Notes under the pieces: generated by a model
The model's input: the letters and a program-made list of their open reading frames with translations, nothing else
The model's database searches: none
What the model was told of the DNA's origin: nothing
Position numbers and translations under genes: made by a program
Assembly (NCBI GenBank): GCA_009377795.1
Contig: WHTJ01000003.1
Span: 1-64,000 of the forward strand
Source of the DNA: Propionibacteriales bacterium
GTDB taxonomy: Bacteria > Actinomycetota > Actinomycetes > Propionibacteriales > Nocardioidaceae
Length of the DNA: 64,000 nt
Direction of reading: 5' to 3'
Shown here: positions 1-64,000 of the stretch, in pieces
Position numbering within the stretch: position 1 is the first letter of the stretch
How the letters are laid out: the number at the start of each line of letters is the position of its first letter

Positions 1-72
1 CGACAACCTCACCAGCTCGACGCGCTGCTCGTCGGTGACCTCAAGTGCGGGTGCTGCTGCAGAAGTAGGCAC
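1..72 (-). CDS. Probable IS630-family transposase, N-terminal end only (partial)
   Basis: Only the first 24 codons lie in the window; the gene runs off the left edge. The reading frame begins at a GTG (70-72) and gives a short Ala/Pro stretch followed by EVTDEQRVELVRL, which resembles the helical N-terminus of IS630-type transposases. A TATACT -10-like element lies just upstream on the same strand. No terminal inverted repeat could be recognised between here and glpX. The family call rests on a short peptide and is tentative. Confidence 0.45.
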   Translation of the reverse strand, partial: MPTSAAAPALEVTDEQRVELVRLS

Positions 73-108
73 ACCCCAAGTATACCTTGTTATTTCGCAG
101 ACAGACCA

Positions 109-1143
109 CTAGCGGGCGTGCTCGAAGTCTATCGTGGAGTACGCCCGCAGCTTCGACAGCCGGTGCTCGCTGAAGATGCTGCGGATCGTGCCGCTTCGTG
201 AGCGCATGACGAGCGAGTGGGTCAGGGCGCCGCCTGCGCGATAGTGCACTCCGCGCAGCAACTCACCGTCGGTGATTCCGGTCGCCACGAAGAAGACGTC
301 GTCGTGCTGGACGAGCTCGTCGGTGGTGAGCACGGCGTCAACGTCGTGGCCGGCGTCGGTGGCCTTCTGGCGTTCGTCGTCGTCCCTGGGCCACAACCTT
401 CCCTGGAGCACGCCGCCCAGCGCCTTCATCGCGCAGGCGGCGATGATGCCCTCCGGCGTACCGCCGATCCCCATCAGCAGGTCGATACCGGTGTCCGCTC
501 GGGCGGCCATGATCGCCCCGGCGACGTCACCGTCGGTGATGAACTTGATCCGCGCGCCCGCCTCTCGGACCTCGTGGACCAGCCGCTCGTGTCGCGGCCG
601 GTCGAGGATCACGACGGTCACGTCCTCGGGGCTGCTGCCCTTCGCCTTCGCCGTACGCCGGATGTTCTCCTTCGCCGGCAACCGGATGTCGACGACGTCG
701 GCCGCCTCCGGGCCGGTGGCCAGCTTCTCCATGTAGAACACGGCCGACGGGTCGTACATGCTGCCGCGCGGCGCGACCGCGAGCACCGAGATCGCGTTGT
801 TCATGCCCTTGGCGGTCAGCGTGGTGCCGTCGATCGGGTCGACCGCGACATCGCACTCCGGGCCTTCGCCGTCACCGACGCGTTCGCCGTTGAACAGCAT
901 CGGTGCGTTGTCCTTCTCGCCCTCGCCGATCACCACCACGCCGTTCATGCTGACCGTGCCGATCAGCGTGCGCATGGCGTTGACCGCGACCGCGTCGGCT
1001 CCGATCTTGTCGCCTCGGCCTACCCAGCGGCCGGCGGCCATGGCCGCCGCCTCGGTCACGCGCACCAGCTCCATGGCCAGGTTGCGGTCAGGCGCTTCCG
1101 CCTCGGGCGGGAACTCGGGCGACACGGGTGGTGTCTCAGTCAT
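109..1143 (-). CDS. glpX: Class II fructose-1,6-bisphosphatase GlpX
   Basis: Hydrolyses fructose-1,6-bisphosphate to fructose-6-phosphate in gluconeogenesis; cytoplasmic and metal dependent. The 344-residue product carries the class II signature with [11 protein letters not shown] and DPIDGTT. The same frame stays open far upstream, through modC, but the ATG at 1143 is preceded at good spacing by an AGGAGG Shine-Dalgarno and gives the expected family length, so the longer reading is rejected. In related genomes glpX usually lies beside DUF4245 and xseBA; here a molybdate operon separates them. Confidence 0.95.
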
Positions 1144-1211
1144 CGCGACCTCCTGGGATGCCGCGATGGTAACCGACCCGGCCCGGTCGGCAATGGTCGC
1201 GTCGGACCCGG

Positions 1212-2264
1212 TCACTCGGGGTAGACCGCGACCTCGGTGGCCTTGACCGCGGACCAGATCGGCGTGCCGGGCGTCAGATCGAGATCGGCGACCGACTGCG
1301 GCGTCACGTCCGCGAGCAGCGGGACGTCGCCCTGGATCTCCACGCGTACGCCGTCGCCGTGCGGCATCAGGCTGTTGACCCGTCCCTGCCACACGTTGCG
1401 CGGGCTGCCGCCGGGTCGCTCGGCGTACAACGCCACGGCCGACGGGGAGAAGCAGGCGAACGCCCGGCCGTCGTGGTGGCCGGCGGTCACCACCAGAGCG
1501 CGGCCGCCGTCCACGGTGAGGATTCCCTCGCGGGCCGAGCCGTGCAGGAGGTTCAGGCCGACCAGATGCGCGACGTGGGCGCTGCGCGGCCGCCTGGCCA
1601 CCTCGTCCGGCGTACCCGTCTGGGCGACCCGCCCGTCGTGAAGTACCACGAGCCGGTCGGCGATCACCAGCGCGTCCAGGGCGTCGTGGGTCACCAGCAG
1701 GCTCACGCCACCGAACTCCCGCAGTTGGCGCTGGAGCATCCCTCGCATCTCCATCCGGGCACCGGCGTCCAGCGCGGACAGCGGTTCGTCGAGCAGCATC
1801 ACCTGTGGGTCGGTCGCCAGTGCCCGGGTCAGTGCCACGCGCTGCGCCTGACCTCCGGAGAGCTGGCGCGGCTTGCGATCCGCGAGCTCCGCGAGCCCCA
1901 ACCGGTCGAGCCAGACATCCGCCGCTCGCCGCGCCGCTCCGCGGGGTACGCCGCGGCTGCGCGGTCCGAACGCGACGTTCTCCCGGACCGACAGGTGCGG
2001 GAAGAGGAGATGCTCCTGGAACACCATGCCGACCCGGCGCGCCGGAGACGTTCTGGCGACTCCGCGTACCGGGTCGTCCCATACCTCCTCGCCCACCCGG
2101 ACATGCCCGTCGACCAGGCGCTCGAGGCCGGCGATGGCGCGGAGCGTGGTCGTCTTGCCCGACCCGTTCGGACCCAGGACGGCCAGCACGTCACCGGGCC
2201 GGGCCCGGACCGGCACGTCGACCGTCATACCGGGTCTGGTCACCACCACGCGCGCGTCCAGCAT
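1212..2264 (-). CDS. modC: Molybdate ABC transporter ATP-binding protein ModC
   Basis: ATPase subunit of a molybdate (possibly tungstate) importer. The 350-residue protein has Walker [10 protein letters not shown] at residues 31-39, signature LSGGQAQR, Walker B VMLLDEP, D-loop SALD and a switch His in LLVTHD. About 110 residues follow, consistent with a C-terminal TOBE/Mop-like regulatory domain. Its ATG overlaps the modB stop as ATGA, so it is translationally coupled and is the last gene of the regulator-modA-modB-modC operon. A sulfate or thiosulfate importer is less likely given the TOBE regulator and ModA in the same operon. Confidence 0.9.
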
Positions 2265-3085
2265 CAGCCCAGCGCTCCGGCCAGCCAGCGTTCGCGCATC
2301 GCCGCGAGAACCGCGATGGAGACCGCGAGCAACAACAGGCTCATCACGATCGCCGCGTCGACGTCCTCACGCAGGCTGATGTAGATAGCCGGGGGCATGG
2401 TCCGGCTGACCCCCGGAAAGTTCCCGGCGAAGGTGATTGTCGCGCCGAACTCACCGAGTGCACGCGCCCATCCGAGGGCGGCGCCGGCCGCGATGCCCGG
2501 CAGCGCGAGAGGTACGGTCACCCGGCGGAAGGTCGTCCAGCGGCTCGCCCCGAGCGTGGCCGCGGCCTCGTCGTACCGCACGTCGGTGCCGCGCAGCGCA
2601 CCCTCCACGCTGAGGATCACGAACGGCAGCGCGACGAACGTCTGCGCCAGCACCACCGCGCCCGTGGTGAACGGGACGGTCAGCCCGCAGCACGACTCCA
2701 GCCACTGCCCGGCAACCCCCTGCCGGCCGAACGCCAGCAGCAGCGCGACGCCCCCCACCACGGGCGGCAGTACGAGCGGCACGGTGATCAGCGCCCGCAC
2801 CAGCGATCGTCCGGGGAACTCGACGCGGGCGAGCAGCCAGGCGGTTGGTACGCCGAGCACCAGGCAGAGCAGGGTCGACACGCTGGCCGTCAGGAGGCTG
2901 AGCCGCAGGGCGTCCAGTGCCCCCGGCTCGGTCAGGCGGGACGGCAGCGAACCCCAGGGCGCTCGCTGGATCAGTCCGGCGAGCGGCAGCAGCAGGAGAG
3001 CCAGAGCCGCCATCGCCGGCAGGACCAACCGCAGCGGCGCTCGTCCGGTTGCCGGTGACGTTCTCCTTCCGGCGGGCCGACTCAT
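2264..3085 (-). CDS. modB: Molybdate ABC transporter permease ModB
   Basis: Integral membrane channel subunit of the molybdate importer. The 273 residues contain several hydrophobic spans, beginning with an N-terminal segment after a short basic leader. An EAAATLGAS(RW) stretch matches the cytoplasmic EAA loop that contacts the ATPase. The start ATG overlaps the modA stop and the stop overlaps the modC start, both as ATGA, giving a tightly coupled operon. Confidence 0.9.
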   Translation of the reverse strand: MSRPAGRRTSPATGRAPLRLVLPAMAALALLLLPLAGLIQRAPWGSLPSRLTEPGALDALRLSLLTASVSTLLCLVLGVPTAWLLARVEFPGRSLVRALITVPLVLPPVVGGVALLLAFGRQGVAGQWLESCCGLTVPFTTGAVVLAQTFVALPFVILSVEGALRGTDVRYDEAAATLGASRWTTFRRVTVPLALPGIAAGAALGWARALGEFGATITFAGNFPGVSRTMPPAIYISLREDVDAAIVMSLLLLAVSIAVLAAMRERWLAGALG

Positions 3086-3831
3086 GGGGTACCGAATCCC
3101 TTACTGACAAGCATTTTCTGGCCGTCGGGCGACATGACGAGGTCGACCCAGTCGTGTGCCGCTCCGGACTCCTCGGAGCCGGTCACCACCGTGATCGGGT
3201 AGCGGTTGACCACCCGATCCGCGGCCGGGATGTCGACCGTGCGTACGTCGTCCTGCGCGGCCCGGGCGTCGCTCCGGTAGACGATGCCGGTGTCCACCTC
3301 ACCGAGCCGGACCCTGGTGAGCACGGCCTTGACGTCCTCCTCCAGGCTGTCCGGTTGCGCGCGCACGTCGGAGACGTCGAGCAGGCGTTGGGCCGCCGCT
3401 CCGCATGGTGCCGCGGGATCGCACATCGACCACGTGAGATCCGCCGACTCCAGGTCGGAGACGGCGTCCACGTCACCCGGATCGTCTTGTGGGGTGATGA
3501 TGACCAGCGTGTTCGTGGTGAACACCTCGGGTCGTCCGTCGGCCAGGTCCGCGTGGACCACGCGGGTCATCGTGCGCCGGTCGGCGGTCGCGAGTACGTC
3601 GGCCCGGGCGCCCGCGACCACCTGCTCGGCCAGGGTGGCGCTCGAATCGAACGTGAGGGAGACGTCGACACCGGGATGCTCGGCCTCGTACGCGTGCTCG
3701 AGCTCGGTGAAGGCCTCGGTCAGGGAGGCCGCGGCCAGGACGGTGAGCTCGGTACGGTCGCCGCTGCCCGCACCGCATGCGACGACCGCGACCGCGGCCG
3801 CCAGGGCGGTGAGGCGGCGTACCGCCGTCAC
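3082..3831 (-). CDS. modA: Molybdate-binding lipoprotein ModA
   Basis: Extracellular solute-binding protein that delivers molybdate to ModBC. I chose the GTG at 3831, which overlaps the stop of the upstream regulator (GTGA) and gives 249 residues. This start yields a short basic N-terminus, an Ala-rich hydrophobic core and a lipobox ending VVAC at about residue 19, so the mature protein is probably lipid anchored. LTVLAAASLTEAF directly after is the typical ModA beginning. An upstream in-frame ATG would add an Arg/Gly-rich stretch with no signal character and is rejected. Confidence 0.9.
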   Translation of the reverse strand: MTAVRRLTALAAAVAVVACGAGSGDRTELTVLAAASLTEAFTELEHAYEAEHPGVDVSLTFDSSATLAEQVVAGARADVLATADRRTMTRVVHADLADGRPEVFTTNTLVIITPQDDPGDVDAVSDLESADLTWSMCDPAAPCGAAAQRLLDVSDVRAQPDSLEEDVKAVLTRVRLGEVDTGIVYRSDARAAQDDVRTVDIPAADRVVNRYPITVVTGSEESGAAHDWVDLVMSPDGQKMLVSKGFGTP

Positions 3832-4223
3832 GGAAGCTCCACGACCACGTTGGTGGCCTTGACCGAGGCGACCGCCATGACCCCGACCTCGAGCCCGAGC
3901 TCGTCGGCCGCCTCCCGGCTGAGCAGCGACACGATCCGGTACGGGCCGCAGCACATCTCGACCTGCGCCATGACCTTGTCCCGGGTCACGTCGGTCACGA
4001 TGCCGGTCAGGCGGTTGCGCGCGCTGCTGTGCTGGACCTCGTCCGGTGCCGCCGGCGTCTCGGCCAGCCGCTGGGCGAGCCGGGCGAGGTCGTGGCCGTC
4101 GATCCCGGATGCGCCGGTGCCGGTCTTGGTGGTGGGCACTCGTCCCGCGTCGGCCCAGCGGCGTACGGTGTCGTCGCTGACGCCGAGCAACCTCGCGGCC
4201 TCCGCGAATCGGTAGACGGCCAT
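3828..4223 (-). CDS. HTH-TOBE molybdenum-binding regulator
   Basis: The 131-residue protein joins an N-terminal excisionase/MerR-like helix-turn-helix (FAEAARLLGVSDDTVRRW) to a C-terminal TOBE/Mop domain (about residues 65-131, containing RNRLTGIVTDVTRDKVMAQ). Mop domains bind molybdate or tungstate oxyanions. As first gene of the mod operon it is the natural molybdate-responsive regulator, or an intracellular storage protein. The ATG at 4223 is preferred over one 13 codons upstream because it begins directly at the HTH. The divergent DUF4245 gene starts about 100 bp away, leaving room for a promoter. No operator was identified. Confidence 0.85.
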   Translation of the reverse strand: MAVYRFAEAARLLGVSDDTVRRWADAGRVPTTKTGTGASGIDGHDLARLAQRLAETPAAPDEVQHSSARNRLTGIVTDVTRDKVMAQVEMCCGPYRIVSLLSREAADELGLEVGVMAVASVKATNVVVELP

Positions 4224-4325
4224 GGGGTGAAGGCTACCGCAGATGCGGAGGGCTTCACGCACTCAGGCTCCGTAGATGCGGATAGCGTGAGCCCGCTCGC
4301 CGGCCCGGCGGCCGGGGGAGCGAGG

Positions 4326-4904
4326 ATGTCCCACGTGAGCGAGCCCGCGAGCGAACCACCGGACAGCACCCCCGAGCGACGCCCGGCTTCGGGCGGCCGG
4401 ACGGCGGTCGACATGCTGCGCTCTCTCGGGTTCCTACTGCTGATCATCGCCGTGCTCTGGGGACTGTGGTCGCTGAACAACGATCCGCAGGTCCACGAGC
4501 CAGAGCCGGTCGCCTACCGCGGCGCGCTCCAGGCCGCGCGCGAGGCCGCCGACTACCGGGTCCTCGGGCCGCGCGATCTACCGGAGGGTTGGATGGCGAC
4601 GAGCGTCGAGCGCACGCAGGACGGCGGGTACCTGCGCTGGCATCTCGGGTTGCTGACCGACGACCAGGAGTACGTCGGGATCGAGCAGTACGACGGCCCG
4701 CCCGACGACTTCGCCGCGGAGTACGTCGCCGGCCTGCAACCCGGCGACGTACTCACGATCAACGACCGCCGCTGGCGGCTCTACCTGTCAGAGGGCTCGG
4801 ACTCCGACTCCGCACTCGTCAGCCAGGGGGGCGACGCGACGACCATCGTGGTGGGCACCGCGTCGCCGGACACCCTGATCGAGTTCACCGGCGAGCTCTC
4901 TTAG
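4326..4904 (+). CDS. DUF4245 membrane-anchored protein
   Basis: Protein of 192 residues with a roughly 35-residue hydrophilic N-terminus, one membrane span (LGFLLLIIAVLWGLWSL) and an extracytoplasmic domain containing DYRVLGPRDLPEGWMATSV. This matches the actinobacterial DUF4245 family, whose role is unknown and which typically lies between glpX and xseB. The ATG at 4326 follows a GGGGGAGCGAGG stretch; earlier in-frame codons give atypical sequence. It ends convergently with xseB, the two stop codons overlapping by 3 nt, so no terminator separates them. Confidence 0.8.
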   Translation: MSHVSEPASEPPDSTPERRPASGGRTAVDMLRSLGFLLLIIAVLWGLWSLNNDPQVHEPEPVAYRGALQAAREAADYRVLGPRDLPEGWMATSVERTQDGGYLRWHLGLLTDDQEYVGIEQYDGPPDDFAAEYVAGLQPGDVLTINDRRWRLYLSEGSDSDSALVSQGGDATTIVVGTASPDTLIEFTGELS

Positions 4905-5209
4905 CTGTCCTCGGTGCGGCCCTCGGGTCGGCCGGACGCGGCGTCGAGCCGGGCGCGGGCGCCCTCCAGGCGGGTCTGGCAGATCCTGGCCAGCGCCTCG
5001 CCACGCTCCCACAAGGACAGCGACTCCTCCAGCGTCGTCCCGCCCGCCTCCAGGCGCTGCACGACCTGGATCAGCTCGTCGCGTGCCTGCTCGTAGCTCA
5101 GCTGCTCGTCGTCCGAGGCCGGCCCGGGTGCTGCGGTGGGCTCGCCGTTGTCCGCGGTCATGGTCGTCACCGTACCGCCCGGCGCGGGCTCGCCTCCCGC
5201 GCCGTTCAT
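4901..5209 (-). CDS. xseB: Exodeoxyribonuclease VII small subunit XseB
   Basis: Small subunit of exonuclease VII, which degrades single-stranded DNA to oligonucleotides together with Xse[35 protein letters not shown] is the diagnostic core. The ATG at 5209 overlaps the xseA stop as ATGA, supporting translational coupling; an internal ATG at 5161 would give a protein nearer the usual family length and is also possible. Confidence 0.92.
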
Positions 5210-6441
5210 TGCGGGTCCGGGGTGTCGGGATGCGCCTCGCGGACGTCCACGTCGAGGCGTCCGCGGGCGAGTCGGGCGGTGAGCGGCGTACCGACCTCGA
5301 CCTCACCGGCGTCGGAGACCACGTGGCCTTCGGGCGTCTGCACGACGGCGTACCCCCGCTCCAGGGTCGCGAGCGGCGACAACGCGCGGACCCGGGCGAG
5401 CCGGTGTGCGAGGTCGTCCTCGGCCCGGTCCAGGAGGTTCCGCACCTGCCGCCCGGTGCGGTCGCGCAGCTCGGCGATCGCGTCGGCGCGCTCCCGCAGG
5501 CCGCTCACCGGGGCGGCCAGCGCGGGCCGGGAGCGCATCTGGGCCAGGCCGTGCTCCTCGCGCTCCAGCCACCGGACGACCATCTGCCTGCCGCGGGCGC
5601 GCAGCTGCTCCACGCGGTTCGACTCCTCGGCGACGTCGGGTACGACGAGCTTCGCGGCATCGGTCGGGGTGGAGGCGCGTACGTCGGCCACCAGGTCGAG
5701 CAGCGGCGAGTCCGACTCATGGCCGATCGCGCTCACCACCGGCGTACGGCAGGCCGCGACCGCACGCAGCAGCCCCTCGTCGGAGAACGGCAGGAGATCC
5801 TCCACCGACCCTCCGCCGCGCGCGATCACGATCACCTCGACGGCCGGGTCGCGGTCCAGCCCGGCGACCGCCTCCAGGACCTGCCGGGCCGCGTCGTGTC
5901 CTTGCACTGCGGTGTTCTCGACCCGGAAGCTGACCCCCTGCCAGCGGCGGCGGGCATTCTGCAGTACGTCGCGCTCGGCGGCCGAGTCGCGGCCGCAGAC
6001 CAGGCCGACCTTGCTGGGCAGGAAGGGCAGCGGCCGCTTCAGCTCGGCCGCGAAAAGTCCCTCGGCCGCGAGGAGACGCCGGCGTTGCTCCAGCCTGGCC
6101 AGAAGCTCGCCGATGCCCACCGGCCGGATGTCGTCCGCGGCCAGGCTGAGACTTCCGCGCGGCACGTAGTAGGTCGGCTTCGCGTGTACGACGACGCGCG
6201 CGCCCTCGGTGATCGGGGGGTCGACGATGTCGAAGACCCGGCGAGGACACGTCACCACCACGGACACGTCGGCCGCCGAGTCGCGCAAGGTGAGAAAGAC
6301 GGTCTGTGTACCGGGGCGGCGGGTCAGCTGGGCGATCTGGCCCTCGACCCAGATCCAGCCGAGCCGGTTGATCCAGCCGGCCATCGCGTTGGCGATCTGC
6401 CGGACCGGGGCCGGCCGCTCGGCCGACGTCTGGATCGCCAT
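5206..6441 (-). CDS. xseA: Exodeoxyribonuclease VII large subunit XseA
   Basis: Catalytic large subunit of exonuclease VII (411 residues from this start). An N-terminal OB-fold ([12 protein letters not shown] and following) is followed by the nuclease core with [17 protein letters not shown] and the [10 protein letters not shown] motif, then a helical C-terminal region and ERGYAVV. The frame is open 37 codons further upstream but that stretch translates a dispersed intergenic repeat (6474-6513), so the ATG at 6441 is chosen. It leads xseB in a two-gene operon. Confidence 0.93.
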
Positions 6442-6473
6442 GTCCCGCAGGGTAGGCCATCTGCCCCCTCCCC

Positions 6474-6513
6474 TCGCGCCGAGATTGCACATGTGGCCGA
6501 GATCTCGGCGCGA
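6474..6513. repeat. Intergenic repeat family A, copy 1 (dyad)
   Basis: One arm reads TCGCGCCGAGATTGCAC and continues to GTGGCC; 3 nt later the partner arm ATCTCGGCGCGA completes an 11- to 12-bp inverted repeat. The same core recurs in at least six other intergenic places in the window. This is the only full copy between divergent genes (xseA and ispH); it lies within about 50 bp of both starts. Confidence 0.8.
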
Positions 6514-6557
6514 AGGGATGCCCTCGCATTCCGTGGCGTTTCGCCTGGGCACCTACC

Positions 6558-7538
6558 ATGGGCCACATGTCTGAAGCCACCTCGGACCGACGGGTCCTGC
6601 TCGCGGCCCCCCGCGGTTATTGCGCGGGGGTCGACCGGGCCGTGATCACGGTCGAGAAGGCGCTCGACCTCTACGGTCCGCCGGTCTACGTCCGTAAGCA
6701 GATCGTGCACAACAAGCACGTCGTACACACCCTCGAAGACCGCGGCGCCATCTTCGTCGAGGAGCTCGACGACGTGCCGGAGGGCTCGATGGTGGTGTTC
6801 TCGGCGCACGGCGTCTCACCCGCGGTGCATGCGCAGGCTTCCGACCGCGAGCTCAAGACGATCGACGCCACCTGCCCGCTGGTCACCAAGGTGCATCACG
6901 AGGCCCGCCGGTTCGCCGGGGACGACTACGACATCCTGCTGATCGGCCACGAGGGCCACGAGGAGGTCGAGGGTACGGCGGGGGAGGCTCCCAGCAACAT
7001 CACCCTCGTGCAGGGTCCGGACGACGTCACCGATCTGGAGGTACGCGACCCGGAGAAGGTCGCCTGGCTCTCGCAGACCACGTTGTCCGTCGACGAGACC
7101 ATGCAGACCGTCGACCGGATCCGGGAGAAGTTCCCGCGGTTGCTCGACCCGCCGAGCGACGACATCTGTTACGCCACCCAGAACCGCCAGCAGGCGGTCA
7201 AGGAGATCTCCCGCGACGCCGATCTGGTGATCGTGGTCGGGTCGGCCAACTCGTCGAACTCCGTGCGGCTGGCGGAGGTGGCGCTGGAGGCCGGCGCGGG
7301 TGCGGCGTACCGGGTGGACGACGCGTCCGAGGTGGACGAGGCATGGCTCACCGAGGCGTCGACCGTAGGTGTCACCTCCGGCGCCTCGGTGCCGGAAGAC
7401 CTTGTCCAGGGAGTGCTGGATTTCCTTCAGGAGCGTGGATATCCGGCCGCCGAATCAGTGCACACCGCGGAGGAGAGCCTGATCTTCGCGCTGCCTCCGG
7501 AGCTGCGCAAGGACATGAAGGAAGCCGCCCGCTCATAG
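6558..7538 (+). CDS. ispH: 4-hydroxy-3-methylbut-2-enyl diphosphate reductase IspH
   Basis: Last enzyme of the MEP isoprenoid pathway; converts HMBPP to IPP and DMAPP using a [4Fe-4S] cluster. The 326 residues show the N-terminal [13 protein letters not shown] with the first cluster Cys, [11 protein letters not shown] with the second, the third Cys in ICYATQNRQ, and SSNSVRL for substrate binding. Two ATGs lie close together (6558 and 6567) and neither has a clear Shine-Dalgarno. The neighbourhood with xseAB, DUF6542 and ychF is usual in actinomycetes. Confidence 0.95.
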
Positions 7539-7560
7539 GCTCTGGCCCCGGACATTGGCG

Positions 7561-7648
7561 CAATCTCGGCGCGACAGGACGGGATGTTTCGAGCCCGCGG
7601 CGCGACAGGACGGGACGGATGTGTCGCGCCGAGATTGCACATCTGGCC
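7561..7648. repeat. Intergenic repeat family A, copy 2 (long inverted repeat)
   Basis: CAATCTCGGCGCGACA at 7561-7576 is perfectly inverted at 7622-7637, and the right arm continues into CACATCTGGCC. Between the arms an 18-nt segment (7567-7584) is directly repeated at 7598-7615. It fills the gap between the convergent ispH and the FAD dehydrogenase gene. Transcribed from either side, the arms would form a 16-bp stem with a large loop, so a bidirectional terminator role is plausible. Confidence 0.8.
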
Positions 7649-7656
7649 GACTCGGC

Positions 7657-10488
7657 TCAGCTCAACCGGTCGCGCAGCAACTCGGCCAGGTGAACGGGTC
7701 TGCGCCCGGCGAGCTGTTCGATCTGGACGCGACACGAGAACCCGTCCGCCAACACCGGCGTCTCCGGCGGCGCATCCTCCAGATGAGGGAGGAAGGACTG
7801 CTCCGCGCACCGCACCGAGACGTCGTAATGGCCGTCCTCCATGCCGAAGTTTCCGGCCAGACCGCAGCACCCCTCGTCCACGCTGGTGACGTCGATCCCC
7901 AGCCGCGAGAGCAGTTCGCGGTCGGGGATGGTCCCCAGGATCGAACGCTGATGACAGTGGAACTGCGCTATCGCCGGCTCCGGCGACCCGGCGGGCGTCC
8001 CGAAGAGGCCCTCCACGTCGCGGTCCTGGAGGGCCTGCGCCAGCGTGATCACCCGCCCCGCGACCTGACGGGCGGCGTCGTCACCGAGCAGGTTCGGCGC
8101 GTCGTGTCGGAGACTGGCCGCGCAGCTCGGCTCGAGTACGACGATCGGCCGATCGCCGGTCTCCGCCAGCCGTCGCGTCGTGCGCCCGAGTACGCGGCGG
8201 GCGACGCCCAGCTGCCCGGTCGAGACCCACGTGAGCCCACAGCAGTCGCGCCGGCCCGCGAGCTCCACAGCGTACCCCGCCGCCTCCAGGACCTCGATCG
8301 CCGCGCTCACGACGTCCGGCGCGAACGACCGGGTGAACGTGTCCACCCACAGCACCACGCGATCTGTCTCGCGAGTGTCCCCAGGTGGCCGCGACTCGCC
8401 GGCGCGCCCGCGCATTCGGGGCCGCTCGGCGGACCGAGCGAGCTGAGGGACCTCACGGCGGGTGTCCATGCCGGCCATCCTCTTGGCGAGCGTTCGGGAG
8501 CCGAGCGCGTTGGCGATCCGGGGTGCTCGCCGGGCGAACGCGAGCCAGAGCGGCAGCCAACCCATGCTCAGGTGGCTTCGCGGACGGAGGCGGTGGCGAT
8601 AGTGCTGATGCAGGAACTCCGCCTTGTACGTCGCCATGTCCACCGAGACCGGGCACTCACTCGCGCACGCCTTGCACGCCAGGCAGAGGTCGAGCGCCTC
8701 GTTGACCTCGGGCGAGCGCCAGCTCCTGTCCGCCAGTGAGCCGTCCAGCATCTCGAACAGCAGCCGGGCCCGACCGCGCGTGCTGTGCTGCTCGTCCTGT
8801 GTCGCGCGGTACGACGGGCACATCCCGCCACCCGACTCCTTGCGACAGGCCCCCACCCCCACGCATCGGCGTACGGCCTTGTTGAAGTCGCCGTCGTCGT
8901 CGGGGTACGAGAACTCAAGCCCCACGTCATGCGGCCGGCTCAGCTCGAGTCGCAGGTCCGAGTCGACCCGGACCGGATCGACCAGAATCCCCGGGTTGAA
9001 CCGGTTGGCCGGATCGAAGGCGTGCTTGAACTCGGCGAACGCGGTCAGCATGCGCTCGTCGTACATCCGGCCCAGAAGCTCGGAGCGCGCCCGCCCGTCG
9101 CCGTGCTCACCGGACAGCGAACCACTGTGCGCGACCACCAGGTCGGCGGCGTCGTACTGGAAGCTCCGATAGGCGGCGCGGCCCTTGTCGGTCACCAGGT
9201 CATGGTCGATCCGGACGTGCACGCACCCCTCGCCGAAGTGACCATAGACCACTCCGTTACGGCCGTAATTCTCAAGCAGTTTACGAAATCCGACCAGGTA
9301 GTCGGCCAGCCGCTCAGGGGGTACGGCAGCATCCTCCCAGCCCGGCCACGCCTCCTGCCGGCCGGTACGGGTGGCCAGGCCGGCCCCGTGTTCCCGGATG
9401 GTCCACATCGCCCGCTGCTCGGCCGGATCGATCAGCACCCGTACGTCTTGGGCGCCGTGATCCCGGCTCATCTGGGCGGTATGCCGCCCGGCGTCCTCGG
9501 CCTGCTCCGCGCTGTCGCCCGGGACCTCCACGAGCAGCCACGCCCGACCGGCCGGCAGCTGCGGGCGTGCGCGCCCGCCCGGCTGCGCGTCGTACGTCGC
9601 CACCAGCTGGTCGTCGAGCCCCTCGACGGTGAGCACGCCGTTCCGGGCCAGTGCGGGCGCGGCGCGGGCGGCCGCGATGTCGTCGGCGAAGCCGGCGACC
9701 ACCAGGGCCCGCGCCGCGGGACGGCGTACCAGGTCGACCCGAACCTCGGTCACCACCCCGCAGGTCCCCTCGGATCCGACGAACGCCTTCGCCGGATGAA
9801 ACCGGTCGCCCGGTACGAGGTGCTGGAGCGCGTATCCCGAGCAATGCCTGGGAAAACGGCCCAGCTCCGCGGAGATCTGGTCGGCGTACGCGCTCCCGAG
9901 CCGGTGAAGGGCGGCACCGAGATCCGAGTCGCCCGGACCGGCCCCCAGGGTCGTGGTGGACCCGTCGGCGAGCACGATGTCGAGCTCGCGCACGGAGTCC
10001 GCGGTCGTGCCCCACGCGACCGAGTGCGAACCGCAGGCGTTGGTGCCGACCATGCCGCCGATCGTGCACCTGCTGTGCGAGGACGGGTCCGGCCCGAACC
10101 GCAGGCCGTGGGCCGTGACCTGCTCCTGGAGCCGGTCCAGGACGACACCCGGCTGTATGGCCGCGGTCCGGCGTTCCGGATCGGTGTCGAGGATCCGGTT
10201 GAGGTGGCGGGAGAAGTCGAGCACCACTCCCGGGCCCACCGCGTTGCCGGCGATGTTGGTGCCGGCGCCGCGGGAGGTCAGCGGTACGCCGGCTTCGGCG
10301 CACGACTTCACGGTCGCGATGACGTCGTCCGTACTCCGGGGAAAGACCACACAGCCCGGTAGCACGCGATGGTTGGAGGCGTCGCCGGCATAGAGCGCGC
10401 GGTGGCCCATGTCGCCGCGGACATCACCGTCGATCCGACCACGCAGCGAGCGGATGAACGCGTCGGACACCAGGCCGTCGGACTTCAT
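7657..10488 (-). CDS. FAD/Fe-S 2-hydroxyacid dehydrogenase (GlcD-GlpC type fusion, YdiJ-like)
   Basis: Large fused flavoprotein of 943 residues. The N-terminal half is a PCMH-type FAD-binding domain (TSRGAGTNIAGNAVGPGVVLDFS; TIGGMVGTNACGSHS) followed by an FAD-oxidase C-terminal domain. Then come two ferredoxin-like clusters (CVGVGACRKESGGGMCPSY; CLACKACASECPVSVDM) and two CCG domains (DCCGLTWVSTGQL; GCCGLAGNFGME). This architecture oxidises D-2-hydroxyacids such as D-lactate, glycolate or D-2-hydroxyglutarate and passes electrons on, probably to quinone; the substrate cannot be read from sequence. ATG 10488 is preferred over GTG 10494. It is apparently monocistronic. Confidence 0.9.
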   Translation of the reverse strand: MKSDGLVSDAFIRSLRGRIDGDVRGDMGHRALYAGDASNHRVLPGCVVFPRSTDDVIATVKSCAEAGVPLTSRGAGTNIAGNAVGPGVVLDFSRHLNRILDTDPERRTAAIQPGVVLDRLQEQVTAHGLRFGPDPSSHSRCTIGGMVGTNACGSHSVAWGTTADSVRELDIVLADGSTTTLGAGPGDSDLGAALHRLGSAYADQISAELGRFPRHCSGYALQHLVPGDRFHPAKAFVGSEGTCGVVTEVRVDLVRRPAARALVVAGFADDIAAARAAPALARNGVLTVEGLDDQLVATYDAQPGGRARPQLPAGRAWLLVEVPGDSAEQAEDAGRHTAQMSRDHGAQDVRVLIDPAEQRAMWTIREHGAGLATRTGRQEAWPGWEDAAVPPERLADYLVGFRKLLENYGRNGVVYGHFGEGCVHVRIDHDLVTDKGRAAYRSFQYDAADLVVAHSGSLSGEHGDGRARSELLGRMYDERMLTAFAEFKHAFDPANRFNPGILVDPVRVDSDLRLELSRPHDVGLEFSYPDDDGDFNKAVRRCVGVGACRKESGGGMCPSYRATQDEQHSTRGRARLLFEMLDGSLADRSWRSPEVNEALDLCLACKACASECPVSVDMATYKAEFLHQHYRHRLRPRSHLSMGWLPLWLAFARRAPRIANALGSRTLAKRMAGMDTRREVPQLARSAERPRMRGRAGESRPPGDTRETDRVVLWVDTFTRSFAPDVVSAAIEVLEAAGYAVELAGRRDCCGLTWVSTGQLGVARRVLGRTTRRLAETGDRPIVVLEPSCAASLRHDAPNLLGDDAARQVAGRVITLAQALQDRDVEGLFGTPAGSPEPAIAQFHCHQRSILGTIPDRELLSRLGIDVTSVDEGCCGLAGNFGMEDGHYDVSVRCAEQSFLPHLEDAPPETPVLADGFSCRVQIEQLAGRRPVHLAELLRDRLS

Positions 10489-10552
10489 GTGCACACTTTT
10501 TCACGGGCGACACAGCGACTCGCGAGCTGCCTCGCACTCCGTCGGGTGGTGC

Positions 10553-11782
10553 TCAGGAGCGTGAGTCGCGGGCGCGGCGCCTCCCCTGTGGTCTGCGTGA
10601 CTCTTGGGAGACCTTCAGCCCGAGCACGGTGAGTACGACCAAATGACCGGCCACCAAGGCCGCCCCGTGGTGTGCGAGTCCGGTCAGCCACGTACTCACG
10701 AACGCCAGGTGGGTCGCGGTCAGCGTCGCCGGATCCACCAGAGCGAGCACGCCGACCACGCCGGCCATCAGCAGTGGCGGCAGGACGCCGGCGGTGAAGA
10801 ACGCGTCGCGGCGTGCGAGGCAGGCCACGACCAGGCTGATCAGCACGAAGCACAGGTCGTAGAACAGGCTCAACCGGTCGGCGAGTGCGGTGTCGATCGC
10901 GACCGCGCTCGCGGCGCAGAGCACGGAGAGCGCGACGAGCTGGCGGGCACCGAGCCGGAGTGGTCCGCCGGACACGCGATGCGAGCCCGGCGGTGGGGCG
11001 GCCCGGCGCGAGCTGGGTGGCGGTGCCGCGCGCCGGCTGGGACGCGCCGTCTGCGCCGCGGCTTCGGGTCGGCGGAGCGGATCCGGCTCAGGGGGGACCC
11101 GCTGAGACCCGGTCCCTGACCGGCGCAGGGGATCCGCCTGAGGGGGAACCCGGTCGGTGGGCGGGAGGGTGGTCCTCCGGGCCGCGAGTGCACCGTCCCG
11201 GGATGACGGCGTCGGTGGGTCGACGCTGCGCGGGGACGTACGGGACTGGGCGGACCCGGGAGTTCCCCGAGCCGTCGAGGTCGGAGGGGTCGTGGGGGAT
11301 GTCGCGGGCCGGCGATCACGCGCCTGGCGGGGCGGAAGCGGCGGCAGCTCGGGCGGGCGCGGCACCGCGGGCCACGGGTCCGAGCGAGCGTGCGAACGTC
11401 GAGCCGTCGGCCTGGTGGAGGGGGTGAGGGCGGCGGACTCCGCTGCCGAGGAATCCAGGGCTGAGGAATCCGCGGCCGCGGTGTCCGCGGACGGCGGGGC
11501 CGCCGGTGGTGCCGGAGCGGGGGGCGGTGGTGCCGGTGCGGGCGGCGGTGCCGGGCTGGTTTCCGCCCAGGTGAGCGGCTGGTCGGCTCGCCGTTCCGGA
11601 GGTCGCTCGGACGACGGTGGTGCGGACGGCGGCGTACGACGACGGACCGGAACCGAGGCCGCCATTCGCCGTGGCCCGGGAGGCTGCGCCGAACGGGCCT
11701 GTGCCGCAGGGGAGGTGTCCGCCGCCGACGAGGGCATGCCGGCACGCCGGACAGCCAGACGCTGATCCGGGATGTCGTTCAT
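10553..11782 (-). CDS. DUF6542 membrane protein with long Pro-rich N-terminus
   Basis: About 280 residues of low-complexity Pro/Ala/Ser/Arg sequence, probably disordered and cytoplasmic, precede a C-terminal domain with about four membrane spans (RQLVALSVLCAASAVAIDTAL; LSLFYDLCFVLISLVVACLA and others). The membrane part matches DUF6542, an actinobacterial family of unknown function commonly found near ychF, rmuC and ispH, as here. ATG 11782 (MNDIPDQRL) is chosen over one 10 codons upstream; neither has a strong ribosome site. The repetitive N-terminus makes boundaries uncertain. Confidence 0.75.
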   Translation of the reverse strand: MNDIPDQRLAVRRAGMPSSAADTSPAAQARSAQPPGPRRMAASVPVRRRTPPSAPPSSERPPERRADQPLTWAETSPAPPPAPAPPPPAPAPPAAPPSADTAAADSSALDSSAAESAALTPSTRPTARRSHARSDPWPAVPRPPELPPLPPRQARDRRPATSPTTPPTSTARGTPGSAQSRTSPRSVDPPTPSSRDGALAARRTTLPPTDRVPPQADPLRRSGTGSQRVPPEPDPLRRPEAAAQTARPSRRAAPPPSSRRAAPPPGSHRVSGGPLRLGARQLVALSVLCAASAVAIDTALADRLSLFYDLCFVLISLVVACLARRDAFFTAGVLPPLLMAGVVGVLALVDPATLTATHLAFVSTWLTGLAHHGAALVAGHLVVLTVLGLKVSQESRRPQGRRRARDSRS

Positions 11783-11875
11783 CTCGCGGTCTCGCGGATG
11801 GGATGGCGGCACAGGCTAACGCTATTGCCCTTTGTGCCCTCGTGCGAAGCGGCTCACCGAACGGACTGTCACCGT

Positions 11876-13093
11876 TCACTCACCCACTGCCCTTCCTGAT
11901 GGGGGATGAGATAGTTCGGTTGTTCCGCGCTGAATGTCGGACTTGAGGTTTGGGACCTGATCGGTCACCAGCAGCTCGGCCGACGTGCTGGGACGGGCCG
12001 CCTCCTCGATCCGCTGAGGTTCGGGGAGATCCGCGTCGCTGACCTTGAGCTCGCGAAGCCTGCGTGCCGAGACCAGTACCCGGGACTCCAGCGATCCCAG
12101 TGTCTGGTTGTAGGACCTGACCGACGACGTGAGGGAGCGCCCCAGCTTGTCGAGGTGCTCGAGCGAGGTCGCGAGCCGCTCGTAGAGCTCGCGTCCCAGA
12201 GCGTGGATCTGCCGCGCGTTGCCGGTGGCCGCCTCCTGCGTCCAGGCATACCCCACCGTGCGGAGCAGGGCGATCAGCGTCGTGGGCGTCGCGACGATGA
12301 CCTGCTTGGCGGCCGCGTACTCGAGCAGCGTCGAGTCGGTGTCGAGCGCGTGCGACAGGAACGACTCCCCGGGCACGAACATCACGACGAACTCCGGGGT
12401 CTCCGGAAGCTCCCGCCAGTAGGCCTTGCCCGCCAGGGTGTCGATGTGGTGACGGACCTGCCGGGCATGCCGCACGAGGTGTTCCGCGGCGATTGCATCG
12501 TCGTCCGTCGAGGTGGCGTCAAGGAACGCGTCCAGAGGCACCTTGGCGTCCACGACGACCTGCTTGCCCCCGGCGAGGTGTACGACGAGATCCGGCCGGA
12601 TTTGCCGGTCCGAATGCTGAGACGTGACCTGCTGGCTGAAATCGCAGTGCTCGACCATCCCGGCCAGCTCGACCGCGCGCTGCAGGTGAAGCTCTCCCCA
12701 TCGACCGCGTACCTGGGGCTTGCGGAGAGCCGTGGAGAGGGCCGACGTCTCCCGCCGGAGCACGTCGCCGGTGTGCCGGACGTCGTCGACCTGCTGCCTG
12801 AGCTGGCTCTGCCACGAGGCCTGGCTCTGCTCCAGCTGCCGCAGATGGAGATGGAGCTCGTCGAGCCGCTGGCGCACGACCGCGTGGCCGGACAGCTGCT
12901 CGAGCCGGCTGGTCAGCTGCGTGCGCTCCGCACCGGCGTCCGCGAGCCGGTCGTGGGCGGCGTCCCGCTCGGCCGTCACGCGGGCCAGCTCGCCGGTGGA
13001 TCGGTCGCGGGCGGCCAGCCAGCCCAGGATCGCCCCGAGCGCGACACCGGTCACCAGCGTCGCGAGCATGGCGAGGATCATCGTACTGTCCAT
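11876..13093 (-). CDS. rmuC: DNA recombination protein RmuC
   Basis: RmuC-family protein of 405 residues, thought to limit recombination at inverted repeats. It has an N-terminal membrane anchor (ILAMLATLVTGVALGAILGW), a coiled-coil of about 100 residues rich in Arg, Glu and Gln, then the conserved nuclease-like RmuC domain (GRWGELHLQRAVELAGM; VVVDAKVPLDAFLDA; VMFVPGESFLSHAL; VIVATPTTLIALLRTV). ATG 13093 is chosen because it directly precedes the membrane segment. It is divergent from ychF. Confidence 0.9.
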   Translation of the reverse strand: MDSTMILAMLATLVTGVALGAILGWLAARDRSTGELARVTAERDAAHDRLADAGAERTQLTSRLEQLSGHAVVRQRLDELHLHLRQLEQSQASWQSQLRQQVDDVRHTGDVLRRETSALSTALRKPQVRGRWGELHLQRAVELAGMVEHCDFSQQVTSQHSDRQIRPDLVVHLAGGKQVVVDAKVPLDAFLDATSTDDDAIAAEHLVRHARQVRHHIDTLAGKAYWRELPETPEFVVMFVPGESFLSHALDTDSTLLEYAAAKQVIVATPTTLIALLRTVGYAWTQEAATGNARQIHALGRELYERLATSLEHLDKLGRSLTSSVRSYNQTLGSLESRVLVSARRLRELKVSDADLPEPQRIEEAARPSTSAELLVTDQVPNLKSDIQRGTTELSHPPSGRAVGE

Positions 13094-13177
13094 GCCACCA
13101 GGGTCGCCCACCCCACCGACCATCGACGGCGCGACGCGCCCGGCGGCCGGTGGCTCGCTGCGAGCCCGCGATGTCGT

Positions 13178-13268
13178 CGCGTGGTGCGAGATGTTGCGAT
13201 CTCGTCAGTTCTGCAGCCGGAACTCGCCACCCAACGTACGACGGGAAACCAGAACTCGCCACGCAATG
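13178..13268. repeat. Intergenic repeat family B, copy 1
   Basis: The rmuC-ychF gap holds a CGCGTGGTGCG arm followed by two related units: TTCTGCAGCCGGAACTCGCC (from 13209) and ACCAGAACTCGCCACGC (from 13248). A related element lies at 32267-32326, where the arms form a perfect inverted repeat. The degree of conservation suggests a dispersed element rather than chance, but only two loci are seen. Confidence 0.5.
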
Positions 13269-13329
13269 GGCCCACGGTCGACAACTCCGATTCCACATCG
13301 GCGGCTCGGGCGTCGTACTGTATGCGCTC

Positions 13330-14406
13330 GTGGCACTCACCATCGGAATCGTCGGTCTCCCCAACGCCGGGAAGTCGACGCTGTTCAACGCGCTCACGAG
13401 AAACAGCGTGCTGGCCGCCAACTATCCCTTCGCCACGATCGATCCGAACGTCGGCGTGGTCGGCGTGCCGGATTCCAGGCTGGCGACCCTCGCCGAGATG
13501 TTCGGCTCGGCGCGCCAGGTTCCGGCGACTGTGCAGTTCGTCGACATCGCCGGCATCGTGCGCGGCGCCTCCGAGGGCGAAGGGCTCGGGAACAAGTTCC
13601 TCGCCCACATCCGGGAGTCCCACGCCATCTGCCAGGTAACCCGGGTGTTCCGCGACGACGACGTCACGCATTTCGAGGGCAATGTGTCACCCCGCGACGA
13701 CCTCGAGACTATCTCCACGGAGCTGATCCTGGCCGATCTGCAGACCGTCGAGAAGGCCCTTCCACGGTTGGAAAAAGAGGCCCGCCTCCAGAAGGAGAGG
13801 GCCGCGACGCTGTCCGCCGTACGGGAGGCGCAGGAGGCGTTGGCGGCCGGTACGTCGATCATGGCCACCGACCTCGACCGCGAGGCACTCCGCGAGCTCA
13901 TGCTGTTGACGACGAAGCCACTGCTGTACGTGTTCAACTGTGACGCCGCCGAGCTGGACGACGACCAGTTCAAGAGCAATCTGCGCGACCTGGTCGCGCC
14001 GTCCGAGGCGATCTTCCTGGACGCCAAGTTCGAGGCCGAGCTGGTCGAGCTGGACGACGAGGCCGAGGCCCGCGAGATGCTCGCCGAGATCGGAATCGAG
14101 GAGCCCGGTCTCGACGTACTCGCGCGGGTGGGCTTCGAGACGCTCGGCCTGCAGACCTTCCTCACCGCCGGACCGAAGGAGGCCAGGGCATGGACCATCC
14201 GGCGCGGCGCGACCGCTCCGGAGGCGGCGGGGGCCATCCATACGGACTTCCAGAAGGGCTTCATCAAGGCGGAGATCGTGTCGTACGACGAGCTCGTGGC
14301 GGCCGGATCGATGAACGCCGCCCGGGCAACGGGGAAGGTACGCATGGAGGGCAAGGACTACGTCATGGCCGAGGGCGACGTGGTCGAGTTCAGGTTCAAC
14401 GTCTGA
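13330..14406 (+). CDS. ychF: Redox-regulated ATPase YchF (Obg-like)
   Basis: Universally conserved TRAFAC-class P-loop protein that prefers ATP to GTP and associates with ribosomes. The 358 residues contain G1 GLPNAGKS near the start, switch II DIAGIVRGASEGEG, the atypical NCDAAELDD in place of a guanine-specifying NKxD, and a C-terminal TGS domain ending VEFRFNV. The GTG at 13330 gives the family's normal start (ALTIGIVGLPNAGKS). No Shine-Dalgarno precedes it, and a TACTGT -10-like element about 9 nt upstream would fit a leaderless mRNA. Its last 22 bp recur at 14811-14832. Confidence 0.95.
   Translation: MALTIGIVGLPNAGKSTLFNALTRNSVLAANYPFATIDPNVGVVGVPDSRLATLAEMFGSARQVPATVQFVDIAGIVRGASEGEGLGNKFLAHIRESHAICQVTRVFRDDDVTHFEGNVSPRDDLETISTELILADLQTVEKALPRLEKEARLQKERAATLSAVREAQEALAAGTSIMATDLDREALRELMLLTTKPLLYVFNCDAAELDDDQFKSNLRDLVAPSEAIFLDAKFEAELVELDDEAEAREMLAEIGIEEPGLDVLARVGFETLGLQTFLTAGPKEARAWTIRRGATAPEAAGAIHTDFQKGFIKAEIVSYDELVAAGSMNAARATGKVRMEGKDYVMAEGDVVEFRFNV
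14385..14406. repeat. Left copy of 22-bp direct repeat (3' end of ychF)
   Basis: A 22-bp stretch beginning CGAGTTCAGG and ending AACGTCTGA includes the last codons and stop of ychF and is repeated exactly at 14811-14832. It brackets the higA gene. The arrangement is like attachment sites that overlap a gene's 3' end, where integration restores the gene. Confidence 0.85.
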
Positions 14407-14488
14407 GGTCGGCGTACTCGTCCTGCATGACTCCGTTCTTCACCCAGCGATCGGGGTCGGCGCCGATCAGGCGGTCAGGGGCGTGATC
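14396..14488 (-). pseudogene. Possible C-terminal remnant ORF after higA
   Basis: On the minus strand, in a different frame from higA, an open stretch of about 30 codons ends GADPDRWVKNGVMQDEYADL then two Arg and a stop inside the ychF 3' end. The sequence looks more protein-like than the opposite strand, but no start codon is available in this frame after the preceding stop. It may be a leftover of a gene carried by the inserted segment. I do not recognise it. Confidence 0.25.
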
Positions 14489-14763
14489 GCGTCGATCTCC
14501 GCCTGGTGCTTCCCCTTCTCGATCTCCAGGTCGTAGTGGGCCTGCATGTTGACCCAGTAGTGATCGCTGAGGCCGAGCGCGCGCGAGAGCCGGATGCCGG
14601 TCTCCGGGCTGATCCGGCGCTTCCCGTGGACGATCTCGTTGATCCGCCGCGGGGGAACGCCGATCGTCTTGGCAAGTCGGTACTGCGAGATCCCCAACGG
14701 CTTGAGGAACTCCTCCAGGAGCATCTCACCCGGTGTGATCGGGTCGTACATCTTCTCGGCCAT
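14467..14763 (-). CDS. higA: HigA-family addiction module antitoxin
   Basis: XRE-type DNA-binding antitoxin of 98 residues. It begins with PITPGEMLLEEFLKPLGIS, the characteristic HigA opening, followed by the helix-turn-helix (SQYRLAKTIGVPPRRINEIVHGKR) and the family's ISPETGIRLSRALGLS and W-x-N-x-Q segment. An AGGAGAG Shine-Dalgarno precedes ATG 14763. A HigB toxin gene would normally lie immediately upstream; no such ORF is present, so this is an orphan antitoxin. It sits alone between two copies of the ychF 3' end. Confidence 0.85.
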   Translation of the reverse strand: MAEKMYDPITPGEMLLEEFLKPLGISQYRLAKTIGVPPRRINEIVHGKRRISPETGIRLSRALGLSDHYWVNMQAHYDLEIEKGKHQAEIDAITPLTA

Positions 14764-14810
14764 GGATCTCTCCTCTCTAGTGATAGTCGACCAGTTCGAC
14801 GTCGACGGGA

Positions 14811-14832
14811 CGAGTTCAGGTTCAACGTCTGA
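14811..14832. repeat. Right copy of 22-bp direct repeat (3' end of ychF)
   Basis: Exact duplicate of 14385-14406, 404 bp further on. It again encodes EFRFNV plus stop in one plus-strand frame, but without the rest of YchF. Sequence upstream of the repeat does not match ychF beyond scattered bases, so the duplication is confined to the 3' end. Confidence 0.85.
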
Positions 14833-14929
14833 TTGGACGACCGTTTGCGCGGCCACTGAGCGTGCGATCGTGATGGGCGTATCGGTACGTCGACCAAGCA
14901 AGCTCTGAAGGGTTGGACCAGGAGGTTCG

Positions 14930-15214
14930 ATGATCATCGTCGCCGGAATGTTGCGCCTCGATGCGAATGACCGGGAGCGGTACCTGACGGCCGTCTCCCA
15001 GGTCGCCGTTCAAGCGCGGACGGCGCCCGGGTGCCTGGATTTCGTGCAGGCGGCCGACCCGATCGAGCCCGACCGGATCAACATCTTCGAGCGGTGGGAG
15101 TCCGACGAGTACCTCCACCGATTCCGGACTTCGGGAGGTCCCGAGCTCGATCTCCCGCCGCTCACGTCGGCGGATGTCCACAAGTACCGGATCTCCGCCG
15201 TCGAGGAACCGTAG
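14930..15214 (+). CDS. Antibiotic biosynthesis monooxygenase (ABM) domain protein
   Basis: Small 94-residue single-domain dimeric alpha+beta barrel protein. MIIVAGMLRLDANDRERYL, APGCLDFV and INIFERWESDEYLHRF are typical of ABM/YgiN-like quinol or heme-type monooxygenases. Substrate unknown. A strong AGGAGG lies 5 nt before the ATG. The family label reflects fold and does not imply antibiotic synthesis. Confidence 0.85.
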   Translation: MIIVAGMLRLDANDRERYLTAVSQVAVQARTAPGCLDFVQAADPIEPDRINIFERWESDEYLHRFRTSGGPELDLPPLTSADVHKYRISAVEEP

Positions 15215-15255
15215 ACGGGCGACGCCTGTCCGTGCGGCCGTCTACGATCGGCCGC

Positions 15256-15794
15256 ATGACCAGACTGGCCCAGTTGCGCAAGGCCACGCTCGCCCTCCCG
15301 GAGACCGAGGAGGGAACCCACTTCGGCATGGTCGCGTTCTCCGTACGCGGCAAGGGGTTCGCCTCGGTGACAAAGGACGGCTTGGTCCAGCTCCAACTGT
15401 CCGACGAAGACACCGAGGCCGCCCTGAAGGCACACCGCGGCGGCGAGCGCCTGGTCCGGATGGGCACTCCCATCGGTTCCGCGTTCCCCTGGCCGAGATC
15501 AACGGCAAGGATCTCAACGCCCTGGTGAGGTCGGCCTGGGCCCACCGAGCGCCGAGGCGGCTGGCGGCCGCGGTGGCCGCCGCGGGGGCGGCAACCGCCG
15601 GACAGTCGGGCGACCTGCCCGCATCCATCGGCCGGCCCGCGACCCGGGCTCTGTCTGGGGCAGCGGGGCTGACCACTCTCGACCAGGTCGCGACCCGCAC
15701 GGAGGCCGAGTTGCTCGCACTCCACGGGGTCGGCCCGAAGGCCGTACGCATCCTCTCGGAGGCGCTGGCCGAGAGAGGGATGTCGCTGCGCTGA
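15256..15794 (+). pseudogene. MmcQ/YjbR DNA-binding protein with C-terminal HhH domain, frameshifted
   Basis: The N-terminal part in one frame (TRLAQLRKATLALPETEEG to VRMGTPIG) is a MmcQ/YjbR domain. The rest continues in the next frame: VPLAEINGKDLNALVRSAW, then a helix-hairpin-helix-like tail with TTLDQVATRTEAELLALHGVGPK (read as motif positions near 15680-15750). Restoring one T near 15477 (GGTTCC to GGTTTCC) joins the two frames into a single protein of about 179 residues. This is a single-base deletion in the genome or a sequencing error. If real, the product is truncated at about 90 residues. Confidence 0.75.
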
Positions 15795-15846
15795 CCACCC
15801 AGAGGCGCGGCGACCGTCGCGGGGATCCCGGTGGCAGTGTAGGACC

Positions 15847-16065
15847 ATGAAGCGAGAGCCGGTGACGTCGGCCGCGCTGAGATCAGTGGGGTACGACCCG
15901 GAGACGTGGACCCTGGAGGTGGAGTTCGTCTCCGGCGACGTGTATCAGTACCTCGAGGTCGAGCCGGAGGACGTGGAAGCGCTCATCCGGTCCGGAAGCA
16001 TGGGTCGATTTCTCAACCAGCACATCAAACCGCGGTACCAGTACGTCGACCTCGGCCGAGGCTAG
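15847..16065 (+). CDS. KTSC domain protein
   Basis: Complete 72-residue KTSC protein. SAALRSVGYDPETWTLEVEF, VYQYLEVEPEDVEALI and the final GRFLNQHIKPRYQYV follow the family pattern. The domain is found alone or fused to lysyl-tRNA synthetase-like and other proteins; its function is unknown. It ends convergently with the pterin dehydratase gene. Confidence 0.85.
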   Translation: MKREPVTSAALRSVGYDPETWTLEVEFVSGDVYQYLEVEPEDVEALIRSGSMGRFLNQHIKPRYQYVDLGRG

Positions 16066-16086
16066 CGCCAGCGGGGCGTCCTAGCC
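16060..16086. terminator. Candidate bidirectional terminator
   Basis: GGCTAG at the stop of the KTSC gene pairs with CTAGCC at the stop of phhB, and an inner CGCC/GGGCG can add to the stem. Both convergent stop codons are within the hairpin. It lacks a U-run, as is common in actinomycetes. Confidence 0.4.
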
Positions 16087-16374
16087 CATCCGGTCCACGA
16101 TCTCGTCGATCCGGCCGGCGAGCGTGACGTCGTGCTCGGTCACGCCGCCCTCGGAGTGCGTCGTAAGGCTGAACTTCACCGTCGTCCAGCGGATGTCGAC
16201 GTCCGGATGATGGTTCATCTCCTCCGCGACCTCGGCCACGTCACCGACGAGGCGGATCCCGGCCATGAAGTCGGGGGCCTGCACCGCCCGGGTCAGGGCA
16301 CCCTCGTGCGCCGTCCAGTGCGGATGCTCGGCCATTGCCGCGTGTACCTGCTGCTGAGTGAGTACGCCTGCCAT
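16081..16374 (-). CDS. phhB: Pterin-4a-carbinolamine dehydratase
   Basis: 4a-hydroxytetrahydrobiopterin dehydratase of 97 residues. The family motif is visible as EEMNHHPDVDIRWTTVKFSL, with the paired His and the Trp. In bacteria it recycles pterin cofactor or takes part in folate or molybdopterin-related metabolism; there is no phenylalanine hydroxylase gene nearby to decide its partner. Confidence 0.9.
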   Translation of the reverse strand: MAGVLTQQQVHAAMAEHPHWTAHEGALTRAVQAPDFMAGIRLVGDVAEVAEEMNHHPDVDIRWTTVKFSLTTHSEGGVTEHDVTLAGRIDEIVDRMG

Positions 16375-16471
16375 GGGCCCAGCGTACGGGGCCTTCCGGC
16401 ACTATCGTCGACCCTCGTTCGTCATTGTTCGATGAGACGGCAGCCCTCGACAACGGAAGTGAGTCGCCTCA

Positions 16472-17131
16472 GTGGACCGAAATCTCAAGATCGCCCTGAT
16501 CATCGGCGCGATCGTGGCCGCCGTGGTCGGATACGTCCTGTACCAGGGAGGGGACGACGTACCCGCGGCCGGCGGGCCGGACGCCGCCGACCAAAGCGAG
16601 CTCCTGACGCCAGAGGCGCGCATGCTGTCCGACGCCGAGAACACCGATGTCGCGTTCGTCGAGTTCCTCGACTTCGAGTGCCCGGGCTGCGCCAGCCTGT
16701 ATCCACTGGTCGAGGACCTGCGCCAGGAGTACGGCGACCGGCTCGACTTCGCGATTCGCTACCTGCCGCTCGACATGCACCCGAACGCCGTCCCCGCTGC
16801 CGCGGCGGTCGAGGCGGCGCACCGGATCGGCGACCACGACGCCTTTCTGCGGATGTACCAGCTGATGTTCAGCAATCAGTCGGTATGGGCCGGTGAGGAC
16901 GACCCGGACGAGATCTTCCGCGGATACGCCCGCGAGATCGGCCTCGACGTCGAGGAGTTCGATCGGCTTCGCGGGTCCGAGCAGGTGCTCGGCGTGGTGA
17001 ACAGAAGCGGCGCGCAGGCTGCCGAGATCGGAGTCGAGGGGACTCCGACGATGTTCCTCGACGGGGAGCGCCTCGACCCGGAGAGCGAGGCGGATCTGCG
17101 GGCGAGCCTGGACGAGGCCGTGGCGCGATGA
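16472..17131 (+). CDS. Membrane-anchored DsbA-like thioredoxin-fold protein
   Basis: Extracytoplasmic thiol-disulfide oxidoreductase of 219 residues. An N-terminal membrane anchor (IALIIGAIVAAVVGYVLY) is followed by a DsbA-type thioredoxin domain with the active-site CPGC in FLDFECPGCASLY and the cis-Pro segment EGTPTMFLDG. The start is GTG 16472 with a GGAAG-type ribosome site. The next gene, a VKOR homologue, overlaps by 4 nt; the two probably form an oxidative folding pair in which VKOR re-oxidises this protein. Confidence 0.9.
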   Translation: MDRNLKIALIIGAIVAAVVGYVLYQGGDDVPAAGGPDAADQSELLTPEARMLSDAENTDVAFVEFLDFECPGCASLYPLVEDLRQEYGDRLDFAIRYLPLDMHPNAVPAAAAVEAAHRIGDHDAFLRMYQLMFSNQSVWAGEDDPDEIFRGYAREIGLDVEEFDRLRGSEQVLGVVNRSGAQAAEIGVEGTPTMFLDGERLDPESEADLRASLDEAVAR

Positions 17132-17724
17132 CCGTGGCGCGCGCGGGTGAGTCCGCGGACCGGGCGGCCTCGTCCCGATCGGCGAGCGTGTCTCGCGGGT
17201 ACGCCTGGCTGCTGGTCGCCGGCGGGCTGATCGGGCTGGCCGCATCGGGAGTGCTCCTGCACGAGCGCCTTCTGTTGCTCGAGGATCCGTTGTACGCGCC
17301 GAGCTGCTCCTTGAACAGCACGCTCAACTGCACGGCGGTGATGACCTCTCCGCAGTCGGAGGCGTTCGGCCTGCCCAACCCGATGATCGGGGTGGCGGCG
17401 TTCCCGGTCCTGATCGCCACCGGTGCCGCCGTACTCGCCGGAGCACGCCTGGCGCGGTGGTACTGGTGGGGGCTGATGGCAGGTACGACCTTCGGTGTCG
17501 GCTTCGTGCACTGGCTGATCGTCGCGAGCCTGTACGACATCGGCTCGCTGTGCCCGTACTGCATGGTGGTGTGGGTGGTGACCATCCCGGCCTTCTGGTA
17601 CACGCTGCTGCACGTCATCTCCGGCACGGCGCCCGGCCGGCTCCTCAACCGCTGGCACGCGACCATCCTGGCGGCCTGGCTCGCCGTGATCGCGGTGCTC
17701 ATCCTGCTGCGATTCGGAGCCTGA
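17128..17724 (+). CDS. Vitamin K epoxide reductase (VKOR) family protein
   Basis: Integral membrane protein of 198 residues with about four or five spans, using quinone to re-oxidise its thioredoxin-fold partner. The outer Cys pair is in SCSLNSTLNC and the catalytic pair in LCPYCMVVW. The start overlaps the DsbA-like gene as ATGA, indicating coupled synthesis. Actinobacteria use this system instead of DsbB. Confidence 0.9.
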   Translation: MTVARAGESADRAASSRSASVSRGYAWLLVAGGLIGLAASGVLLHERLLLLEDPLYAPSCSLNSTLNCTAVMTSPQSEAFGLPNPMIGVAAFPVLIATGAAVLAGARLARWYWWGLMAGTTFGVGFVHWLIVASLYDIGSLCPYCMVVWVVTIPAFWYTLLHVISGTAPGRLLNRWHATILAAWLAVIAVLILLRFGA

Positions 17725-17735
17725 CGCCCCATCGT

Positions 17736-17760
17736 TCGCGCCGAGATTGCAGATCTGGCC
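17736..17760. repeat. Intergenic repeat family A, copy 3
   Basis: Single 25-nt copy with core TCGCGCCGAGATTGCAGATC ending TGGCC. It occupies the 59-bp gap between the convergent VKOR and anti-sigma genes and matches the other copies at all but one or two positions. Confidence 0.75.
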
Positions 17761-17783
17761 GTCTTCTTCGCGAGGTGTGCCGG

Positions 17784-18494
17784 TCAGGTGAAGCGGCCAC
17801 CGGACCAGATCTCGCCGGAGTCCTTGACTAGCTCGATCTTGGTGAGTTTGCCCGCGGGCACTGGGAAAATCCAGGTGCCGCCGCGTGGGCTGGACGCCTT
17901 CCAGCTGCGGGTCTCGATCGGCTCCGCGTCCGCGCGGTAGACGCGGCAGCTGTACGGCACGCCGACCGGAGCCCGGGTCACCGTGACGATGAGGACCCGT
18001 CGGTCCTCCAGCCGGCCGACGGTCGCCGTGCCGATCTGCTCGCCGTCGGAGTCCCGGATCGGGGCCGCCACGTCGGCCGCGAGTCGCGCGTCCATGCCGT
18101 CCTCCCGTTCGCCCACCAGCCACCCCACCAGACCGCCCGCCACGGCGATCACGGCGGCGGCCGCCGCGGCCAGCCAGATCCGTGCCCGCCCCCACCGGCC
18201 GCGCTGGACCTGCTGGGACGCGGGGCGGTCGCCGTCGATTTCGAGCGCCGAGAGCACTCGGCGCTCGAAACCACCCGGCGGCTCCGCGGGCGGAGCGGCG
18301 GGGAGTACGCCGTCCACGGCGGCGGCCAGCTCGTTGTACGTAGCGCGACAGGACACGCAGCCCTTGAGATGCTCTGAGAACGCGCTGCGACCGGGCTCGC
18401 CCACCAGACCGAGCGCGAACTCGGTCAGCGCAGCGTCGTCGATGTGCCGACCCATCGGGTCGGGCGGGGGACCGGTGCCGTGGTGATCAGTCAC
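17784..18494 (-). CDS. Anti-sigma factor with zinc-finger and RskA-like domain
   Basis: Membrane anti-sigma factor of 236 residues. The N-terminal cytoplasmic part has a zinc-binding anti-sigma motif (HLKGCVSC). One membrane segment follows (IWLAAAAAAVIAVAGGLVGWLVG), then an extracytoplasmic RskA-like C-terminal domain. It overlaps the upstream ECF sigma gene by 8 nt, so it presumably holds that sigma factor inactive until a surface signal triggers its proteolysis. Confidence 0.88.
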   Translation of the reverse strand: MTDHHGTGPPPDPMGRHIDDAALTEFALGLVGEPGRSAFSEHLKGCVSCRATYNELAAAVDGVLPAAPPAEPPGGFERRVLSALEIDGDRPASQQVQRGRWGRARIWLAAAAAAVIAVAGGLVGWLVGEREDGMDARLAADVAAPIRDSDGEQIGTATVGRLEDRRVLIVTVTRAPVGVPYSCRVYRADAEPIETRSWKASSPRGGTWIFPVPAGKLTKIELVKDSGEIWSGGRFT

Positions 18495-19152
18495 GGGTCT
18501 CCTCCCGCATCGCCTCGCGTAATTTCCGCAGCCCAGTGCGGATCCTGGTCTTCGCCGTTCCGAGCGGGATCTGCTCGTGCTCGCTCACCTCGGCCGCCGA
18601 ACAACCGGCGACGACGGCGAGAACCACGGCCCGAGCCTGCTCGCGCGGAATGGCCAGCAGGCGCTGCGCGGCGTGGCTGAACTCGATCCGGTTCAGTGCG
18701 GCCTCGGCGGCATCGCCGCCGGACAGCGTCTCCTGGAGCAACTCCTCGATGATCGGCCGGTCCATCGGGGTGCTCCGCCGGGCCCGGGTGGCGTCGATGG
18801 CCGCGTTCCGGGTGATGGTGAGCAGCCACGTCCCCACCGACGCGCGCCCCGCGTCGTAGGTCGGTGCTGCCCGCCAAGCCCGCACGAAGGCCTCCTGTGC
18901 GACGTCCTCTGCCAATGCCGGATCCCGAGTCACTGCCAACGCGAGCCCGAACACCCGGCCCTGGAAGCGCCGCACGAAGGCGGTGGCTGCGGCCGGGTCG
19001 TCGATAGCCAGGCCCGCGACCAGTGCGGCGTCCGCCGCGCGCTCCGCTCGCGGTGACAGTGGCACATTGGTGGATACGTCGGGCATGGCCTGCGGGATTG
19101 CCGCGCCCGGCGGGGGACCGTCTTGCGGTTCAGGCTGCTCTGAGTTCGTCAC
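18487..19152 (-). CDS. ECF RNA polymerase sigma factor (SigK/SigL-like)
   Basis: Group 4 sigma factor of about 221 residues with region 2 (AFVRRFQGRVFGLALAVTRD, then AEDVAQEAFVRAWR) and region 4 (CSAAEVSEHEQIPLGTAKTRI). The start is uncertain: GTG 19152 gives a Pro/Gln-rich N-terminal extension, and ATG 19086 lies closer to the conserved region. It forms an operon with the overlapping zinc-finger anti-sigma gene. No self-type promoter was recognised upstream. Confidence 0.88.
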   Translation of the reverse strand: MTNSEQPEPQDGPPPGAAIPQAMPDVSTNVPLSPRAERAADAALVAGLAIDDPAAATAFVRRFQGRVFGLALAVTRDPALAEDVAQEAFVRAWRAAPTYDAGRASVGTWLLTITRNAAIDATRARRSTPMDRPIIEELLQETLSGGDAAEAALNRIEFSHAAQRLLAIPREQARAVVLAVVAGCSAAEVSEHEQIPLGTAKTRIRTGLRKLREAMREETRD

Positions 19153-19235
19153 GCTGGATGACCATCCGATCACGCCACACCGGCGGATGATACCCGGCCG
19201 CGGCCACCCGAGCTCCCGCAAGCACGGGTCTGGAC

Positions 19236-20000
19236 CTAGACCTCCGTGCGTTCGTCGCGGCGGAAGATCTTCGAGCCGAGCCAGACCAGCGGGTCGTACC
19301 TGCGGTCGACCACGCGCTCTTTCATCGGGATGATCGCGTTGTCGGTGATCTTGATGTTCTCCGGGCATACCTCGGTGCAGCACTTGGTGATGTTGCACAT
19401 GCCGAGTCCCGCCGCCTCCTGGGCGAGCTGGCGGCGGTCGTTCGTGTCGAGGGGATGCATGTCGAGCTCGGCGTACCGGAGGAAGAAGCGCGGCCCCGCG
19501 AAGGCGGGCTTATTCTCCTCGTGGTCGCGGATCACATGGCAGGTGTTCTGGCACAGGAAGCACTCGATGCACTTGCGGAACTCCTGGCCGCGCTCGACGT
19601 CGGCCTGCATCATCCGCCGCTTGCCGTCGGGGTCCGGTGGACCGGGGGCGAACGCCGGCAGCTCCCGCGCCTTCTCGTAGTTGTACGAGACGTCGCAGAC
19701 GAGGTCCTTGACCACGGGGAAGGTCCGCATCGGAGTCACCGTGATGGTCTCGTCCGGGTCGTAATCGGTCAGCCGGGTCATGCACATCAGGCGGGGACGC
19801 CCGTTGACCTCGGCCGAACAGGAGCCGCACTTGCCGGCCTTGCAGTTCCAACGCACCGCCAGGTCAGGTGCCTGGGTGGCCTGCAGCCGGTGTACGGCGT
19901 CCAGTACCACCTCACCCTCCTCGACGGGGACGGTGTACGGCGCCAGCTCACCGCTGTCGACGTCACCACGCCAGACCCGCATCGAAAGGTCGTAACCCAT
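19236..20000 (-). CDS. sdhB: Succinate dehydrogenase/fumarate reductase iron-sulfur subunit
   Basis: Electron-transfer subunit of 254 residues with the [2Fe-2S] ligands in CKAGKCGSC plus a later Cys, and ferredoxin-type motifs CIECFLCQNTCHV and CNITKCCTEVCP for the other clusters. It carries electrons from the flavoprotein to quinone. The ATG follows the sdhA stop directly. The cluster order in transcription is membrane subunit, flavoprotein, iron-sulfur subunit. Confidence 0.93.
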   Translation of the reverse strand: MGYDLSMRVWRGDVDSGELAPYTVPVEEGEVVLDAVHRLQATQAPDLAVRWNCKAGKCGSCSAEVNGRPRLMCMTRLTDYDPDETITVTPMRTFPVVKDLVCDVSYNYEKARELPAFAPGPPDPDGKRRMMQADVERGQEFRKCIECFLCQNTCHVIRDHEENKPAFAGPRFFLRYAELDMHPLDTNDRRQLAQEAAGLGMCNITKCCTEVCPENIKITDNAIIPMKERVVDRRYDPLVWLGSKIFRRDERTEV

Positions 20001-21803
20001 TTACTCCTCCTCGAAGAGCTGCTGAAGCTCGCCCGGCATGGTCTGTAGTGGCTGGTGTTTCAGCGAGACAACGCCGTCCTTCTCAGTGAGCACGAGGTTC
20101 TTCGAACCCCAATCCTCGGAGGGCAGCGGGAAGTCGTCGCGGGTATGGCCACCGCGTGACTCCTCACGCTCCAGTGCGGCGGTCGCGACGCACTCGGCGA
20201 CCAGGAGCATGTTGGCCAGGTCGAGCGCGAGATGCCAGCCCGGGTTGTACTGACGATGTCCCTCGACCTGGATGTGCTTGGCGCGCTCCTTGAGCGTCTC
20301 CAGCTCGACGAGGGCCTGGGTCAGCTCTTCGCGGGTACGGATGATGCCGACCAGCCGCTGCATCGTCGCCTGGAGGTCTTTTTGAAGCGTGTAAGGGTTC
20401 TCGTCGACCCTTCCGGCATCCGAGAAGGGCGCCAGTGCCGCCTTGCCGGCCGCGGTCACATCCCGCTCCGAGACCTGCGGGCGGCTCTCGCTGAGCCGTC
20501 CCGCGTAGTACGCGGCGTTCAGGCCGGCCCTCCGGCCGAAGACGAGCAGGTCCGACAGGGAGTTGCCGCCCAGCCGGTTGGAGCCGTGCATTCCCCCGGA
20601 CACCTCGCCGGCGGCGTAGAGCCCGGTCACGGCCGAGGCGCCCGTGTCGGCGTCGACCTCGACTCCGCCCATCACGTAATGACAGGTCGGGCCGATCTCC
20701 ATCGGCTCCGCGGTGATGTCGACGTCGGCCAGCTCCTTGAATTGGTGGTACATCGACGGCAGCCGGCGCTGGATGAACTCCGGGCTTCGCCGGGAGGCGA
20801 TATCGAGGAACACGCCTCCATGCGGGGACCCGCGTCCGGCCTTGATCTCGGAGTTGATCGCGCGCGCGACCTCGTCGCGGGGGAGCAGCTCGGGCGGACG
20901 ACGGTTGTTCTTCTTGTCGTCGTACCAGCCGTCGGCCTCCTCCTCGGTGTCCGCGGTCTCGGCCTTGAAGAAGTCCGGGATGTAGTTGAACATGAAGCGC
21001 TCGCCCTCGGAGTTCTTCAGCACTCCGCCGTCGCCGCGCACCGACTCGGTCACGAGGATGCCCCGCACCGACGGCGGCCAGACCATCCCGGTGGGGTGGA
21101 ACTGCACGAACTCCATGTTGATCAGCGGCGCGCCGGCGCGCAGACCGAGCGCGTGTCCGTCCCCAGTGTACTCCCACGAGTTGGAGGTCACCTCGTAGAC
21201 CTTGCCGATCCCGCCGGTCGCCAGCACGATCGACGGGGTCTCGAACACGATGAACCGGCCGCTCTCCCGCCAGTAACCGAAGGCACCGGCCACCGCCCCG
21301 TCGTCGGTCAGGACCTCGGTGACCGTGCATTCCATGAAGACGTCGATGCCGAGCGCGACCGCGCGCTGTTGCAGGGTGCGGATCATCTCCAGACCGGTGC
21401 GGTCGCCGACATGCGCCAGCCGGGCGTACCGGTGGCCGCCGAAGTCACGCTGGGAGATCAGGCCGTCCGGCGTACGGTCGAACAGCGCGCCCCACTCCTC
21501 CAGCTCCAGCACCCGCTCCGGAGCCTCCTGGGCGTGCAGCTGTGCCATCCGCCAGTTGTTGAGCATCTTGCCGCCGCGCATGGTGTCGCGGAAATGCACC
21601 CGCCAGCTGTCGTCCGGCCAGAGGTTGCCCATCGCGGCCGCGGCGCCGCCCTCGGCCATCACCGTGTGTGCCTTGCCCAGCAGGGACTTGCAGATGATCG
21701 CCGTGCGGGCTCCGGCATCGTGCGCCGCGATCGCGGCGCGCAGGCCGGCCCCGCCTGCCCCGATCACGACAACGTCGTACGAATGACGTTCAAACTCAGC
21801 CAT
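20001..21803 (-). CDS. sdhA: Succinate dehydrogenase/fumarate reductase flavoprotein subunit
   Basis: Catalytic subunit of 600 residues with covalently bound FAD. The dinucleotide-binding motif VVVIGAGGAGLRAAIA is near the N-terminus, the FAD-linking His lies in KAHTVMAEGG, and substrate-site and C-terminal FAD motifs are seen in HYVMGGVEVD and NRLGGNSLSDLLVFGRRAG. It oxidises succinate in the TCA cycle; the reverse fumarate reductase direction cannot be excluded from sequence. Confidence 0.93.
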   Translation of the reverse strand: MAEFERHSYDVVVIGAGGAGLRAAIAAHDAGARTAIICKSLLGKAHTVMAEGGAAAAMGNLWPDDSWRVHFRDTMRGGKMLNNWRMAQLHAQEAPERVLELEEWGALFDRTPDGLISQRDFGGHRYARLAHVGDRTGLEMIRTLQQRAVALGIDVFMECTVTEVLTDDGAVAGAFGYWRESGRFIVFETPSIVLATGGIGKVYEVTSNSWEYTGDGHALGLRAGAPLINMEFVQFHPTGMVWPPSVRGILVTESVRGDGGVLKNSEGERFMFNYIPDFFKAETADTEEEADGWYDDKKNNRRPPELLPRDEVARAINSEIKAGRGSPHGGVFLDIASRRSPEFIQRRLPSMYHQFKELADVDITAEPMEIGPTCHYVMGGVEVDADTGASAVTGLYAAGEVSGGMHGSNRLGGNSLSDLLVFGRRAGLNAAYYAGRLSESRPQVSERDVTAAGKAALAPFSDAGRVDENPYTLQKDLQATMQRLVGIIRTREELTQALVELETLKERAKHIQVEGHRQYNPGWHLALDLANMLLVAECVATAALEREESRGGHTRDDFPLPSEDWGSKNLVLTEKDGVVSLKHQPLQTMPGELQQLFEEE

Positions 21804-21812
21804 GAATCCTTC

Positions 21813-22613
21813 TTAGTTGACGATGCGTGGGTCGGAGAACCAGTCCGCGGCCACGGCCATGATGTAGAAGTCGGTGAAGATCACCGTGAACAGCGAGATC
21901 ATGGCGAACTGCCCGTGCCTGGTGTTGAGCTTCGACACCAGGGTCCAGAACCGGTACCGAACCGGGTGCTTGCCGAAGTTCCTGAGCCGGCCGCCGACGA
22001 CGTGCCGGCATGCATGACAGGACAGGGTGTACGCGGCCAGCATCGCGAGGTTGCCCCAGATGATGACCGTGCCGAGACCGACTCCCACACCGCCGTTCAC
22101 GCCGTGGAGGGCCAGGATCGCGTCGTACAGGTTGATCAGCGCGAAGAGGGCCGCGACGTAGAAGAAGTAGCGGTGTGAGTTCTGAACGATCAGCGGGAAC
22201 CGCGTCTCACCTTTGTACGACCCTCGCGGCTCCGGCACCGCACACGCGGTGGGGGAGAGGAAGAACGACCGGTAGTAGGCCTTGCGGTAGTAGTAGCAGG
22301 TCGCGCGGAATCCGCCGACCCCGATGAGCGTGACGATGGCGATCGGGATGAACGCCGGTATCTCCGGCAGCGGCGTGCCGAAATGACTCGAGCCCGGCAC
22401 GCACGAGGCGCTGATGCAGGGTGAGTAGAACGGCGTGAGGTAGTGCTCTTCCGCGGCCCAGTAGTGGTCGTTCATGAAGTACCGGATCGTCGAGTACACG
22501 ACGAAGAAGAGCAGGATCAGGCCGATACCCAACGGCGACAGCCACCAACGGTCACGGCGGAACGTTCGCTCGGCGACCTTCGCCCGAGCCGGCCCCATCA
22601 CTCCAGTGCTCAT
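21813..22613 (-). CDS. Succinate dehydrogenase cytochrome b-type membrane subunit
   Basis: Membrane anchor of 266 residues with about five predicted spans (LGIGLILLFFVVYSTIRYF; FIPIAIVTLIGVGGF; YFFYVAALFALINLYDAIL; IIWGNLAMLAAYTLSC; FAMISLFTVIFTDFYIM) and several His in or near them (NSHRYFF, CHACRH) that may bind heme. It resembles the single-polypeptide membrane subunit of actinobacterial Sdh/Frd complexes. ATG 22613 with GGGAG upstream is chosen over an upstream in-frame start. First gene of the sdh operon. Confidence 0.85.
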   Translation of the reverse strand: MSTGVMGPARAKVAERTFRRDRWWLSPLGIGLILLFFVVYSTIRYFMNDHYWAAEEHYLTPFYSPCISASCVPGSSHFGTPLPEIPAFIPIAIVTLIGVGGFRATCYYYRKAYYRSFFLSPTACAVPEPRGSYKGETRFPLIVQNSHRYFFYVAALFALINLYDAILALHGVNGGVGVGLGTVIIWGNLAMLAAYTLSCHACRHVVGGRLRNFGKHPVRYRFWTLVSKLNTRHGQFAMISLFTVIFTDFYIMAVAADWFSDPRIVN

Positions 22614-22892
22614 GGTCTCCCTACAGCTGCTCGACAGCCCACGCCGGACGGCCGCAGCGTATCGGACGCGGTCAGCACCCGATATCACGTGGTTCACACA
22701 CCAGGCGGTTGTTTCGTGCCGAAACCGCGACACCCGGCCACCGCCAGAGTCTTCCGCGAACCGGTTCGAAGGGGATCACCGGGGTCCCGGTCCACGCGAC
22801 CACTTCTGCGATCTCGGCACGTCCGGCTCATGGAGCTCACGCACGGTGTGTTCGCGTATCCGGTGCGCCGGTCGTGTGTCAGGCTGACCGCT

Positions 22893-23300
22893 GTGTCAGA
22901 GCACGCTCCGCCCGAGGTGGTCGTCGGTGCGGCGATCATCATGCAGGGACGGCTGCTCGCCGCTCGCCGGACCAGCCCGGCCGAGACCGCGGGCGGCTGG
23001 GAGTTCCCGGGCGGCAAGGTCCGCCCGGACGAGACACCGGAGGCCGCGTGCGTTCGGGAAGTGCGTGAGGAGCTGGCCTGCGAGATCGAGGTCGTAAGCC
23101 GGCTGGCCGGCGAGGAGCCGCTCAACCCCGGTTATGTGCTGCATGTGTACGAGGCGCGGATCGTGTCCGGCGAGCCGGTGCCGTCGGAGCATGACGCGAT
23201 CCGCTGGCTCGGCCCGGACGAGCTCGAGGACGTCGCATGGCTGGACGCCGACCGGCCGTTCCTGCGGCCGCTGCATGAGCGACTCCGCGCGCAGCCCTGA
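22893..23300 (+). CDS. NUDIX hydrolase (MutT-like)
   Basis: Protein of 135 residues with a complete Nudix box reading GGKVRPDETPEAACVREV then REEL. It hydrolyses nucleoside diphosphate derivatives and is likely an 8-oxo-dGTP-type sanitising or (d)CTP pyrophosphatase-like enzyme. GTG 22893 gives the usual N-terminus (VVVGAAIIMQGRLLAARR); an in-frame ATG at 22830 is an alternative. The 280 bp upstream, shared with the divergent sdh operon, hold both promoters and a degenerate family A repeat near 22805-22821. Confidence 0.85.
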   Translation: MSEHAPPEVVVGAAIIMQGRLLAARRTSPAETAGGWEFPGGKVRPDETPEAACVREVREELACEIEVVSRLAGEEPLNPGYVLHVYEARIVSGEPVPSEHDAIRWLGPDELEDVAWLDADRPFLRPLHERLRAQP

Positions 23301-23380
23301 CCCGAGTCAGGCGATCCGTGCGCCCTAGCCCACTGATCGCATGACACGCATGTCAGGGCCCTGCCAGTACGCTCATCCGC

Positions 23381-24313
23381 ATGGTCGCACCTCCTCAACC
23401 CATGGCCGCCAGACGGCTGCTGTTGGTTCACGCACACCCCGACGACGAGACCATCGGCACCGGCGCCGTCATGGCGAAGTACGTCGCCGAGGGCGCGCAC
23501 GTCACGCTGGTCACGTGCACCCGCGGTGAGCACGGCGAGATCCTCGTACCCGAGCTGGAGCACCTCGACGCGTCCCGCGAGGACGGCCTCGGCGAGCATC
23601 GGGTCACCGAGCTGGAAGCCGCGATGAAGGAGCTCGGCGTCACCGACTACCGGTTCCTCGGCGGCGAGGGACGCTATCGCGACACCGGGATGGCGCATAC
23701 CGAGAACGGCGCGGCCACGGTCCCGGACGAGACCAGGGACAACGCGTTCTGGCACGCCGACCTGAGGGAGGCCTCCGATCATCTGGTCGAGGTGATTCGT
23801 GAGGTCCGTCCGCAGGTGTTGGTGACGTACGACGAGTTCGGCGCCTACGGCCACCCCGATCACGTCCAGGCGCATCGGGTGGCGACGTACGCCGCCAGCC
23901 TGGCCGCGGTGTCGACGTACCGGCGAGACCTCGGCGACGCGTGGGACATCGCGAAGATCTACTGGACCGCGATGTCCGACACGAGGTTCCGCGAAGGCAT
24001 CCGCCGGCTGCGGGAGTCCGGGGACACCACGACGTTCGAAGGTCTCGATCCGGACGGGCCGATGCCGCCGTTCGCCGTACCCGACGACGACATCACCGCA
24101 CAGGTCGACGGGACCCCGTACGTCGAGCAGAAGATCGCCGCCCTGCGCGCCCATGCGTCCCAGATCAGCGTGGACGGTCCGTTCTTCGCGCTGGCGGACA
24201 ACCTCGGCAACCAGGTCTGGGGCGTCGAGTCGTTCCGGCTGGCGAAGGGTGTTCCCGGCCCGGCCGATCCGGAGACCGGCCGGGAGTCGGACCTCTTCTC
24301 CGGCCTCGCCTGA
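23381..24313 (+). CDS. mshB: Mycothiol biosynthesis deacetylase MshB
   Basis: Zinc-dependent deacetylase that converts GlcNAc-inositol to GlcN-inositol in mycothiol synthesis. The 310-residue product has the metal-binding AHPDDETIG at the N-terminus and the later GHPDHVQAHR. Length and the C-terminal FALADNLGNQVWGVESF fit MshB better than the mycothiol conjugate amidase Mca. Its presence supports an actinobacterial host. Confidence 0.9.
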   Translation: MVAPPQPMAARRLLLVHAHPDDETIGTGAVMAKYVAEGAHVTLVTCTRGEHGEILVPELEHLDASREDGLGEHRVTELEAAMKELGVTDYRFLGGEGRYRDTGMAHTENGAATVPDETRDNAFWHADLREASDHLVEVIREVRPQVLVTYDEFGAYGHPDHVQAHRVATYAASLAAVSTYRRDLGDAWDIAKIYWTAMSDTRFREGIRRLRESGDTTTFEGLDPDGPMPPFAVPDDDITAQVDGTPYVEQKIAALRAHASQISVDGPFFALADNLGNQVWGVESFRLAKGVPGPADPETGRESDLFSGLA

Positions 24314-24329
24314 CGAGTCGTCACGACCA

Positions 24330-24845
24330 GTGACCAGCGCGTCTCCCGACCTGTTCCGCTCGGCGATGAGCCGCTACGCCAGCGGTGTGACCGTCGTCTC
24401 CACCGTCCACGACGACCTGGACCATGCGATGACCGCGAGCGCCTTCACCTCGGTGAGCCTGGACCCGCCGCTGGTGCTGGTCTGCGTGGACAAGACCGCG
24501 CGGTTTCATCAGGCGATCGCGGTGACGCGCCGGTGGGGTGTCTCGGTGCTCGCCGAGGACCAGGCGGACGTCGCCCGCTGGCTGGCCACGCGGGGCCGGA
24601 AGCTCGAGGGCCAGCTCGACCACATCCCGCACCGCCCGGGCGCCCTGACCGGATCGGCCCTGGTGGAGGGCGCCCTGTGCTGGGTGGAGTGCCGGACTTG
24701 GGAGATGTACGACGGCGGCGATCACACTATCGTCGTGGGGCAGGTGCTCGGGATCGAGCTGCCCGAAAAGGAGCGGTCCCGGCCCCTGATGTACTTCCGG
24801 GCGGCGTACGGTGGCGCCCCGGATGTAACGAATGGACCCGATTAA
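24330..24845 (+). CDS. Flavin reductase-like FMN-binding protein
   Basis: Flavin reductase domain protein of 171 residues. FRSAMSRYASGVTVVSTV, MTASAFTSVSLDPPLVLVCV and GDHTIVVGQVLGIEL match the NADH:FMN oxidoreductase component of two-component monooxygenases. GTG 24330 begins 16 bp after mshB, so the two may be co-transcribed; no partner oxygenase is nearby. Confidence 0.85.
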   Translation: MTSASPDLFRSAMSRYASGVTVVSTVHDDLDHAMTASAFTSVSLDPPLVLVCVDKTARFHQAIAVTRRWGVSVLAEDQADVARWLATRGRKLEGQLDHIPHRPGALTGSALVEGALCWVECRTWEMYDGGDHTIVVGQVLGIELPEKERSRPLMYFRAAYGGAPDVTNGPD

Positions 24846-24857
24846 TCGTTAGGATGA

Positions 24858-24876
24858 GGCCGCACTTCACGCGGCC
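24858..24876. terminator. Candidate hairpin terminator
   Basis: GGCCGC, a 7-nt loop, then GCGGCC lies 13 bp after the flavin reductase stop and 41 bp before the VanW gene. The stem is short and lacks a U-run. Confidence 0.35.
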
Positions 24877-24917
24877 CCGCGTCGTACAGTGGCGCGGGCT
24901 ACGGCTGACGAGGGGAT

Positions 24918-26894
24918 GTGCACGTGCGATTCGGGAGGAAAGGCGAGTCGTCGGTCTCGCCGACCGCGTCGCCGCCGGATGGTGGCCATGAGCCGGACAC
25001 CGCGGTACTCGATCGCCTGTCCGCGACCGGGAAGGCGACCGGGTCGGCTGGGGCGACCGGGGTGGCCGACTCGGTCGAGGTGCCAGGGGCGGCCGACGCG
25101 GGTAGCGGCATGCTTGCGCACGATCGGCTGTTCCCCGCGCTGTTCGCGCTCGGCCTGCTTGTCCTGATGGCTCTGCTCTACATCGGGGCGTACTTCTTCA
25201 CCGACGACCGGATCCCGCGCAGCGTCAGCGTCGCCGGGGTGGACATCGGCGGGATGCGGCCGGCCGCCGCCGAGGAGGAGCTGAGGAAGGAGCTGCGTCC
25301 GCGGGCGCGCGGTCCGATCGTGGCGACGTACGACGGCGAGCGGTTCGAGATCAACTCCAAGAAGGCCGGGCTGAGCCTCGACGTCGCGGAGACCGTGGAC
25401 CAGGCCGGCGGTGAACGCAGTCTCAACCCGCTGCGGATGCTCTCCGTGCTCATCGGCGGCAACGCGGTCGATCCGGTGGTCGAGGTCGACGAGGACCGGC
25501 TGACGACCGAGGTCGAGAAGGTCGCCGAACGGGTCGACCGGAAGCCGGTCGAGGGCTCGATCAGCTTCGCCGGGACCGACGCGAGGGCCGAGTTTCCCCG
25601 CCCGGGCAGGGCGGTCGAGGTCGAGGAGACCATGGAGCGGCTGCGCGAGGTCTATCTCACCAGTGAGCCGGTCTTCGAGCTCCCGGTGGGCGAGACCGCT
25701 CCAGAGGTCGGGAAAGACGCCGTACGCCAGGCCCTGCGGGAGTTCGCCGAGCCGGCGATGTCCGGGCCGGTGACCGTGCGGGCCCGCGGGGAGAAGGCGG
25801 TGCTCTCGCCGGTCCAGCTCGCGCCCGCGCTGTCCATGAGGGTGGTCGACGGCGCTCTCGAACCACGGCTCGACGAGGCGGAGCTGCACAAGCACGCGGG
25901 TGCGGAGCTCCGCTCGCTGACCAAGCGGCCGAAGGATGCGAAGGTCGTCCTCCGTGACGGGCGGCCGAGGGTCGTCGCCGGCAGGGTCGGTACGACGATC
26001 GCGCCCGGCAAGGTCGCGGGTGCGGTGTTGCCGGCGCTGACCGAGACCGGCAAGGACCGGGTGGTCAGGCTCGATGTCAGGACCGCGAAGCCGGCCTTCA
26101 CCACCAAGGACGCCCGCGAGCTCGGGATCAACAAGGTGGTCAGCGATTTCACGACGTACTACCCGCATTCTGAATACCGCAACGTCAATCTCGGCCGGGC
26201 CACCGAGCTGATCGACGGCACGGTGCTGAAGCCGGGCGACACGTTCAGCCTCAACGACACCGTGGGTGAGCGCACGGCCGAGAACGGCTTCACCGTCGGT
26301 TACGTCATCCAGAACGGCGCCCTGGTGGAGGATTTCGGTGGGGGAGTCTCCCAGGTGGCGACCACGCTGTACAACGCCTCGTTCTTCGCCGGCCTGAAGG
26401 ACATCGAGCACAACCCGCACTCGCTGTACTTCAACCGTTACCCGGAGGGCCGGGAGTCCACGGTCGCGTGGCCTTGGCTGGACCTGCGGTTCCAGAACGA
26501 CACGCCGTACGGCGTCTTGATCCGCAGCTGGATCGAGCCCAGCACGTCGTATTCAGAGGGCGAGATGCACGCCGAGATCTGGAGTACGAAGTACTGGGAC
26601 ATCGAGGCCGGCAAGTCCGAGCGGTACAACTTCCGGTCATCGTCGGTGAGGTTCGACCCGTCGCCCTCGTGCGTGGAGCAGACCGGGTTCCGCGGGTTCG
26701 ACGTGGACATCTACCGGTACTTCCACCGGAACGGCGAGCGGGTCGAGACCGAGAAGTGGCACGTCTCCTACAACCCCGCGCCGACGGTCCACTGCCGGCC
26801 CCGGCCGGAGAAGAACGCCAACGGTGGTGACGGCGGCCAGGGCGGCCAAGGCGGGGGCGGCGATACCGGCGGGGACGGCGACCGGCGCGGATAG
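24918..26894 (+). CDS. VanW family membrane-anchored cell-wall protein
   Basis: Protein of 658 residues with a cytoplasmic N-terminus of about 75 residues, one membrane span (LFPALFALGLLVLMALLYIG) and a large extracellular part. Two YoaR-like putative peptidoglycan-binding repeats precede the VanW domain, which starts around DFTTYYPHSEYRNVNLG and includes LKPGDTFSLNDTVGERT and FGGGVSQVATTLYNA. The tail is Gly/Asp rich. VanW domains occur in some vancomycin-resistance clusters but no van genes are here, so a general role in the wall is inferred. Start is GTG with GAGGGG upstream. Confidence 0.88.
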   Translation: MHVRFGRKGESSVSPTASPPDGGHEPDTAVLDRLSATGKATGSAGATGVADSVEVPGAADAGSGMLAHDRLFPALFALGLLVLMALLYIGAYFFTDDRIPRSVSVAGVDIGGMRPAAAEEELRKELRPRARGPIVATYDGERFEINSKKAGLSLDVAETVDQAGGERSLNPLRMLSVLIGGNAVDPVVEVDEDRLTTEVEKVAERVDRKPVEGSISFAGTDARAEFPRPGRAVEVEETMERLREVYLTSEPVFELPVGETAPEVGKDAVRQALREFAEPAMSGPVTVRARGEKAVLSPVQLAPALSMRVVDGALEPRLDEAELHKHAGAELRSLTKRPKDAKVVLRDGRPRVVAGRVGTTIAPGKVAGAVLPALTETGKDRVVRLDVRTAKPAFTTKDARELGINKVVSDFTTYYPHSEYRNVNLGRATELIDGTVLKPGDTFSLNDTVGERTAENGFTVGYVIQNGALVEDFGGGVSQVATTLYNASFFAGLKDIEHNPHSLYFNRYPEGRESTVAWPWLDLRFQNDTPYGVLIRSWIEPSTSYSEGEMHAEIWSTKYWDIEAGKSERYNFRSSSVRFDPSPSCVEQTGFRGFDVDIYRYFHRNGERVETEKWHVSYNPAPTVHCRPRPEKNANGGDGGQGGQGGGGDTGGDGDRRG

Positions 26895-26975
26895 CCGTCG
26901 CGCGATAGCCATCGCGCGGTAGGCGTCGATCCGACTCGCTCACCAACTTGATTCGCCCCAGCAGGCGGACAATGG

Positions 26976-27061
26976 TGCAATCTCGACGCGACATTCGCGA
27001 CCCCTCGCGCCGAGATTGCAGAACTGGTCGTTCCCCTCGCGCCGAGATTGCGCATCTGGCC
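26976..27061. repeat. Intergenic repeat family A, copy 4 (three units)
   Basis: Three units: one inverted (TGCAATCTCGACGCGA, 26976-26991) and two direct (27005-27029 and 27037-27061, each starting TCGCGCCGAGATTGC). They occupy the gap between convergent vanW-family and SH3-domain genes. The array may have replaced the missing 3' part of the latter gene. Confidence 0.75.
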
Positions 27062-27087
27062 GGATCGGACTCCCCGGCCTCGGGTCC

Positions 27088-27339
27088 CTATTCCGGGGCC
27101 GGGCGGCGTCGGCGGTGCGGCTGCGGAGGTGGCGGGATGGGCTTCCCCGAGACCGCATCGGCCAGGGCGATCTCGACGAGCAGGCCGTCCGCGCGGCGTA
27201 CCCGTATCGTGTCCTGGCCCCATTCTTCGAGCACCCCGAGAACGTCCGTCATCGCCGGACCGCCGGACGGACCTGACTCGCCGGGTAAAATCCGGCGTAC
27301 GACGACGCGCTCGCCGAGATGGGCAGGTGTGAGCTGCAT
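27088..27339 (-). CDS. Stand-alone SH3-like domain of the Rv0428c/cg3035 GNAT family
   Basis: Protein of 83 residues. LTPAHLGERVVVRRILPGE, TDVLGVLEEWGQDTIRVRR and DAVSGKPIPP resemble the small N-terminal domain that precedes the acetyltransferase domain in the actinobacterial Rv0428c/cg3035 family, a gene often found next to fdxA-dapC as here. The GNAT domain is absent: the frame ends after a Pro/Arg tail and the downstream DNA is repeats. It is likely a 3'-truncated gene that may still express the domain. Recognition is from pattern only. Confidence 0.6.
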   Translation of the reverse strand: MQLTPAHLGERVVVRRILPGESGPSGGPAMTDVLGVLEEWGQDTIRVRRADGLLVEIALADAVSGKPIPPPPQPHRRRRPAPE

Positions 27340-27448
27340 AACCTCTCCAACACGTGGGCAGCTGCGGGCAACCGAATCTCGTCGCGTGATACTAGGGTGG
27401 AGAAGTCAATCCGGCCAACCAGACGCCGCCGATGCGAGGAGGATCCAG

Positions 27449-27781
27449 GTGACTTACGTCATCGCGCAACCCTGCGTGGATGTCAAAGACAGGGGCTGCG
27501 TCGACGAGTGCCCGGTCGATTGCATCTATGAAGGCTCCCGGATGCTCTACATCCATCCTGACGAGTGTGTGGACTGTGGCGCATGCGAGCCCGTCTGCCC
27601 GGTGGAAGCCATCTTCTACGAGGACGACACGCCCGAACAGTGGAAGGACTACTACGCGGCCAATGTCGAGTTCTTCGATGATCTCGGCTCGCCGGGCGGA
27701 GCCGCCAAGATGGGTGTGATCGACAAAGACCATCCGATGATCGCGGACCTTCCGCCGCAGAACCAGGACGTGGATGTCTGA
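27449..27781 (+). CDS. fdxA: 7Fe ferredoxin FdxA
   Basis: Ferredoxin of 110 residues with a [3Fe-4S] and a [4Fe-4S] cluster: CVDVKDRGCVDECPVDC at the N-terminus and CVDCGACEPVCPVEA following. GTG 27449 has a strong GAGGAGG upstream and gives the canonical TYVIAQPC start. It overlaps dapC by 8 nt, a pairing that is conserved in actinomycetes. Electron donor role; partner unknown. Confidence 0.95.
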   Translation: MTYVIAQPCVDVKDRGCVDECPVDCIYEGSRMLYIHPDECVDCGACEPVCPVEAIFYEDDTPEQWKDYYAANVEFFDDLGSPGGAAKMGVIDKDHPMIADLPPQNQDVDV

Positions 27782-28907
27782 AGCCACCTCGGCGTCCGCC
27801 CTGTCCGGGTGGACGCCGCAGGTGTCCTGCCGGCTGCCTGACTTCCCGTGGGACTCGCTGGCGCCGTACGGCGCACAAGCGCGGACCCACCCAGGCGGGA
27901 TGGTCGACCTCTCGGTGGGGACCCCCGTCGACCCAACTCCGCCGGCGCTGCGGGAGGCGTTGCGCGATGCCGCCGACGCGCCCGGATACCCGACAGTGCA
28001 TGGGACGCCGGAGCTACGTGCGGCGGCGGCCGGGTGGCTGGCTCGCCGGTTCGGGGCCAGCGGGCTCGACGCCGACGACGTGTTGCCGGTGATCGGTACG
28101 AAGGAGCTGGTCGCGGCGTTGCCGAATCAGTTGGGGTTCGGTTCCGGCGACACCGTCGTAGTTCCCGAGCTGGCCTACCCGACGTACGCCGTCGGTGCCC
28201 TGCTGGCCGGCTGTACCGTCGTGACGACGGACAGCACGCACGCGGTCGGACCGGCCCGGGTTTCCCTGATCTGGCTGAACTCCCCGGCCAATCCGACCGG
28301 GCGGGTGTTGCCGGTCGAGCACCTGCGCAAGGTGGTCGCGTGGGCCCGCGAGCGGGGAGCGATCGTGGCGTCCGACGAGTGCTACATCGAGTTCGGCTGG
28401 GAGGCCCGGCCGACGTCGATCCTTCATCCGGACGTGTGCGGGGGTCCGTTCGACGGCCTGCTCGCAGTGCATTCGCTGTCGAAGCGCTCGAACATGGCCG
28501 GTTATCGCTGCGGGTTCGTCGCGGGGGATCCACGCCTGGTGGCCGAGCTGCTCGCGATACGCCGGCACGCCGGGTTCATGACCCCGACCCCCACCCAGGA
28601 GGTCATGCGAGTCGCGCTGGGTGACGACGCACACGTCGCGGCGCAGCGGGCTCGCTATGCGGCGCGCCGGGAGATCCTGCGTACGGCGCTGGAGGCCGCA
28701 GGCTTCCGGATCGATCACTCCGATGCCTCGCTGTATCTGTGGGCGACCCGTCGCGAACCGTGCTGGGAGACGGTGCGATGGTTCGCCGAACACGGGATTC
28801 TGGTCGCGCCCGGCGACTTCTACGGCCCCGCCGGCGAGCAGCACGTACGCGTCGCGCTCACCGCGACCGACGAGCGGGTGGCCGCAGCCGCCGACCGCCT
28901 GGCCTGA
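27774..28907 (+). CDS. dapC: Succinyldiaminopimelate transaminase DapC
   Basis: PLP-dependent aminotransferase (fold type I, 377 residues) of the succinylase branch of lysine/DAP synthesis. It makes N-succinyl-LL-2,6-diaminopimelate from the keto precursor with glutamate. LNSPANPTGRVLP, SDECYIEFGW and the PLP lysine in HSLSKRSNMAGYRCGF are visible. It is translationally linked to fdxA and clustered with dapD and dapE. Confidence 0.93.
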   Translation: MSEATSASALSGWTPQVSCRLPDFPWDSLAPYGAQARTHPGGMVDLSVGTPVDPTPPALREALRDAADAPGYPTVHGTPELRAAAAGWLARRFGASGLDADDVLPVIGTKELVAALPNQLGFGSGDTVVVPELAYPTYAVGALLAGCTVVTTDSTHAVGPARVSLIWLNSPANPTGRVLPVEHLRKVVAWARERGAIVASDECYIEFGWEARPTSILHPDVCGGPFDGLLAVHSLSKRSNMAGYRCGFVAGDPRLVAELLAIRRHAGFMTPTPTQEVMRVALGDDAHVAAQRARYAARREILRTALEAAGFRIDHSDASLYLWATRREPCWETVRWFAEHGILVAPGDFYGPAGEQHVRVALTATDERVAAAADRLA

Positions 28908-28913
28908 CGGGTC

Positions 28914-28970
28914 GGCCACAACTGCAATCTCGGCGCGAGAAAAGCGGCCAGATGTGCAATCTCGGCGCGA
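28914..28970. repeat. Intergenic repeat family A, copy 5 (two units)
   Basis: Two direct units, 28914-28938 and 28946-28970, each with core TGCAATCTCGGCGCGA preceded by GGCCA. A short purine-rich run of about 30 nt built on GGGGGCGA follows (28971-29000). The element fills the gap between convergent dapC and the next gene. Confidence 0.78.
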
Positions 28971-29008
28971 GGGGGCGAGGGGGCGAGGGGGCGCGAGAGG
29001 GGGCGTGC

Positions 29009-30034
29009 CTATCGGACGTCGACGTGGACGTGGTCGCGATGCTGCAGAATCTGCGGGTCGCCGCCGGATGGTTCGTCGTACTCCCGCCATCCCTGGGACG
29101 AGCGGCGTGCGGTCCATATCCGGTCGTCGAAGATCACCGTCGCGATGCCGAGCCGGTCGGCGCGGGCGACGAGATAGTGCGCGAGCGCCCAGCCTCTTCG
29201 GGAGTTGTCCGGGTTGACCGGCCGGAAGAAGATGTCGATCGCGCGGCCGTCGTAATGCGCCGAACCGGCCGAGTGCCCGTTGCGCACGCCTCCGGGCGCG
29301 AAGCCACCGAGCTGCAGTCCGTCGAAGGTGGCGGCAAGGTCCCGGCGTACGCCGTTCGCCCGCGAGGTCAGTCCGTTGGGCCGGAGCCTCTGCGCATCGT
29401 CGTCCACCGGCCGGATGGTGCACGTGAACGCCGACCGGCTGTACCCGGTCAGGGCCGAGGCGAGCACCCGGGCGTCCTGCTCGTGCCCGGCGTAGGCGTC
29501 CGCGTACGCCGAGCGCTGCACCTCCTGCGCGGCCTTGGTGATCTCCATCGTCTCGTAGCCGTCCACCTCGACCAGATCGTCGTAGAACCGGCCGCTGGCG
29601 TAGTGCGGGTCCCGAACCTGTTGCTTCGTTCCCCAGCCCTGTGACGGGCGCTGCTGGAACAGCCCGAGCGAGTCGCGGTCGCCGTAGTCCAGGTTGCGGA
29701 TCTTCGACTCCTGGTACGCCGTCGCCAGCGCGATGGTCACGGCGCGGGCCGGGAGACCACGGCGGATCGCCTCACCGGCGATGATCGCGGCGTTCTCGGC
29801 CTGCTCGAGATCCACCCAGACCTTGCGCCCACTGGCCTGCGCCTCGCATCCCTCCGGATCGGGGAACGGTCCGGCTCCCGAGGAGATCATCGCGAACAAC
29901 ACGCCGGCCCCCACGCCGCCCACCAGGAGCAGTCCCACGATCGCCCTGATCGGCCTGCGCTTCCGGCGAGGTGTCGTGGTGGGTTCGGGCCGGAGCCGCT
30001 CGGGGCTCAGTGCGGACATGGCACCCCGAGGCAC
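29009..30034 (-). CDS. Membrane-anchored protein with M15/ARB_07466-like C-terminal domain
   Basis: Protein of 341 residues. A basic N-terminus precedes one membrane anchor (AIVGLLLVGGVGAGVLFAMI). The middle region contains a lysozyme-like helical segment (AYQESKIRNLDYGDRDSLGLFQQRPSQGW, given as motif positions about 110-140). The C-terminal domain has an LAS-peptidase-like metal pattern (SAHYDGRAIDIFF and HVHVDV). A role at the peptidoglycan is inferred from the domains and the neighbouring DAP genes; catalysis is not proven. It follows dapD by 3 bp and is probably in its operon. Confidence 0.75.
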   Translation of the reverse strand: MPRGAMSALSPERLRPEPTTTPRRKRRPIRAIVGLLLVGGVGAGVLFAMISSGAGPFPDPEGCEAQASGRKVWVDLEQAENAAIIAGEAIRRGLPARAVTIALATAYQESKIRNLDYGDRDSLGLFQQRPSQGWGTKQQVRDPHYASGRFYDDLVEVDGYETMEITKAAQEVQRSAYADAYAGHEQDARVLASALTGYSRSAFTCTIRPVDDDAQRLRPNGLTSRANGVRRDLAATFDGLQLGGFAPGGVRNGHSAGSAHYDGRAIDIFFRPVNPDNSRRGWALAHYLVARADRLGIATVIFDDRIWTARRSSQGWREYDEPSGGDPQILQHRDHVHVDVR

Positions 30035-30037
30035 CGC

Positions 30038-30970
30038 CTAGGCGTTCGCATGCAGCGCCTCGTTCAGCTGGATACCGCTGCCCTGGCGGGGTGCCGCCTC
30101 GACGGCTCCGGTCACGGAGTTCCGGCGGAACAGAATGCCGTCGCGGCCCGACAGCTCGCGGGCCTTGACCACCGACTGGTCGGGCAGCGTGACCTTCGTG
30201 CCCGCCGTGACGTAGCACCCGGCCTCCACCACGCAGTCGTCGCCCAGCGAGATGCCGACGCCCGCGTTGGCGCCCAGCAGGCAGCGCTCGCCGATACTGA
30301 TGACCTCGTGGCCGCCGCCGGACAGCGTGCCCATGATCGAGGCGCCGCCCCCGATGTCGGACCCGTCGCCCACGACGACCCCGGCGGAGATCCTGCCCTC
30401 GACCATCGAGGTGCCGAGCGTCCCGGCGTTGAAGTTGACGAAGCCCTCGTGCATGACGGTCGTGCCGGACGCGAGGTGTGCGCCGAGGCGCACCCGGTCG
30501 GCGTCGGCGATGCGTACGCCGGCGGGTACGACGTAATCCGTCATCCGGGGGAACTTGTCCAGGCCGAACACCTGCACGCGCTGACCGGTGCCCGCGAGCC
30601 GCAGGCGGGTGTCCTCGAATCCCTCGGGGTCGCAGGGACCGGCGCTGGTCCACGCGACGTTGGCGAGCTGGCCGAACAGCCCCTCGAGGTTCAGCCCGTG
30701 CGGCCGGACGAGGCGGTGGCTGAGGAGGTGTAGCCGGAGGTACGCGTCGTTCGCGCCGTCCGGGGATGCGGCCAGGTCGATCTGGGTGAACACGGCGGTA
30801 CGGCGTACGCCTCGTACGTCGTCCTCGCCCTCCAGCGCGGCGAGCTCCGGTGGCACGGCGCGGCCGTCCGGGTCGCCGAGCATGGGCGCCGGATACCACG
30901 TGTCCAGAACCTTCCCCGACGTCGTGAGCGTGGCCAATCCGTGACCCCACGCGACCGCTGTCTTCGTCAT
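30038..30970 (-). CDS. dapD: Tetrahydrodipicolinate N-succinyltransferase DapD
   Basis: Left-handed beta-helix acyltransferase of 310 residues that succinylates tetrahydrodipicolinate in the DAP/lysine pathway. The hexapeptide-repeat region is visible in [20 protein letters not shown] and [23 protein letters not shown] 30970 is chosen because the upstream frame translates the CGNR gene antiframe; this start overlaps that gene's stop as ATGA. Confidence 0.93.
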
Positions 30971-31545
30971 GGCGAAGAATCTATCCGAGCCCTCAAAGCC
31001 GGCCGGTCGGCCCTCCGCCGCTGGTAGTAGGAGCGTGTCTTGTTGCGATTGCCACACGTCCGCATCGAGCACCAGCGCTTGGAGTGGTTCTTCGAGGTGT
31101 CGTAGTAGACGACCGCGCAGTCGGACGCCGAGCACAGCTTCATCCGCCGCCAGGCGCCGTCCGTGCTCGTCACGATCACGGCGGAGACGATCTCCGCGAG
31201 GAATCCGCCGACGCCCTCACCCGCGGGCCGGAGCTCGGCGTTGCCGGCCGGGTCGAAGGCGACGCGGAGTCTCAGCGGCGCGGCGAGCCGGGTGAGCGCG
31301 ACGCCGTCCAGGTGCCCGGCCGGGCCGTGATGGCCGCGTACCGCCTCGCGCAGCTCGGTGCGCAGCTGCCGCGCCCACTCCAGGTCGGAAGCGGTGACGC
31401 TGCGTGCCCGGGCGGCGCGGCCGTGGTCACGCAGCCACCGGCGGAACCGGGGGACGTCGGCGAGGTCGTCCTGGCCCGAGCTCACGTCGATCGAGTTCAG
31501 GAAGGACTCCACCAGCCGAAGCCGCGGCGGTACGTCGTGGGTCAC
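30967..31545 (-). CDS. CGNR zinc-finger transcriptional regulator
   Basis: Protein of 192 residues with an ABATE-type N-terminal domain and a C-terminal CGNR zinc finger: [16 protein letters not shown] followed by [14 protein letters not shown], which binds DNA. GTG 31545 is favoured by an upstream GGAGGAG. It is transcribed divergently from a VOC-type gene, which is its likely target together with itself. The downstream dapD start overlaps its stop, so dapD may also be read from this promoter. Confidence 0.85.
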
Positions 31546-31566
31546 TGCATGCTCCTCCACACCGGC

Positions 31567-31606
31567 TTGACAACGTTTGCCGACGTGCCAAATGATAACT
31601 GATAAA
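31567..31606. promoter_or_regulatory. Divergent promoter region with tandem TGATAA boxes
   Basis: TTGACA at 31567-31572 is a good -35 for the VOC gene. About 20 bp downstream are TGATAAC and TGATAAA in tandem (31593-31606), whose complement also offers a -10 (TATCAT) for the CGNR gene. The tandem boxes are a plausible operator for the CGNR protein. Read by eye only. Confidence 0.4.
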
Positions 31607-31633
31607 GTCACTTCACCGGTGTGAGAAGACGAC

Positions 31634-32258
31634 ATGGCCATCGCACAGTTCAAGGACCTCTGCATCGACGCCGCCGACCCTCGGGCGCTGGGCGAGTTCT
31701 ACGCGGCCGCTCGGCGGACCGACGCCGCGGCACACCGTATGGGTGAACGCCGTTCCGGAGCCGAAGACGGAGAAGCACCGCGTGCACCTCGACCTGCACA
31801 CCCAGTCCATCGCCGATCTCGAGGCGCTGGGAGCGACGGTGCTGGAGCCGCAGGCCCACTGGACGATCATGGCCGACCCGGAAGGCGGGGAGTTCTGCGC
31901 GTTCGTCCGCGACGAGGTGCCGCCGCAGCGGCTGTACGAGCTGGTCGTCGACTGCGCCGACCCGGAGGCCCAGGCCCGCTGGTGGTCGACGGTCCTCGCC
32001 GGGAACTGCGGGCACGACGACGCGCATCCGTGGTGGTGGGTCGACGAGATCCCGGGCGCGCCGTTCGAGAACCTGGTCTTCCAGCCCGTACCTGAACCCA
32101 AGACGGTCAAGAACCGTGTCCATCTGGACGTGACCGCCGCCGACCTGCCGCCGCTGGTGGACGCCGGGGCGGCCGTTCTGCGCAAGCGGGACGACGAGAT
32201 CCAGTGGACGGTGATGGCCGACCCGGAAGGCAACGAGTTCTGCGCGTTCGCCGACTGA
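31634..32258 (+). pseudogene. Two-domain VOC (glyoxalase-like) protein with internal deletion and frameshift
   Basis: The start AIAQFKDLCIDAADPRALGEF is a normal VOC N-terminus, but shortly after (about 31705-31725) the frame changes and several expected residues are missing. The rest resumes in another frame as HTVWVNAVPEPKTEKHRVHL and runs through a second VOC domain ending MADPEGNEFCAFAD. A GTG at 31743 could start a shortened 171-residue protein. The likely cause is a small deletion that also shifts the frame, or a sequencing error. Substrate unknown. Confidence 0.7.
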
Positions 32259-32266
32259 CCTGTCCT

Positions 32267-32326
32267 CGCGTGGCGCGGATCAGCTCTCGGAGGCGCGATT
32301 CTGCTGCCAGAACGCGCCACGCGACG
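32267..32326. repeat. Intergenic repeat family B, copy 2 (inverted repeat)
   Basis: CGCGTGGCGCG (32267-32277) and CGCGCCACGCG (32313-32323) are perfect inverted repeats. The segment before the second arm, TTCTGCTGCCAGAACGCGCC, matches family B units at 13209-13268. Confidence 0.6.
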
Positions 32327-32355
32327 CGGAACCCGCATGCGGCATGATCGCGGGT

Positions 32356-33429
32356 ATGCCAGACGGCCAGCGAATCGACCTGACCCAGGACGTCGTCACG
32401 CTCACCGAGCGGCTCGTCGACATCGAGTCGGTGAGCGGCGGCGAGGGCCCGCTCGCCGACGCGGTCGAGGCGGCGCTCGGGGCGCTGCCGGATCTCGACG
32501 TACGCCGGATCGGCCACACGGTCATGGCGCGCACCGACCGCGGCCTGCCCGAGCGGGTGGTCCTCGCGGGCCATCTCGACACCGTGCCGGCCAACGACAA
32601 CCTCCCGTCGCGGCGCGACGGGGACCGGGTGTACGGCCTCGGCGCGTGCGACATGAAGGGCGGGTGCGCGGTCGGACTGCGGGTCGCGGCCACGGTGCGC
32701 GAGCCGACCAGGGACGTGACGTTCCTCTTCTACGAGTGCGAGGAGGTCGCGGCCGAGCGCAACGGGCTCGCCATGGTGGCCACGCACCATCCGGACTGGC
32801 TGAAGGCCGATTTCGCCGTACTCATGGAGCCCACCAGCGCCACCGTCGAGGGAGGATGCCAGGGGACGGTCCAGGTCGACGTCCGCACCCGGGGGGTCCG
32901 GGCGCACACCGCGCGCGCCTGGATGGGGGAGAACGCGATCCACAAGACGGCCGAGATCCTGCGCCGGCTCGGTGAGTACGAGCCGCGGCGGCCGGAGGTG
33001 GACGGGCTGACCTATCACGAGGGGCTGAACGCCGTACGCATCGAGGGTGGCGTGGCCGGCAACGTGCTGCCCGACGAGGCGCAGGTACGGGTGAACTTCC
33101 GCTATGCACCGGACCGCAGCGAGGACGGGGCGCTGGCGTTCCTGCGGGAGTTCTTCGTCGGATTCGAGATGGAGGTCGCGGACTCGGCACCGGCGGCCCG
33201 GCCGGGTCTCGACGTCCCGGCGGCCGCGGCGTTCGTCGCCGGGATCGGGAAGCAGCCGCGCCCCAAGCACGGCTGGACCGACGTCGCCCGGTTCGCCGGG
33301 CTCGGGATCCCGGCGGTCAACTACGGCCCGGGCGATCCACTGCTGGCGCACTCTCAGGGCGAGTTCGTCGAGGCGGCCGAGCTGCGCGAATGCGAGGAGC
33401 GGGTACGGGCCTGGCTCGGCGACGGTTAG
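32356..33429 (+). CDS. dapE: Succinyl-diaminopimelate desuccinylase DapE
   Basis: M20 family metallopeptidase (357 residues from ATG 32356; ATG 32344 also possible) that removes succinate to give LL-diaminopimelate for lysine and peptidoglycan. The metal-site motif LAGHLDTVPAND, GACDMKGGCAVGL, YECEEVAAERNG and the C-terminal GPGDPLLAHSQGE are present. It completes a dapC-dapD-dapE set in this window. Confidence 0.93.
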   Translation: MPDGQRIDLTQDVVTLTERLVDIESVSGGEGPLADAVEAALGALPDLDVRRIGHTVMARTDRGLPERVVLAGHLDTVPANDNLPSRRDGDRVYGLGACDMKGGCAVGLRVAATVREPTRDVTFLFYECEEVAAERNGLAMVATHHPDWLKADFAVLMEPTSATVEGGCQGTVQVDVRTRGVRAHTARAWMGENAIHKTAEILRRLGEYEPRRPEVDGLTYHEGLNAVRIEGGVAGNVLPDEAQVRVNFRYAPDRSEDGALAFLREFFVGFEMEVADSAPAARPGLDVPAAAAFVAGIGKQPRPKHGWTDVARFAGLGIPAVNYGPGDPLLAHSQGEFVEAAELRECEERVRAWLGDG

Positions 33430-33463
33430 TGCGATCTCGACGCCGAGGTCGCGGGCCCGGATC

Positions 33464-33521
33464 GGCCAGATGTGCAATCTCGCCGCGAAAGGGGGCGGCC
33501 AGATGTGCAATCTCGCCGCGA
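33464..33521. repeat. Intergenic repeat family A, copy 6 (two units plus a degenerate one)
   Basis: Two direct units, 33464-33488 and 33497-33521, with core TGCAATCTCGCCGCGA, a G-to-C variant shared by both, which suggests local duplication. A weaker third unit (GTGCGATCTCGACGCCGA) starts at 33429. Located between convergent dapE and folP. Confidence 0.75.
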
Positions 33522-33532
33522 GGTGGGAGGGG

Positions 33533-34414
33533 TCAGGCGAGGCCGCGGCGGGAGACGGCCGGGGGACGAGAACCGCTGATGGCCGCCACCATGTCGAGGA
33601 CCTGACGGGTCTCCCGGACCTGGTGGGCCCGGAACACTCGCGCGCCGTGCCAGGCCGAGATCGCGGTCGCGGCGAGAGTTCCGGAAAGCCGTTCCTCTGT
33701 TGGCAAATCGAGGGTCTCGCCGATGAAGTCCTTGTTCGACAGTGCGACGAGGACCGGCCAGCCGGTCGCGACCACCTCGCCGAGCCGCCGGGTCAGCTCC
33801 AGGGAGTGCCGGGTGTTCTTGCCGAAGTCGTGTGTGGGGTCGATGAGTATGCCGTCGCGGCGTACGCCGACTCGAACCGCATGGTCGGCGAGCCCGGTCG
33901 TGGTCGCCAGGACGTCGGCCACCACGTCGTCGTACTCCATCCGATGCGGATCGGTGCGCGGCTGCATCCCACCGGTGTGGCTGCATACCAGCCCGGCACC
34001 GAACTCCGCGGCCACCTCGACCAGTCCGGGGTCCGCGGCCGCCCACGTGTCGTTGATCAGGTCGGCGCCGAGACCGCACAGCACCCGGGCCACCTCCGCG
34101 CGCCACGTGTCGACGCTGATGACCAGGTCGGGATGGCGCTCACCCACTCGCTCGACGAGCTTCGCCGTACGCCGCAGCTCCTCCTCGGCCGAGACCTCGT
34201 CCCCGTAACCCGCGCGCACGCCGCCGATGTCGACGATGTCGGCGCCCTCGTCGACCACGACGTCCACCCGGTCGAGAGCCGCGTGGAGGTCGTACGTCGC
34301 ACCCCGGTCGAAGAACGAGTCCGGCGTCCGGTTGACGATCGCCATGACGGCGGTGTCGGCGGCGCCGAAGACGCGGCCTCCGAGTCGCAGCTCGGCCTGC
34401 GGGGAATCGGGCAC
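33533..34414 (-). CDS. folP: Dihydropteroate synthase (FolP-type)
   Basis: TIM-barrel enzyme of 293 residues joining dihydropterin pyrophosphate and p-aminobenzoate in folate synthesis. VMAIVNRTPDSFFDRGA is the N-terminal signature and DIVDIGGVRAGYGDEVS the second; LINDTWAAADP follows. The GGVRAGYG variant replaces the usual GGESTRPG, which suggests the paralogous actinobacterial FolP2-like group; whether it has full DHPS activity is uncertain. Start GTG 34414. Confidence 0.82.
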   Translation of the reverse strand: MPDSPQAELRLGGRVFGAADTAVMAIVNRTPDSFFDRGATYDLHAALDRVDVVVDEGADIVDIGGVRAGYGDEVSAEEELRRTAKLVERVGERHPDLVISVDTWRAEVARVLCGLGADLINDTWAAADPGLVEVAAEFGAGLVCSHTGGMQPRTDPHRMEYDDVVADVLATTTGLADHAVRVGVRRDGILIDPTHDFGKNTRHSLELTRRLGEVVATGWPVLVALSNKDFIGETLDLPTEERLSGTLAATAISAWHGARVFRAHQVRETRQVLDMVAAISGSRPPAVSRRGLA

Positions 34415-34440
34415 GGCCCAAGCGTGGCACGATCGGACTC

Positions 34441-34704
34441 GTGATCTGGTTCCTGGGCATGCTCATCATGGTGTTGACCGCCGTCGGTGTGGTGATCGCC
34501 ATGCGCGGCGGCACTGGGATGCGTCGGGTGTACGACGACCGGCCGGACGTGCTCCTCCCCGCGGATCGCCCGCTCACCGGCCAGGACCTCCGCGAGGTGC
34601 GGTTCGGTGTCGGTCTGCGCGGATACCGTATGGACGAGGTGGACGCGCTGATCGCCCGGCTCGCGGCGGAGCTGGAGTCCGCCGCCGATCGAGAGCCGGA
34701 GTGA
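34441..34704 (+). CDS. DivIVA domain membrane protein
   Basis: Protein of 87 residues with an N-terminal membrane segment (IWFLGMLIMVLTAVGVVIAM) and a short DivIVA-like motif (LREVRFGVGLRGYRMDEVDA). Such proteins may localise to curved membranes or septa in actinomycetes. It is divergent from folP by 26 bp and is followed by tag. Confidence 0.82.
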   Translation: MIWFLGMLIMVLTAVGVVIAMRGGTGMRRVYDDRPDVLLPADRPLTGQDLREVRFGVGLRGYRMDEVDALIARLAAELESAADREPE

Positions 34705-34741
34705 GCCGGACTCCGCGTGACACATGGAGGGCGGTGGACCA

Positions 34742-35302
34742 GTGAGCGGGGCGGTGGAGGGCCCGGACGGGCGGCTGCGGTGCCCGTGGGCCGTCGGGCA
34801 GCCGGATTACCTCGACTACCACGACCAGGAGTGGGGCCGCGCGGTGCGCGACGACCGGGGTCTGTTCGAGCGGCTCGTGCTCGAGTCGTTCCAGTCCGGG
34901 TTGTCGTGGCTGACCATCCTGCGCAAGCGGCCGGCGTTCCGCCATGCCTTCGGTGGGTTCGATCCCGACGTCGTGGCGGCGTACGGCGAGGACGACCGCT
35001 CCCGGCTGCTCGCCGACGCCGGCATCGTCCGCAACCGGGCCAAGATCGACGCCACGATCACGAATGCCAGGGCGCTCCGCGAGCTGGGCACGCCGTTCGC
35101 GGAGCTCCTGTGGGGCTTCGCGCCACCGCCGCGGGAACGCCCGCGTACCCTCGCGCAGGTTCCGGCCAAGACCGCGGAGTCGACCGCCATGGCCAAGGAG
35201 CTGAAGGGCCGCGGCTTCGTGTTCGTCGGCCCCACCACCGCCTATGCGCTCATGCAGGCCACCGGCATGGTCGACGACCACCTCGCGGACTGCTCGGCGT
35301 GA
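34742..35302 (+). CDS. tag: DNA-3-methyladenine glycosylase I
   Basis: Base-excision repair enzyme of the Tag family (186 residues from GTG 34742). CPWAVGQPDYLDYHDQEWG, LVLESFQSGLSWLTILRKR and FVGPTTAYALMQATGMVDDH are family signatures, including zinc-binding and base-pocket residues. GTG 34742 is preferred because GGAGGG lies at good distance; an ATG at 34724 precedes that site. Confidence 0.9.
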   Translation: MSGAVEGPDGRLRCPWAVGQPDYLDYHDQEWGRAVRDDRGLFERLVLESFQSGLSWLTILRKRPAFRHAFGGFDPDVVAAYGEDDRSRLLADAGIVRNRAKIDATITNARALRELGTPFAELLWGFAPPPRERPRTLAQVPAKTAESTAMAKELKGRGFVFVGPTTAYALMQATGMVDDHLADCSA

Positions 35303-35309
35303 GCAGGGC

Positions 35310-36107
35310 TCAGCGGCCCTCGAAGACCGGCTTCTCCTTGGCGAGGAAGGCCGAAACCGCGTTGCGGTGGTCTTCGGTACCGCCCGTGAGCCGCATCATC
35401 TCGGCCTCGAAGTCGAGGGACTCGTCGAGCGAGTGGGTGGAGCCGTAGAGCAGCGCGCGGCGTACCGCGGCGTACGCGACGGTCGGACCGGCGGCCAGCC
35501 GGACGGCGAGCTCGTGCGCCTCGGCCGCGAGCTCCCCGTCGGGCACCACCTTCGACACCAGCCCGAGCGCGAGCGCCTCCTGCGCGTCCAGCGTGCGGGG
35601 GGTCATCATCAGCTCGGTGGCCTTGGCGACCCCGACCAGCCGAGGGAGGGTCCAGGACGTGCCGGTGTCGCTGGACAACCCGATGCCGGTGAACGCCAGG
35701 TTGAATCCGGCCGATTCGGCCGAGATCCGGAAGTCGCAGGCGAACGCAAGTCCGGCTCCGGCGCCGGCGGCCACCCCGTTGATCGCGGCGATCACCGGCT
35801 TGTCCATGGTGGCCAGCCCGCGGGCGATCGGGGAGTAGTGCCGCTGCACCGTCGACCACACCTCGTCCAAGGACGTCGACTCCAGGCTGGCCGCGTGCTC
35901 GCGAAGGTCTTGCCCGACGCAGAACGCGCGTCCCGACGCGGTGAGTACGACGGCCCGCGCCGGACCGCTCGCGGCGTCCTCGACGGCGTCCCTCAGCGCC
36001 TCCTTGGTGGCCCGGTCGAGGGAGTTCATCGCCTCCGGGCGGTTGAGCTTGATGTAGCCGACGGACTCGGTGACGTCGTACGTCACCGCCGCCTGAGGAT
36101 CGTTCAT
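35310..36107 (-). CDS. Enoyl-CoA hydratase/isomerase family protein
   Basis: Crotonase-fold protein of 265 residues. LTASGRAFCVGQDLREHA and AAINGVAAGAGAGLAFACDF form the oxyanion hole region. Sequence resembles PaaG/EchA types acting on acyl-CoAs, possibly in phenylacetate degradation given the linked PaaX-type regulator, but other paa genes are absent. The ATG overlaps the regulator's stop as ATGA. Confidence 0.87.
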   Translation of the reverse strand: MNDPQAAVTYDVTESVGYIKLNRPEAMNSLDRATKEALRDAVEDAASGPARAVVLTASGRAFCVGQDLREHAASLESTSLDEVWSTVQRHYSPIARGLATMDKPVIAAINGVAAGAGAGLAFACDFRISAESAGFNLAFTGIGLSSDTGTSWTLPRLVGVAKATELMMTPRTLDAQEALALGLVSKVVPDGELAAEAHELAVRLAAGPTVAYAAVRRALLYGSTHSLDESLDFEAEMMRLTGGTEDHRNAVSAFLAKEKPVFEGR

Positions 36108-36919
36108 CGGTCGTCTCCTGTCGTCGGCTCGGTGATGGGTTCCTGCTCGAGGCAGCGGTCGACGAACCGGCGCGCACCGGGCAACAGCCGCTCGGCCTCG
36201 GTGTCGAAGAACTCCGCGGCGACCGCCCCGCTCCACGTGGCGGGAAGGAGCTCTCGCGGCAGTCCGGGGTCGCGGAACAGGAACTTCCGCCATTCATGGA
36301 CGAGGCGGGACCGCACCGAGAACGCGAGCTCGTCGTCGGGGTCGCCCCCGGTCTCGTCGATCATGCGCTGAGCGTCGCCCCGCCAGCGGTCGTACGCGTG
36401 TGCCAGCCCGGTGAGGTCCCACGCGCTCGCGGTGAGGCCGGCCGCGTCGCCGTCGAGTCTCGCCCGGAAGCGATGGGCGTGAATCCCGTCCGCCGCCAGC
36501 ACCTCGTCGACCTCGTCGGACTCGTGCGGGCTGATCCAGGTCGTCTCGGAGACCTGGGCGTAACCCAGGAAGCCGAGACCCGACCGGACACGCTCCCGCG
36601 CGCTCCGTTCGGCGACCTGGCGCAGCACGAGCAGGTGCCAGTACCCGTCCCAGGCGTTCTCCCGCGTGCGGTAGATCCGGGCGGCCGCCTCATCCAGCCG
36701 GCTGCTGGCCTTGGACGTCAGCGCGTAGCCGGGCGTCGTACCGAGCCGGACCGGCTCCAGCCATCCCTGGCGCACCATGCGCGAGATCGCGGTGCGTACG
36801 GCCGGTGCGGCGATGTCGAGGGTCCCGAGCAGTCGTACGAGGGCCGCCACCGGAGCCCGGCCGCCGCGGCCACGCAGGTGGTCGCCGTAGAGATCGAAGA
36901 GCGCGGCGCGAGCATGCAC
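36104..36919 (-). CDS. PaaX family transcriptional regulator
   Basis: About 271 residues. The N-terminal winged helix (ALFDLYGDHLRGRGG, AVRTAISRMVRQGWLEPVR) and the conserved Y/W-rich central part (ENAWDGYWHLLVL) match PaaX, a phenylacetyl-CoA-responsive repressor family. Start unclear: GTG 36919 gives family length, a TTG at 36958 is possible. It is co-transcribed with the enoyl-CoA hydratase gene, its likely target. Confidence 0.85.
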   Translation of the reverse strand: MHARAALFDLYGDHLRGRGGRAPVAALVRLLGTLDIAAPAVRTAISRMVRQGWLEPVRLGTTPGYALTSKASSRLDEAAARIYRTRENAWDGYWHLLVLRQVAERSARERVRSGLGFLGYAQVSETTWISPHESDEVDEVLAADGIHAHRFRARLDGDAAGLTASAWDLTGLAHAYDRWRGDAQRMIDETGGDPDDELAFSVRSRLVHEWRKFLFRDPGLPRELLPATWSGAVAAEFFDTEAERLLPGARRFVDRCLEQEPITEPTTGDDR

Positions 36920-37094
36920 GGCATCAGAGTCTGCCGCAGCCGGAATCGGCGCGGTCAAGGGGCCGATGTGGACGCATTGCGCCCACCCCGACCTGTGGTA
37001 GGGGATAATGGGACGCACACCCGGCACGGGACCGGCGCACCAAATGCCACATGTGCCGTTGACGTGTCGCTCTGATATAGGAAGGGGTCCGCCG

Positions 37095-37259
37095 ATGGCG
37101 GCGATGAAGCCGCGGACTGGCGACGGTCCGATGGAGGTCACCAAAGAGGGTCGCGGCATCGTGATGCGGGTTCCACTGGAAGGCGGCGGGAGGCTCGTCG
37201 TCGAGCTCAATGCCGATGAGGCCACAGAGCTCGGTAACGCGCTGAAGGCGGTCGTCTGA
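37095..37259 (+). CDS. DUF3117 small conserved protein
   Basis: Complete 54-residue protein (KPRTGDGPMEVTKEGRG and LVVELNADEATELGNAL). This family is nearly universal in actinobacteria and its function is unknown. It is divergent from the PaaX gene; the 175 bp between carry the promoters but I could not define them. Confidence 0.9.
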   Translation: MAAMKPRTGDGPMEVTKEGRGIVMRVPLEGGGRLVVELNADEATELGNALKAVV

Positions 37260-37296
37260 TCGGCTTCGCTGGACACCACGGGTATCACGACCACTG

Positions 37297-37663
37297 ATGT
37301 CGGACTGGATGCAGGTCGTCGTCCTCGTCGCGACGCCCCTGTTGGCGTTCGCCGGTGCCCTGGTCGGGAATTGGGCACACCGCAAGTCGGCCGGCGAGCT
37401 GGACAAATGGCGGCACCGCGAGGAAACCATGCGGATGCTGCGCTGGGCGGTGGAGAAGGCGCTCGACGACGAGGAGCACGTCGCCAGTGCGGGTTTGACG
37501 ACGCTGTCCGCCGATGACCGGGGAGCTGCTGCAGCCCGAGGACCACTCGCTGGTCTTCGAGATCGCCGAGGCCGTCGCTTACGGTCGGGTGGACGAGTAT
37601 CCTGAAGAGGCGGAGATCGTGGTCGTGCCCGCTGGCCCGTACGGAGGTGCTGACCATGGCTGA
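37297..37663 (+). pseudogene. Small membrane-anchored protein, frameshifted
   Basis: The first part encodes a membrane segment (VVVLVATPLLAFAGALVGNW) and a charged helix (KWRHREETMRMLRWAVEKAL). After ASAGLTTLS the sense frame moves by one: MTGELLQPEDHSLVFEIAEA continues to a stop at 37661-37663. Removing one C in TCCGCCGATG near 37510 restores a single protein of about 121 residues. No family recognised. A real pseudogene and a sequencing error are both possible. Confidence 0.6.
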
Positions 37664-37820
37664 GAGTTCGCCGATCGTCGTCCGGCCGCATCAAGTCCGT
37701 GCCGCCCGCCTGGCGTTGCGGCTCGCGAAGAATCTCGGCCGGCAGCCGGACCCCACCGTCGTACGCATAGCGAACGCCCGGAGACTCGAGACCAACGGCT
37801 CGCGTGACGACGCGACGTAG
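37656..37820 (+). CDS. Small hypothetical protein (54 residues)
   Basis: Overlaps the previous reading frame by 8 nt and has ACGGAGG upstream of its ATG. The product begins AESSPIVVRPHQVRAARLAL and is basic and helical. I do not recognise it. Downstream to 37938 a further open stretch (FDDVNGSLSARIDDLRRDK before a stop at about 37908) resembles a coiled-coil fragment but has no convincing start; otherwise nothing is seen in that gap. Confidence 0.5.
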   Translation: MAESSPIVVRPHQVRAARLALRLAKNLGRQPDPTVVRIANARRLETNGSRDDAT

Positions 37821-37938
37821 CTATCCACATACGTCGCGTTTCGACGACGTGAACGGTAGTCTCTCGGCGCGGATCGACGACCTGCGCAGGGACAAGAGTC
37901 ACCACTAGCCCGTCCGAGTCGGGCGTGCGGGACCGGGG

Positions 37939-38526
37939 CTAGCGCTTCTGGGCCAGGAGCAGGCCATCTCCGACTGGAAGCAGCAGCGGCACGAGCGTCT
38001 CGTCCTCGGCGACCTGCTTCCCGAGCTCGCGGATCGCGACCGTCTCCGGGTCCCGCTGGGCCGGGTCGGCCACCCGGTCATGCCACAGGGCGTTGTCGAA
38101 GGCCACTACACCCCCCGAGCGGAGCAGTCGGCGTGCCTCGTCCAGATAGCTCGGGTACTCGGTCTTGTCGCCGTCGCACAACACGATGTCGTAATGACCG
38201 TCGGTGAGCCGCGGCAGGACCTCGAGCGCGGCCCCCGAGATCAACCGCACCCGCTGCGAGGGGATCCCCGCGTCCTTGAACGCCTCCCGGGCCAGCCGCT
38301 GGTGCTCCGCCTCCAGGTCGACCGATGTGAGTACGCCGTCCGACCGCATGCCGCGCAGAAGCCAGAGCCCGGACACGCCGGTGCCGGTGCCGATCTCGAC
38401 CACCGTCGCGGCGTCCACGAGCGAGGCGAGGAAACGCAGCGTGGCCCCGCAACCGGACCCGATGGGTGCGACGCCGACCTCCTTGGCGCGCGCCCGGGCC
38501 GCCGCCAGCACGTCGTCCTCGACCAC
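37939..38526 (-). CDS. Class I SAM-dependent O-methyltransferase
   Basis: O-methyltransferase family 3 (CCoAOMT/COMT-like), 195 residues from GTG 38526. SAM motif VVEIGTGTGVSGLWLL, TSVDLEAEHQRLAR and VLCDGDKTEYPSYL are visible. The gene just upstream of sigE in actinomycetes is often such an enzyme. Protein-like sequence (IAGIKPASWAYAEDF) continues in frame upstream of the GTG, and a perfect AGGAGG (38577-38582) lies 5 nt before an in-frame ATC at 38569-38571, but no ATG/GTG/TTG is available there. True start is therefore doubtful. Confidence 0.85.
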   Translation of the reverse strand: MVEDDVLAAARARAKEVGVAPIGSGCGATLRFLASLVDAATVVEIGTGTGVSGLWLLRGMRSDGVLTSVDLEAEHQRLAREAFKDAGIPSQRVRLISGAALEVLPRLTDGHYDIVLCDGDKTEYPSYLDEARRLLRSGGVVAFDNALWHDRVADPAQRDPETVAIRELGKQVAEDETLVPLLLPVGDGLLLAQKR

Positions 38527-38678
38527 GAAATCCTCGGCATACGCCCACGATGCGGGCTTGATTCCGGCGATGACTGCCTCCTCATGAGCTGAATCCCGAT
38601 GGCTGACAGCCTAGGACAACCCTGTCAAAACGATGCGCTGCAACGCGGGCCCGTCCGAGCGGCGCTCCCGCGCGGGCG

Positions 38679-38704
38679 GGAACCATTCACTCCGCGGCGT
38701 CGTT
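38679..38704 (+). promoter_or_regulatory. Candidate ECF-type promoter for sigE
   Basis: GGAAC at 38679-38683 and GTT at 38702-38704 are separated by 18 nt, matching the GGAAC-N18-GTT pattern known for actinobacterial stress sigma factors of the SigE/SigR type. It lies 109 bp before the sigE start and would allow autoregulation. Confidence 0.5.
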
Positions 38705-38812
38705 TTCTAGCCACGAAGGCGACCAACCTCGCATCGAGCCACCCAACCGCAGCCGGCGGAGCCGTGTGCACACGTCCGACGGCTCACGTAGACTCGACCG
38801 CCCTGGAGGGAT

Positions 38813-39445
38813 ATGACGACCGCCGTCGAGCCCCGTGGGGGAGGTGTCACCAGGGTGGAGTCGAGGGAGTCCGCATGGACGCCTCCCGCGTGGGAGGACA
38901 TCGTACGTACGCACTCCGCGCGGGTCTACCGTCTCGCGTACCGCCTGACCGGCAACGCGTACGACGCCGAGGACCTCACCCAGGAGGTCTTCGTCCGGGT
39001 GTTCCGGTCGCTGGCCTCCTACACCCCCGGGACGTTCGAGGGCTGGCTGCACCGCATCACCACGAACCTCTTCCTCGACCAGGCGAGACGCAAGCAGAAG
39101 GTGCGCTTCGACGCCCTCCCGGAGGACACCGACCAGCGCCTGCCGGGCCGGGAGCCGACACCGGAGCACAGCCTCCATGACCAGCTCTTCGACAACGACG
39201 TCGAGGACGCACTCGCCGCACTGCCGCCCGATTTCCGGGCCGCCGTGGTGTTGTGCGACATCGAGGGGCTGTCGTACGAGGAGATCTCCGGCGTACTCGG
39301 CGTCAAGCTCGGCACTGTCCGTTCCCGTATCCACCGCGGGCGATCCATGCTGCGGAAGTTACTTCGGCACCGAGCGCCGCGGGGTGAGCGGCGGCGAGTG
39401 TCCGGTCCGGTCGACGAGCCGCTGGACCTGGGGGACTCGCGATGA
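38813..39445 (+). CDS. sigE: ECF sigma factor SigE
   Basis: Envelope-stress ECF sigma factor of 210 residues. Region 2: [20 protein letters not shown] and [10 protein letters not shown]; region 4: [27 protein letters not shown] ribosome site precedes the ATG. The neighbours (zinc-finger anti-sigma, RseB-like, htrA, tatB, mrp) are the conserved SigE locus of actinobacteria, so the assignment by context is strong. Confidence 0.92.
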
Positions 39446-39924
39446 GCCATCTCGGGGACCGGATCGCCGCCCTGGTCGACGGCCAGCTGGACTATCCGGC
39501 CCGGGAGCGGGCGCTCGCCCATCTCGAACGCTGTGACCGGTGCCGGTGCGCGGTCGAGGAGGAGCGCCGGGCCAAGACCACCGTGCAGGCGATGCCTTCA
39601 CCGGAGCCGTCGGCCGCGCTGCTTGTCACACTCACGCGGAATCCTCCGCCGTACGGGATGCGTCCGCCGCCGAGGCGGGACGTACTCCACGCCGGCGTGC
39701 GTCAAACCGGGCTCGTCGTCGCGGGTGCAGGTTCGGTCTCGGCCGGCGTGCTCGCCCTGGCGTACGTCCTCGGCGCAGGCTCCGCGGAGCCCGAGCCGCA
39801 ACAGGTGTCGCCGCCGGTCGGTGAGTTCACCTCCGAGTTCGCCGGCTTCCAGGAACCGATGCCGTTCATCGACCCCGCGTTCGACGCCCACAACGTCTCC
39901 AGCCTCCGCCCGGGAACACGGTGA
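39442..39924 (+). CDS. SigE-associated zinc-finger anti-sigma factor
   Basis: Protein of 160 residues with a cytoplasmic zinc-finger ([15 protein letters not shown], preceded by [15 protein letters not shown]) and a hydrophobic stretch ([23 protein letters not shown], about 90-112). The start overlaps the sigE stop by 4 nt, typical for an RseA/CseE-like anti-sigma controlling the adjacent sigma factor. Confidence 0.88.
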
Positions 39925-40994
39925 TGACCACGGTTCGCTCGCAGGCGTCGCTGGCCGTGCTTCTGGGTGTGGTCGGCGTACTGGGGGTGTCGTCGGCGAC
40001 CGCCCTCGCCGGCCTGCCAGGGGACTCGGCGGCCGGCGACGATCCGCGCGCGGTCGCGCTGTTGCGGGACGCCGCGCAGGCGATGCGCGGCACGTCGTAC
40101 TCCGGCACCCGCACGGTCAGCTCCTGGGGCCGCACCGGTGCCACTACGGTCGTGGTCGAGGTCGAGCACGCACCCGGCCAGGGGACCGTGCTCGACGTGC
40201 GCGGAGGCGGCGTCTCCCGGGGCACGGCGATGTTCCTCGCCGCGAGCCGGAAGCACGCCGGACAGGCCGACTCGCTGACCGCCGACTCGCTCCGGCTGCT
40301 CACGCAGACGTACGACGTCCGGCTCGGCCCGTCCGACTCGGTGGCCGGACGATCCAGCCGCATCGTGGAGGTGCGGGACGCGGGACGGTTGGTCGCGCAG
40401 CTGTGGATCGACGACCGGAGCGCGCTGCTGCTCCGCCGCGAGGTCTTCGACCCGGACGGTCGGCTGGCCGGGCAGAGCGTGTTCATCGACCTGTCGGTCG
40501 GCGCCCGGGAGTTCATCCGGCACCTCCCGCCGGTCAAGCCGCAGTCGGCGGCACACGGAGTCGATCTGACCAAGCGCCGGCAACTCGAGCGGGTCGGCTG
40601 GGACTGTCCGGTGCACCTCGGCTCACTCAGCCTGATCGGTATCCGGACCCTCGAGTCGAGCGGTGCGCTCCACCTGGCGTACTCCGACGGGCTGACCCGG
40701 GTGTCGGTCTTCGAGCAGCCCGGCCGGCTCGACCCGAAGGCGGTTCGCGGGTACGACCGGGTGTCGCTCGGCGGCGGCGTGGCCTATGTGCGAGAGCGGC
40801 TGCCGAGCTACGTGGTGTGGGAACGCGACGGCATGGTGATGACCGCGGTCACCGACGGCACCGTGGACCAGATCGCGCCGCTGGTCGGCGCGGGTCCGGG
40901 ATCGGCGGGGAAGGATCGGGGGTTCTGGACCCGGCTCGGAGTCGGCATGGCCCGAATCGGCTCCTGGGCCAGCCCGCTCGTGCCGGCGGAGTGA
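39924..40994 (+). CDS. RseB/MucB-like sigma-E regulatory protein
   Basis: Exported protein of 356 residues: signal sequence (SLAVLLGVVGVLGVSSATALA), MucB/RseB N-terminal-type domain (MRGTSYSGTRTVSSWG, IVEVRDAGRLVAQLWIDDR) and a second domain. RseB proteins bind the periplasmic part of the anti-sigma factor and gate its proteolysis; the same role outside the membrane is inferred here. ATG 39924 shares a base with the anti-sigma stop; GTG 39921 is an alternative. Confidence 0.82.
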   Translation: MTTVRSQASLAVLLGVVGVLGVSSATALAGLPGDSAAGDDPRAVALLRDAAQAMRGTSYSGTRTVSSWGRTGATTVVVEVEHAPGQGTVLDVRGGGVSRGTAMFLAASRKHAGQADSLTADSLRLLTQTYDVRLGPSDSVAGRSSRIVEVRDAGRLVAQLWIDDRSALLLRREVFDPDGRLAGQSVFIDLSVGAREFIRHLPPVKPQSAAHGVDLTKRRQLERVGWDCPVHLGSLSLIGIRTLESSGALHLAYSDGLTRVSVFEQPGRLDPKAVRGYDRVSLGGGVAYVRERLPSYVVWERDGMVMTAVTDGTVDQIAPLVGAGPGSAGKDRGFWTRLGVGMARIGSWASPLVPAE

Positions 40995-41123
40995 GTCGCC
41001 GGCCGGCAGCCGCGCCGCACGCCGGCCGCGGCGTTCCGCGCTCGGTCCTGGCCGTTTCCCGGCCATGCGGCGAGGGAACGCCGCGAGTGGCAGAATCAGG
41101 GGCAAACCACCAGGGGAAGGTGT

Positions 41124-42572
41124 ATGAGCGACCCGAACGGCCGGCTCGGCGACCAGTCGGCGCCAGACCCGGCGCCCGACGCGGCGAACGGCGACCAGCC
41201 GGAGCCGACCCGGCCGCTGCCGCCGTCGTCTGAGTCGTCGGCCGGGTCGCCGCCCTACCCGGACGCGCACGAGTCGCCGCCCTATCCGGATGCGCAGCAG
41301 CAGCCCCCCTCTTCGCCGTACGGCCACCCCACCGGCCATCATCCGCCGCATGCGGCTCCGCAGGCTCACCAGCCGTCCGGGGCCTGGTACCCGCAGTACC
41401 CCGTTCCCGGTCGCCCGCCACCCTGGGGCGGTGCCCGGACGTCGCCGTACCCGCCCCCGGCCGGCGCGGGTCGCCACCTACCGCCACACCAGCGGGCGAG
41501 TCGGTCCGGCAATCCGATCGGGCTGGTCCTGACCGGCCTGGTCGCGCTCGTCGTCGGCCTGGTCGGCGGACTCGTGGGCGCGCTCGCCGTGGTCAACTCC
41601 GACGATGAGTCGGCGGGTCCCGGGCTGCTCGCGGATGGGAACGACGTACCGCCCCCGCTCCCGAACGGCCGCTCGGTGGCCGGGGTCGCCGATGCCACGC
41701 TCCCGAGCGTCGTACAGATCGTCGCCGACGGCGATTCGCTTGAGTCGTCGGGGTCGGGGTTCGTCGTCGACGACGAGCGGCACATCATCACCAACAACCA
41801 CGTGATCGCCGAGGCCGCCGACGGTGGCCGGATCACCGTCGTGTTCAACGACGAGACGCGGGTCCGGGCCTCGGTGGTGGGAAGCAGCCCGGCGTACGAC
41901 ATCGCGGTGCTCGAGTTCGAGGACTCGACCGTGGATAATCAACCGGTCGCGCTGGCCAGGAATCGGCTGCGGGTGGGTGAGACGGTGGTGGCGATCGGGG
42001 CACCACTGGGGCTGTCGAGCAGCGTCACGTCGGGGATCGTCAGCGCGGTGGACCGCCCGGTCACCGTCGGCAGCCAGGACGACGAGAGCTCCTACATCAA
42101 CGCGATCCAGACCGACGCCGCGATCAATCCCGGGAACTCGGGTGGCCCGCTGGTCAACATGCGTGGCGAGGTGATCGGGGTGAACTCCGCGATCGCCACC
42201 GTCGGGTTCGGCGGTGGGGGCGGCAGCATCGGGGTGGGGTTCGCGATCCCGATCGACCAGGTGCTTCGCACGGCGGATCAGATCCTGGCCGACGGTGAGG
42301 CGTCGTACCCCATCGTCGGCGCGACGGTGGAGACCGGACGCACCCTCGACGGGGCCACGCTGGCGGAAGTGACCCGGTCCGGGCCCGCCGACGAGGCCGG
42401 TCTGCAGGACGGTGATGTGGTCACCAGGCTCGACGGCGACCGGATCACCGACGGCATCGAGCTGATCGTGGCGATCCGCAGCCATCTACCCGGGGACGAG
42501 ATAACCGTTCGGTACCGGCGTGACGGCGAGGCGCGCACGACGACGATCACGCTGGACAAGCGGGTCGGCTGA
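41124..42572 (+). CDS. HtrA/DegP-type serine protease with PDZ domain
   Basis: Membrane-anchored trypsin-like protease of 482 residues. A long Pro/Ser-rich cytoplasmic N-terminus precedes the membrane span (GLVLTGLVALVVGLVGGLVG). The catalytic triad is seen in IITNNHVIAEA (His), YDIAVLEF (Asp) and NPGNSGGPLVN (Ser); a PDZ domain with GPADEAGLQDGDVV follows. It degrades misfolded exported proteins and belongs to the SigE stress locus. It may also act on the anti-sigma factor. Confidence 0.93.
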   Translation: MSDPNGRLGDQSAPDPAPDAANGDQPEPTRPLPPSSESSAGSPPYPDAHESPPYPDAQQQPPSSPYGHPTGHHPPHAAPQAHQPSGAWYPQYPVPGRPPPWGGARTSPYPPPAGAGRHLPPHQRASRSGNPIGLVLTGLVALVVGLVGGLVGALAVVNSDDESAGPGLLADGNDVPPPLPNGRSVAGVADATLPSVVQIVADGDSLESSGSGFVVDDERHIITNNHVIAEAADGGRITVVFNDETRVRASVVGSSPAYDIAVLEFEDSTVDNQPVALARNRLRVGETVVAIGAPLGLSSSVTSGIVSAVDRPVTVGSQDDESSYINAIQTDAAINPGNSGGPLVNMRGEVIGVNSAIATVGFGGGGGSIGVGFAIPIDQVLRTADQILADGEASYPIVGATVETGRTLDGATLAEVTRSGPADEAGLQDGDVVTRLDGDRITDGIELIVAIRSHLPGDEITVRYRRDGEARTTTITLDKRVG

Positions 42573-42588
42573 GCGCGGCGCGTCCGGC

Positions 42589-42612
42589 GGCCAGATCTGC
42601 AATCTCGGCGCA
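42589..42612. repeat. Intergenic repeat family A, copy 7
   Basis: Single unit, GGCCAGATCTGCAATCTCGG followed by CGCA, in the 49-bp gap between convergent htrA and tatB. It spans nearly the entire gap. Confidence 0.72.
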
Positions 42613-42621
42613 GGGTGCCGG

Positions 42622-42957
42622 TCAGGTGGCCTCGACGTCGTACGGCGGGGTCTCGTCCTTCGCCAGCGGGCGATGCCCGGGCTTCTTGTCGTCCACGGCC
42701 TCGTCGTCGTCCTCGTCCAGCACGTCGAACACGTAGTCCTTCACCGCCTTGCGCGGATCCAGGTGGCGCAGGTTGAGGTCCGGCAGATCCGAGCCGATCT
42801 CCTCACTGAGCTCCGCCCGGGCGTTGTTGACCATCCGGCGCGTCGTACGCACGAACCGCCCCAGCTGGCGGGCGACGTCCGGCAGCTTGTCCGGCCCGAA
42901 GACGGCGAGGCCCACCAGCAGAAGGACGGTGAACTCCCAGAAGTTGATACCGAACAT
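42622..42957 (-). CDS. tatB: Sec-independent translocase protein TatB
   Basis: Protein of 111 residues with one N-terminal membrane helix (NFWEFTVLLLVGLAVFGPDKLP, motif at residues 5-26) and the following amphipathic helix (DVARQLGRFVRTTRRMVNNA), then an acidic tail. The E-x9-FGPDKLP arrangement identifies TatA/B; context beside htrA and mrp in the SigE locus supports TatB. Component of twin-arginine export. Confidence 0.92.
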   Translation of the reverse strand: MFGINFWEFTVLLLVGLAVFGPDKLPDVARQLGRFVRTTRRMVNNARAELSEEIGSDLPDLNLRHLDPRKAVKDYVFDVLDEDDDEAVDDKKPGHRPLAKDETPPYDVEAT

Positions 42958-42984
42958 GTCGACGCCTCCCGCCGGATCCCGAGC

Positions 42985-44136
42985 CTAGCGCCCGACGGGG
43001 CTCAGCCCCAGCTGCATGCCCGCGAGGCCGCGACCCTTGCTGACCAGGCCGGTGGCCACCTCGCGCAGCGCTTCCGCGGCCGCGGACGGCTCGTCCCGCA
43101 GGACCAGGGGCCGTCCGGAGTCGCCGCCCTCCCGCAGGGCGAGGTCGAGCGGCACCTCGGCCAGCACCGGTACGTCGTACCCGAACCGCTGGGTCAGCGT
43201 CTGCGCCACCCGCCTTCCCCCACCCGAGCCGAAGACCTCCAGCCGGTGCTCCGGCCCGCAGTGCGGGCAGGCGAGGAACGACATGTTCTCGATCACCCCG
43301 GCCACCCGCTGATGCATCATCGATGCGATCGTCCCGGCCCGTTCCGCGACCTCGGCCGCCGCCTCCTGTGGCGTCGTCACCACCAGGACCTCGGAGTTGA
43401 CCAGGTGCTGGCCCACCGAGATGGCGACGTCCCCGGTGCCCGGGGGGAGGTCCAGGAGGAGCACGTCGAGGTCGCCCCAGTAGACGTCACTGAGCATCTG
43501 CACCAGGGCCCGATCCAGCATGGGACCACGCCACGCGACGACCTGCTCGCGTTTCGGTTTTAGCATGCCGACGCTGATCACCCGGATGCCGAGTACGGGC
43601 ACCGGCATGATCATGTCCTCGACCTGCGTCGGGCGCTGGTCGGCGACACCGAGCATCGCGGGCACTGAGTGGCCGTACACGTCGGCGTCGACGACCCCGA
43701 CCTTGAGTCCTTGCCGGCCAAGCTCCACGGCCAGGTTGACGGTCACCGAGGACTTGCCGACGCCGCCCTTGCCCGAGGCGATCGCGTAGACCTTGGTGAG
43801 CGAGTCGGGACGTGCGAACGGGATCTCGCGGGCCGGCTGCCCGCCGCGCAGACTGGCCTGCAGCTCCTTGCGCTGCTCTTCCGACATCACGTCCAGGCCG
43901 ACGGACACGCCGGTCACGCCGTCGAGAGCGCTCACGGCCGCGGTGACCTCGCGGGTGATGGTGTCCTTCATGGGACAACCGGCCACGGTCAGCCACACCT
44001 CGACCGTGACCTGGCCGTCCTCGCCGATGTCGACCGCCTTGACCATGCCCAGATCGGTGATCGGCTGCTTGATCTCGGGGTCCTTGACCGTCGCGAGTGC
44101 GTCCTGCACCTGCTCGGTCGTCGGCGTTGTGGTCAT
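42985..44136 (-). CDS. mrp: Mrp/NBP35 family Fe-S cluster carrier ATPase
   Basis: Protein of 383 residues: an N-terminal MIP18/DUF59 domain (ALATVKDPEIKQPITDLGMV) then a P-loop ATPase with the deviant Walker A SGKGGVGKSS, DADVYGHSVPAML and the cluster-binding CPHC. It assembles and transfers Fe-S clusters. It lies upstream of tatB and probably forms an operon with it. Confidence 0.92.
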   Translation of the reverse strand: MTTTPTTEQVQDALATVKDPEIKQPITDLGMVKAVDIGEDGQVTVEVWLTVAGCPMKDTITREVTAAVSALDGVTGVSVGLDVMSEEQRKELQASLRGGQPAREIPFARPDSLTKVYAIASGKGGVGKSSVTVNLAVELGRQGLKVGVVDADVYGHSVPAMLGVADQRPTQVEDMIMPVPVLGIRVISVGMLKPKREQVVAWRGPMLDRALVQMLSDVYWGDLDVLLLDLPPGTGDVAISVGQHLVNSEVLVVTTPQEAAAEVAERAGTIASMMHQRVAGVIENMSFLACPHCGPEHRLEVFGSGGGRRVAQTLTQRFGYDVPVLAEVPLDLALREGGDSGRPLVLRDEPSAAAEALREVATGLVSKGRGLAGMQLGLSPVGR

Positions 44137-44197
44137 AGCCCAAGGCTACGTGGCCGGGACACGCCTGCAGAATCCTGTCCACGCCGGGCGAGCGCTG

Positions 44198-45364
44198 TCA
44201 CAGCCAGTTACGGCGTTTGAAGGTGGTGTACAGGGCGATGCAGGTGAGGGCCATCAGACCGAGGGCGAACGGATAGCCGAACAGCCAGTGAAGTTCGGGC
44301 ATGTGGTCGAAGTTCATGCCGTAGACCGTGCCGATGAGGGTGGGGGCGAAGAGAATCGCCGCCCAGGCGGAGATCTTCTTGATCTCCTCGTTCTGCGCGA
44401 GGCTGGTCTCGGTGAGGCGCTTCATCTCCTCGCTCTGGGACTGGCTCACCAGGGTCGCGTTGATCGTGAGCATGCCGTTCAGCATCTCGCGGAAACCGTC
44501 CACCCGCTCGGCCACCGTGGTGGCGTGATCGGCGACGTCGCGCAGGTAGCGACGCAGCTCCTCGTCGGTCTCGTACTTCTCGAAGCCGGCAATGAGCGAA
44601 TCCAGGATCGCGAGCAGCGGCCTGGTCGCGCGCTGGAACTCGATGACCTCGCGGGACAGCTCGTAGATCCGGCGAGACACCTTCGGGTCGCCGCCGAATA
44701 CCTCGGTCTCGATCTCGTCGATGTCGTTGCGCAGCCCGGCGACCACCGGGGCGTAGCCGTCGACCACGCTGTCGAGCACGGCATAGAGCACGGCCTCGGG
44801 ACCAAGCCGCAGCAGGTCCGGGTCTTCCTCCAGACGCCGCCGTACCTCGGCCAGATCTGGCGACTGGCTGTGCCGGAGGGTCAGGACGAAGTCCCGGCCG
44901 ATGAAGAGGTGCAGCTCTCCGAAGTCGACCTCCTCGACGTCGTCGAGATAGCGCGCCGAGCGCAACACCACGAAGAGGGTGTCGCCGTACCGCTCCAGCT
45001 TTGGCCTCTGGTGCGCGACGATCGCGTCCTCCACCGCGAGCTCGTGCAGCCCGAACACCTCGGCCGCGGACAGCAGCTGGGACTCCGCGGGCTGGTAGAG
45101 CCCGATCCAGGCCATGGTGCCGGCGTCCTCGGGGATCCGGTTGTACGCCTCGGCCAGCGTCTTCGGGGTGGCGATGCGGCGACCGTCGCGGTAGAGGCCG
45201 GCGTCGACAATGCTCGCTTCCACCGGGGACGGCGCCGGCGCAGTGGTCGCACGGGGATCCATCGAATGCTCCGGGGCCGGAGTTCGCGGCAGCCGCGGAT
45301 CACGGCGGCGCGGACGGGAGCGCCGCAGCTTCGGACGCAGTGCGCGGGAACGCCAGTCGGACAT
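44198..45364 (-). CDS. corA: CorA family magnesium/cobalt transporter
   Basis: Protein of 388 residues: a large cytoplasmic domain (FGLHELAVEDAIVAHQRPKL) followed by two C-terminal membrane helices with the signature YGMNF before the second. GGAGG upstream of ATG 45364 supports this start although it gives an extended Arg-rich N-terminus; M at 45262 is another option. Located next to mrp, as is common. Confidence 0.92.
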   Translation of the reverse strand: MSDWRSRALRPKLRRSRPRRRDPRLPRTPAPEHSMDPRATTAPAPSPVEASIVDAGLYRDGRRIATPKTLAEAYNRIPEDAGTMAWIGLYQPAESQLLSAAEVFGLHELAVEDAIVAHQRPKLERYGDTLFVVLRSARYLDDVEEVDFGELHLFIGRDFVLTLRHSQSPDLAEVRRRLEEDPDLLRLGPEAVLYAVLDSVVDGYAPVVAGLRNDIDEIETEVFGGDPKVSRRIYELSREVIEFQRATRPLLAILDSLIAGFEKYETDEELRRYLRDVADHATTVAERVDGFREMLNGMLTINATLVSQSQSEEMKRLTETSLAQNEEIKKISAWAAILFAPTLIGTVYGMNFDHMPELHWLFGYPFALGLMALTCIALYTTFKRRNWL

Positions 45365-45556
45365 CGAGGCCTCCGAGACAATGAGTGCGGGACGTTGGCT
45401 CGACCGCGACGCATCAGGCCGCGCACGAAGAGCGTGCGGGAAGGGCGAGATCGCGTCGTGGTTCAGCGGGTACTAGGAGGTTGGCTGCTCATTGCGCGGC
45501 CCCACCTCCCTTGTCCTTGGTCATGTTCGGCCGTGGCCAGGGTATCGCACGGACCG

Positions 45557-45588
45557 GAACCGGGTGGCCGGTTCTCCGGCTGCCGGAG
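45557..45588. terminator. Tandem hairpins downstream of the 45633 gene
   Basis: GAACCGG-GTGG-CCGGTTC is immediately followed by CTCCGG-CTG-CCGGAG. Both stems are perfect. They lie about 45 bp after the stop of the minus-strand hypothetical gene and may end its transcription. The rest of 45365-45632 shows no convincing gene. Confidence 0.4.
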
Positions 45589-45632
45589 ATGGTCGGCAAC
45601 CGAGTGCGGCGGGCGACGTGCGGCGGGTGCGG

Positions 45633-46169
45633 TCAGCGGAGATCGGGGCGGCGGGACTGCCTCTTGTGTATGACCCACGGCAGGTCACCGCGGGTGGTGG
45701 CCGGTGTCGGGACCGGCGCCCGCGCGAGGTCGGAGTCGGGCATGGCGTCGGCCGGCTCCTCCAGCTCACCGGTGGGGGTGAGCCGGCTGATGACGCAATC
45801 GCGCGCCCAGGTCTCGGCGACGTTGTCGGTGTCTCGAAGGTTCAGCCGCTTGGACTTGAGGAGGTCGACGATCTCGGCCCACTGCGGGTCCTCGGGGCTC
45901 AGGTGGCTCACCGCGGCTCTCCATGCGAGCAGCCGCTGCCGGGTGGTCTTGGTCCGGGCTATGACGGTCGCCTCGTCGACGGTGTCGATTCCGGGGAGCT
46001 GTTGTTCGGGGCCGCCGGAGATCACGTACGCCGCGCCCCCGTGCCAGACATGCCAGACCGGATGGTCGCGATCAGCCCCGGCGTAACGCAGCCAGCAGAG
46101 GGCCGACTTCTTCATCAGCTCGTCGATCAGGGCGTCCTGAAACCCCGGTGCGTCATTGCTCGGTGTCAC
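45633..46169 (-). CDS. Conserved hypothetical protein
   Basis: Protein of about 178 residues from GTG 46169. FQDALIDELMKKSALCWLRY, HPVWHVWHGGAAYVISGG and RTKTTRQRLLAWRAAV suggest a split beta-barrel flavin-binding-like fold of the pyridoxamine oxidase/F420 type, but I cannot assign it firmly. The C-terminus is polar. It is often seen near the SigE locus in actinomycetes, which I offer only as an impression. Confidence 0.6.
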   Translation of the reverse strand: MTPSNDAPGFQDALIDELMKKSALCWLRYAGADRDHPVWHVWHGGAAYVISGGPEQQLPGIDTVDEATVIARTKTTRQRLLAWRAAVSHLSPEDPQWAEIVDLLKSKRLNLRDTDNVAETWARDCVISRLTPTGELEEPADAMPDSDLARAPVPTPATTRGDLPWVIHKRQSRRPDLR

Positions 46170-46223
46170 CGTACGAGCGTGCCACAACGGCCGGGGTGAC
46201 GCGTACCTCACCGGCGGACACGT

Positions 46224-46253
46224 TCATGAGAACGGCCTCATCCGCTGCTCATT
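46224..46253. promoter_or_regulatory. TCATC-type repeats upstream of the exported-protein/kinase pair
   Basis: TCATC at 46238 and TCATT at 46249 are 11 bp apart, with another TCATG at 46224. Similar 11-bp-spaced TCATC repeats occur upstream of the phosphotransferase gene and the two-component operon, so this may be a site for the response regulator encoded at 48760. Confidence 0.35.
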
Positions 46254-46341
46254 CGCCTCTTATAGCGGCGAGTCAATCTCTCCTATGTAGCCGAAAGGAG
46301 AGCGCCCGCCACCGCGGGCCAGCCACCACAGAGGAGAGATC

Positions 46342-46710
46342 ATGAACAAGTTCCTGAAGGCTTTCGTAGCCGCGCTGGCCGGCGTGTTCGGTCTCGGTCT
46401 GCTCGTTACGGGCCTGACTGCCACAACCACGACGGCGGGTGCGGACGACAAGGTCTACGCCAAGCGGGACGACGAAGTGACCGAGGTCGAGCTCGTCTCG
46501 GATGATGATGACGACGACGACAGCAACTCGTGGTCGAGGTCCAGAAGGAGCCGGGACAACACCAACAGCCGGCACACCCCGGTGAGCCGGGACCGCGACC
46601 TCAGTCGCGGCGACCTGACCCGCGACTGGACCCGGGACGGCAAGGGTGACCGGAAGCGCGACTGGAGCCGGTTCCACACCAAGGACCGCAGCCGTAACGA
46701 CACCCGCTGA
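46342..46710 (+). CDS. Exported highly charged low-complexity protein
   Basis: Protein of 122 residues with a clear signal peptide (KFLKAFVAALAGVFGLGLLV, cleavage probably after TTAGA) and a mature part with an acidic run of seven consecutive Asp preceded by Ser, followed by an Arg/Asp/Ser-rich basic region. A strong GAGGAG precedes the ATG. No known domain. It lies 86 bp before a Ser/Thr kinase gene, with which it may be co-expressed; a substrate relation is speculation because the mature part would be outside the cell. Confidence 0.7.
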   Translation: MNKFLKAFVAALAGVFGLGLLVTGLTATTTTAGADDKVYAKRDDEVTEVELVSDDDDDDDSNSWSRSRRSRDNTNSRHTPVSRDRDLSRGDLTRDWTRDGKGDRKRDWSRFHTKDRSRNDTR

Positions 46711-46796
46711 GCGGACGACGGGTGTGGGTGGCCGGACACCGGTCGCCCACACCCGCACCACACACGACCGACCGGAGCGACGACTGGAATGGTGAG

Positions 46797-47675
46797 ATGA
46801 CAAGCACGTGGAACCTCGGAGAGGGCGACGAGCTCGCCACCGGGTTGACCGCGATCAAGCTGCTCGGAGGCGGTCACGCCTACGAGGCGTACCTCGCGTG
46901 GGACGAGCGGCTGTTCGCCCCTGTCGTGGTCAAGGTCGTCCGGCCGGACCAGGTCGACGACGCGGACACCTTGCGCACCCTCGAACGCGAGGTGGGCACG
47001 GTCGGCGCGCTCAACCATCCGGTGATCGTCCGCGGCTTCCACGCCGTGCTCGACGGTTCACGGCCGCATCTCGTCCTGGAGAACATCGACGGGCCCCGGC
47101 TGTCCACCCTGCTGCGAAGGCACGGCCCACTGGCACTGGAACAACTGCTTCCCCTTGGACTCGAGATCTGCTCCGGACTCCACTACCTGCGGGCCCGCGG
47201 CATGGTTCATCTCGACATCAAGCCCAGCAACATCATCATGGGCGCACCCCCGCGGTTGATCGACCTGAGCATTGCGCGCACGGTCGAGGCGGCGGCCAGG
47301 CTGCGGTACGCCGTCGGCACCGACGACTACATGGCACCGGAGCAGTGCGCTCCGCCGGCCACTGGCGTGCCGGGGCCGCCGGCCGACATCTGGGGGCTCG
47401 GGGCGACGCTCTTCGAGGCACTGGCGGGTTACCGGCCGTACGAGCGCGGCGTACCCGAGAACGACGCCCCGCTGACCCACCGCTTCCCGCAGCTGCGGGG
47501 TGAGCTCGCCATGTTGCCGCGTCGTACGCCCGATCCGGTGGCCAAGCCGATCCTGGCGTGCCTGGCGTACGATCCGGCGGACCGACCGACACCCGCCGAG
47601 CTGGCCGAAATGCTGCAACCGCTGGTCGAGGCACTGCCGAAGCCGAAGCTCAGTAGCTTCAAGCCGAGACTGTAG
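46797..47675 (+). CDS. Cytosolic serine/threonine protein kinase
   Basis: Single kinase domain of 292 residues with no membrane segment or sensor domain. The catalytic Lys is in FAPVVVKVV, the catalytic loop reads VHLDIKPSN (HLD in place of HRD), and the Mg-binding motif is IDLS in place of DFG. GTDDYMAPEQC marks the activation segment. All essential charged residues are kept, so activity is likely. ATG 46797 has GGTGAG upstream. Followed by a phosphotransferase and a two-component system, suggesting a signalling cluster. Confidence 0.85.
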   Translation: MTSTWNLGEGDELATGLTAIKLLGGGHAYEAYLAWDERLFAPVVVKVVRPDQVDDADTLRTLEREVGTVGALNHPVIVRGFHAVLDGSRPHLVLENIDGPRLSTLLRRHGPLALEQLLPLGLEICSGLHYLRARGMVHLDIKPSNIIMGAPPRLIDLSIARTVEAAARLRYAVGTDDYMAPEQCAPPATGVPGPPADIWGLGATLFEALAGYRPYERGVPENDAPLTHRFPQLRGELAMLPRRTPDPVAKPILACLAYDPADRPTPAELAEMLQPLVEALPKPKLSSFKPRL

Positions 47676-47718
47676 GACGCCACCGATGCTCGGCGACGAG
47701 CCCGTGATGAGAGCTTTT

Positions 47719-47745
47719 TCATCTTCGGCTCATCTGGGACTCATC
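47719..47745. promoter_or_regulatory. Three TCATC direct repeats, 11-bp spaced
   Basis: TCATC occurs at 47719, 47730 and 47741, exactly one helical turn apart, in the gap between the kinase and phosphotransferase genes. Direct repeats with this spacing are typical binding sites of OmpR-family regulators, one of which is encoded 1 kb downstream. Confidence 0.5.
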
Positions 47746-47767
47746 ACTCGCCAGGAGGATCTCCGCG

Positions 47768-47866
47768 TGCATATTCGGCTGCCCTCTCCGCTTCAGCCCG
47801 GTTGCCCGCCGAGAAGTGGCCGCGGCGACGTCGTCTCCGACCCGTTCGATGGATGCGTGAGCTAGC
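47768..47866 (+). CDS. Possible leader ORF upstream of the phosphotransferase
   Basis: GTG 47768 follows a strong AGGAGG (47752-47757) at about 10 nt and opens a 32-codon frame (HIRLPSPLQPGCPPRSGRGD...) whose stop overlaps the start of the next gene in another frame. It could couple translation to that gene, or the AGGAGG could be a coincidence. No homology recognised. Confidence 0.25.
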
Positions 47867-48731
47867 GGCGTACCTCGAGCGGGTGGTGGGTGCCTGCTCG
47901 GTGGTGCCGCTGGACGTTCCGGGAAACAGCCACGTTCTCGAAGCCGTCGATGTGAACGGCGATCGATGGTTCGCCAAGCGATTGGGGGACGCCGGGCAAT
48001 GGCGGGCCGAGGTGCGCGCCTACAAGAACTGGGTACCGGCCCTGGGAGATCGCGCGCCGCGGTTGCGGGCGGCCGACCGGCAGCGCCGGTTCGTGGTGAC
48101 CAGCGCGGTGCCTGGGCGAAGAGGTGACCCCTTCGATCCGGACTTGCACCAAGCCGCCGGTGAGCTGTTGCGCCGCTTCCATTCGGTGCTCCCGTCGAGA
48201 ACGGCGACTGCCACGGAGTTCGCGGACCGGATGGCGCAGCGTCTGGAACGGTGGCTAGGGCGGGTGCCGGGGTTGTTCACCGCGGATGAGGTGGACTTCG
48301 CCCGGGCTCAGGTCCGTCTGCTGGAGCAGCTGCCGCTGCAGCTCCAGGTTCCCTGTCATGGCGACTACAAGCCACACAACTGGCTGTTGGACGACGACGG
48401 GACCCTGCGGGTCATCGACTTCGCCGATTCGCGATGGCATGTGCGGGCCTTCGACCTGACCCGGCTGTACTACGGGCCATGGTGGGGGCGGCCGAAGTTG
48501 GTCGAACGGTTTCTCGAGGGTTACGGACATCAGCTTGCCGACCACGAACGCGACTTCCTCCTCCTCACCGGTCCCGTCAACGCCGTGGTGATCGTGGTGT
48601 GGGCCCACCTGCATGGCCAGCCGGCGGAGGAGCAACGCACGCGGGATCTGTTCGCGGCCCTGCGAGCGGGACACTCGCCCGAGACGGTGGAGCAGGGCCG
48701 CTGGCGGAGACGTCTGCGACGTGCGCACTGA
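47853..48731 (+). CDS. Aminoglycoside phosphotransferase (APH) family protein
   Basis: Kinase-fold protein of 292 residues. The Brenner motif CHGDYKPHNWLLDDDG and the metal-binding RVIDFADS are intact. Many such proteins in actinomycetes phosphorylate small metabolites rather than drugs; no substrate can be deduced. ATG 47853 is chosen; a TTG at 47802 would add 17 residues. TCATC repeats upstream suggest control by the adjacent two-component system. Confidence 0.8.
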   Translation: MRELAAYLERVVGACSVVPLDVPGNSHVLEAVDVNGDRWFAKRLGDAGQWRAEVRAYKNWVPALGDRAPRLRAADRQRRFVVTSAVPGRRGDPFDPDLHQAAGELLRRFHSVLPSRTATATEFADRMAQRLERWLGRVPGLFTADEVDFARAQVRLLEQLPLQLQVPCHGDYKPHNWLLDDDGTLRVIDFADSRWHVRAFDLTRLYYGPWWGRPKLVERFLEGYGHQLADHERDFLLLTGPVNAVVIVVWAHLHGQPAEEQRTRDLFAALRAGHSPETVEQGRWRRRLRRAH

Positions 48732-48759
48732 GCGCAGGTCGTCGGATCTGTGACAGCCG

Positions 48760-49425
48760 TCACGCCTCGCTCGTGAGGCGGTATCCCATGCCCCGGACGG
48801 TCTGGATGCGCCCGGAGCCGAGCTTCTTGCGCAGGTAGCGCACGTAGACGTCCACCACGTTCGACGAGGGGTCGAAGTCGTACCCCCAGACATGCGACAG
48901 GAGCTGTTCGCGGGAGAGCACCCGGTCGGGGTTGCGCAGGAACATCTCGGCGAGCACGAACTCGCGGGCGGACAGCTCGACCGTACGCCCCTCGACCGAG
49001 GCCCTCCGGGTGCGCAGGTCGAGGCTGAGCGACCCGTGGCGGAGCACGGTGACCTCCGGCCCGCGCTCGGTGCGGAGCCGCAGCCGGATCCGGGCCAGTA
49101 GCTCCTCGAACCGGAACGGCTTGGCGATGTAGTCGTCCGCACCGCCCTCGAGACCGGCCACCGTGTCGGTCACCGAGTCCCGGGCGGTGAGGATGATCAC
49201 CGGGATCGAGCCGCGCGCCTCCCGCAGCCGGCGGAGGACGGTGAACCCGTCGATGTCGGGTAGGCCGATGTCGAGCAGCAGCAGGTCGAACTCACCCGAG
49301 AGCGCATGCTGCAGCCCGCCGGCGCCGTCGCCCACGACGGTGGGCGCGAATCCGTTGGCGCGCAGCCCCTTCTCGATGAACGAGGCGATGCGCTCCTCGT
49401 CCTCGACGACCAGGACACGGTTCAT
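48760..49425 (-). CDS. OmpR-family response regulator
   Basis: Protein of 221 residues with a receiver domain (VLVVEDEERIASFIEKGL, phospho-acceptor in LLLLDIGLPDIDG, KPF switch) and a winged-helix DNA-binding domain (LSAREFVLAEMFLRNPDRVL; VDVYVRYLRKKLG). The ATG overlaps the kinase stop as ATGA. Likely targets are the three promoters with 11-bp-spaced TCATC repeats in this neighbourhood, including its own operon. Confidence 0.92.
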   Translation of the reverse strand: MNRVLVVEDEERIASFIEKGLRANGFAPTVVGDGAGGLQHALSGEFDLLLLDIGLPDIDGFTVLRRLREARGSIPVIILTARDSVTDTVAGLEGGADDYIAKPFRFEELLARIRLRLRTERGPEVTVLRHGSLSLDLRTRRASVEGRTVELSAREFVLAEMFLRNPDRVLSREQLLSHVWGYDFDPSSNVVDVYVRYLRKKLGSGRIQTVRGMGYRLTSEA

Positions 49426-50867
49426 GGGCCCTCCGGTAGGTGGTGCGTACGGAGCGGGACGACCAGGGTGAAGGTGGCGCCGGTGCCCGGGGTGGAGTCG
49501 AGGCGTACGTCGCCGCCGTGGCCCTCGGCGATCGCCCGGACGATCGACAGCCCGAGCCCGGAGCCCTCGGCCCCGCGGGCGTGGTGTCCGCGCTGGAAAC
49601 GCTCGAAGATGCGCTCGGCGTCGGCCGGCATCACTCCGGGACCGGTGTCGCGTACCCACCAGAGCACCTCGTGGTCGGTCGACGCGGAGCCGATCGTGAT
49701 CGGGTCACCCGGCTCGGTGTGGGCAATGGCGTGCTTCGCCAGCTGCAGGACGGCCTGGGTGATGCGTTGCTGGTCGACGGTGACGATGCCGGGTGCGCCG
49801 GTGTCGAGCCGCCAGTCCCGCTGACCCAGGGTCTGCACCTTGTCGAAGATGTCGATGGTGAGCGGGACGACGTCCACCGCATTCGGACGGAGGAAGTCCG
49901 GCTGGCCGGCCTTGGCGAGCACGATCAGGTCGTCCACCAGGCGGCCGATCCGATCCACCTCGTCGATCACCAGCGACCGGGTCGACCGGGTGTCGTCCGG
50001 GTCGTCCGGATCGAGCAGCTCCAGATGTCCGCGCACGATGGTGACCGGCGTACGCAGCTCGTGTCCGGCGTCGTCGAGGAACCGCCGCTGCGTGGCGAAC
50101 GCCTTCTCCAGCCGGTCGAGCATCTCGTTGAACGTGCGCGACAAGTCGGTGATGTCGTCATTGCCGGAGACCTCGATCCGGCGGCTGAGGTCGCTGTCGG
50201 TGATCTCGTGGGCGGTCGCTCGCAGCGTACGCAGCGGTTGCAGCAACCGCCCGGCGGCCATCCACGCGCCGACGGAGACGAGCACCAACGCGATGCCGGC
50301 CACGACGGCGTAGGTGCGTATCACCCCGTTGAACTCCGCGTACTCCTGATCGGGGAAGTAGGCCACCACGAACGCGCCCTGCGTCGTCGAGTCGCTCACC
50401 GCCTTGACCGCGAAGACCGCTGGACCGCCCCGGGTCTCCACCCGGCCGGAACCGCCCTCCGGCAGCTCGGCGTTGACCGCGTCGACGAAGTCCTGGTCCA
50501 CCGGGTCGAGGATGTCGGTGGCGGCGGCGTTGACCTTTCCCTCGGGTTCGCCGTCGAGGAAGTACGCCAGCAGCTCGTGCTCGCCGGGGAAGCTCTGCGA
50601 GAGCGCCGCCCGGAGCATCGCCCTGGCACTGGGATAGTTCCGGGGATTCAGTTGTTCGAACTCCCGGATCTCCTGTTCGATGGCCTCGTTCACCCGGTCG
50701 TCGATCCGGTCGGACTCCACGACGTACGCCGCCAGGCCGGCCCCGATCAGGGCCAGCGCGGTCAGCAGCACCACCCAGGCGGCGATCCGGGTACGGACCG
50801 CCCGGAGCGGGGCCGTGACCCGTCGCCACCCGGACGGCTCAGTCGTCCCTGTCGTCGCGGTCATCAC
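49422..50867 (-). CDS. Sensor histidine kinase with altered N box
   Basis: Protein of 481 residues: two membrane helices (about 26-47 and 190-210) flanking an extracellular sensor domain, HAMP, the H box FLDDAGHELRTPVTIVRGH, and an ATPase domain with DTGPGV and GSGLGLSIVRAIAEGHGG. The N box reads LQLAKHAIAHT where most homologues have Asn at the His position, so a Mg-coordinating residue may be missing. Partner of the overlapping response regulator. Confidence 0.88.
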   Translation of the reverse strand: MMTATTGTTEPSGWRRVTAPLRAVRTRIAAWVVLLTALALIGAGLAAYVVESDRIDDRVNEAIEQEIREFEQLNPRNYPSARAMLRAALSQSFPGEHELLAYFLDGEPEGKVNAAATDILDPVDQDFVDAVNAELPEGGSGRVETRGGPAVFAVKAVSDSTTQGAFVVAYFPDQEYAEFNGVIRTYAVVAGIALVLVSVGAWMAAGRLLQPLRTLRATAHEITDSDLSRRIEVSGNDDITDLSRTFNEMLDRLEKAFATQRRFLDDAGHELRTPVTIVRGHLELLDPDDPDDTRSTRSLVIDEVDRIGRLVDDLIVLAKAGQPDFLRPNAVDVVPLTIDIFDKVQTLGQRDWRLDTGAPGIVTVDQQRITQAVLQLAKHAIAHTEPGDPITIGSASTDHEVLWWVRDTGPGVMPADAERIFERFQRGHHARGAEGSGLGLSIVRAIAEGHGGDVRLDSTPGTGATFTLVVPLRTHHLPEGP

Positions 50868-50906
50868 CGCCGTCGTCCGCGTCGTCCACGTCGTCGGGCT
50901 CGGGGG

Positions 50907-51176
50907 TCACGACCTCGACCTCGTCCCGCCGCCTCGCCCCGACCGGTCGTCGCCGTCGTCGTCGGAGGATTCGCCGGACGGACCGTTCTTCCTCCGCGGC
51001 GCCTCGGATCCGTCGTCGGCCCGGCCGGAGTTCACGATCTCGCTCACCTGTACCGGATTGCCCACCTCGGGCAGGTCTGCCGGCTCGCCGCCGACGCGCC
51101 CGACCACCCAGCCGATGCCGGCCGCGAACACCACGGCGGCGAGGCCGACCTTCCATGCTGTCTTCACGGGCGCCAT
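50907..51176 (-). CDS. Small membrane-anchored acidic protein of the two-component operon
   Basis: About 89 residues from ATG 51176: one membrane span (VGLAAVVFAAGIGWVVG) and a hydrophilic extracellular part rich in Asp, Ser and Gly. The frame ends at 50907 (GTRSRS), but a shift at that point would continue DEVEVVTPEPDDVDDADDGG to a stop at 50839 overlapping the kinase start. Small secreted or anchored hydrophilic proteins beside sensor kinases are known in streptomycetes. Function unknown. Confidence 0.6.
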   Translation of the reverse strand: MAPVKTAWKVGLAAVVFAAGIGWVVGRVGGEPADLPEVGNPVQVSEIVNSGRADDGSEAPRRKNGPSGESSDDDGDDRSGRGGGTRSRS

Positions 51177-51200
51177 CCTGACCGACGAGGACAGGAGCAG

Positions 51201-51230
51201 CATGACACGCAGATGAGAGTCTTCTCATCT
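51201..51230. promoter_or_regulatory. Palindrome and TCATC repeats upstream of the two-component operon
   Basis: AGATGAGA-GTCT-TCTCATCT (51211-51230) is a perfect 8-bp inverted repeat. On the minus strand TCATC and TCATG lie 11 bp apart (51216 and 51205). It is just upstream of the 51176 start and is a candidate autoregulatory site. Confidence 0.5.
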
Positions 51231-51352
51231 TTCGCCGCGGACCGTACCGCCGGAGCCGGTCGCACGCGGGTGAGGGGGATCATGGTCGCGTGTACCCGGC
51301 CTGGGTACAGTCACGGCACCGAGAACCGTGCGACCTGAAAGGTGACCCGCTG

Positions 51353-52321
51353 ATGCCGGCCGACTCCACCTCGCTTCGTCCCCGCCGCTCCTGTCTCGCC
51401 GTACCCGGCTCCAACCCGCGGTTCCTGGAGAAGGCGAAGGGGCTGGACGCCGACCAGGTGTTCCTCGACATCGAGGACGCCGTCGCGCCGCTGGCCAAAC
51501 CCGATGCGAGGAAGAACATCGTGGCGGCGCTCAACGAGGGCGGCTGGGGAGACAAGATCCGGGTCGTCCGGGTGAACGACTGGACGACGGAGTGGACGTA
51601 CCGCGACGTGATCGAGGTGGTCGAGGGCGCCGGCGCCAACCTGGACTGCGTCATGCTGCCGAAGGTGCAGACCGCCGAGCAGGTGGTCGCGCTGGACACC
51701 CTGCTCACCCAGATCGAGAAGACCATGGGCCTCGACGTCGGCCGGATCGGCATCGAGGCCCAGATCGAGAACGCCCAGGGGCTGATCAACGTCGACGCGA
51801 TCGCGACCGCGTCCCCGCGGGTCGAGACCATCATCTTCGGCCCGGCCGACTTCATGGCCTCGATCAACATGAAGTCGCTGGTCGTGGGCGAGCAGCCGCC
51901 GGGGTACGACGTCGGCGATGCCTATCACTACATCCTGATGCGGATCCTGATGGCCGCACGCGCGCACGACAAGCAGGCGATCGACGGGCCGTACCTGCAG
52001 ATTCGGGACACGGACGGCTTCCGCCGGGTCGCCGGCCGGTCCGCCGCACTGGGATTCGACGGGAAGTGGGTCCTGCACCCCGACCAGGTGGCGGTGGCGA
52101 ACGAGGTGTACTCGCCCCGCCAGGAGGACTACGACCACGCGGAGAACATCCTCGACGCGTACGACTGGTTCACCAGCGAGCAGGGCGGCAAGAAGGGCTC
52201 GGCGATGCTCGGCGACGAGATGATCGACGAGGCGTCCCGCAAGATGGCGCTGGTGGTCGCCGCCAAGGGCCGGGCGGCCGGGATGACCCGCACCGAGCGC
52301 TGGCAACCCCCCGCGGAGTAG
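51353..52321 (+). CDS. HpcH/HpaI-type CoA ester lyase (malyl-CoA lyase/citrate lyase beta-like)
   Basis: TIM-barrel enzyme of 322 residues that cleaves beta-hydroxyacyl-CoA thioesters such as malyl-CoA. RSCLAVPGSNPRFLEKAKGL, VFLDIEDAVAP, the metal-binding IEAQIENAQGL and IIFGPADFMAS are visible. A family-typical tail GMTRTERWQPP ends the protein, and a second copy of this tail occurs at 60371. A sulfotransferase-like gene follows after 3 bp. The acyl-CoA dehydrogenase at 61315 was probably its original neighbour. Confidence 0.88.
   Translation: MPADSTSLRPRRSCLAVPGSNPRFLEKAKGLDADQVFLDIEDAVAPLAKPDARKNIVAALNEGGWGDKIRVVRVNDWTTEWTYRDVIEVVEGAGANLDCVMLPKVQTAEQVVALDTLLTQIEKTMGLDVGRIGIEAQIENAQGLINVDAIATASPRVETIIFGPADFMASINMKSLVVGEQPPGYDVGDAYHYILMRILMAARAHDKQAIDGPYLQIRDTDGFRRVAGRSAALGFDGKWVLHPDQVAVANEVYSPRQEDYDHAENILDAYDWFTSEQGGKKGSAMLGDEMIDEASRKMALVVAAKGRAAGMTRTERWQPPAE
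52281..52310. repeat. Lyase 3'-end repeat, left copy
   Basis: A 30-bp segment of the CoA ester lyase 3' end starting GGATGACCCGCACCGAGCGC is repeated in the same orientation at 60371-60400 with three mismatches. The copies bracket the phosphonate cluster except its nucleotidyltransferase gene. Confidence 0.75.
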
Positions 52322-52324
52322 AGC

Positions 52325-53398
52325 ATGTCTGATCCCAACCCAACCATTTTCGTTCATATCGGTCTCGCGAAGACCGGCACGACATACCTGCAGGGTCTGG
52401 TGTGGCGCAACAAGCAGGCCCTGGCCGACGCGGGGGTGCTGTTTCCGGGCCGTCCCGGTGACCACTTCCTCGCCTCGAACGATCTTCTGGGACAGCCGTT
52501 CGCGGGAAACCCCAAAAGCCTCCGGCCGGGTGCCTGGGAGAAGGTGGCGGCTCCGGCGCGCACGTCACCGGATCGGGCGCTGATCACGCAGGAGATCCTG
52601 GGTCGGGCAACACCAGACGACGCAAGACGCGCTATCGCGTCGCTGGCCCCCGGATCTGTGCACGTGATCGTGACCGTGCGCGACCTGTCGCGACAGATAC
52701 CCGCGGTCTGGCAAGAACGGGTCAAGAACGGCTCTCGCCAGACCTATACGTCGTTCCTGGAGGAGCTCTCACCGGCGGCAGAGAGCGAAAGCCGGTACTG
52801 GCGTCGTCAAGACGCGTCAGTGGTGCTGTCCCGATGGGGTGCCGTGCCACCCGAACACGTGCACATCGTCACGGTGCCGCCCAGTGGTGCCCGACCCCGG
52901 ATGCTCTGGGAGCGTTTTGCCTCGGTGCTCGGTGTCGACCCGCAAGTCGCGACCAAGCATCCTCCTCGCAGCAACACGGGGCTCGGCGTCGTCGAGGCCG
53001 AACTGTTGCGGGTTCTCAACGCCACGCTGCGTCCTCGGGCTGGTTCGTTCGCGGTTTACGCGAGGGCGGTCAAGCATCATTTCGCGACAGAGATCCTCCC
53101 CGGCACTGCGTCTGCGGACCGGATCGTCGTCCCGCCCGAACATCGCGACTGGGTGTCCGAGCGGGGGCGCGAGATCATCGAGCGGCTCAAGGGCAGGGGG
53201 TACGACGTGGTCGGTGACCTGGCTGACCTGGAGCCGACCTTCGCCGGCCAGGAGTTCGTCTCTCCGGCCGACGTGCCGAAGGAGCGGCTGTTGGAGGCCG
53301 CCGCCGAGTGCGTAACCGCGCAGCTTCTGGAGAACGATCAGCTCCGCAGGAAGGCGGGGAAACGCCCGGCGCAGCGACAGTCTCGGCCTGTCGAGTAG
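52325..53398 (+). CDS. Sulfotransferase-like P-loop protein 1
   Basis: Protein of 357 residues. The N-terminal VHIGLAKTGTTYLQG matches the 5'-phosphosulfate-binding loop of PAPS-dependent sulfotransferases, and TVRDLSRQIPAVWQERVKNG the region containing the second phosphate-binding site. Clear paralogue of the 55416 gene (shared P-loop, VHIVTVP, LWERFA, RGYDVVGDL). Likely modifies a surface glycan, but PAPS use is not proven. It begins 3 bp after the lyase stop, so it is expressed with that gene even if recently inserted. Confidence 0.75.
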   Translation: MSDPNPTIFVHIGLAKTGTTYLQGLVWRNKQALADAGVLFPGRPGDHFLASNDLLGQPFAGNPKSLRPGAWEKVAAPARTSPDRALITQEILGRATPDDARRAIASLAPGSVHVIVTVRDLSRQIPAVWQERVKNGSRQTYTSFLEELSPAAESESRYWRRQDASVVLSRWGAVPPEHVHIVTVPPSGARPRMLWERFASVLGVDPQVATKHPPRSNTGLGVVEAELLRVLNATLRPRAGSFAVYARAVKHHFATEILPGTASADRIVVPPEHRDWVSERGREIIERLKGRGYDVVGDLADLEPTFAGQEFVSPADVPKERLLEAAAECVTAQLLENDQLRRKAGKRPAQRQSRPVE

Positions 53399-53510
53399 GC
53401 GCGACGCCTGCCTGGAGGGCACGCGCAAGGCTGCGCTCGAAACGGCGTTGACTCCGCAGGTAAGGTCCCCGGTCGCGGGTGACGATTCGGCGACTCCGTG
53501 TGGCCATTGT

Positions 53511-53562
53511 TTGCACGTTGTTCATGAGTGCTTATAGTGCTGGTCAACTGGCGAGGTTGACC
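53511..53562 (+). promoter_or_regulatory. Sigma-70-type promoter with downstream operator-like dyad
   Basis: TTGCAC (53511-53516), 16 bp, then TATAGT (53533-53538) form a strong housekeeping-type promoter. At the expected start point, GGTCAAC-N7-GTTGACC (53542-53562) is a perfect inverted repeat, possibly extended outward with a bulge. It would drive the LicD fusion, coiled-coil and second sulfotransferase-like genes, and the dyad may bind a repressor. Confidence 0.6.
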
Positions 53563-53588
53563 GCCAGCACCGGCGAAGGTGGGGAGAG

Positions 53589-55133
53589 ATGGGCCACGAG
53601 CTGGCCGACGAGCACGGCGTGTACTTTCGTGCCGACCCTGATGCGGTGGTCGAGGTGCTCTTCGACGGCCGGCGGATCTGGTCGATTGCGGCCAAGGAGA
53701 CAACGGTGGACGACCACGGGGTCCGCCACGTCGAATGGCCACGCGCGTTGTGCAGGTTTCTCGACGGTCGCGTGTGCGTAGCCCTGCGGGAGCGCGACCA
53801 CGAAGCACCGTTCGCCGAGGCCGAGGTCTCCTTCGGGTCCGGCACCGGGCGGGTAGCCGTGGTCGATTTCGAAGGCCGCCCGCTGGCGATGACGAAGTGG
53901 GGTCGGCTCAACAACACCTTCGACTCTGCCGACCGGGAGGTCATCGAACGCTACCTCGACCAGGCCGAGGAAGTGCTCAAGATCCTGCAACATGAGTGCG
54001 GTGTGGCGGCGTTTATCAGCTACGGCACGCTCCTGGGCGCCGTTCGCGAAGGCAAGCTGATCGGGCACGACGTCGACGTGGACCTGGGCTACTTGAGCGA
54101 CTACGAGCACCCCGTAGACGTGCAGCGCGAAAGCTTCCGGATCGAGCGAGTCCTGAGGGGCAAGGGCTTTCGCGTCCTCCGGCAGAACGGTGGCTTTCTC
54201 GCATTGTTCATCCCGGAGGGCGATGGCCTCAGACGCAACCTCGACGTATTCACCTGCTTCGTGCAGGGTAAGCACATCTACCAGGTGGGCCAGATCCGTG
54301 CCGCGGGTGACCGCTCGACGATCCTCCCCCTGCGGCGTATCCCGTTCGAAGGTCGCATGCTTCCCGCACCGGCCAGACCCGAAGTGCTGTTCGAGGCTGC
54401 GTACGGCGACGGATGGCGGGTGCCCGACCCGTCGTTCAAGTTCGACGTCCCGGTGTCGACGAGCGTCCGGATGGAAGGTTGGTTGGGTGGCCTGCGCGCC
54501 GATCGCGAGCAGTGGGCCTGGTTCTACAACCACCGAGCCGAAGAGGTTGGGCTCGAGCCGACACCCTTCGCCGCCTGGGTCGCCGAGCGCGAGGATCCGT
54601 GTCACCTCGTCGACCTCGGTTGTGGGAATGGTCGAGACTCGATCTTCTTTGCTACGAAGGGATTCGATGTCCTCGGTTTGGACTTCGTTCGGGTCGCATG
54701 GAGGCCGGCCGAGGACTATCTGAAGGAGCACGCGCTTCCTGTCACGTTCGAGCTACGCAACCTGAATTCCCTCCGTGAGACGCTTGCCACCGGAGCGCGG
54801 ATCGCCCGATGGCCGAGTCCGCGGATCGTTTATGGTCGGTTTCTCGTGCATTCCTTGCGTGAGCGGGGTCTGGACAACATGTGGCGCCTGCTTGGGATGG
54901 CGCTGCGCTCGGGTGGACGCAGCTATCTGGAGTTCCGCACCGCACGGGATCGTGACCGGCCCAAACACTTCGGCCGGCGCTTCCGTCGGTTCTTGACCAT
55001 CGATGAGGTCGTCGGGAAGGCGCAGCGGCACGGGCTCCGCGTCGTGGAGCAGAAAGCGGGCACCGGCTTGGCGCCCTTCGTCGAAGAGGATCCCTTTGTG
55101 TGCAGACTCGTGTTGGAGTCAGGCGATGAATGA
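53589..55133 (+). CDS. LicD-like phosphotransferase fused to SAM methyltransferase
   Basis: Protein of 514 residues in three parts: an N-terminal beta-rich region of about 120 residues; a LicD domain with SYGTLLGAVREGKLIGHDVD (about 143-162), the nucleotidyltransferase-fold motif of enzymes that move phosphocholine or phosphonate groups from CDP or CMP carriers to glycans; and a class I methyltransferase with VDLGCGNGRDS (about 340-350) and VLGLDF. With a phosphonate pathway and a nucleotidyltransferase nearby, the simplest role is transfer of a phosphonate to a glycan and methylation of the product. GGGGAG precedes the ATG. Confidence 0.82.
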   Translation: MGHELADEHGVYFRADPDAVVEVLFDGRRIWSIAAKETTVDDHGVRHVEWPRALCRFLDGRVCVALRERDHEAPFAEAEVSFGSGTGRVAVVDFEGRPLAMTKWGRLNNTFDSADREVIERYLDQAEEVLKILQHECGVAAFISYGTLLGAVREGKLIGHDVDVDLGYLSDYEHPVDVQRESFRIERVLRGKGFRVLRQNGGFLALFIPEGDGLRRNLDVFTCFVQGKHIYQVGQIRAAGDRSTILPLRRIPFEGRMLPAPARPEVLFEAAYGDGWRVPDPSFKFDVPVSTSVRMEGWLGGLRADREQWAWFYNHRAEEVGLEPTPFAAWVAEREDPCHLVDLGCGNGRDSIFFATKGFDVLGLDFVRVAWRPAEDYLKEHALPVTFELRNLNSLRETLATGARIARWPSPRIVYGRFLVHSLRERGLDNMWRLLGMALRSGGRSYLEFRTARDRDRPKHFGRRFRRFLTIDEVVGKAQRHGLRVVEQKAGTGLAPFVEEDPFVCRLVLESGDE

Positions 55134-55410
55134 GTCCAAGAACTGGCCAGGCAAGAAGCTGATTGCGAGCAGGTCTTCGCGGTTGGCCGAAGCAGTGTGG
55201 CTATTGCGCCATGTTGACGCTGTGTTCGACAGGATTGACAAGTTGGACGTACGAGTTCGCCAGCTGGAAGGCGCGTTACATGAGAACCTCATGCTGCATC
55301 GGCGCGTGGCCGAGCTGACCGATATCGTCCAGGAGCTACTGTTGCCGGTAGCACAGCGCGATGAGAAGCGTGTGCGCGAGTTGCTGGACCAGTACTCCGA
55401 GAAGCTTTGA
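55126..55410 (+). CDS. Small coiled-coil protein
   Basis: Protein of 94 residues, mostly helical with heptad character (VDAVFDRIDKLDVRVRQLEG; HRRVAELTDIVQELL). Its ATG overlaps the LicD-fusion stop by 8 nt and its stop touches the next gene, so it is made with them. No family recognised; it may be a scaffold or partner for the neighbouring transferases, both sulfotransferase-like proteins also having charged helical tails. Confidence 0.65.
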   Translation: MNESKNWPGKKLIASRSSRLAEAVWLLRHVDAVFDRIDKLDVRVRQLEGALHENLMLHRRVAELTDIVQELLLPVAQRDEKRVRELLDQYSEKL

Positions 55411-55415
55411 GGCAG

Positions 55416-56582
55416 ATGGCGCGGCAGGTCTACTTCCATATCGGAGCGCCGAAGACCGGCACGACGTACCTCCAGAACGCGCTCTGGGGCAACCGCGCGG
55501 TGCTGCGCACGCAAGGCGTCCTCATCCCGGGGCGGAAACACTTCGACACCTTCGACGCCACGGTCGTCGTCCGCGAGAAGCCCCGACGGGGCCGCCGCGC
55601 CGACGAGATCGGCAATGCGTGGGACCGGATCGTCGAGGAGGTGCACAACTGGAGCGGCACTGCGGTCATCAGTCATGAGTTCTTCGCCGAGGCCACGGCG
55701 GAGCAGGCGAAGAAGGCGATCGCAGCACTGGCGCCGGCGGAAGTGCACATCGTCTTCACGGCCCGCGACTACGTGCGCCAGGTTCCGGCGGTGTGGCAGG
55801 AAGCCCTCAAGATGCACTCCAAGCTGACCTTGAGCGAGTTTGTCGAGGACGCCCTGGCGGATCGGCTCACCGGGCCGTGGAGCTGGCGCACGTTCGACAT
55901 CCGCGCGGTGCTCGAGCGTTGGGCGGCGGAGCTTCCCCCTGGGCAGGTGCATGTGGTGACCGTTCCTCGTCCGGGGACTGACCCCGCCGTGCTGTGGGAC
56001 CGCTTCGCCCGGCTGTGCGGGATCGATCCGAGCTCGTGCGACCCCAGCACCGACATGGCCAACGAGTCTCTCGGGCTGGTCGAGGCCCGGTTGCTGCAAG
56101 AGGTGCATCCCAGGCTGACTGTGTTATCGGGGCTTCCAGAGCGCCATCGCTGGACCCGCGGCTTCTTCGCCCATCAGGTGTTGGTGCCGCGTGAGGGAGA
56201 ACGCTTTGGCTTGCGCCGGTCGGAGGCGGAGGCGCTCCGTGCGCGAGCGCTCGATGCCGTGGAACAGATCCGCCTTCGTGGCTATGACGTCGTCGGCGAT
56301 CTGGACGAGCTCGTCGCACCTGACCCGCTGCCTGAGCTGCCACATCCCGACGACGTGAGCGACGCCGAGCTCCTCGACGCCGCCGAAGACGTCATCGCCG
56401 ACCTGATCATGCATGTCCGGAAGCACATCATGCAGTCGGAACACCGCGAGCGGCGGCTCCGGAAGGTTCAACGGCAGCTGAAGGAACTTCGAGAACGCCA
56501 GAGTCGAACAAGGCGTCTGCTGAGCCGGATCAGGAGGATGGCCGCTCAGGTCCGCAGGCGGATCAAGCAGCGGCGCTCCTGA
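55416..56582 (+). CDS. Sulfotransferase-like P-loop protein 2
   Basis: Protein of 388 residues, paralogue of the 52325 product. FHIGAPKTGTTYLQNALWGN is the phosphosulfate-binding loop and ARDYVRQVPAVWQEALKMHS the second site. It has an extra C-terminal basic coiled-coil of about 60 residues, which may hold it to the membrane or a partner. TTG 55407 overlapping the previous stop is another possible start. Convergent with the dehydrogenase gene, 16 bp away. Confidence 0.75.
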   Translation: MARQVYFHIGAPKTGTTYLQNALWGNRAVLRTQGVLIPGRKHFDTFDATVVVREKPRRGRRADEIGNAWDRIVEEVHNWSGTAVISHEFFAEATAEQAKKAIAALAPAEVHIVFTARDYVRQVPAVWQEALKMHSKLTLSEFVEDALADRLTGPWSWRTFDIRAVLERWAAELPPGQVHVVTVPRPGTDPAVLWDRFARLCGIDPSSCDPSTDMANESLGLVEARLLQEVHPRLTVLSGLPERHRWTRGFFAHQVLVPREGERFGLRRSEAEALRARALDAVEQIRLRGYDVVGDLDELVAPDPLPELPHPDDVSDAELLDAAEDVIADLIMHVRKHIMQSEHRERRLRKVQRQLKELRERQSRTRRLLSRIRRMAAQVRRRIKQRRS

Positions 56583-56598
56583 CGTGGCGACGGTTGAA

Positions 56599-57741
56599 TC
56601 AACTCGTGCTCAGCAGCTGAACAAGTCCCTCCTTCGTGAAGCGCATCGGGTTGTTGCCGAGCCGTTCGACGTTGACGCGTGAAGCAAGTGCCTCGATCTG
56701 CGGCTCCGTACTGATGCCGACCCGGGTCAGCTGCATCGGCAAACCGAGGCGGCGGCCCAAATCGACAAAGTTCTGGCTGGCCTGAGCACCGTCGGGCGCG
56801 TCGAGCGCCTGGAACACACTTCGCAATGCAGCTGCATGGTGAGCCGGGTCAACGGAGGATTGGAGGTCCGTCGGCTTTGCGGTCGCATGGTGCTCGATGA
56901 ACGCCGGGAGCGTCAGCGCAACCGCATGGCCGTGGCTCACGCCGTACTCCTTCGTGATTGCGTACGACAGAGCGTGCGCCACCGTGGTCTTCGAGATGTC
57001 GATGGCCCGGCCGGCAAGATGGCTGCCGATCGCCATGGCGCGCGCGGAGTCGTTGGTTGGGGCGTTCACGAAGGCCTCGATGGCAGGCATGAGCATCCGC
57101 AACGCGGCTCTCGCATGCCGCCGGCTCTCGTCGGTGGCGCCGACCGCCCAGAGGCTTTCGATCGCCTGCGACACCGCGTCGATCCCCGATGTCGCGCGCT
57201 GGTACGGCGTACCGCTCAACGTCAACGCAGGGTCGAGAATCGCCACATCGGGACGCAGCACCGGGCCGCCGATGGAGAACTTGTCGTCGCCGATGTAGAC
57301 CACGGCGAAATGCGTGGCCTCGCTGCCGGTGCCGCTCGTCGTGGGGGCGAGGACGAGGTGCGGCTCGCGCGAGGTGATCCGGTCTCCCGCGCGAATCGAG
57401 TCATGCAGCTTGCCGGCGTCTGTGATGTTCTGGTACGCGCACAGCAGCTTCGCCATGTCCATGGCGCTGCCGCCTCCGACGCCCACGATGACGTCAGGCC
57501 CGAACTCCTCGACGATCGTCAGTCCGCGAAGGAGATCCACGGCGTCGGTGTTCGGCGCGAAGTCGCTCCATCGTCGTACCTTCGCGACCCGCTCGAGATC
57601 GGGCAACATCCGGCTGGCGCCGGACGCTTCGAACGAACTTCGCCCACACACCAGCAGGACGCTCCGGCCGCGCAGATCGGCCACCACGGCCGGCACCTGC
57701 AGAATCGCGCCGTCGCCATAGCGGACATCGCGAGGCGTCAT
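56599..57741 (-). CDS. Iron-containing alcohol dehydrogenase, probable phosphonoacetaldehyde reductase
   Basis: Protein of 380 residues of the group III (iron) alcohol dehydrogenase family. GVGGGSAMDMAKLL binds NAD(P), and metal ligands lie in DAVSQAIES, HALSYAITKEYGVSHGHAVA. In phosphonate pathways such an enzyme (PhpC type) reduces phosphonoacetaldehyde to 2-hydroxyethylphosphonate. ATG overlaps the decarboxylase stop (ATGA), making that substrate the obvious one. No aminotransferase for the alternative 2-aminoethylphosphonate route is nearby. Confidence 0.85.
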   Translation of the reverse strand: MTPRDVRYGDGAILQVPAVVADLRGRSVLLVCGRSSFEASGASRMLPDLERVAKVRRWSDFAPNTDAVDLLRGLTIVEEFGPDVIVGVGGGSAMDMAKLLCAYQNITDAGKLHDSIRAGDRITSREPHLVLAPTTSGTGSEATHFAVVYIGDDKFSIGGPVLRPDVAILDPALTLSGTPYQRATSGIDAVSQAIESLWAVGATDESRRHARAALRMLMPAIEAFVNAPTNDSARAMAIGSHLAGRAIDISKTTVAHALSYAITKEYGVSHGHAVALTLPAFIEHHATAKPTDLQSSVDPAHHAAALRSVFQALDAPDGAQASQNFVDLGRRLGLPMQLTRVGISTEPQIEALASRVNVERLGNNPMRFTKEGLVQLLSTS

Positions 57742-58883
57742 GTGGAGCCTGCACGGAGGGCCGACATGAAGGTCTGCTTGCTTTCTCGGGGAGTGCGGGT
57801 GGGGCGCCCGATGCCGGGTCGGTTGCCCGGGCGCACCCGTAGCTCGAGGAGCGCCGGCCCGGCGTTCGCCCGCATCTGCGCCACGGCGTCGGAGATCGTG
57901 CTGATGTCCGCTGTAGCGCGCGCGTAACGGTAGCCAAGAGCCCGAGCCGTGGCCGGAACGTCGACGGCGCTGATGGAGGTCGGCTGGGCACCGACGCTGT
58001 CGTGCACGCCGTTGTTGAACACGACATGGAAGTACGTGGACGGTGCATGATCCGCGATGACCGCGAGGCTGCCGAGGTGCATCAGCGCGGCACCGTCGCC
58101 GTCGAGGCACCAGACTTCGCGGTCGGGCTCGTTCATCGCCAGTCCGAGTGCGATCGAGCAGGCGTGACCCATCCCGCCCACCGTGAGGAAGTCCCGGCTG
58201 CCGTCCGTACCGGAACGCTGGCGGTGCTCGAACAGCTCGCGGCTGAGCATGCCCGTCGTCGACACGATCGTCACGCCGTCTCCCACGGCCTCGGCGAGCG
58301 CGACCAGCGCCTCCTCACGGCTCGGCAACTCCTCCGTGGGTTCCTTGTGACCCAGATCCATGTTGCTCGCGTCGGCGAACGTGCCCTTCTCGACCATGAG
58401 GATGTATGGGCTGGACCGCTCCACCGCCGTCGTCACGGCAGTCTTCAGACACTGGGCGGCGTCCGCGCTCTCCTTGGGCAGTACGGCCCACGGCAGATCG
58501 AGCGCGTCCAGCAGGTCGTCCATGACCCGCCCCTGCTTGACGTGCTGCGGTTCGTCCGGCACGCCCACCTGCCCGCGCCACCCGACGAGCACGAGCATCG
58601 GGATGCCGTACACATCCGGGTCGGCCAGCGACATCAGTGGGTTGACCGCGTTTCCGAAGCCGGAGTTCTGCAGGTAGACCAGTCCCGGGGTAGCCGTGCG
58701 CAGGTAGTGCCCGATAGCGATTCCGACGGCGGCACCCTCGTTGGCCGCAATGATGTGCTGCCGGCGTGGCAGGGTGTGCATAATCTCGGCGTTGAGCTGC
58801 TTGAGCAGGCTGTCGGGTACGCCGGTGTAGAGCGTGATGCCTTGGTCACCGCAAAGCCGCACGAACCAAGCAGGATCGAGCAT
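57738..58883 (-). CDS. Phosphonopyruvate decarboxylase
   Basis: Thiamine-diphosphate enzyme of 381 residues that converts phosphonopyruvate to phosphonoacetaldehyde and thereby pulls the unfavourable PEP mutase reaction forward. GVPDSLLKQLN, AANEGAAVGIAIGHYL, YLQNSGFGNAVNPLMSL are typical of Ppd; the ThDP motif begins CLDGDGAALMHLGSL and ends at FNNGVHDS. Its start overlaps the pepM stop as ATGA. Confidence 0.93.
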   Translation of the reverse strand: MLDPAWFVRLCGDQGITLYTGVPDSLLKQLNAEIMHTLPRRQHIIAANEGAAVGIAIGHYLRTATPGLVYLQNSGFGNAVNPLMSLADPDVYGIPMLVLVGWRGQVGVPDEPQHVKQGRVMDDLLDALDLPWAVLPKESADAAQCLKTAVTTAVERSSPYILMVEKGTFADASNMDLGHKEPTEELPSREEALVALAEAVGDGVTIVSTTGMLSRELFEHRQRSGTDGSRDFLTVGGMGHACSIALGLAMNEPDREVWCLDGDGAALMHLGSLAVIADHAPSTYFHVVFNNGVHDSVGAQPTSISAVDVPATARALGYRYARATADISTISDAVAQMRANAGPALLELRVRPGNRPGIGRPTRTPRESKQTFMSALRAGST

Positions 58884-60190
58884 CAGGCATTCTCCGGGAT
58901 GATTGCCAGCGTCTCCTTGATCGGGGCCAGCAATGGCTCGGCCTCGTGCGCGCGCCCGTGCTGCAAGATCGACTCCGCGACCTTGGCCATCTGCGGGTAT
59001 GCCGCACGGAGCAGGTGGTTGGCGTAGATCACCATGTTGACGCCGTGGTCGGCGAGTTCGGCCTCCGTCACCTGGTGATAGCTACTCGGTACTGCCACCA
59101 GCGGGACGCGTTTGGGGAGCTTGTCGAACTGCCGGCAGAATTCAAAGATCTCGTTCGGCTCCGTGCGCCGGCTGTGGATCATGATCCCGTCGGCTCCGGC
59201 CTCGATATAGGCCTCCGAGCGTTCGACCGCGTCGTCCATACCTTGGTCCAGGATGAGACTCTCGATCCGCGCAATGATCATGAAGTCGTTGGTGATCTGG
59301 GCGCGCTTGCCGATCGCGATCCGCTCGGAGAAGTCCTCGATGCGCGACTGGGTCTGGGCAACTTCGGTGCCGAACAGCGAGTTGCGCTTGAGGCCCTCCT
59401 TGTCTTCGATGATGACGCCCGAAACACCCAGTCGTTCCAGTGAACGCACGTTGAAGCTGAAATGCTCAGGCTGCCCTCCGGTGTCGGCGTCGAAGACCAA
59501 CGGCTTTGTCGTGACCTCGAAGAGCTCGTTGACGGTCAGCAGTCGCGACGAGATGTCGACCGCCTCGATGTCCGGCTTGCCGCGCGCAGTGGAGTCGGTC
59601 AACGACGACGACCACATACCATCGAACTCCTTGGTGTGTCCGTCGACCTCGACTGAGGAGTTTTCGACGATGAGTCCGGTCAGACCGCTGTGTGCCTCCA
59701 AGATCCGCACGAGCGGCTTGTTGGCAAGCAACCGGCGCAACCGTGACAGGCGCACGTTGGGGGTAGTACCGATCTGCTTGACCGACTCGTGCAGCTGGGT
59801 CGAGGAGATGCCTTCGGTATACGGCACCTCGACAAGCTTCCCACCCCACTGCTCCAGTGCGTCGATCACCCGCTGCCGTGTCTGTTCCTGCACGCCAGTG
59901 CGCCAGTCGTCACCATGCACGACGAAATCGGGCTTGATCCGCTCCAGGTTCGGGACATAGTCCAGCGTCTCCTGGGCGACGATCTGTCGGACGGTCTGCA
60001 GGCTCTCAACCACAGCCTTGCGCTGCTCGTACGTCATGTGCGGCAGCCTCTTGTAACTGGCAATCGCACCATCGGTCAACAATCCCACGGTCACGTCACC
60101 GAGCTCGTCCGCCCTGCGCAGCAGGTTGATGTGCCCTGGATGGATGAGATCAGCGCTCATCCCCACATAGACAACCGGTCTGTCCGTCAC
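58883..60190 (-). CDS. pepM: Phosphoenolpyruvate mutase with N-terminal cytidylyltransferase-like domain
   Basis: First enzyme of phosphonate synthesis; rearranges PEP to phosphonopyruvate, forming the C-P bond. The 435 residues comprise an N-terminal nucleotidyltransferase-fold domain ([20 protein letters not shown], with the HxGH-type motif) and the PEP mutase barrel: [27 protein letters not shown] and the diagnostic [13 protein letters not shown], which separates true mutases from related lyases. GTG 60190 with GGGAG upstream is chosen. First gene of the pepM-ppd-reductase operon, all overlapping. Confidence 0.95.
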
Positions 60191-60276
60191 GCCTGACTCC
60201 CTTGATGATGGACGCCCACCCATCACCGACTCAGCGCAAGCCGCATGCGCCCGGTCGAACGCACGGGTAGCGCACG

Positions 60277-60331
60277 GTTCAGTGGACGTATGCTATGAGT
60301 TCACCCAATGTACATGCTGGGTTCACCGAAG
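60277..60331. promoter_or_regulatory. Tandem 11-nt direct-repeat array resembling a PHO box
   Basis: Five consecutive 11-nt units, each beginning GT: GTTCAGTGGAC, GTATGCTATGA, GTTCACCCAAT, GTACATGCTGG and GTTCACCGAAG. Units 1, 3 and 5 carry GTTCA. PhoP of streptomycetes binds 11-nt direct repeats with a GTTCACC consensus. The array lies in the intergenic region between pepM and the nucleotidyltransferase gene and could control either. Confidence 0.6.
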
Positions 60332-60370
60332 CAATATGGCCGCGCAGGCTTGGCCGCGAACAGCTAGCGG

Positions 60371-60400
60371 GGATGTCCCGCACCGAGCGCTGGCAGCCGC
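60371..60400. repeat. Lyase 3'-end repeat, right copy
   Basis: Matches 52281-52310 at 27 of 30 positions and would encode GMSRTERWQPP in one frame. It has no other lyase sequence before it. It lies about 90 bp before the nucleotidyltransferase start. Confidence 0.75.
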
Positions 60401-60487
60401 CGACCCGAGGACGCGGCCGCCGTTCCGAGGGACACTGGGGACGGCACTACTCGAGATTGGAGCTGGTAAGCAGGAAGCGAGCGAGGA

Positions 60488-61204
60488 ATGGGTATCCAGA
60501 TTGCGATTTTGGCGGCGGGGTTGGGGACCCGCCTCGGAAAGTCGTTCCCGAAGCCGCTCACGGAGCTGAGCAACGGCACGACGATCATGCAGCAGCAGCT
60601 GGACAACCTGCGCGGCGTGTTCGGCGATCAGGCCGACATCACCGTGGTGGTCGGGTTCAAGCTGGGCCTGGTTCTGGAAGCCGCGCCGAGCGTGCGGTAC
60701 GCCTACAACGAGCTGTTCGACCAGACCAACACGTCCAAGAGCCTGCTCAAGGTGCTGCGCCTGACCGGGCCGGGTGGACTGCTCTGGATGAACGGCGACA
60801 TCGTGTTCGACGCGGAGCTCCTGCGGAAGGCGCGCCGGACCATCGAACAGGACCGCAGCTTCGTCTGCGTGAACACCGCGCCGGTCGCCGACGAGGAGGT
60901 GAAGTACACCCTGGACGACGCCGGCAACGTCGCGGCGCTCTCCAAGGAGGTCGTGGGCGGCCTGGGCGAGGCGGTGGGCATCAACTATGTCTCGGCTGCG
61001 GACAAGGCGGCCCTGATCACCCGGCTGGACGAGTGCGATCCGCAGGACTTCTTCGAGCGGGGTATCGAGCTGGCGATCCTGAAGGACGGCCAGCGATGGG
61101 CGGCGGTCGACATCTCCGAGTACCGCTGTGTCGAGGTGGACTTCGACGACGACCTGGACCTTGTGAACTCCTTGCTGCGCGACGAGGAGTCCCGCGGGCT
61201 GTGA
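60488..61204 (+). CDS. Sugar/phosphonate nucleotidyltransferase (LicC/PntC-like)
   Basis: Protein of 238 residues with the nucleotidyltransferase signature AILAAGLGTRLGKSFPKPLT, a metal-binding MNGDIVFD and FERGIELAIL near the end. It resembles LicC/PntC-type enzymes that make CDP-choline or CMP-phosphonates. In this setting it probably activates the phosphonate with CTP for transfer by the LicD fusion. It could instead make an NDP-sugar; the substrate needs testing. AGCGAGG precedes the ATG. Confidence 0.82.
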   Translation: MGIQIAILAAGLGTRLGKSFPKPLTELSNGTTIMQQQLDNLRGVFGDQADITVVVGFKLGLVLEAAPSVRYAYNELFDQTNTSKSLLKVLRLTGPGGLLWMNGDIVFDAELLRKARRTIEQDRSFVCVNTAPVADEEVKYTLDDAGNVAALSKEVVGGLGEAVGINYVSAADKAALITRLDECDPQDFFERGIELAILKDGQRWAAVDISEYRCVEVDFDDDLDLVNSLLRDEESRGL

Positions 61205-61314
61205 TGCGGCTCATGGCCCGGCCGTCGGCGGCTGGTCATACTGCCGGTGCGATCCTGAACTGAGCGGCGGCGTTCGCGCCCCTCGCCGTACCACCGACAA
61301 CGGAAGGACCAGCG

Positions 61315-62508
61315 ATGGGTCACCTCTGCGAGACCGAGGGCCTCACCGACATCCAGCAGGAGATCCTCAAGACCGTCCGTGCTTTCGTGGACAACGAGAT
61401 CCTTCCGGTGGCCACCGAGCTGGAGCACAAGGACGAGTACCCGACCCAGATCGTGGAGGGGATGAAGGAGCTCGGGTTGTTCGGCCTGGTGATCCCCGAG
61501 GAGTACGGCGGCCTGGGGGAGAGCCTGCTGACCTACGCGCTCGTGGTGGAGGAGATCGCGCGTGGCTGGATGAGCGTGAGCGGCATCATCAACACGCACT
61601 TCATCGTGGCCTGGATGCTGATGAAGCACGGCACCGACGAGCAGAAACAGCACCACCTGCCGCGGATGGCGGCCGGTGACCTGCGGGGCGCGTTCTCCAT
61701 GTCCGAGCCCGGCACGGGGTCCGATGTGGCCGCGATCAAGACCAAGGCGACCGCGAGGGACGACGGGACGTACGTGATCAACGGCCAGAAGATGTGGCTG
61801 ACCAACGGTGGCACGTCGAGTTTGGTAGCCGTGCTGGTGAAAACCGACGTCGGCGCGGACAAGCCGCACCAGAACATGACGACCTTCCTGGTGGAGAAGG
61901 AGCCGGGGTTCGGTGAGGTGCTTCCCGGTCTCACCGTGCCCGGCAAGATCGACAAGATGGGCTACAAGGGCGTCGACACGACCGAGCTGATCTTCGACAA
62001 CTTCGAGATCAGGCCCGACACGATTCTCGGCGGCGAGCCTGGTCGCGGCTTCTACCAGATGATGGACGGCGTCGAGGTCGGCCGGGTCAATGTGGCCGCC
62101 CGGGGGTGCGGTGTCGCCTGGCGCGCGTTCGAGCTCGGCATCGCGTACTCCCAGCAGCGCGAGACCTTCGGCCGGAAGATCGCGGAGCACCAGGCGGTGC
62201 TGTTCCGGCTGGCGGAGATGGGCACGAAGGTGGAGGCCGCGCACCAGATGATGGTGAGGGCCGCGCGTACCAAGGACTCCGGCCAGCGCAACGACCTGGA
62301 GGCCGGGATGGCGAAGTACCTCGCCTCGGAGTACTGCGCCGAGGTGGTGGAGGACTCCTTCCGGATCCACGGTGGTTACGGGTTCTCGAAGGAGTACGAG
62401 ATCGAGCGGCTCTACCGCGAGGCGCCCATGCTGCTGATCGGCGAGGGTACGGCGGACATCCAGCGGATGATCATTGGCCGCCGGCTGCTCGAGGAATACA
62501 AGCTGTAG
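61315..62508 (+). CDS. Acyl-CoA dehydrogenase
   Basis: FAD-dependent acyl-CoA dehydrogenase of 397 residues. FSMSEPGTGSDVAAIKTKA, WLTNGGTSSL and RQRETFGRKI-type QQRETFGRKIAEHQAVLF, IHGGYGFSKEYEIERLYR are family signatures; the catalytic base Glu is in LYREAPMLLIGEGT. Such genes often lie beside CoA ester lyases; the lyase here is 9 kb away with the phosphonate cluster between. Confidence 0.92.
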   Translation: MGHLCETEGLTDIQQEILKTVRAFVDNEILPVATELEHKDEYPTQIVEGMKELGLFGLVIPEEYGGLGESLLTYALVVEEIARGWMSVSGIINTHFIVAWMLMKHGTDEQKQHHLPRMAAGDLRGAFSMSEPGTGSDVAAIKTKATARDDGTYVINGQKMWLTNGGTSSLVAVLVKTDVGADKPHQNMTTFLVEKEPGFGEVLPGLTVPGKIDKMGYKGVDTTELIFDNFEIRPDTILGGEPGRGFYQMMDGVEVGRVNVAARGCGVAWRAFELGIAYSQQRETFGRKIAEHQAVLFRLAEMGTKVEAAHQMMVRAARTKDSGQRNDLEAGMAKYLASEYCAEVVEDSFRIHGGYGFSKEYEIERLYREAPMLLIGEGTADIQRMIIGRRLLEEYKL

Positions 62509-62529
62509 GCGCCGCAGGCGCGTGCTCGG

Positions 62530-63069
62530 CTATTCCCAGGACCAGCTGTCGAGGACGTTGCCGATGTGGCTCTCCGCTGACCCGGCCTCGTCGACGTGCG
62601 ACGTCACCGTGATGACGAACAGCTCCTTGCTATGGAACGCGGCGTACTGCCGGAACGCGACGTCGACGCCACCCTGCTCGCCCGTGAAGGACTGCCCGAT
62701 GGCGGACTCGCCGTCGATCTTGAACCGGTCGAAGGCCTCCGGCGGCTTGTCGGCCATGCCGGCGACCTGAGCGCTCATCGACCGCTGCAGTCGCTTCATC
62801 CCGATCTTCTGCTGGGAACCGTGTACGACGTTGAAGTTCGTGGAGAACTCGTCCACCTTGTCGTCCGAGCGGAAGGCGACCTCGACCTGCGGCGACGACT
62901 TCTTGACCTCCTCGGTGGCGTCCTCGAACCCGGACGGAGCGGTGAAGCTGTACCCGTCGCCGGAATAGGTCTGGCCCTCCTCTCCGTCGCCGGAGGAGCC
63001 GCAGGCGACGAGGGAGAGGGCCGGCAGGATCGCGGACGATGCGGCGATGGCAAGTCGGCGTGATCTCAT
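62530..63069 (-). CDS. Putative lipoprotein
   Basis: Protein of 179 residues. Basic start, hydrophobic segment and lipobox LVAC at about residue 23, followed by a Gly/Ser linker and an extracellular domain (YSFTAPSGFEDATEEVKKSS) of the PsbP/Mog1-like or DUF1795-type appearance. Function unknown. Converges with the acyl-CoA dehydrogenase at a 21-bp gap. ATG 63069 is chosen; the frame opens 3 codons earlier. Confidence 0.75.
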   Translation of the reverse strand: MRSRRLAIAASSAILPALSLVACGSSGDGEEGQTYSGDGYSFTAPSGFEDATEEVKKSSPQVEVAFRSDDKVDEFSTNFNVVHGSQQKIGMKRLQRSMSAQVAGMADKPPEAFDRFKIDGESAIGQSFTGEQGGVDVAFRQYAAFHSKELFVITVTSHVDEAGSAESHIGNVLDSWSWE

Positions 63070-63182
63070 GGCCGGCACATTATCGGACGCCGGGTTCCAC
63101 GTACGACGGCCGTCGTGCTGCGTCGACTGGGCAGCGTGTCGGTACCGATCGATCCTCCACGAGCTGTGATAAATTGACGAAC

Positions 63183-63701
63183 ATGATGAAGAAGTTGCTG
63201 CTGGTTGCCGTCGCCACGGTCACGGCGTTCACGCTGACTGTCCCACCGGCGTCGGCCGACGCCGGTGGAGTGAAGGACGGCAACGATGTGGCAGGCAGGC
63301 TTGATCTGAAGCGGGTATCCCAGCACCACGACGGCAATTGGGTGATCCACCGCTGGGCCACCTATCGTGGGTGGTCGAAGAGCATCCTCCGGAGGAACAC
63401 CGGAAACCGGTTCGTGATGTGGGGGGATTCAAATATTTACAGCCCCGACACGGGCGTGATCTTCCGCAAAGACGGCAGATGGCGCTGCAGAAACTCTAAC
63501 GGTGCGTTTTGGTGTGTTGACCAGAACATCTTCGTGCGGCATCCCAGCCGCCGGGTTCTGACGATGAAGTGGAATCCGCCGAGCGGCATGAACTGGATCG
63601 TCTGGCGAGGCGGAACAAGGTTCTTCAATGACGGCGCCTGCTCCAGCGGCTGCCGGGACTGGGCTCCGAGACGTGGCGCCGTGCTCTTCCACGAGTTCTA
63701 G
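63183..63701 (+). CDS. Secreted protein of unknown function with paired cysteines
   Basis: Protein of 172 residues: signal peptide (KKLLLVAVATVTAFTLTVPP, cleavage after ASA) and a mature domain rich in Trp, Arg and Asn. Cys occur as pairs in CRNSNGAFWC and CSSGC, consistent with two disulfides. Base composition is visibly less GC-rich than its neighbours, which suggests recent acquisition. No family recognised. Confidence 0.7.
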   Translation: MMKKLLLVAVATVTAFTLTVPPASADAGGVKDGNDVAGRLDLKRVSQHHDGNWVIHRWATYRGWSKSILRRNTGNRFVMWGDSNIYSPDTGVIFRKDGRWRCRNSNGAFWCVDQNIFVRHPSRRVLTMKWNPPSGMNWIVWRGGTRFFNDGACSSGCRDWAPRRGAVLFHEF

Positions 63702-63748
63702 CGGGTTGGTTGGCGGTCCCTTTTCTCGACCCGAAGGTTTGTCGAGGT

Positions 63749-64000
63749 CTACGTCTCGACTACTCGCGCTTTACGGGCGGCTTGGTTTTCCCAGTTCGTG
63801 AGCAGGATGGAGACGGCGTGGTCGAGGTCGAGCGGGTCGCCGTACCAGGAGGATTCGATAGTCGACGGTTCGACATCGGCGTGTACGGCGGTCAGGTCGG
63901 CGACGTCGCCCCGGATGCGCGGCGCGGTGGGGCGTTCGGCGCCGCACTGGCCGTGGAACCGGAACCGCTGTTTGCCTAGCGCCACGATGTGAAAGCCGCC
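63749..64000 (-). CDS. C-terminal part of an unidentified protein (partial)
   Basis: The frame is open from the right edge to a stop at 63749-63751. The sequence (IVALGKQRFRFHGQCGAERP; IRGDVADLTAVHADVEPSTI; DLDHAVSILLTNWENQAARK) looks coding and the real start is probably outside the window, although a GTG at 63985 exists. I do not recognise it. Confidence 0.5.
   Translation of the reverse strand, partial: GGFHIVALGKQRFRFHGQCGAERPTAPRIRGDVADLTAVHADVEPSTIESSWYGDPLDLDHAVSILLTNWENQAARKARVVET

Follow-up and report, generated by a model that had tools for sequence, protein, structure and literature searches.

A PHO-box-like array with a 22-bp register between pepM and a divergent nucleotidyltransferase gene, a possible non-canonical PhoP operator

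Phosphonate genes around the repeat stretch

The window (the whole stretch of DNA analysed, 64,000 nt) carries a group of phosphonate genes around a divergent gap of 297 bp, which separates pepM on the minus strand from a MobA/GlmU-like nucleotidyltransferase gene on the plus strand (Table 1). The identity of pepM was established by a profile search, in which it matched the TIGR02320 equivalog at 410 bits, above the cut-off. As judged from the sequence, its likely start is the GTG at 60190, with GGGAG ahead of it. The phosphonopyruvate decarboxylase gene comes next in the pepM operon, and the iron-containing alcohol dehydrogenase that follows is probably a phosphonoacetaldehyde reductase, the match to the nearest NCBIfam model (TIGR03405) being below the cut-off. 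After the dehydrogenase, profile matches indicated a LicD/methyltransferase protein and a weak sulfotransferase-like protein. Taken together, these genes would fit a 2-hydroxyethylphosphonate-type product joined to a larger molecule. Among the closest named PepM loci is that of Glycomyces sp. NRRL B-16210, whose phosphonoglycans are the topic of a paper cited in PMC8931226.

The G+C content is 69.8% over positions 1-51000 but drops to about 65% across the phosphonate genes and on to the end of the window (51290-64000). The pepM gene was found in 3 of the 342 genomes of the family, in 2 of 395 in a sample of the class and in 1 of 251 in another family. Given the fall in G+C and the rarity of pepM in the family, the region was probably acquired horizontally. 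Profile searches recognised no regulator gene between 51290 and 61204, where two genes have no Pfam match or a weak one. Two other features of the window were recorded. One is an open frame of 357 aa with coding-like third-position G+C and no match in Pfam or NCBIfam. The other is a pair of genes, for an OmpR-type response regulator and a HAMP-containing histidine kinase, with about 240 nt shared between their open frames; the start of the regulator probably lies later than its open frame implies.

Table 1. Features of the window, with matrix scores for the five 11-nt units
Feature	Position	Strand	Details
OmpR-type response regulator and histidine kinase	48760-50867	-	HAMP-containing kinase
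Open frame	52325-53398	+	357 aa
Iron-containing alcohol dehydrogenase	56599-57735 (start approximate)	-	PF00465/PF25137
Phosphonopyruvate decarboxylase	57738-58883	-	TIGR03297, 431.7 bits, above cut-off
pepM	58883-60190	-	phosphoenolpyruvate mutase with N-terminal cytidylyltransferase-like domain; PF13714 (2e-57), PF01467
Unit 1, GTTCAGTGGAC	60277-60287	+	DRu-like; 7.5 bits (fair)
Unit 2, GTATGCTATGA	60288-60298	+	not a DRu, only the leading GT in common; -8.9 bits
Unit 3, GTTCACCCAAT	60299-60309	+	DRu-like; 10.9 bits (good)
Unit 4, GTACATGCTGG	60310-60320	+	weak; 1.9 bits
Unit 5, GTTCACCGAAG	60321-60331	+	DRu-like; 10.2 bits (good)
Candidate pepM core promoter	60307-60334	-	-35 TTGCTT (60334-60329), 16-nt spacer, -10 TACATT (60312-60307)
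Nucleotidyltransferase (MobA/GlmU-like)	60488-61204 (ATG 60488)	+	PF12804 (3.1e-14)

The units compared with PHO boxes of the host family

A PHO matrix was built from 60 DRus in the phoU promoters of 30 host-family genomes (L109 and L125-L153). The host is one of these genomes, so the score of its own phoU box is not independent. Two adjacent 11-nt units of the GTTCACC type, at a step of exactly 11 bp, were present in all 30 promoters, with positions 1-4 invariant in the first unit and GTT(C/A)A in every second unit. This set is, in effect, a ready-made PHO matrix specific to the host family. Single phoU units scored 8.4-14.7 bits and the two-unit phoU boxes 17.7-29.8 bits.

The host genome (182 contigs, 4.58 Mb) encodes PhoR-PhoP and PhoU and has boxes of this kind at phoU, pstS and ppk. 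Its one PhoU gene is divergent from the genes of a histidine kinase and an OmpR-type response regulator (phoR-phoP), and the best match of the latter is RegX3 of M. tuberculosis (2oqr, 364 bits), far over other solved relatives. The phoR-phoU gap contains the box GTTCACCCGCC GTTCATGGGGC. A pstS-like gene (TIGR02136, 251 bits, above the cut-off) has GTTCACCCGAC GTTCATCGGCT upstream, scoring 21.7 bits over the two units, and ppk has GGTCACCGGCT GTTCACCGTTG immediately ahead of its start, scoring 16.4 bits. The exact pattern GTTCAN6GTTCA occurs three times in the host genome, two of them being the pstS and phoU boxes. As base composition predicts about two per genome, the significance of these occurrences rests on their positions rather than on their count. 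A pattern search found no GTTCAN6GTTCA in the whole window.

The earlier note had described the gap between pepM and the nucleotidyltransferase gene as holding five gapless 11-nt units resembling a PHO box, and had proposed a scan with a position-weight matrix. The five units are there, contiguous and exact, at 60277-60331. Scored with the family-made matrix, they comprise three DRu-like units with a GTTCACC-type heptamer (units 1, 3 and 5), one weak unit (unit 4) and one that is not a DRu (unit 2), and units 3 and 5 fall within the range of real phoU units. Five equal tandem units are thus ruled out by units 2 (-8.9 bits) and 4 (1.9 bits). GTTCA begins at 60277, 60299 and 60321, which gives a period of 22 bp and not 11. 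At an 11-bp step no adjacent pair of conserved units was found, the best pairs reaching 12.3-12.9 bits with a partner of only 1.9. The best 22-mer at pepM scored 12.3 bits, against 16.4-29.8 bits in the reference boxes (the 30 phoU boxes, host included, and those of host pstS and ppk). What holds of the proposed PHO likeness is that three units match the family matrix far beyond chance; the tandem arrangement of five and a strong pair do not. A simple canonical PHO box was rejected on the absence of an adjacent strong pair, and no inverted-repeat operator was found in the pepM gap. The pepM site would escape a standard PHO-box scan.

The failed adjacency makes a canonical PHO box less likely and leaves room for PhoP binding, since alternating operators have precedent. 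Alternation of strong and weak units, as in the pepM array, is known in some Streptomyces PhoP operators, and the units of the S. filipinensis phoU-phoR operator, whose binding by PhoP was verified by gel shift, score 3.3, 10.6, -2.8 and 6.3 bits with a different matrix (PMC6283541). The pepM array resembles the Streptomyces boxes and operators at phoU-phoRP, pstS and ppk in unit length, GTTCACC heptamer and divergent intergenic position. It differs from them in that it has no adjacent strong pair, its strong units being 22 bp apart, and in that it lies at a phosphonate biosynthesis gene, overlapping the likely core promoter. The GTTCACC motif is also common to the boxes of the host-family phoU genes and of host pstS and ppk, whereas the exact 11-bp step between GTT(C/A)A-type units, seen in the 30 phoU boxes and the host pstS box, is not found at pepM.

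Score ranks were taken within 218 kb of host DNA, part of which was chosen for PHO-like pairs, while patterns were counted genome-wide. The sum over three units at 11-bp steps was 23.1 for 60299-60331, the highest value among some 435,000 positions, and the runner-up (13.1) was the host phoU box itself. At 22-bp steps, 60277-60331 reached 28.7, against 13.3 for the next position. None of 20,000 dinucleotide shuffles of the pepM gap attained 23.1 or 28.7. GTTCACC-N15-GTTCACC without mismatch occurs a single time in the 4.58 Mb, at pepM. As two-unit boxes, several other sites within the 218 kb scored above the pepM site; many of these were intragenic and some had been picked by similarity. Periodicity measured without reference to a motif was modest (p = 0.005 for period 22; p = 0.08 for the best over periods 8-30). 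With strong motif-based scores and modest motif-free periodicity, the signal is one of in-phase PHO-unit matches rather than a strong tandem repeat.

A serious rival, though in our judgement rather unlikely, is that the stretch arose by chance or as a coincidence of promoter sequence, a gap richer in AT happening to hold one or two matches to GTTCAC with no regulatory role. Such a coincidence would agree with the weak periodicity over all periods and with the nearest same-family pepM genes having no array; moreover, base composition predicts GTTCACC-N15-GTTCACC about 0.03 times per genome, and the stretch was picked out by a reader from among many. It sits poorly with the three GTTCA on one 22-bp register, for which the same arithmetic gives about 0.001 per genome, with the shuffles of the three-unit scores and with the location of the stretch between divergent genes.

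Candidate promoters and regulators

Every TANNNT of the pepM gap falls within the repeat stretch. There are only three, TATGCT (+, 60289-60294), TACATT (-, 60312-60307) and TAGCAT (-, 60295-60290), and the first and last, both -10-like, lie within unit 2. A scan for TANNNT and TTGACA places the candidate core promoter of pepM, whose position we infer, over units 3-5. A stricter sigma-70 consensus scan of the gap returned no standard promoter, and no terminator either. Read as GTTCACC, the array is directed toward the nucleotidyltransferase gene and away from pepM. Repression is favoured, since a protein bound to units 3-5 would sit over the core promoter.

To our best explanation, that 60277-60331 is a non-canonical operator of the host PhoP (RegX3 type) overlapping divergent promoters, we give slightly less than an even chance. 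Its three good 11-nt recognition units, each 22 bp from the next, would share a face of the double helix, and a weak unit separates the last two. In its phosphorylated form, PhoP would nucleate at units 3-5 and, once bound, would cover the core promoters of both pepM and the nucleotidyltransferase gene. Through such an operator pepM would probably be repressed when phosphate is scarce, a sign that we infer, and phosphorus would be spared from being locked into a phosphonate product. Phosphate supply may well control the pepM pathway. Teichoic acid genes, which are repressed by the Pho regulon, provide a precedent for phosphate control of phosphorus-rich surface polymers (PMC4415409). A search of open-access literature turned up no paper in which PhoP acts directly on a pepM cluster.

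The same site could also serve activation, with PhoP or a PolR-like regulator inducing the cluster upon phosphate starvation or another signal, a reading that we consider very improbable. The motif can be read by more than one regulator, as in Microlunatus phosphovorus (Propionibacteriales, possibly also the order of the host), where the DevR-like PolR recognises GTTCACnnnnnGTTCaC at ppk, pstS and pit (PMC6754071). The PolR site shares the heptamer with the pepM array and likewise serves phosphate genes, but differs in its 11-bp spacing and its DevR-like regulator. If TAGCAT (60295-60290) were the -10, units 3-5 would span the -35 zone, as activation would have it. However, the array runs opposite to pepM, and starved cells would be expected to save on a product that consumes phosphorus. 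The host phoU box ends 26 nt ahead of its -10 TAATCT, a distance that matches activation, as expected, whereas the pepM array overlaps the core promoter.

The main rival to a PhoP operator, in our view an unlikely one, is a 22-bp direct-repeat site of another winged-helix activator, of the OmpR or SARP type, that brings RNA polymerase either to pepM or to its divergent neighbour. The period at pepM is truly 22 bp, and the window contains the OmpR-type response regulator and kinase mentioned above; the host also has at least two BTAD-domain proteins, elsewhere in the genome. SARP sites, those of AfsR included, are heptamer-like direct repeats 11 or 22 bp apart, the latter being the spacing at pepM; their 3' repeat lies about 8 bp upstream of the -10, and the sequences bound by AfsR overlap those of PhoP at PHO boxes (PMC10936776). 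Neither strand of the pepM gap shows this spacing to a -10: the plus strand has no TANNNT 6-8 bp past unit 5, and the minus-strand TAGCAT is separated from GGTGAAC by only 3 nt. Furthermore, the pepM heptamer is the host PHO heptamer, unlike the typical SARP heptamer, which is of the TCGAGC type, and the pepM cluster contains no recognised SARP gene.

Upstream regions of pepM in relatives

In 19 other loci, the 260 nt that precede pepM were scored with the family matrix; a three-unit score of at least 12 is expected about 0.003 times per region (372 kb of background). Arrays at or above this score were found in L024 (Micromonosporaceae, PepM 84% identical), L027 (Glycomyces salinus) and L105 (a genome of the same order), and weaker PHO-like arrays in L035 and L036 (Glycomyces) and L038 (Actinophytocola), with shuffle p values of 0.007-0.02. 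The units are opposed to pepM in L027, L035, L036 and L105, as they are in the window, and in the first three of these the distance to the pepM start is 101-112 nt, compared with 108 nt in the window. No PHO-like array was detected within the 260 nt of L026, L028, L032 and L033, which are fosfomycin-type and other loci. The array is absent from the two same-family pepM loci (L104/L161 and L162), and L154 has no three-unit array. Alignment of the upstream stretches with those of the relatives showed no base-level conservation. The relatives' arrays are suggestive as support for an operator at pepM, with serious caveats: the units of L024 and L038 are GTTAACC, a near-palindrome; L027 has a single strong unit; and TGACC-type promoter -35 elements, present in some of these arrays, mimic GGTCA on the opposite strand.

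For the PhoP operator we counted the RegX3-like host PhoP, the PHO boxes at phoU, pstS and ppk, the family matrix fixed by 30 of 30 phoU promoters, the teichoic acid precedent, the top rank of the array, the shuffles and the unique GTTCACC-N15-GTTCACC, together with the relatives' arrays, the S. filipinensis alternation and the cluster's lack of a recognised regulator. Counted against it were the missing adjacent strong pair, the orientation opposed to pepM, the absence from same-family loci, the missing base-level alignment of the relatives' arrays, the promoter-like TGACC in some of them and the higher two-unit scores elsewhere.

A broader proposition, which we regard as doubtful, is that actinobacterial phosphonate (probably phosphonoglycan) biosynthesis is directly under the phosphate-starvation regulator through a stretched PHO operator in 22-bp register. 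It would be a carbon-phosphorus counterpart of teichoic acid control that has arisen repeatedly in horizontally moved clusters. Cells that make phosphonates must time their investment of phosphorus, and a direct PhoP link, if true, would explain the timing of phosphonate polymer synthesis. Phosphate supply would then be a simple on/off switch for silent phosphonate clusters, and the 22-bp spacing would broaden the definition used in PHO-box searches.

Three of the other upstream regions have features of their own. About 160-220 nt upstream of pepM, L105 has four consecutive DRu-like units, GGTCATCGAAA GGTCACCGAAA GGGCATCCGGC GTTCACCGCAT, opposed to pepM and about 31 nt ahead of a TATGCT. L162 has TCGGGTTCACCCTACCGGCCGTTCGCC upstream of pepM, just ahead of TAGACT, in which a distance of 16 bp puts two PHO-like heptamers out of the 11-bp phase. 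In L024, the stretch GTTCGTCTCGC GTTAACCCTAG ACTGGGTGACG GTTAACCAAGG lies about 35-70 nt upstream of pepM, where GTTAACC at a 22-bp repeat flanks a -10 TAGACT; this might be an MtrA-like or a PhoP-like site.
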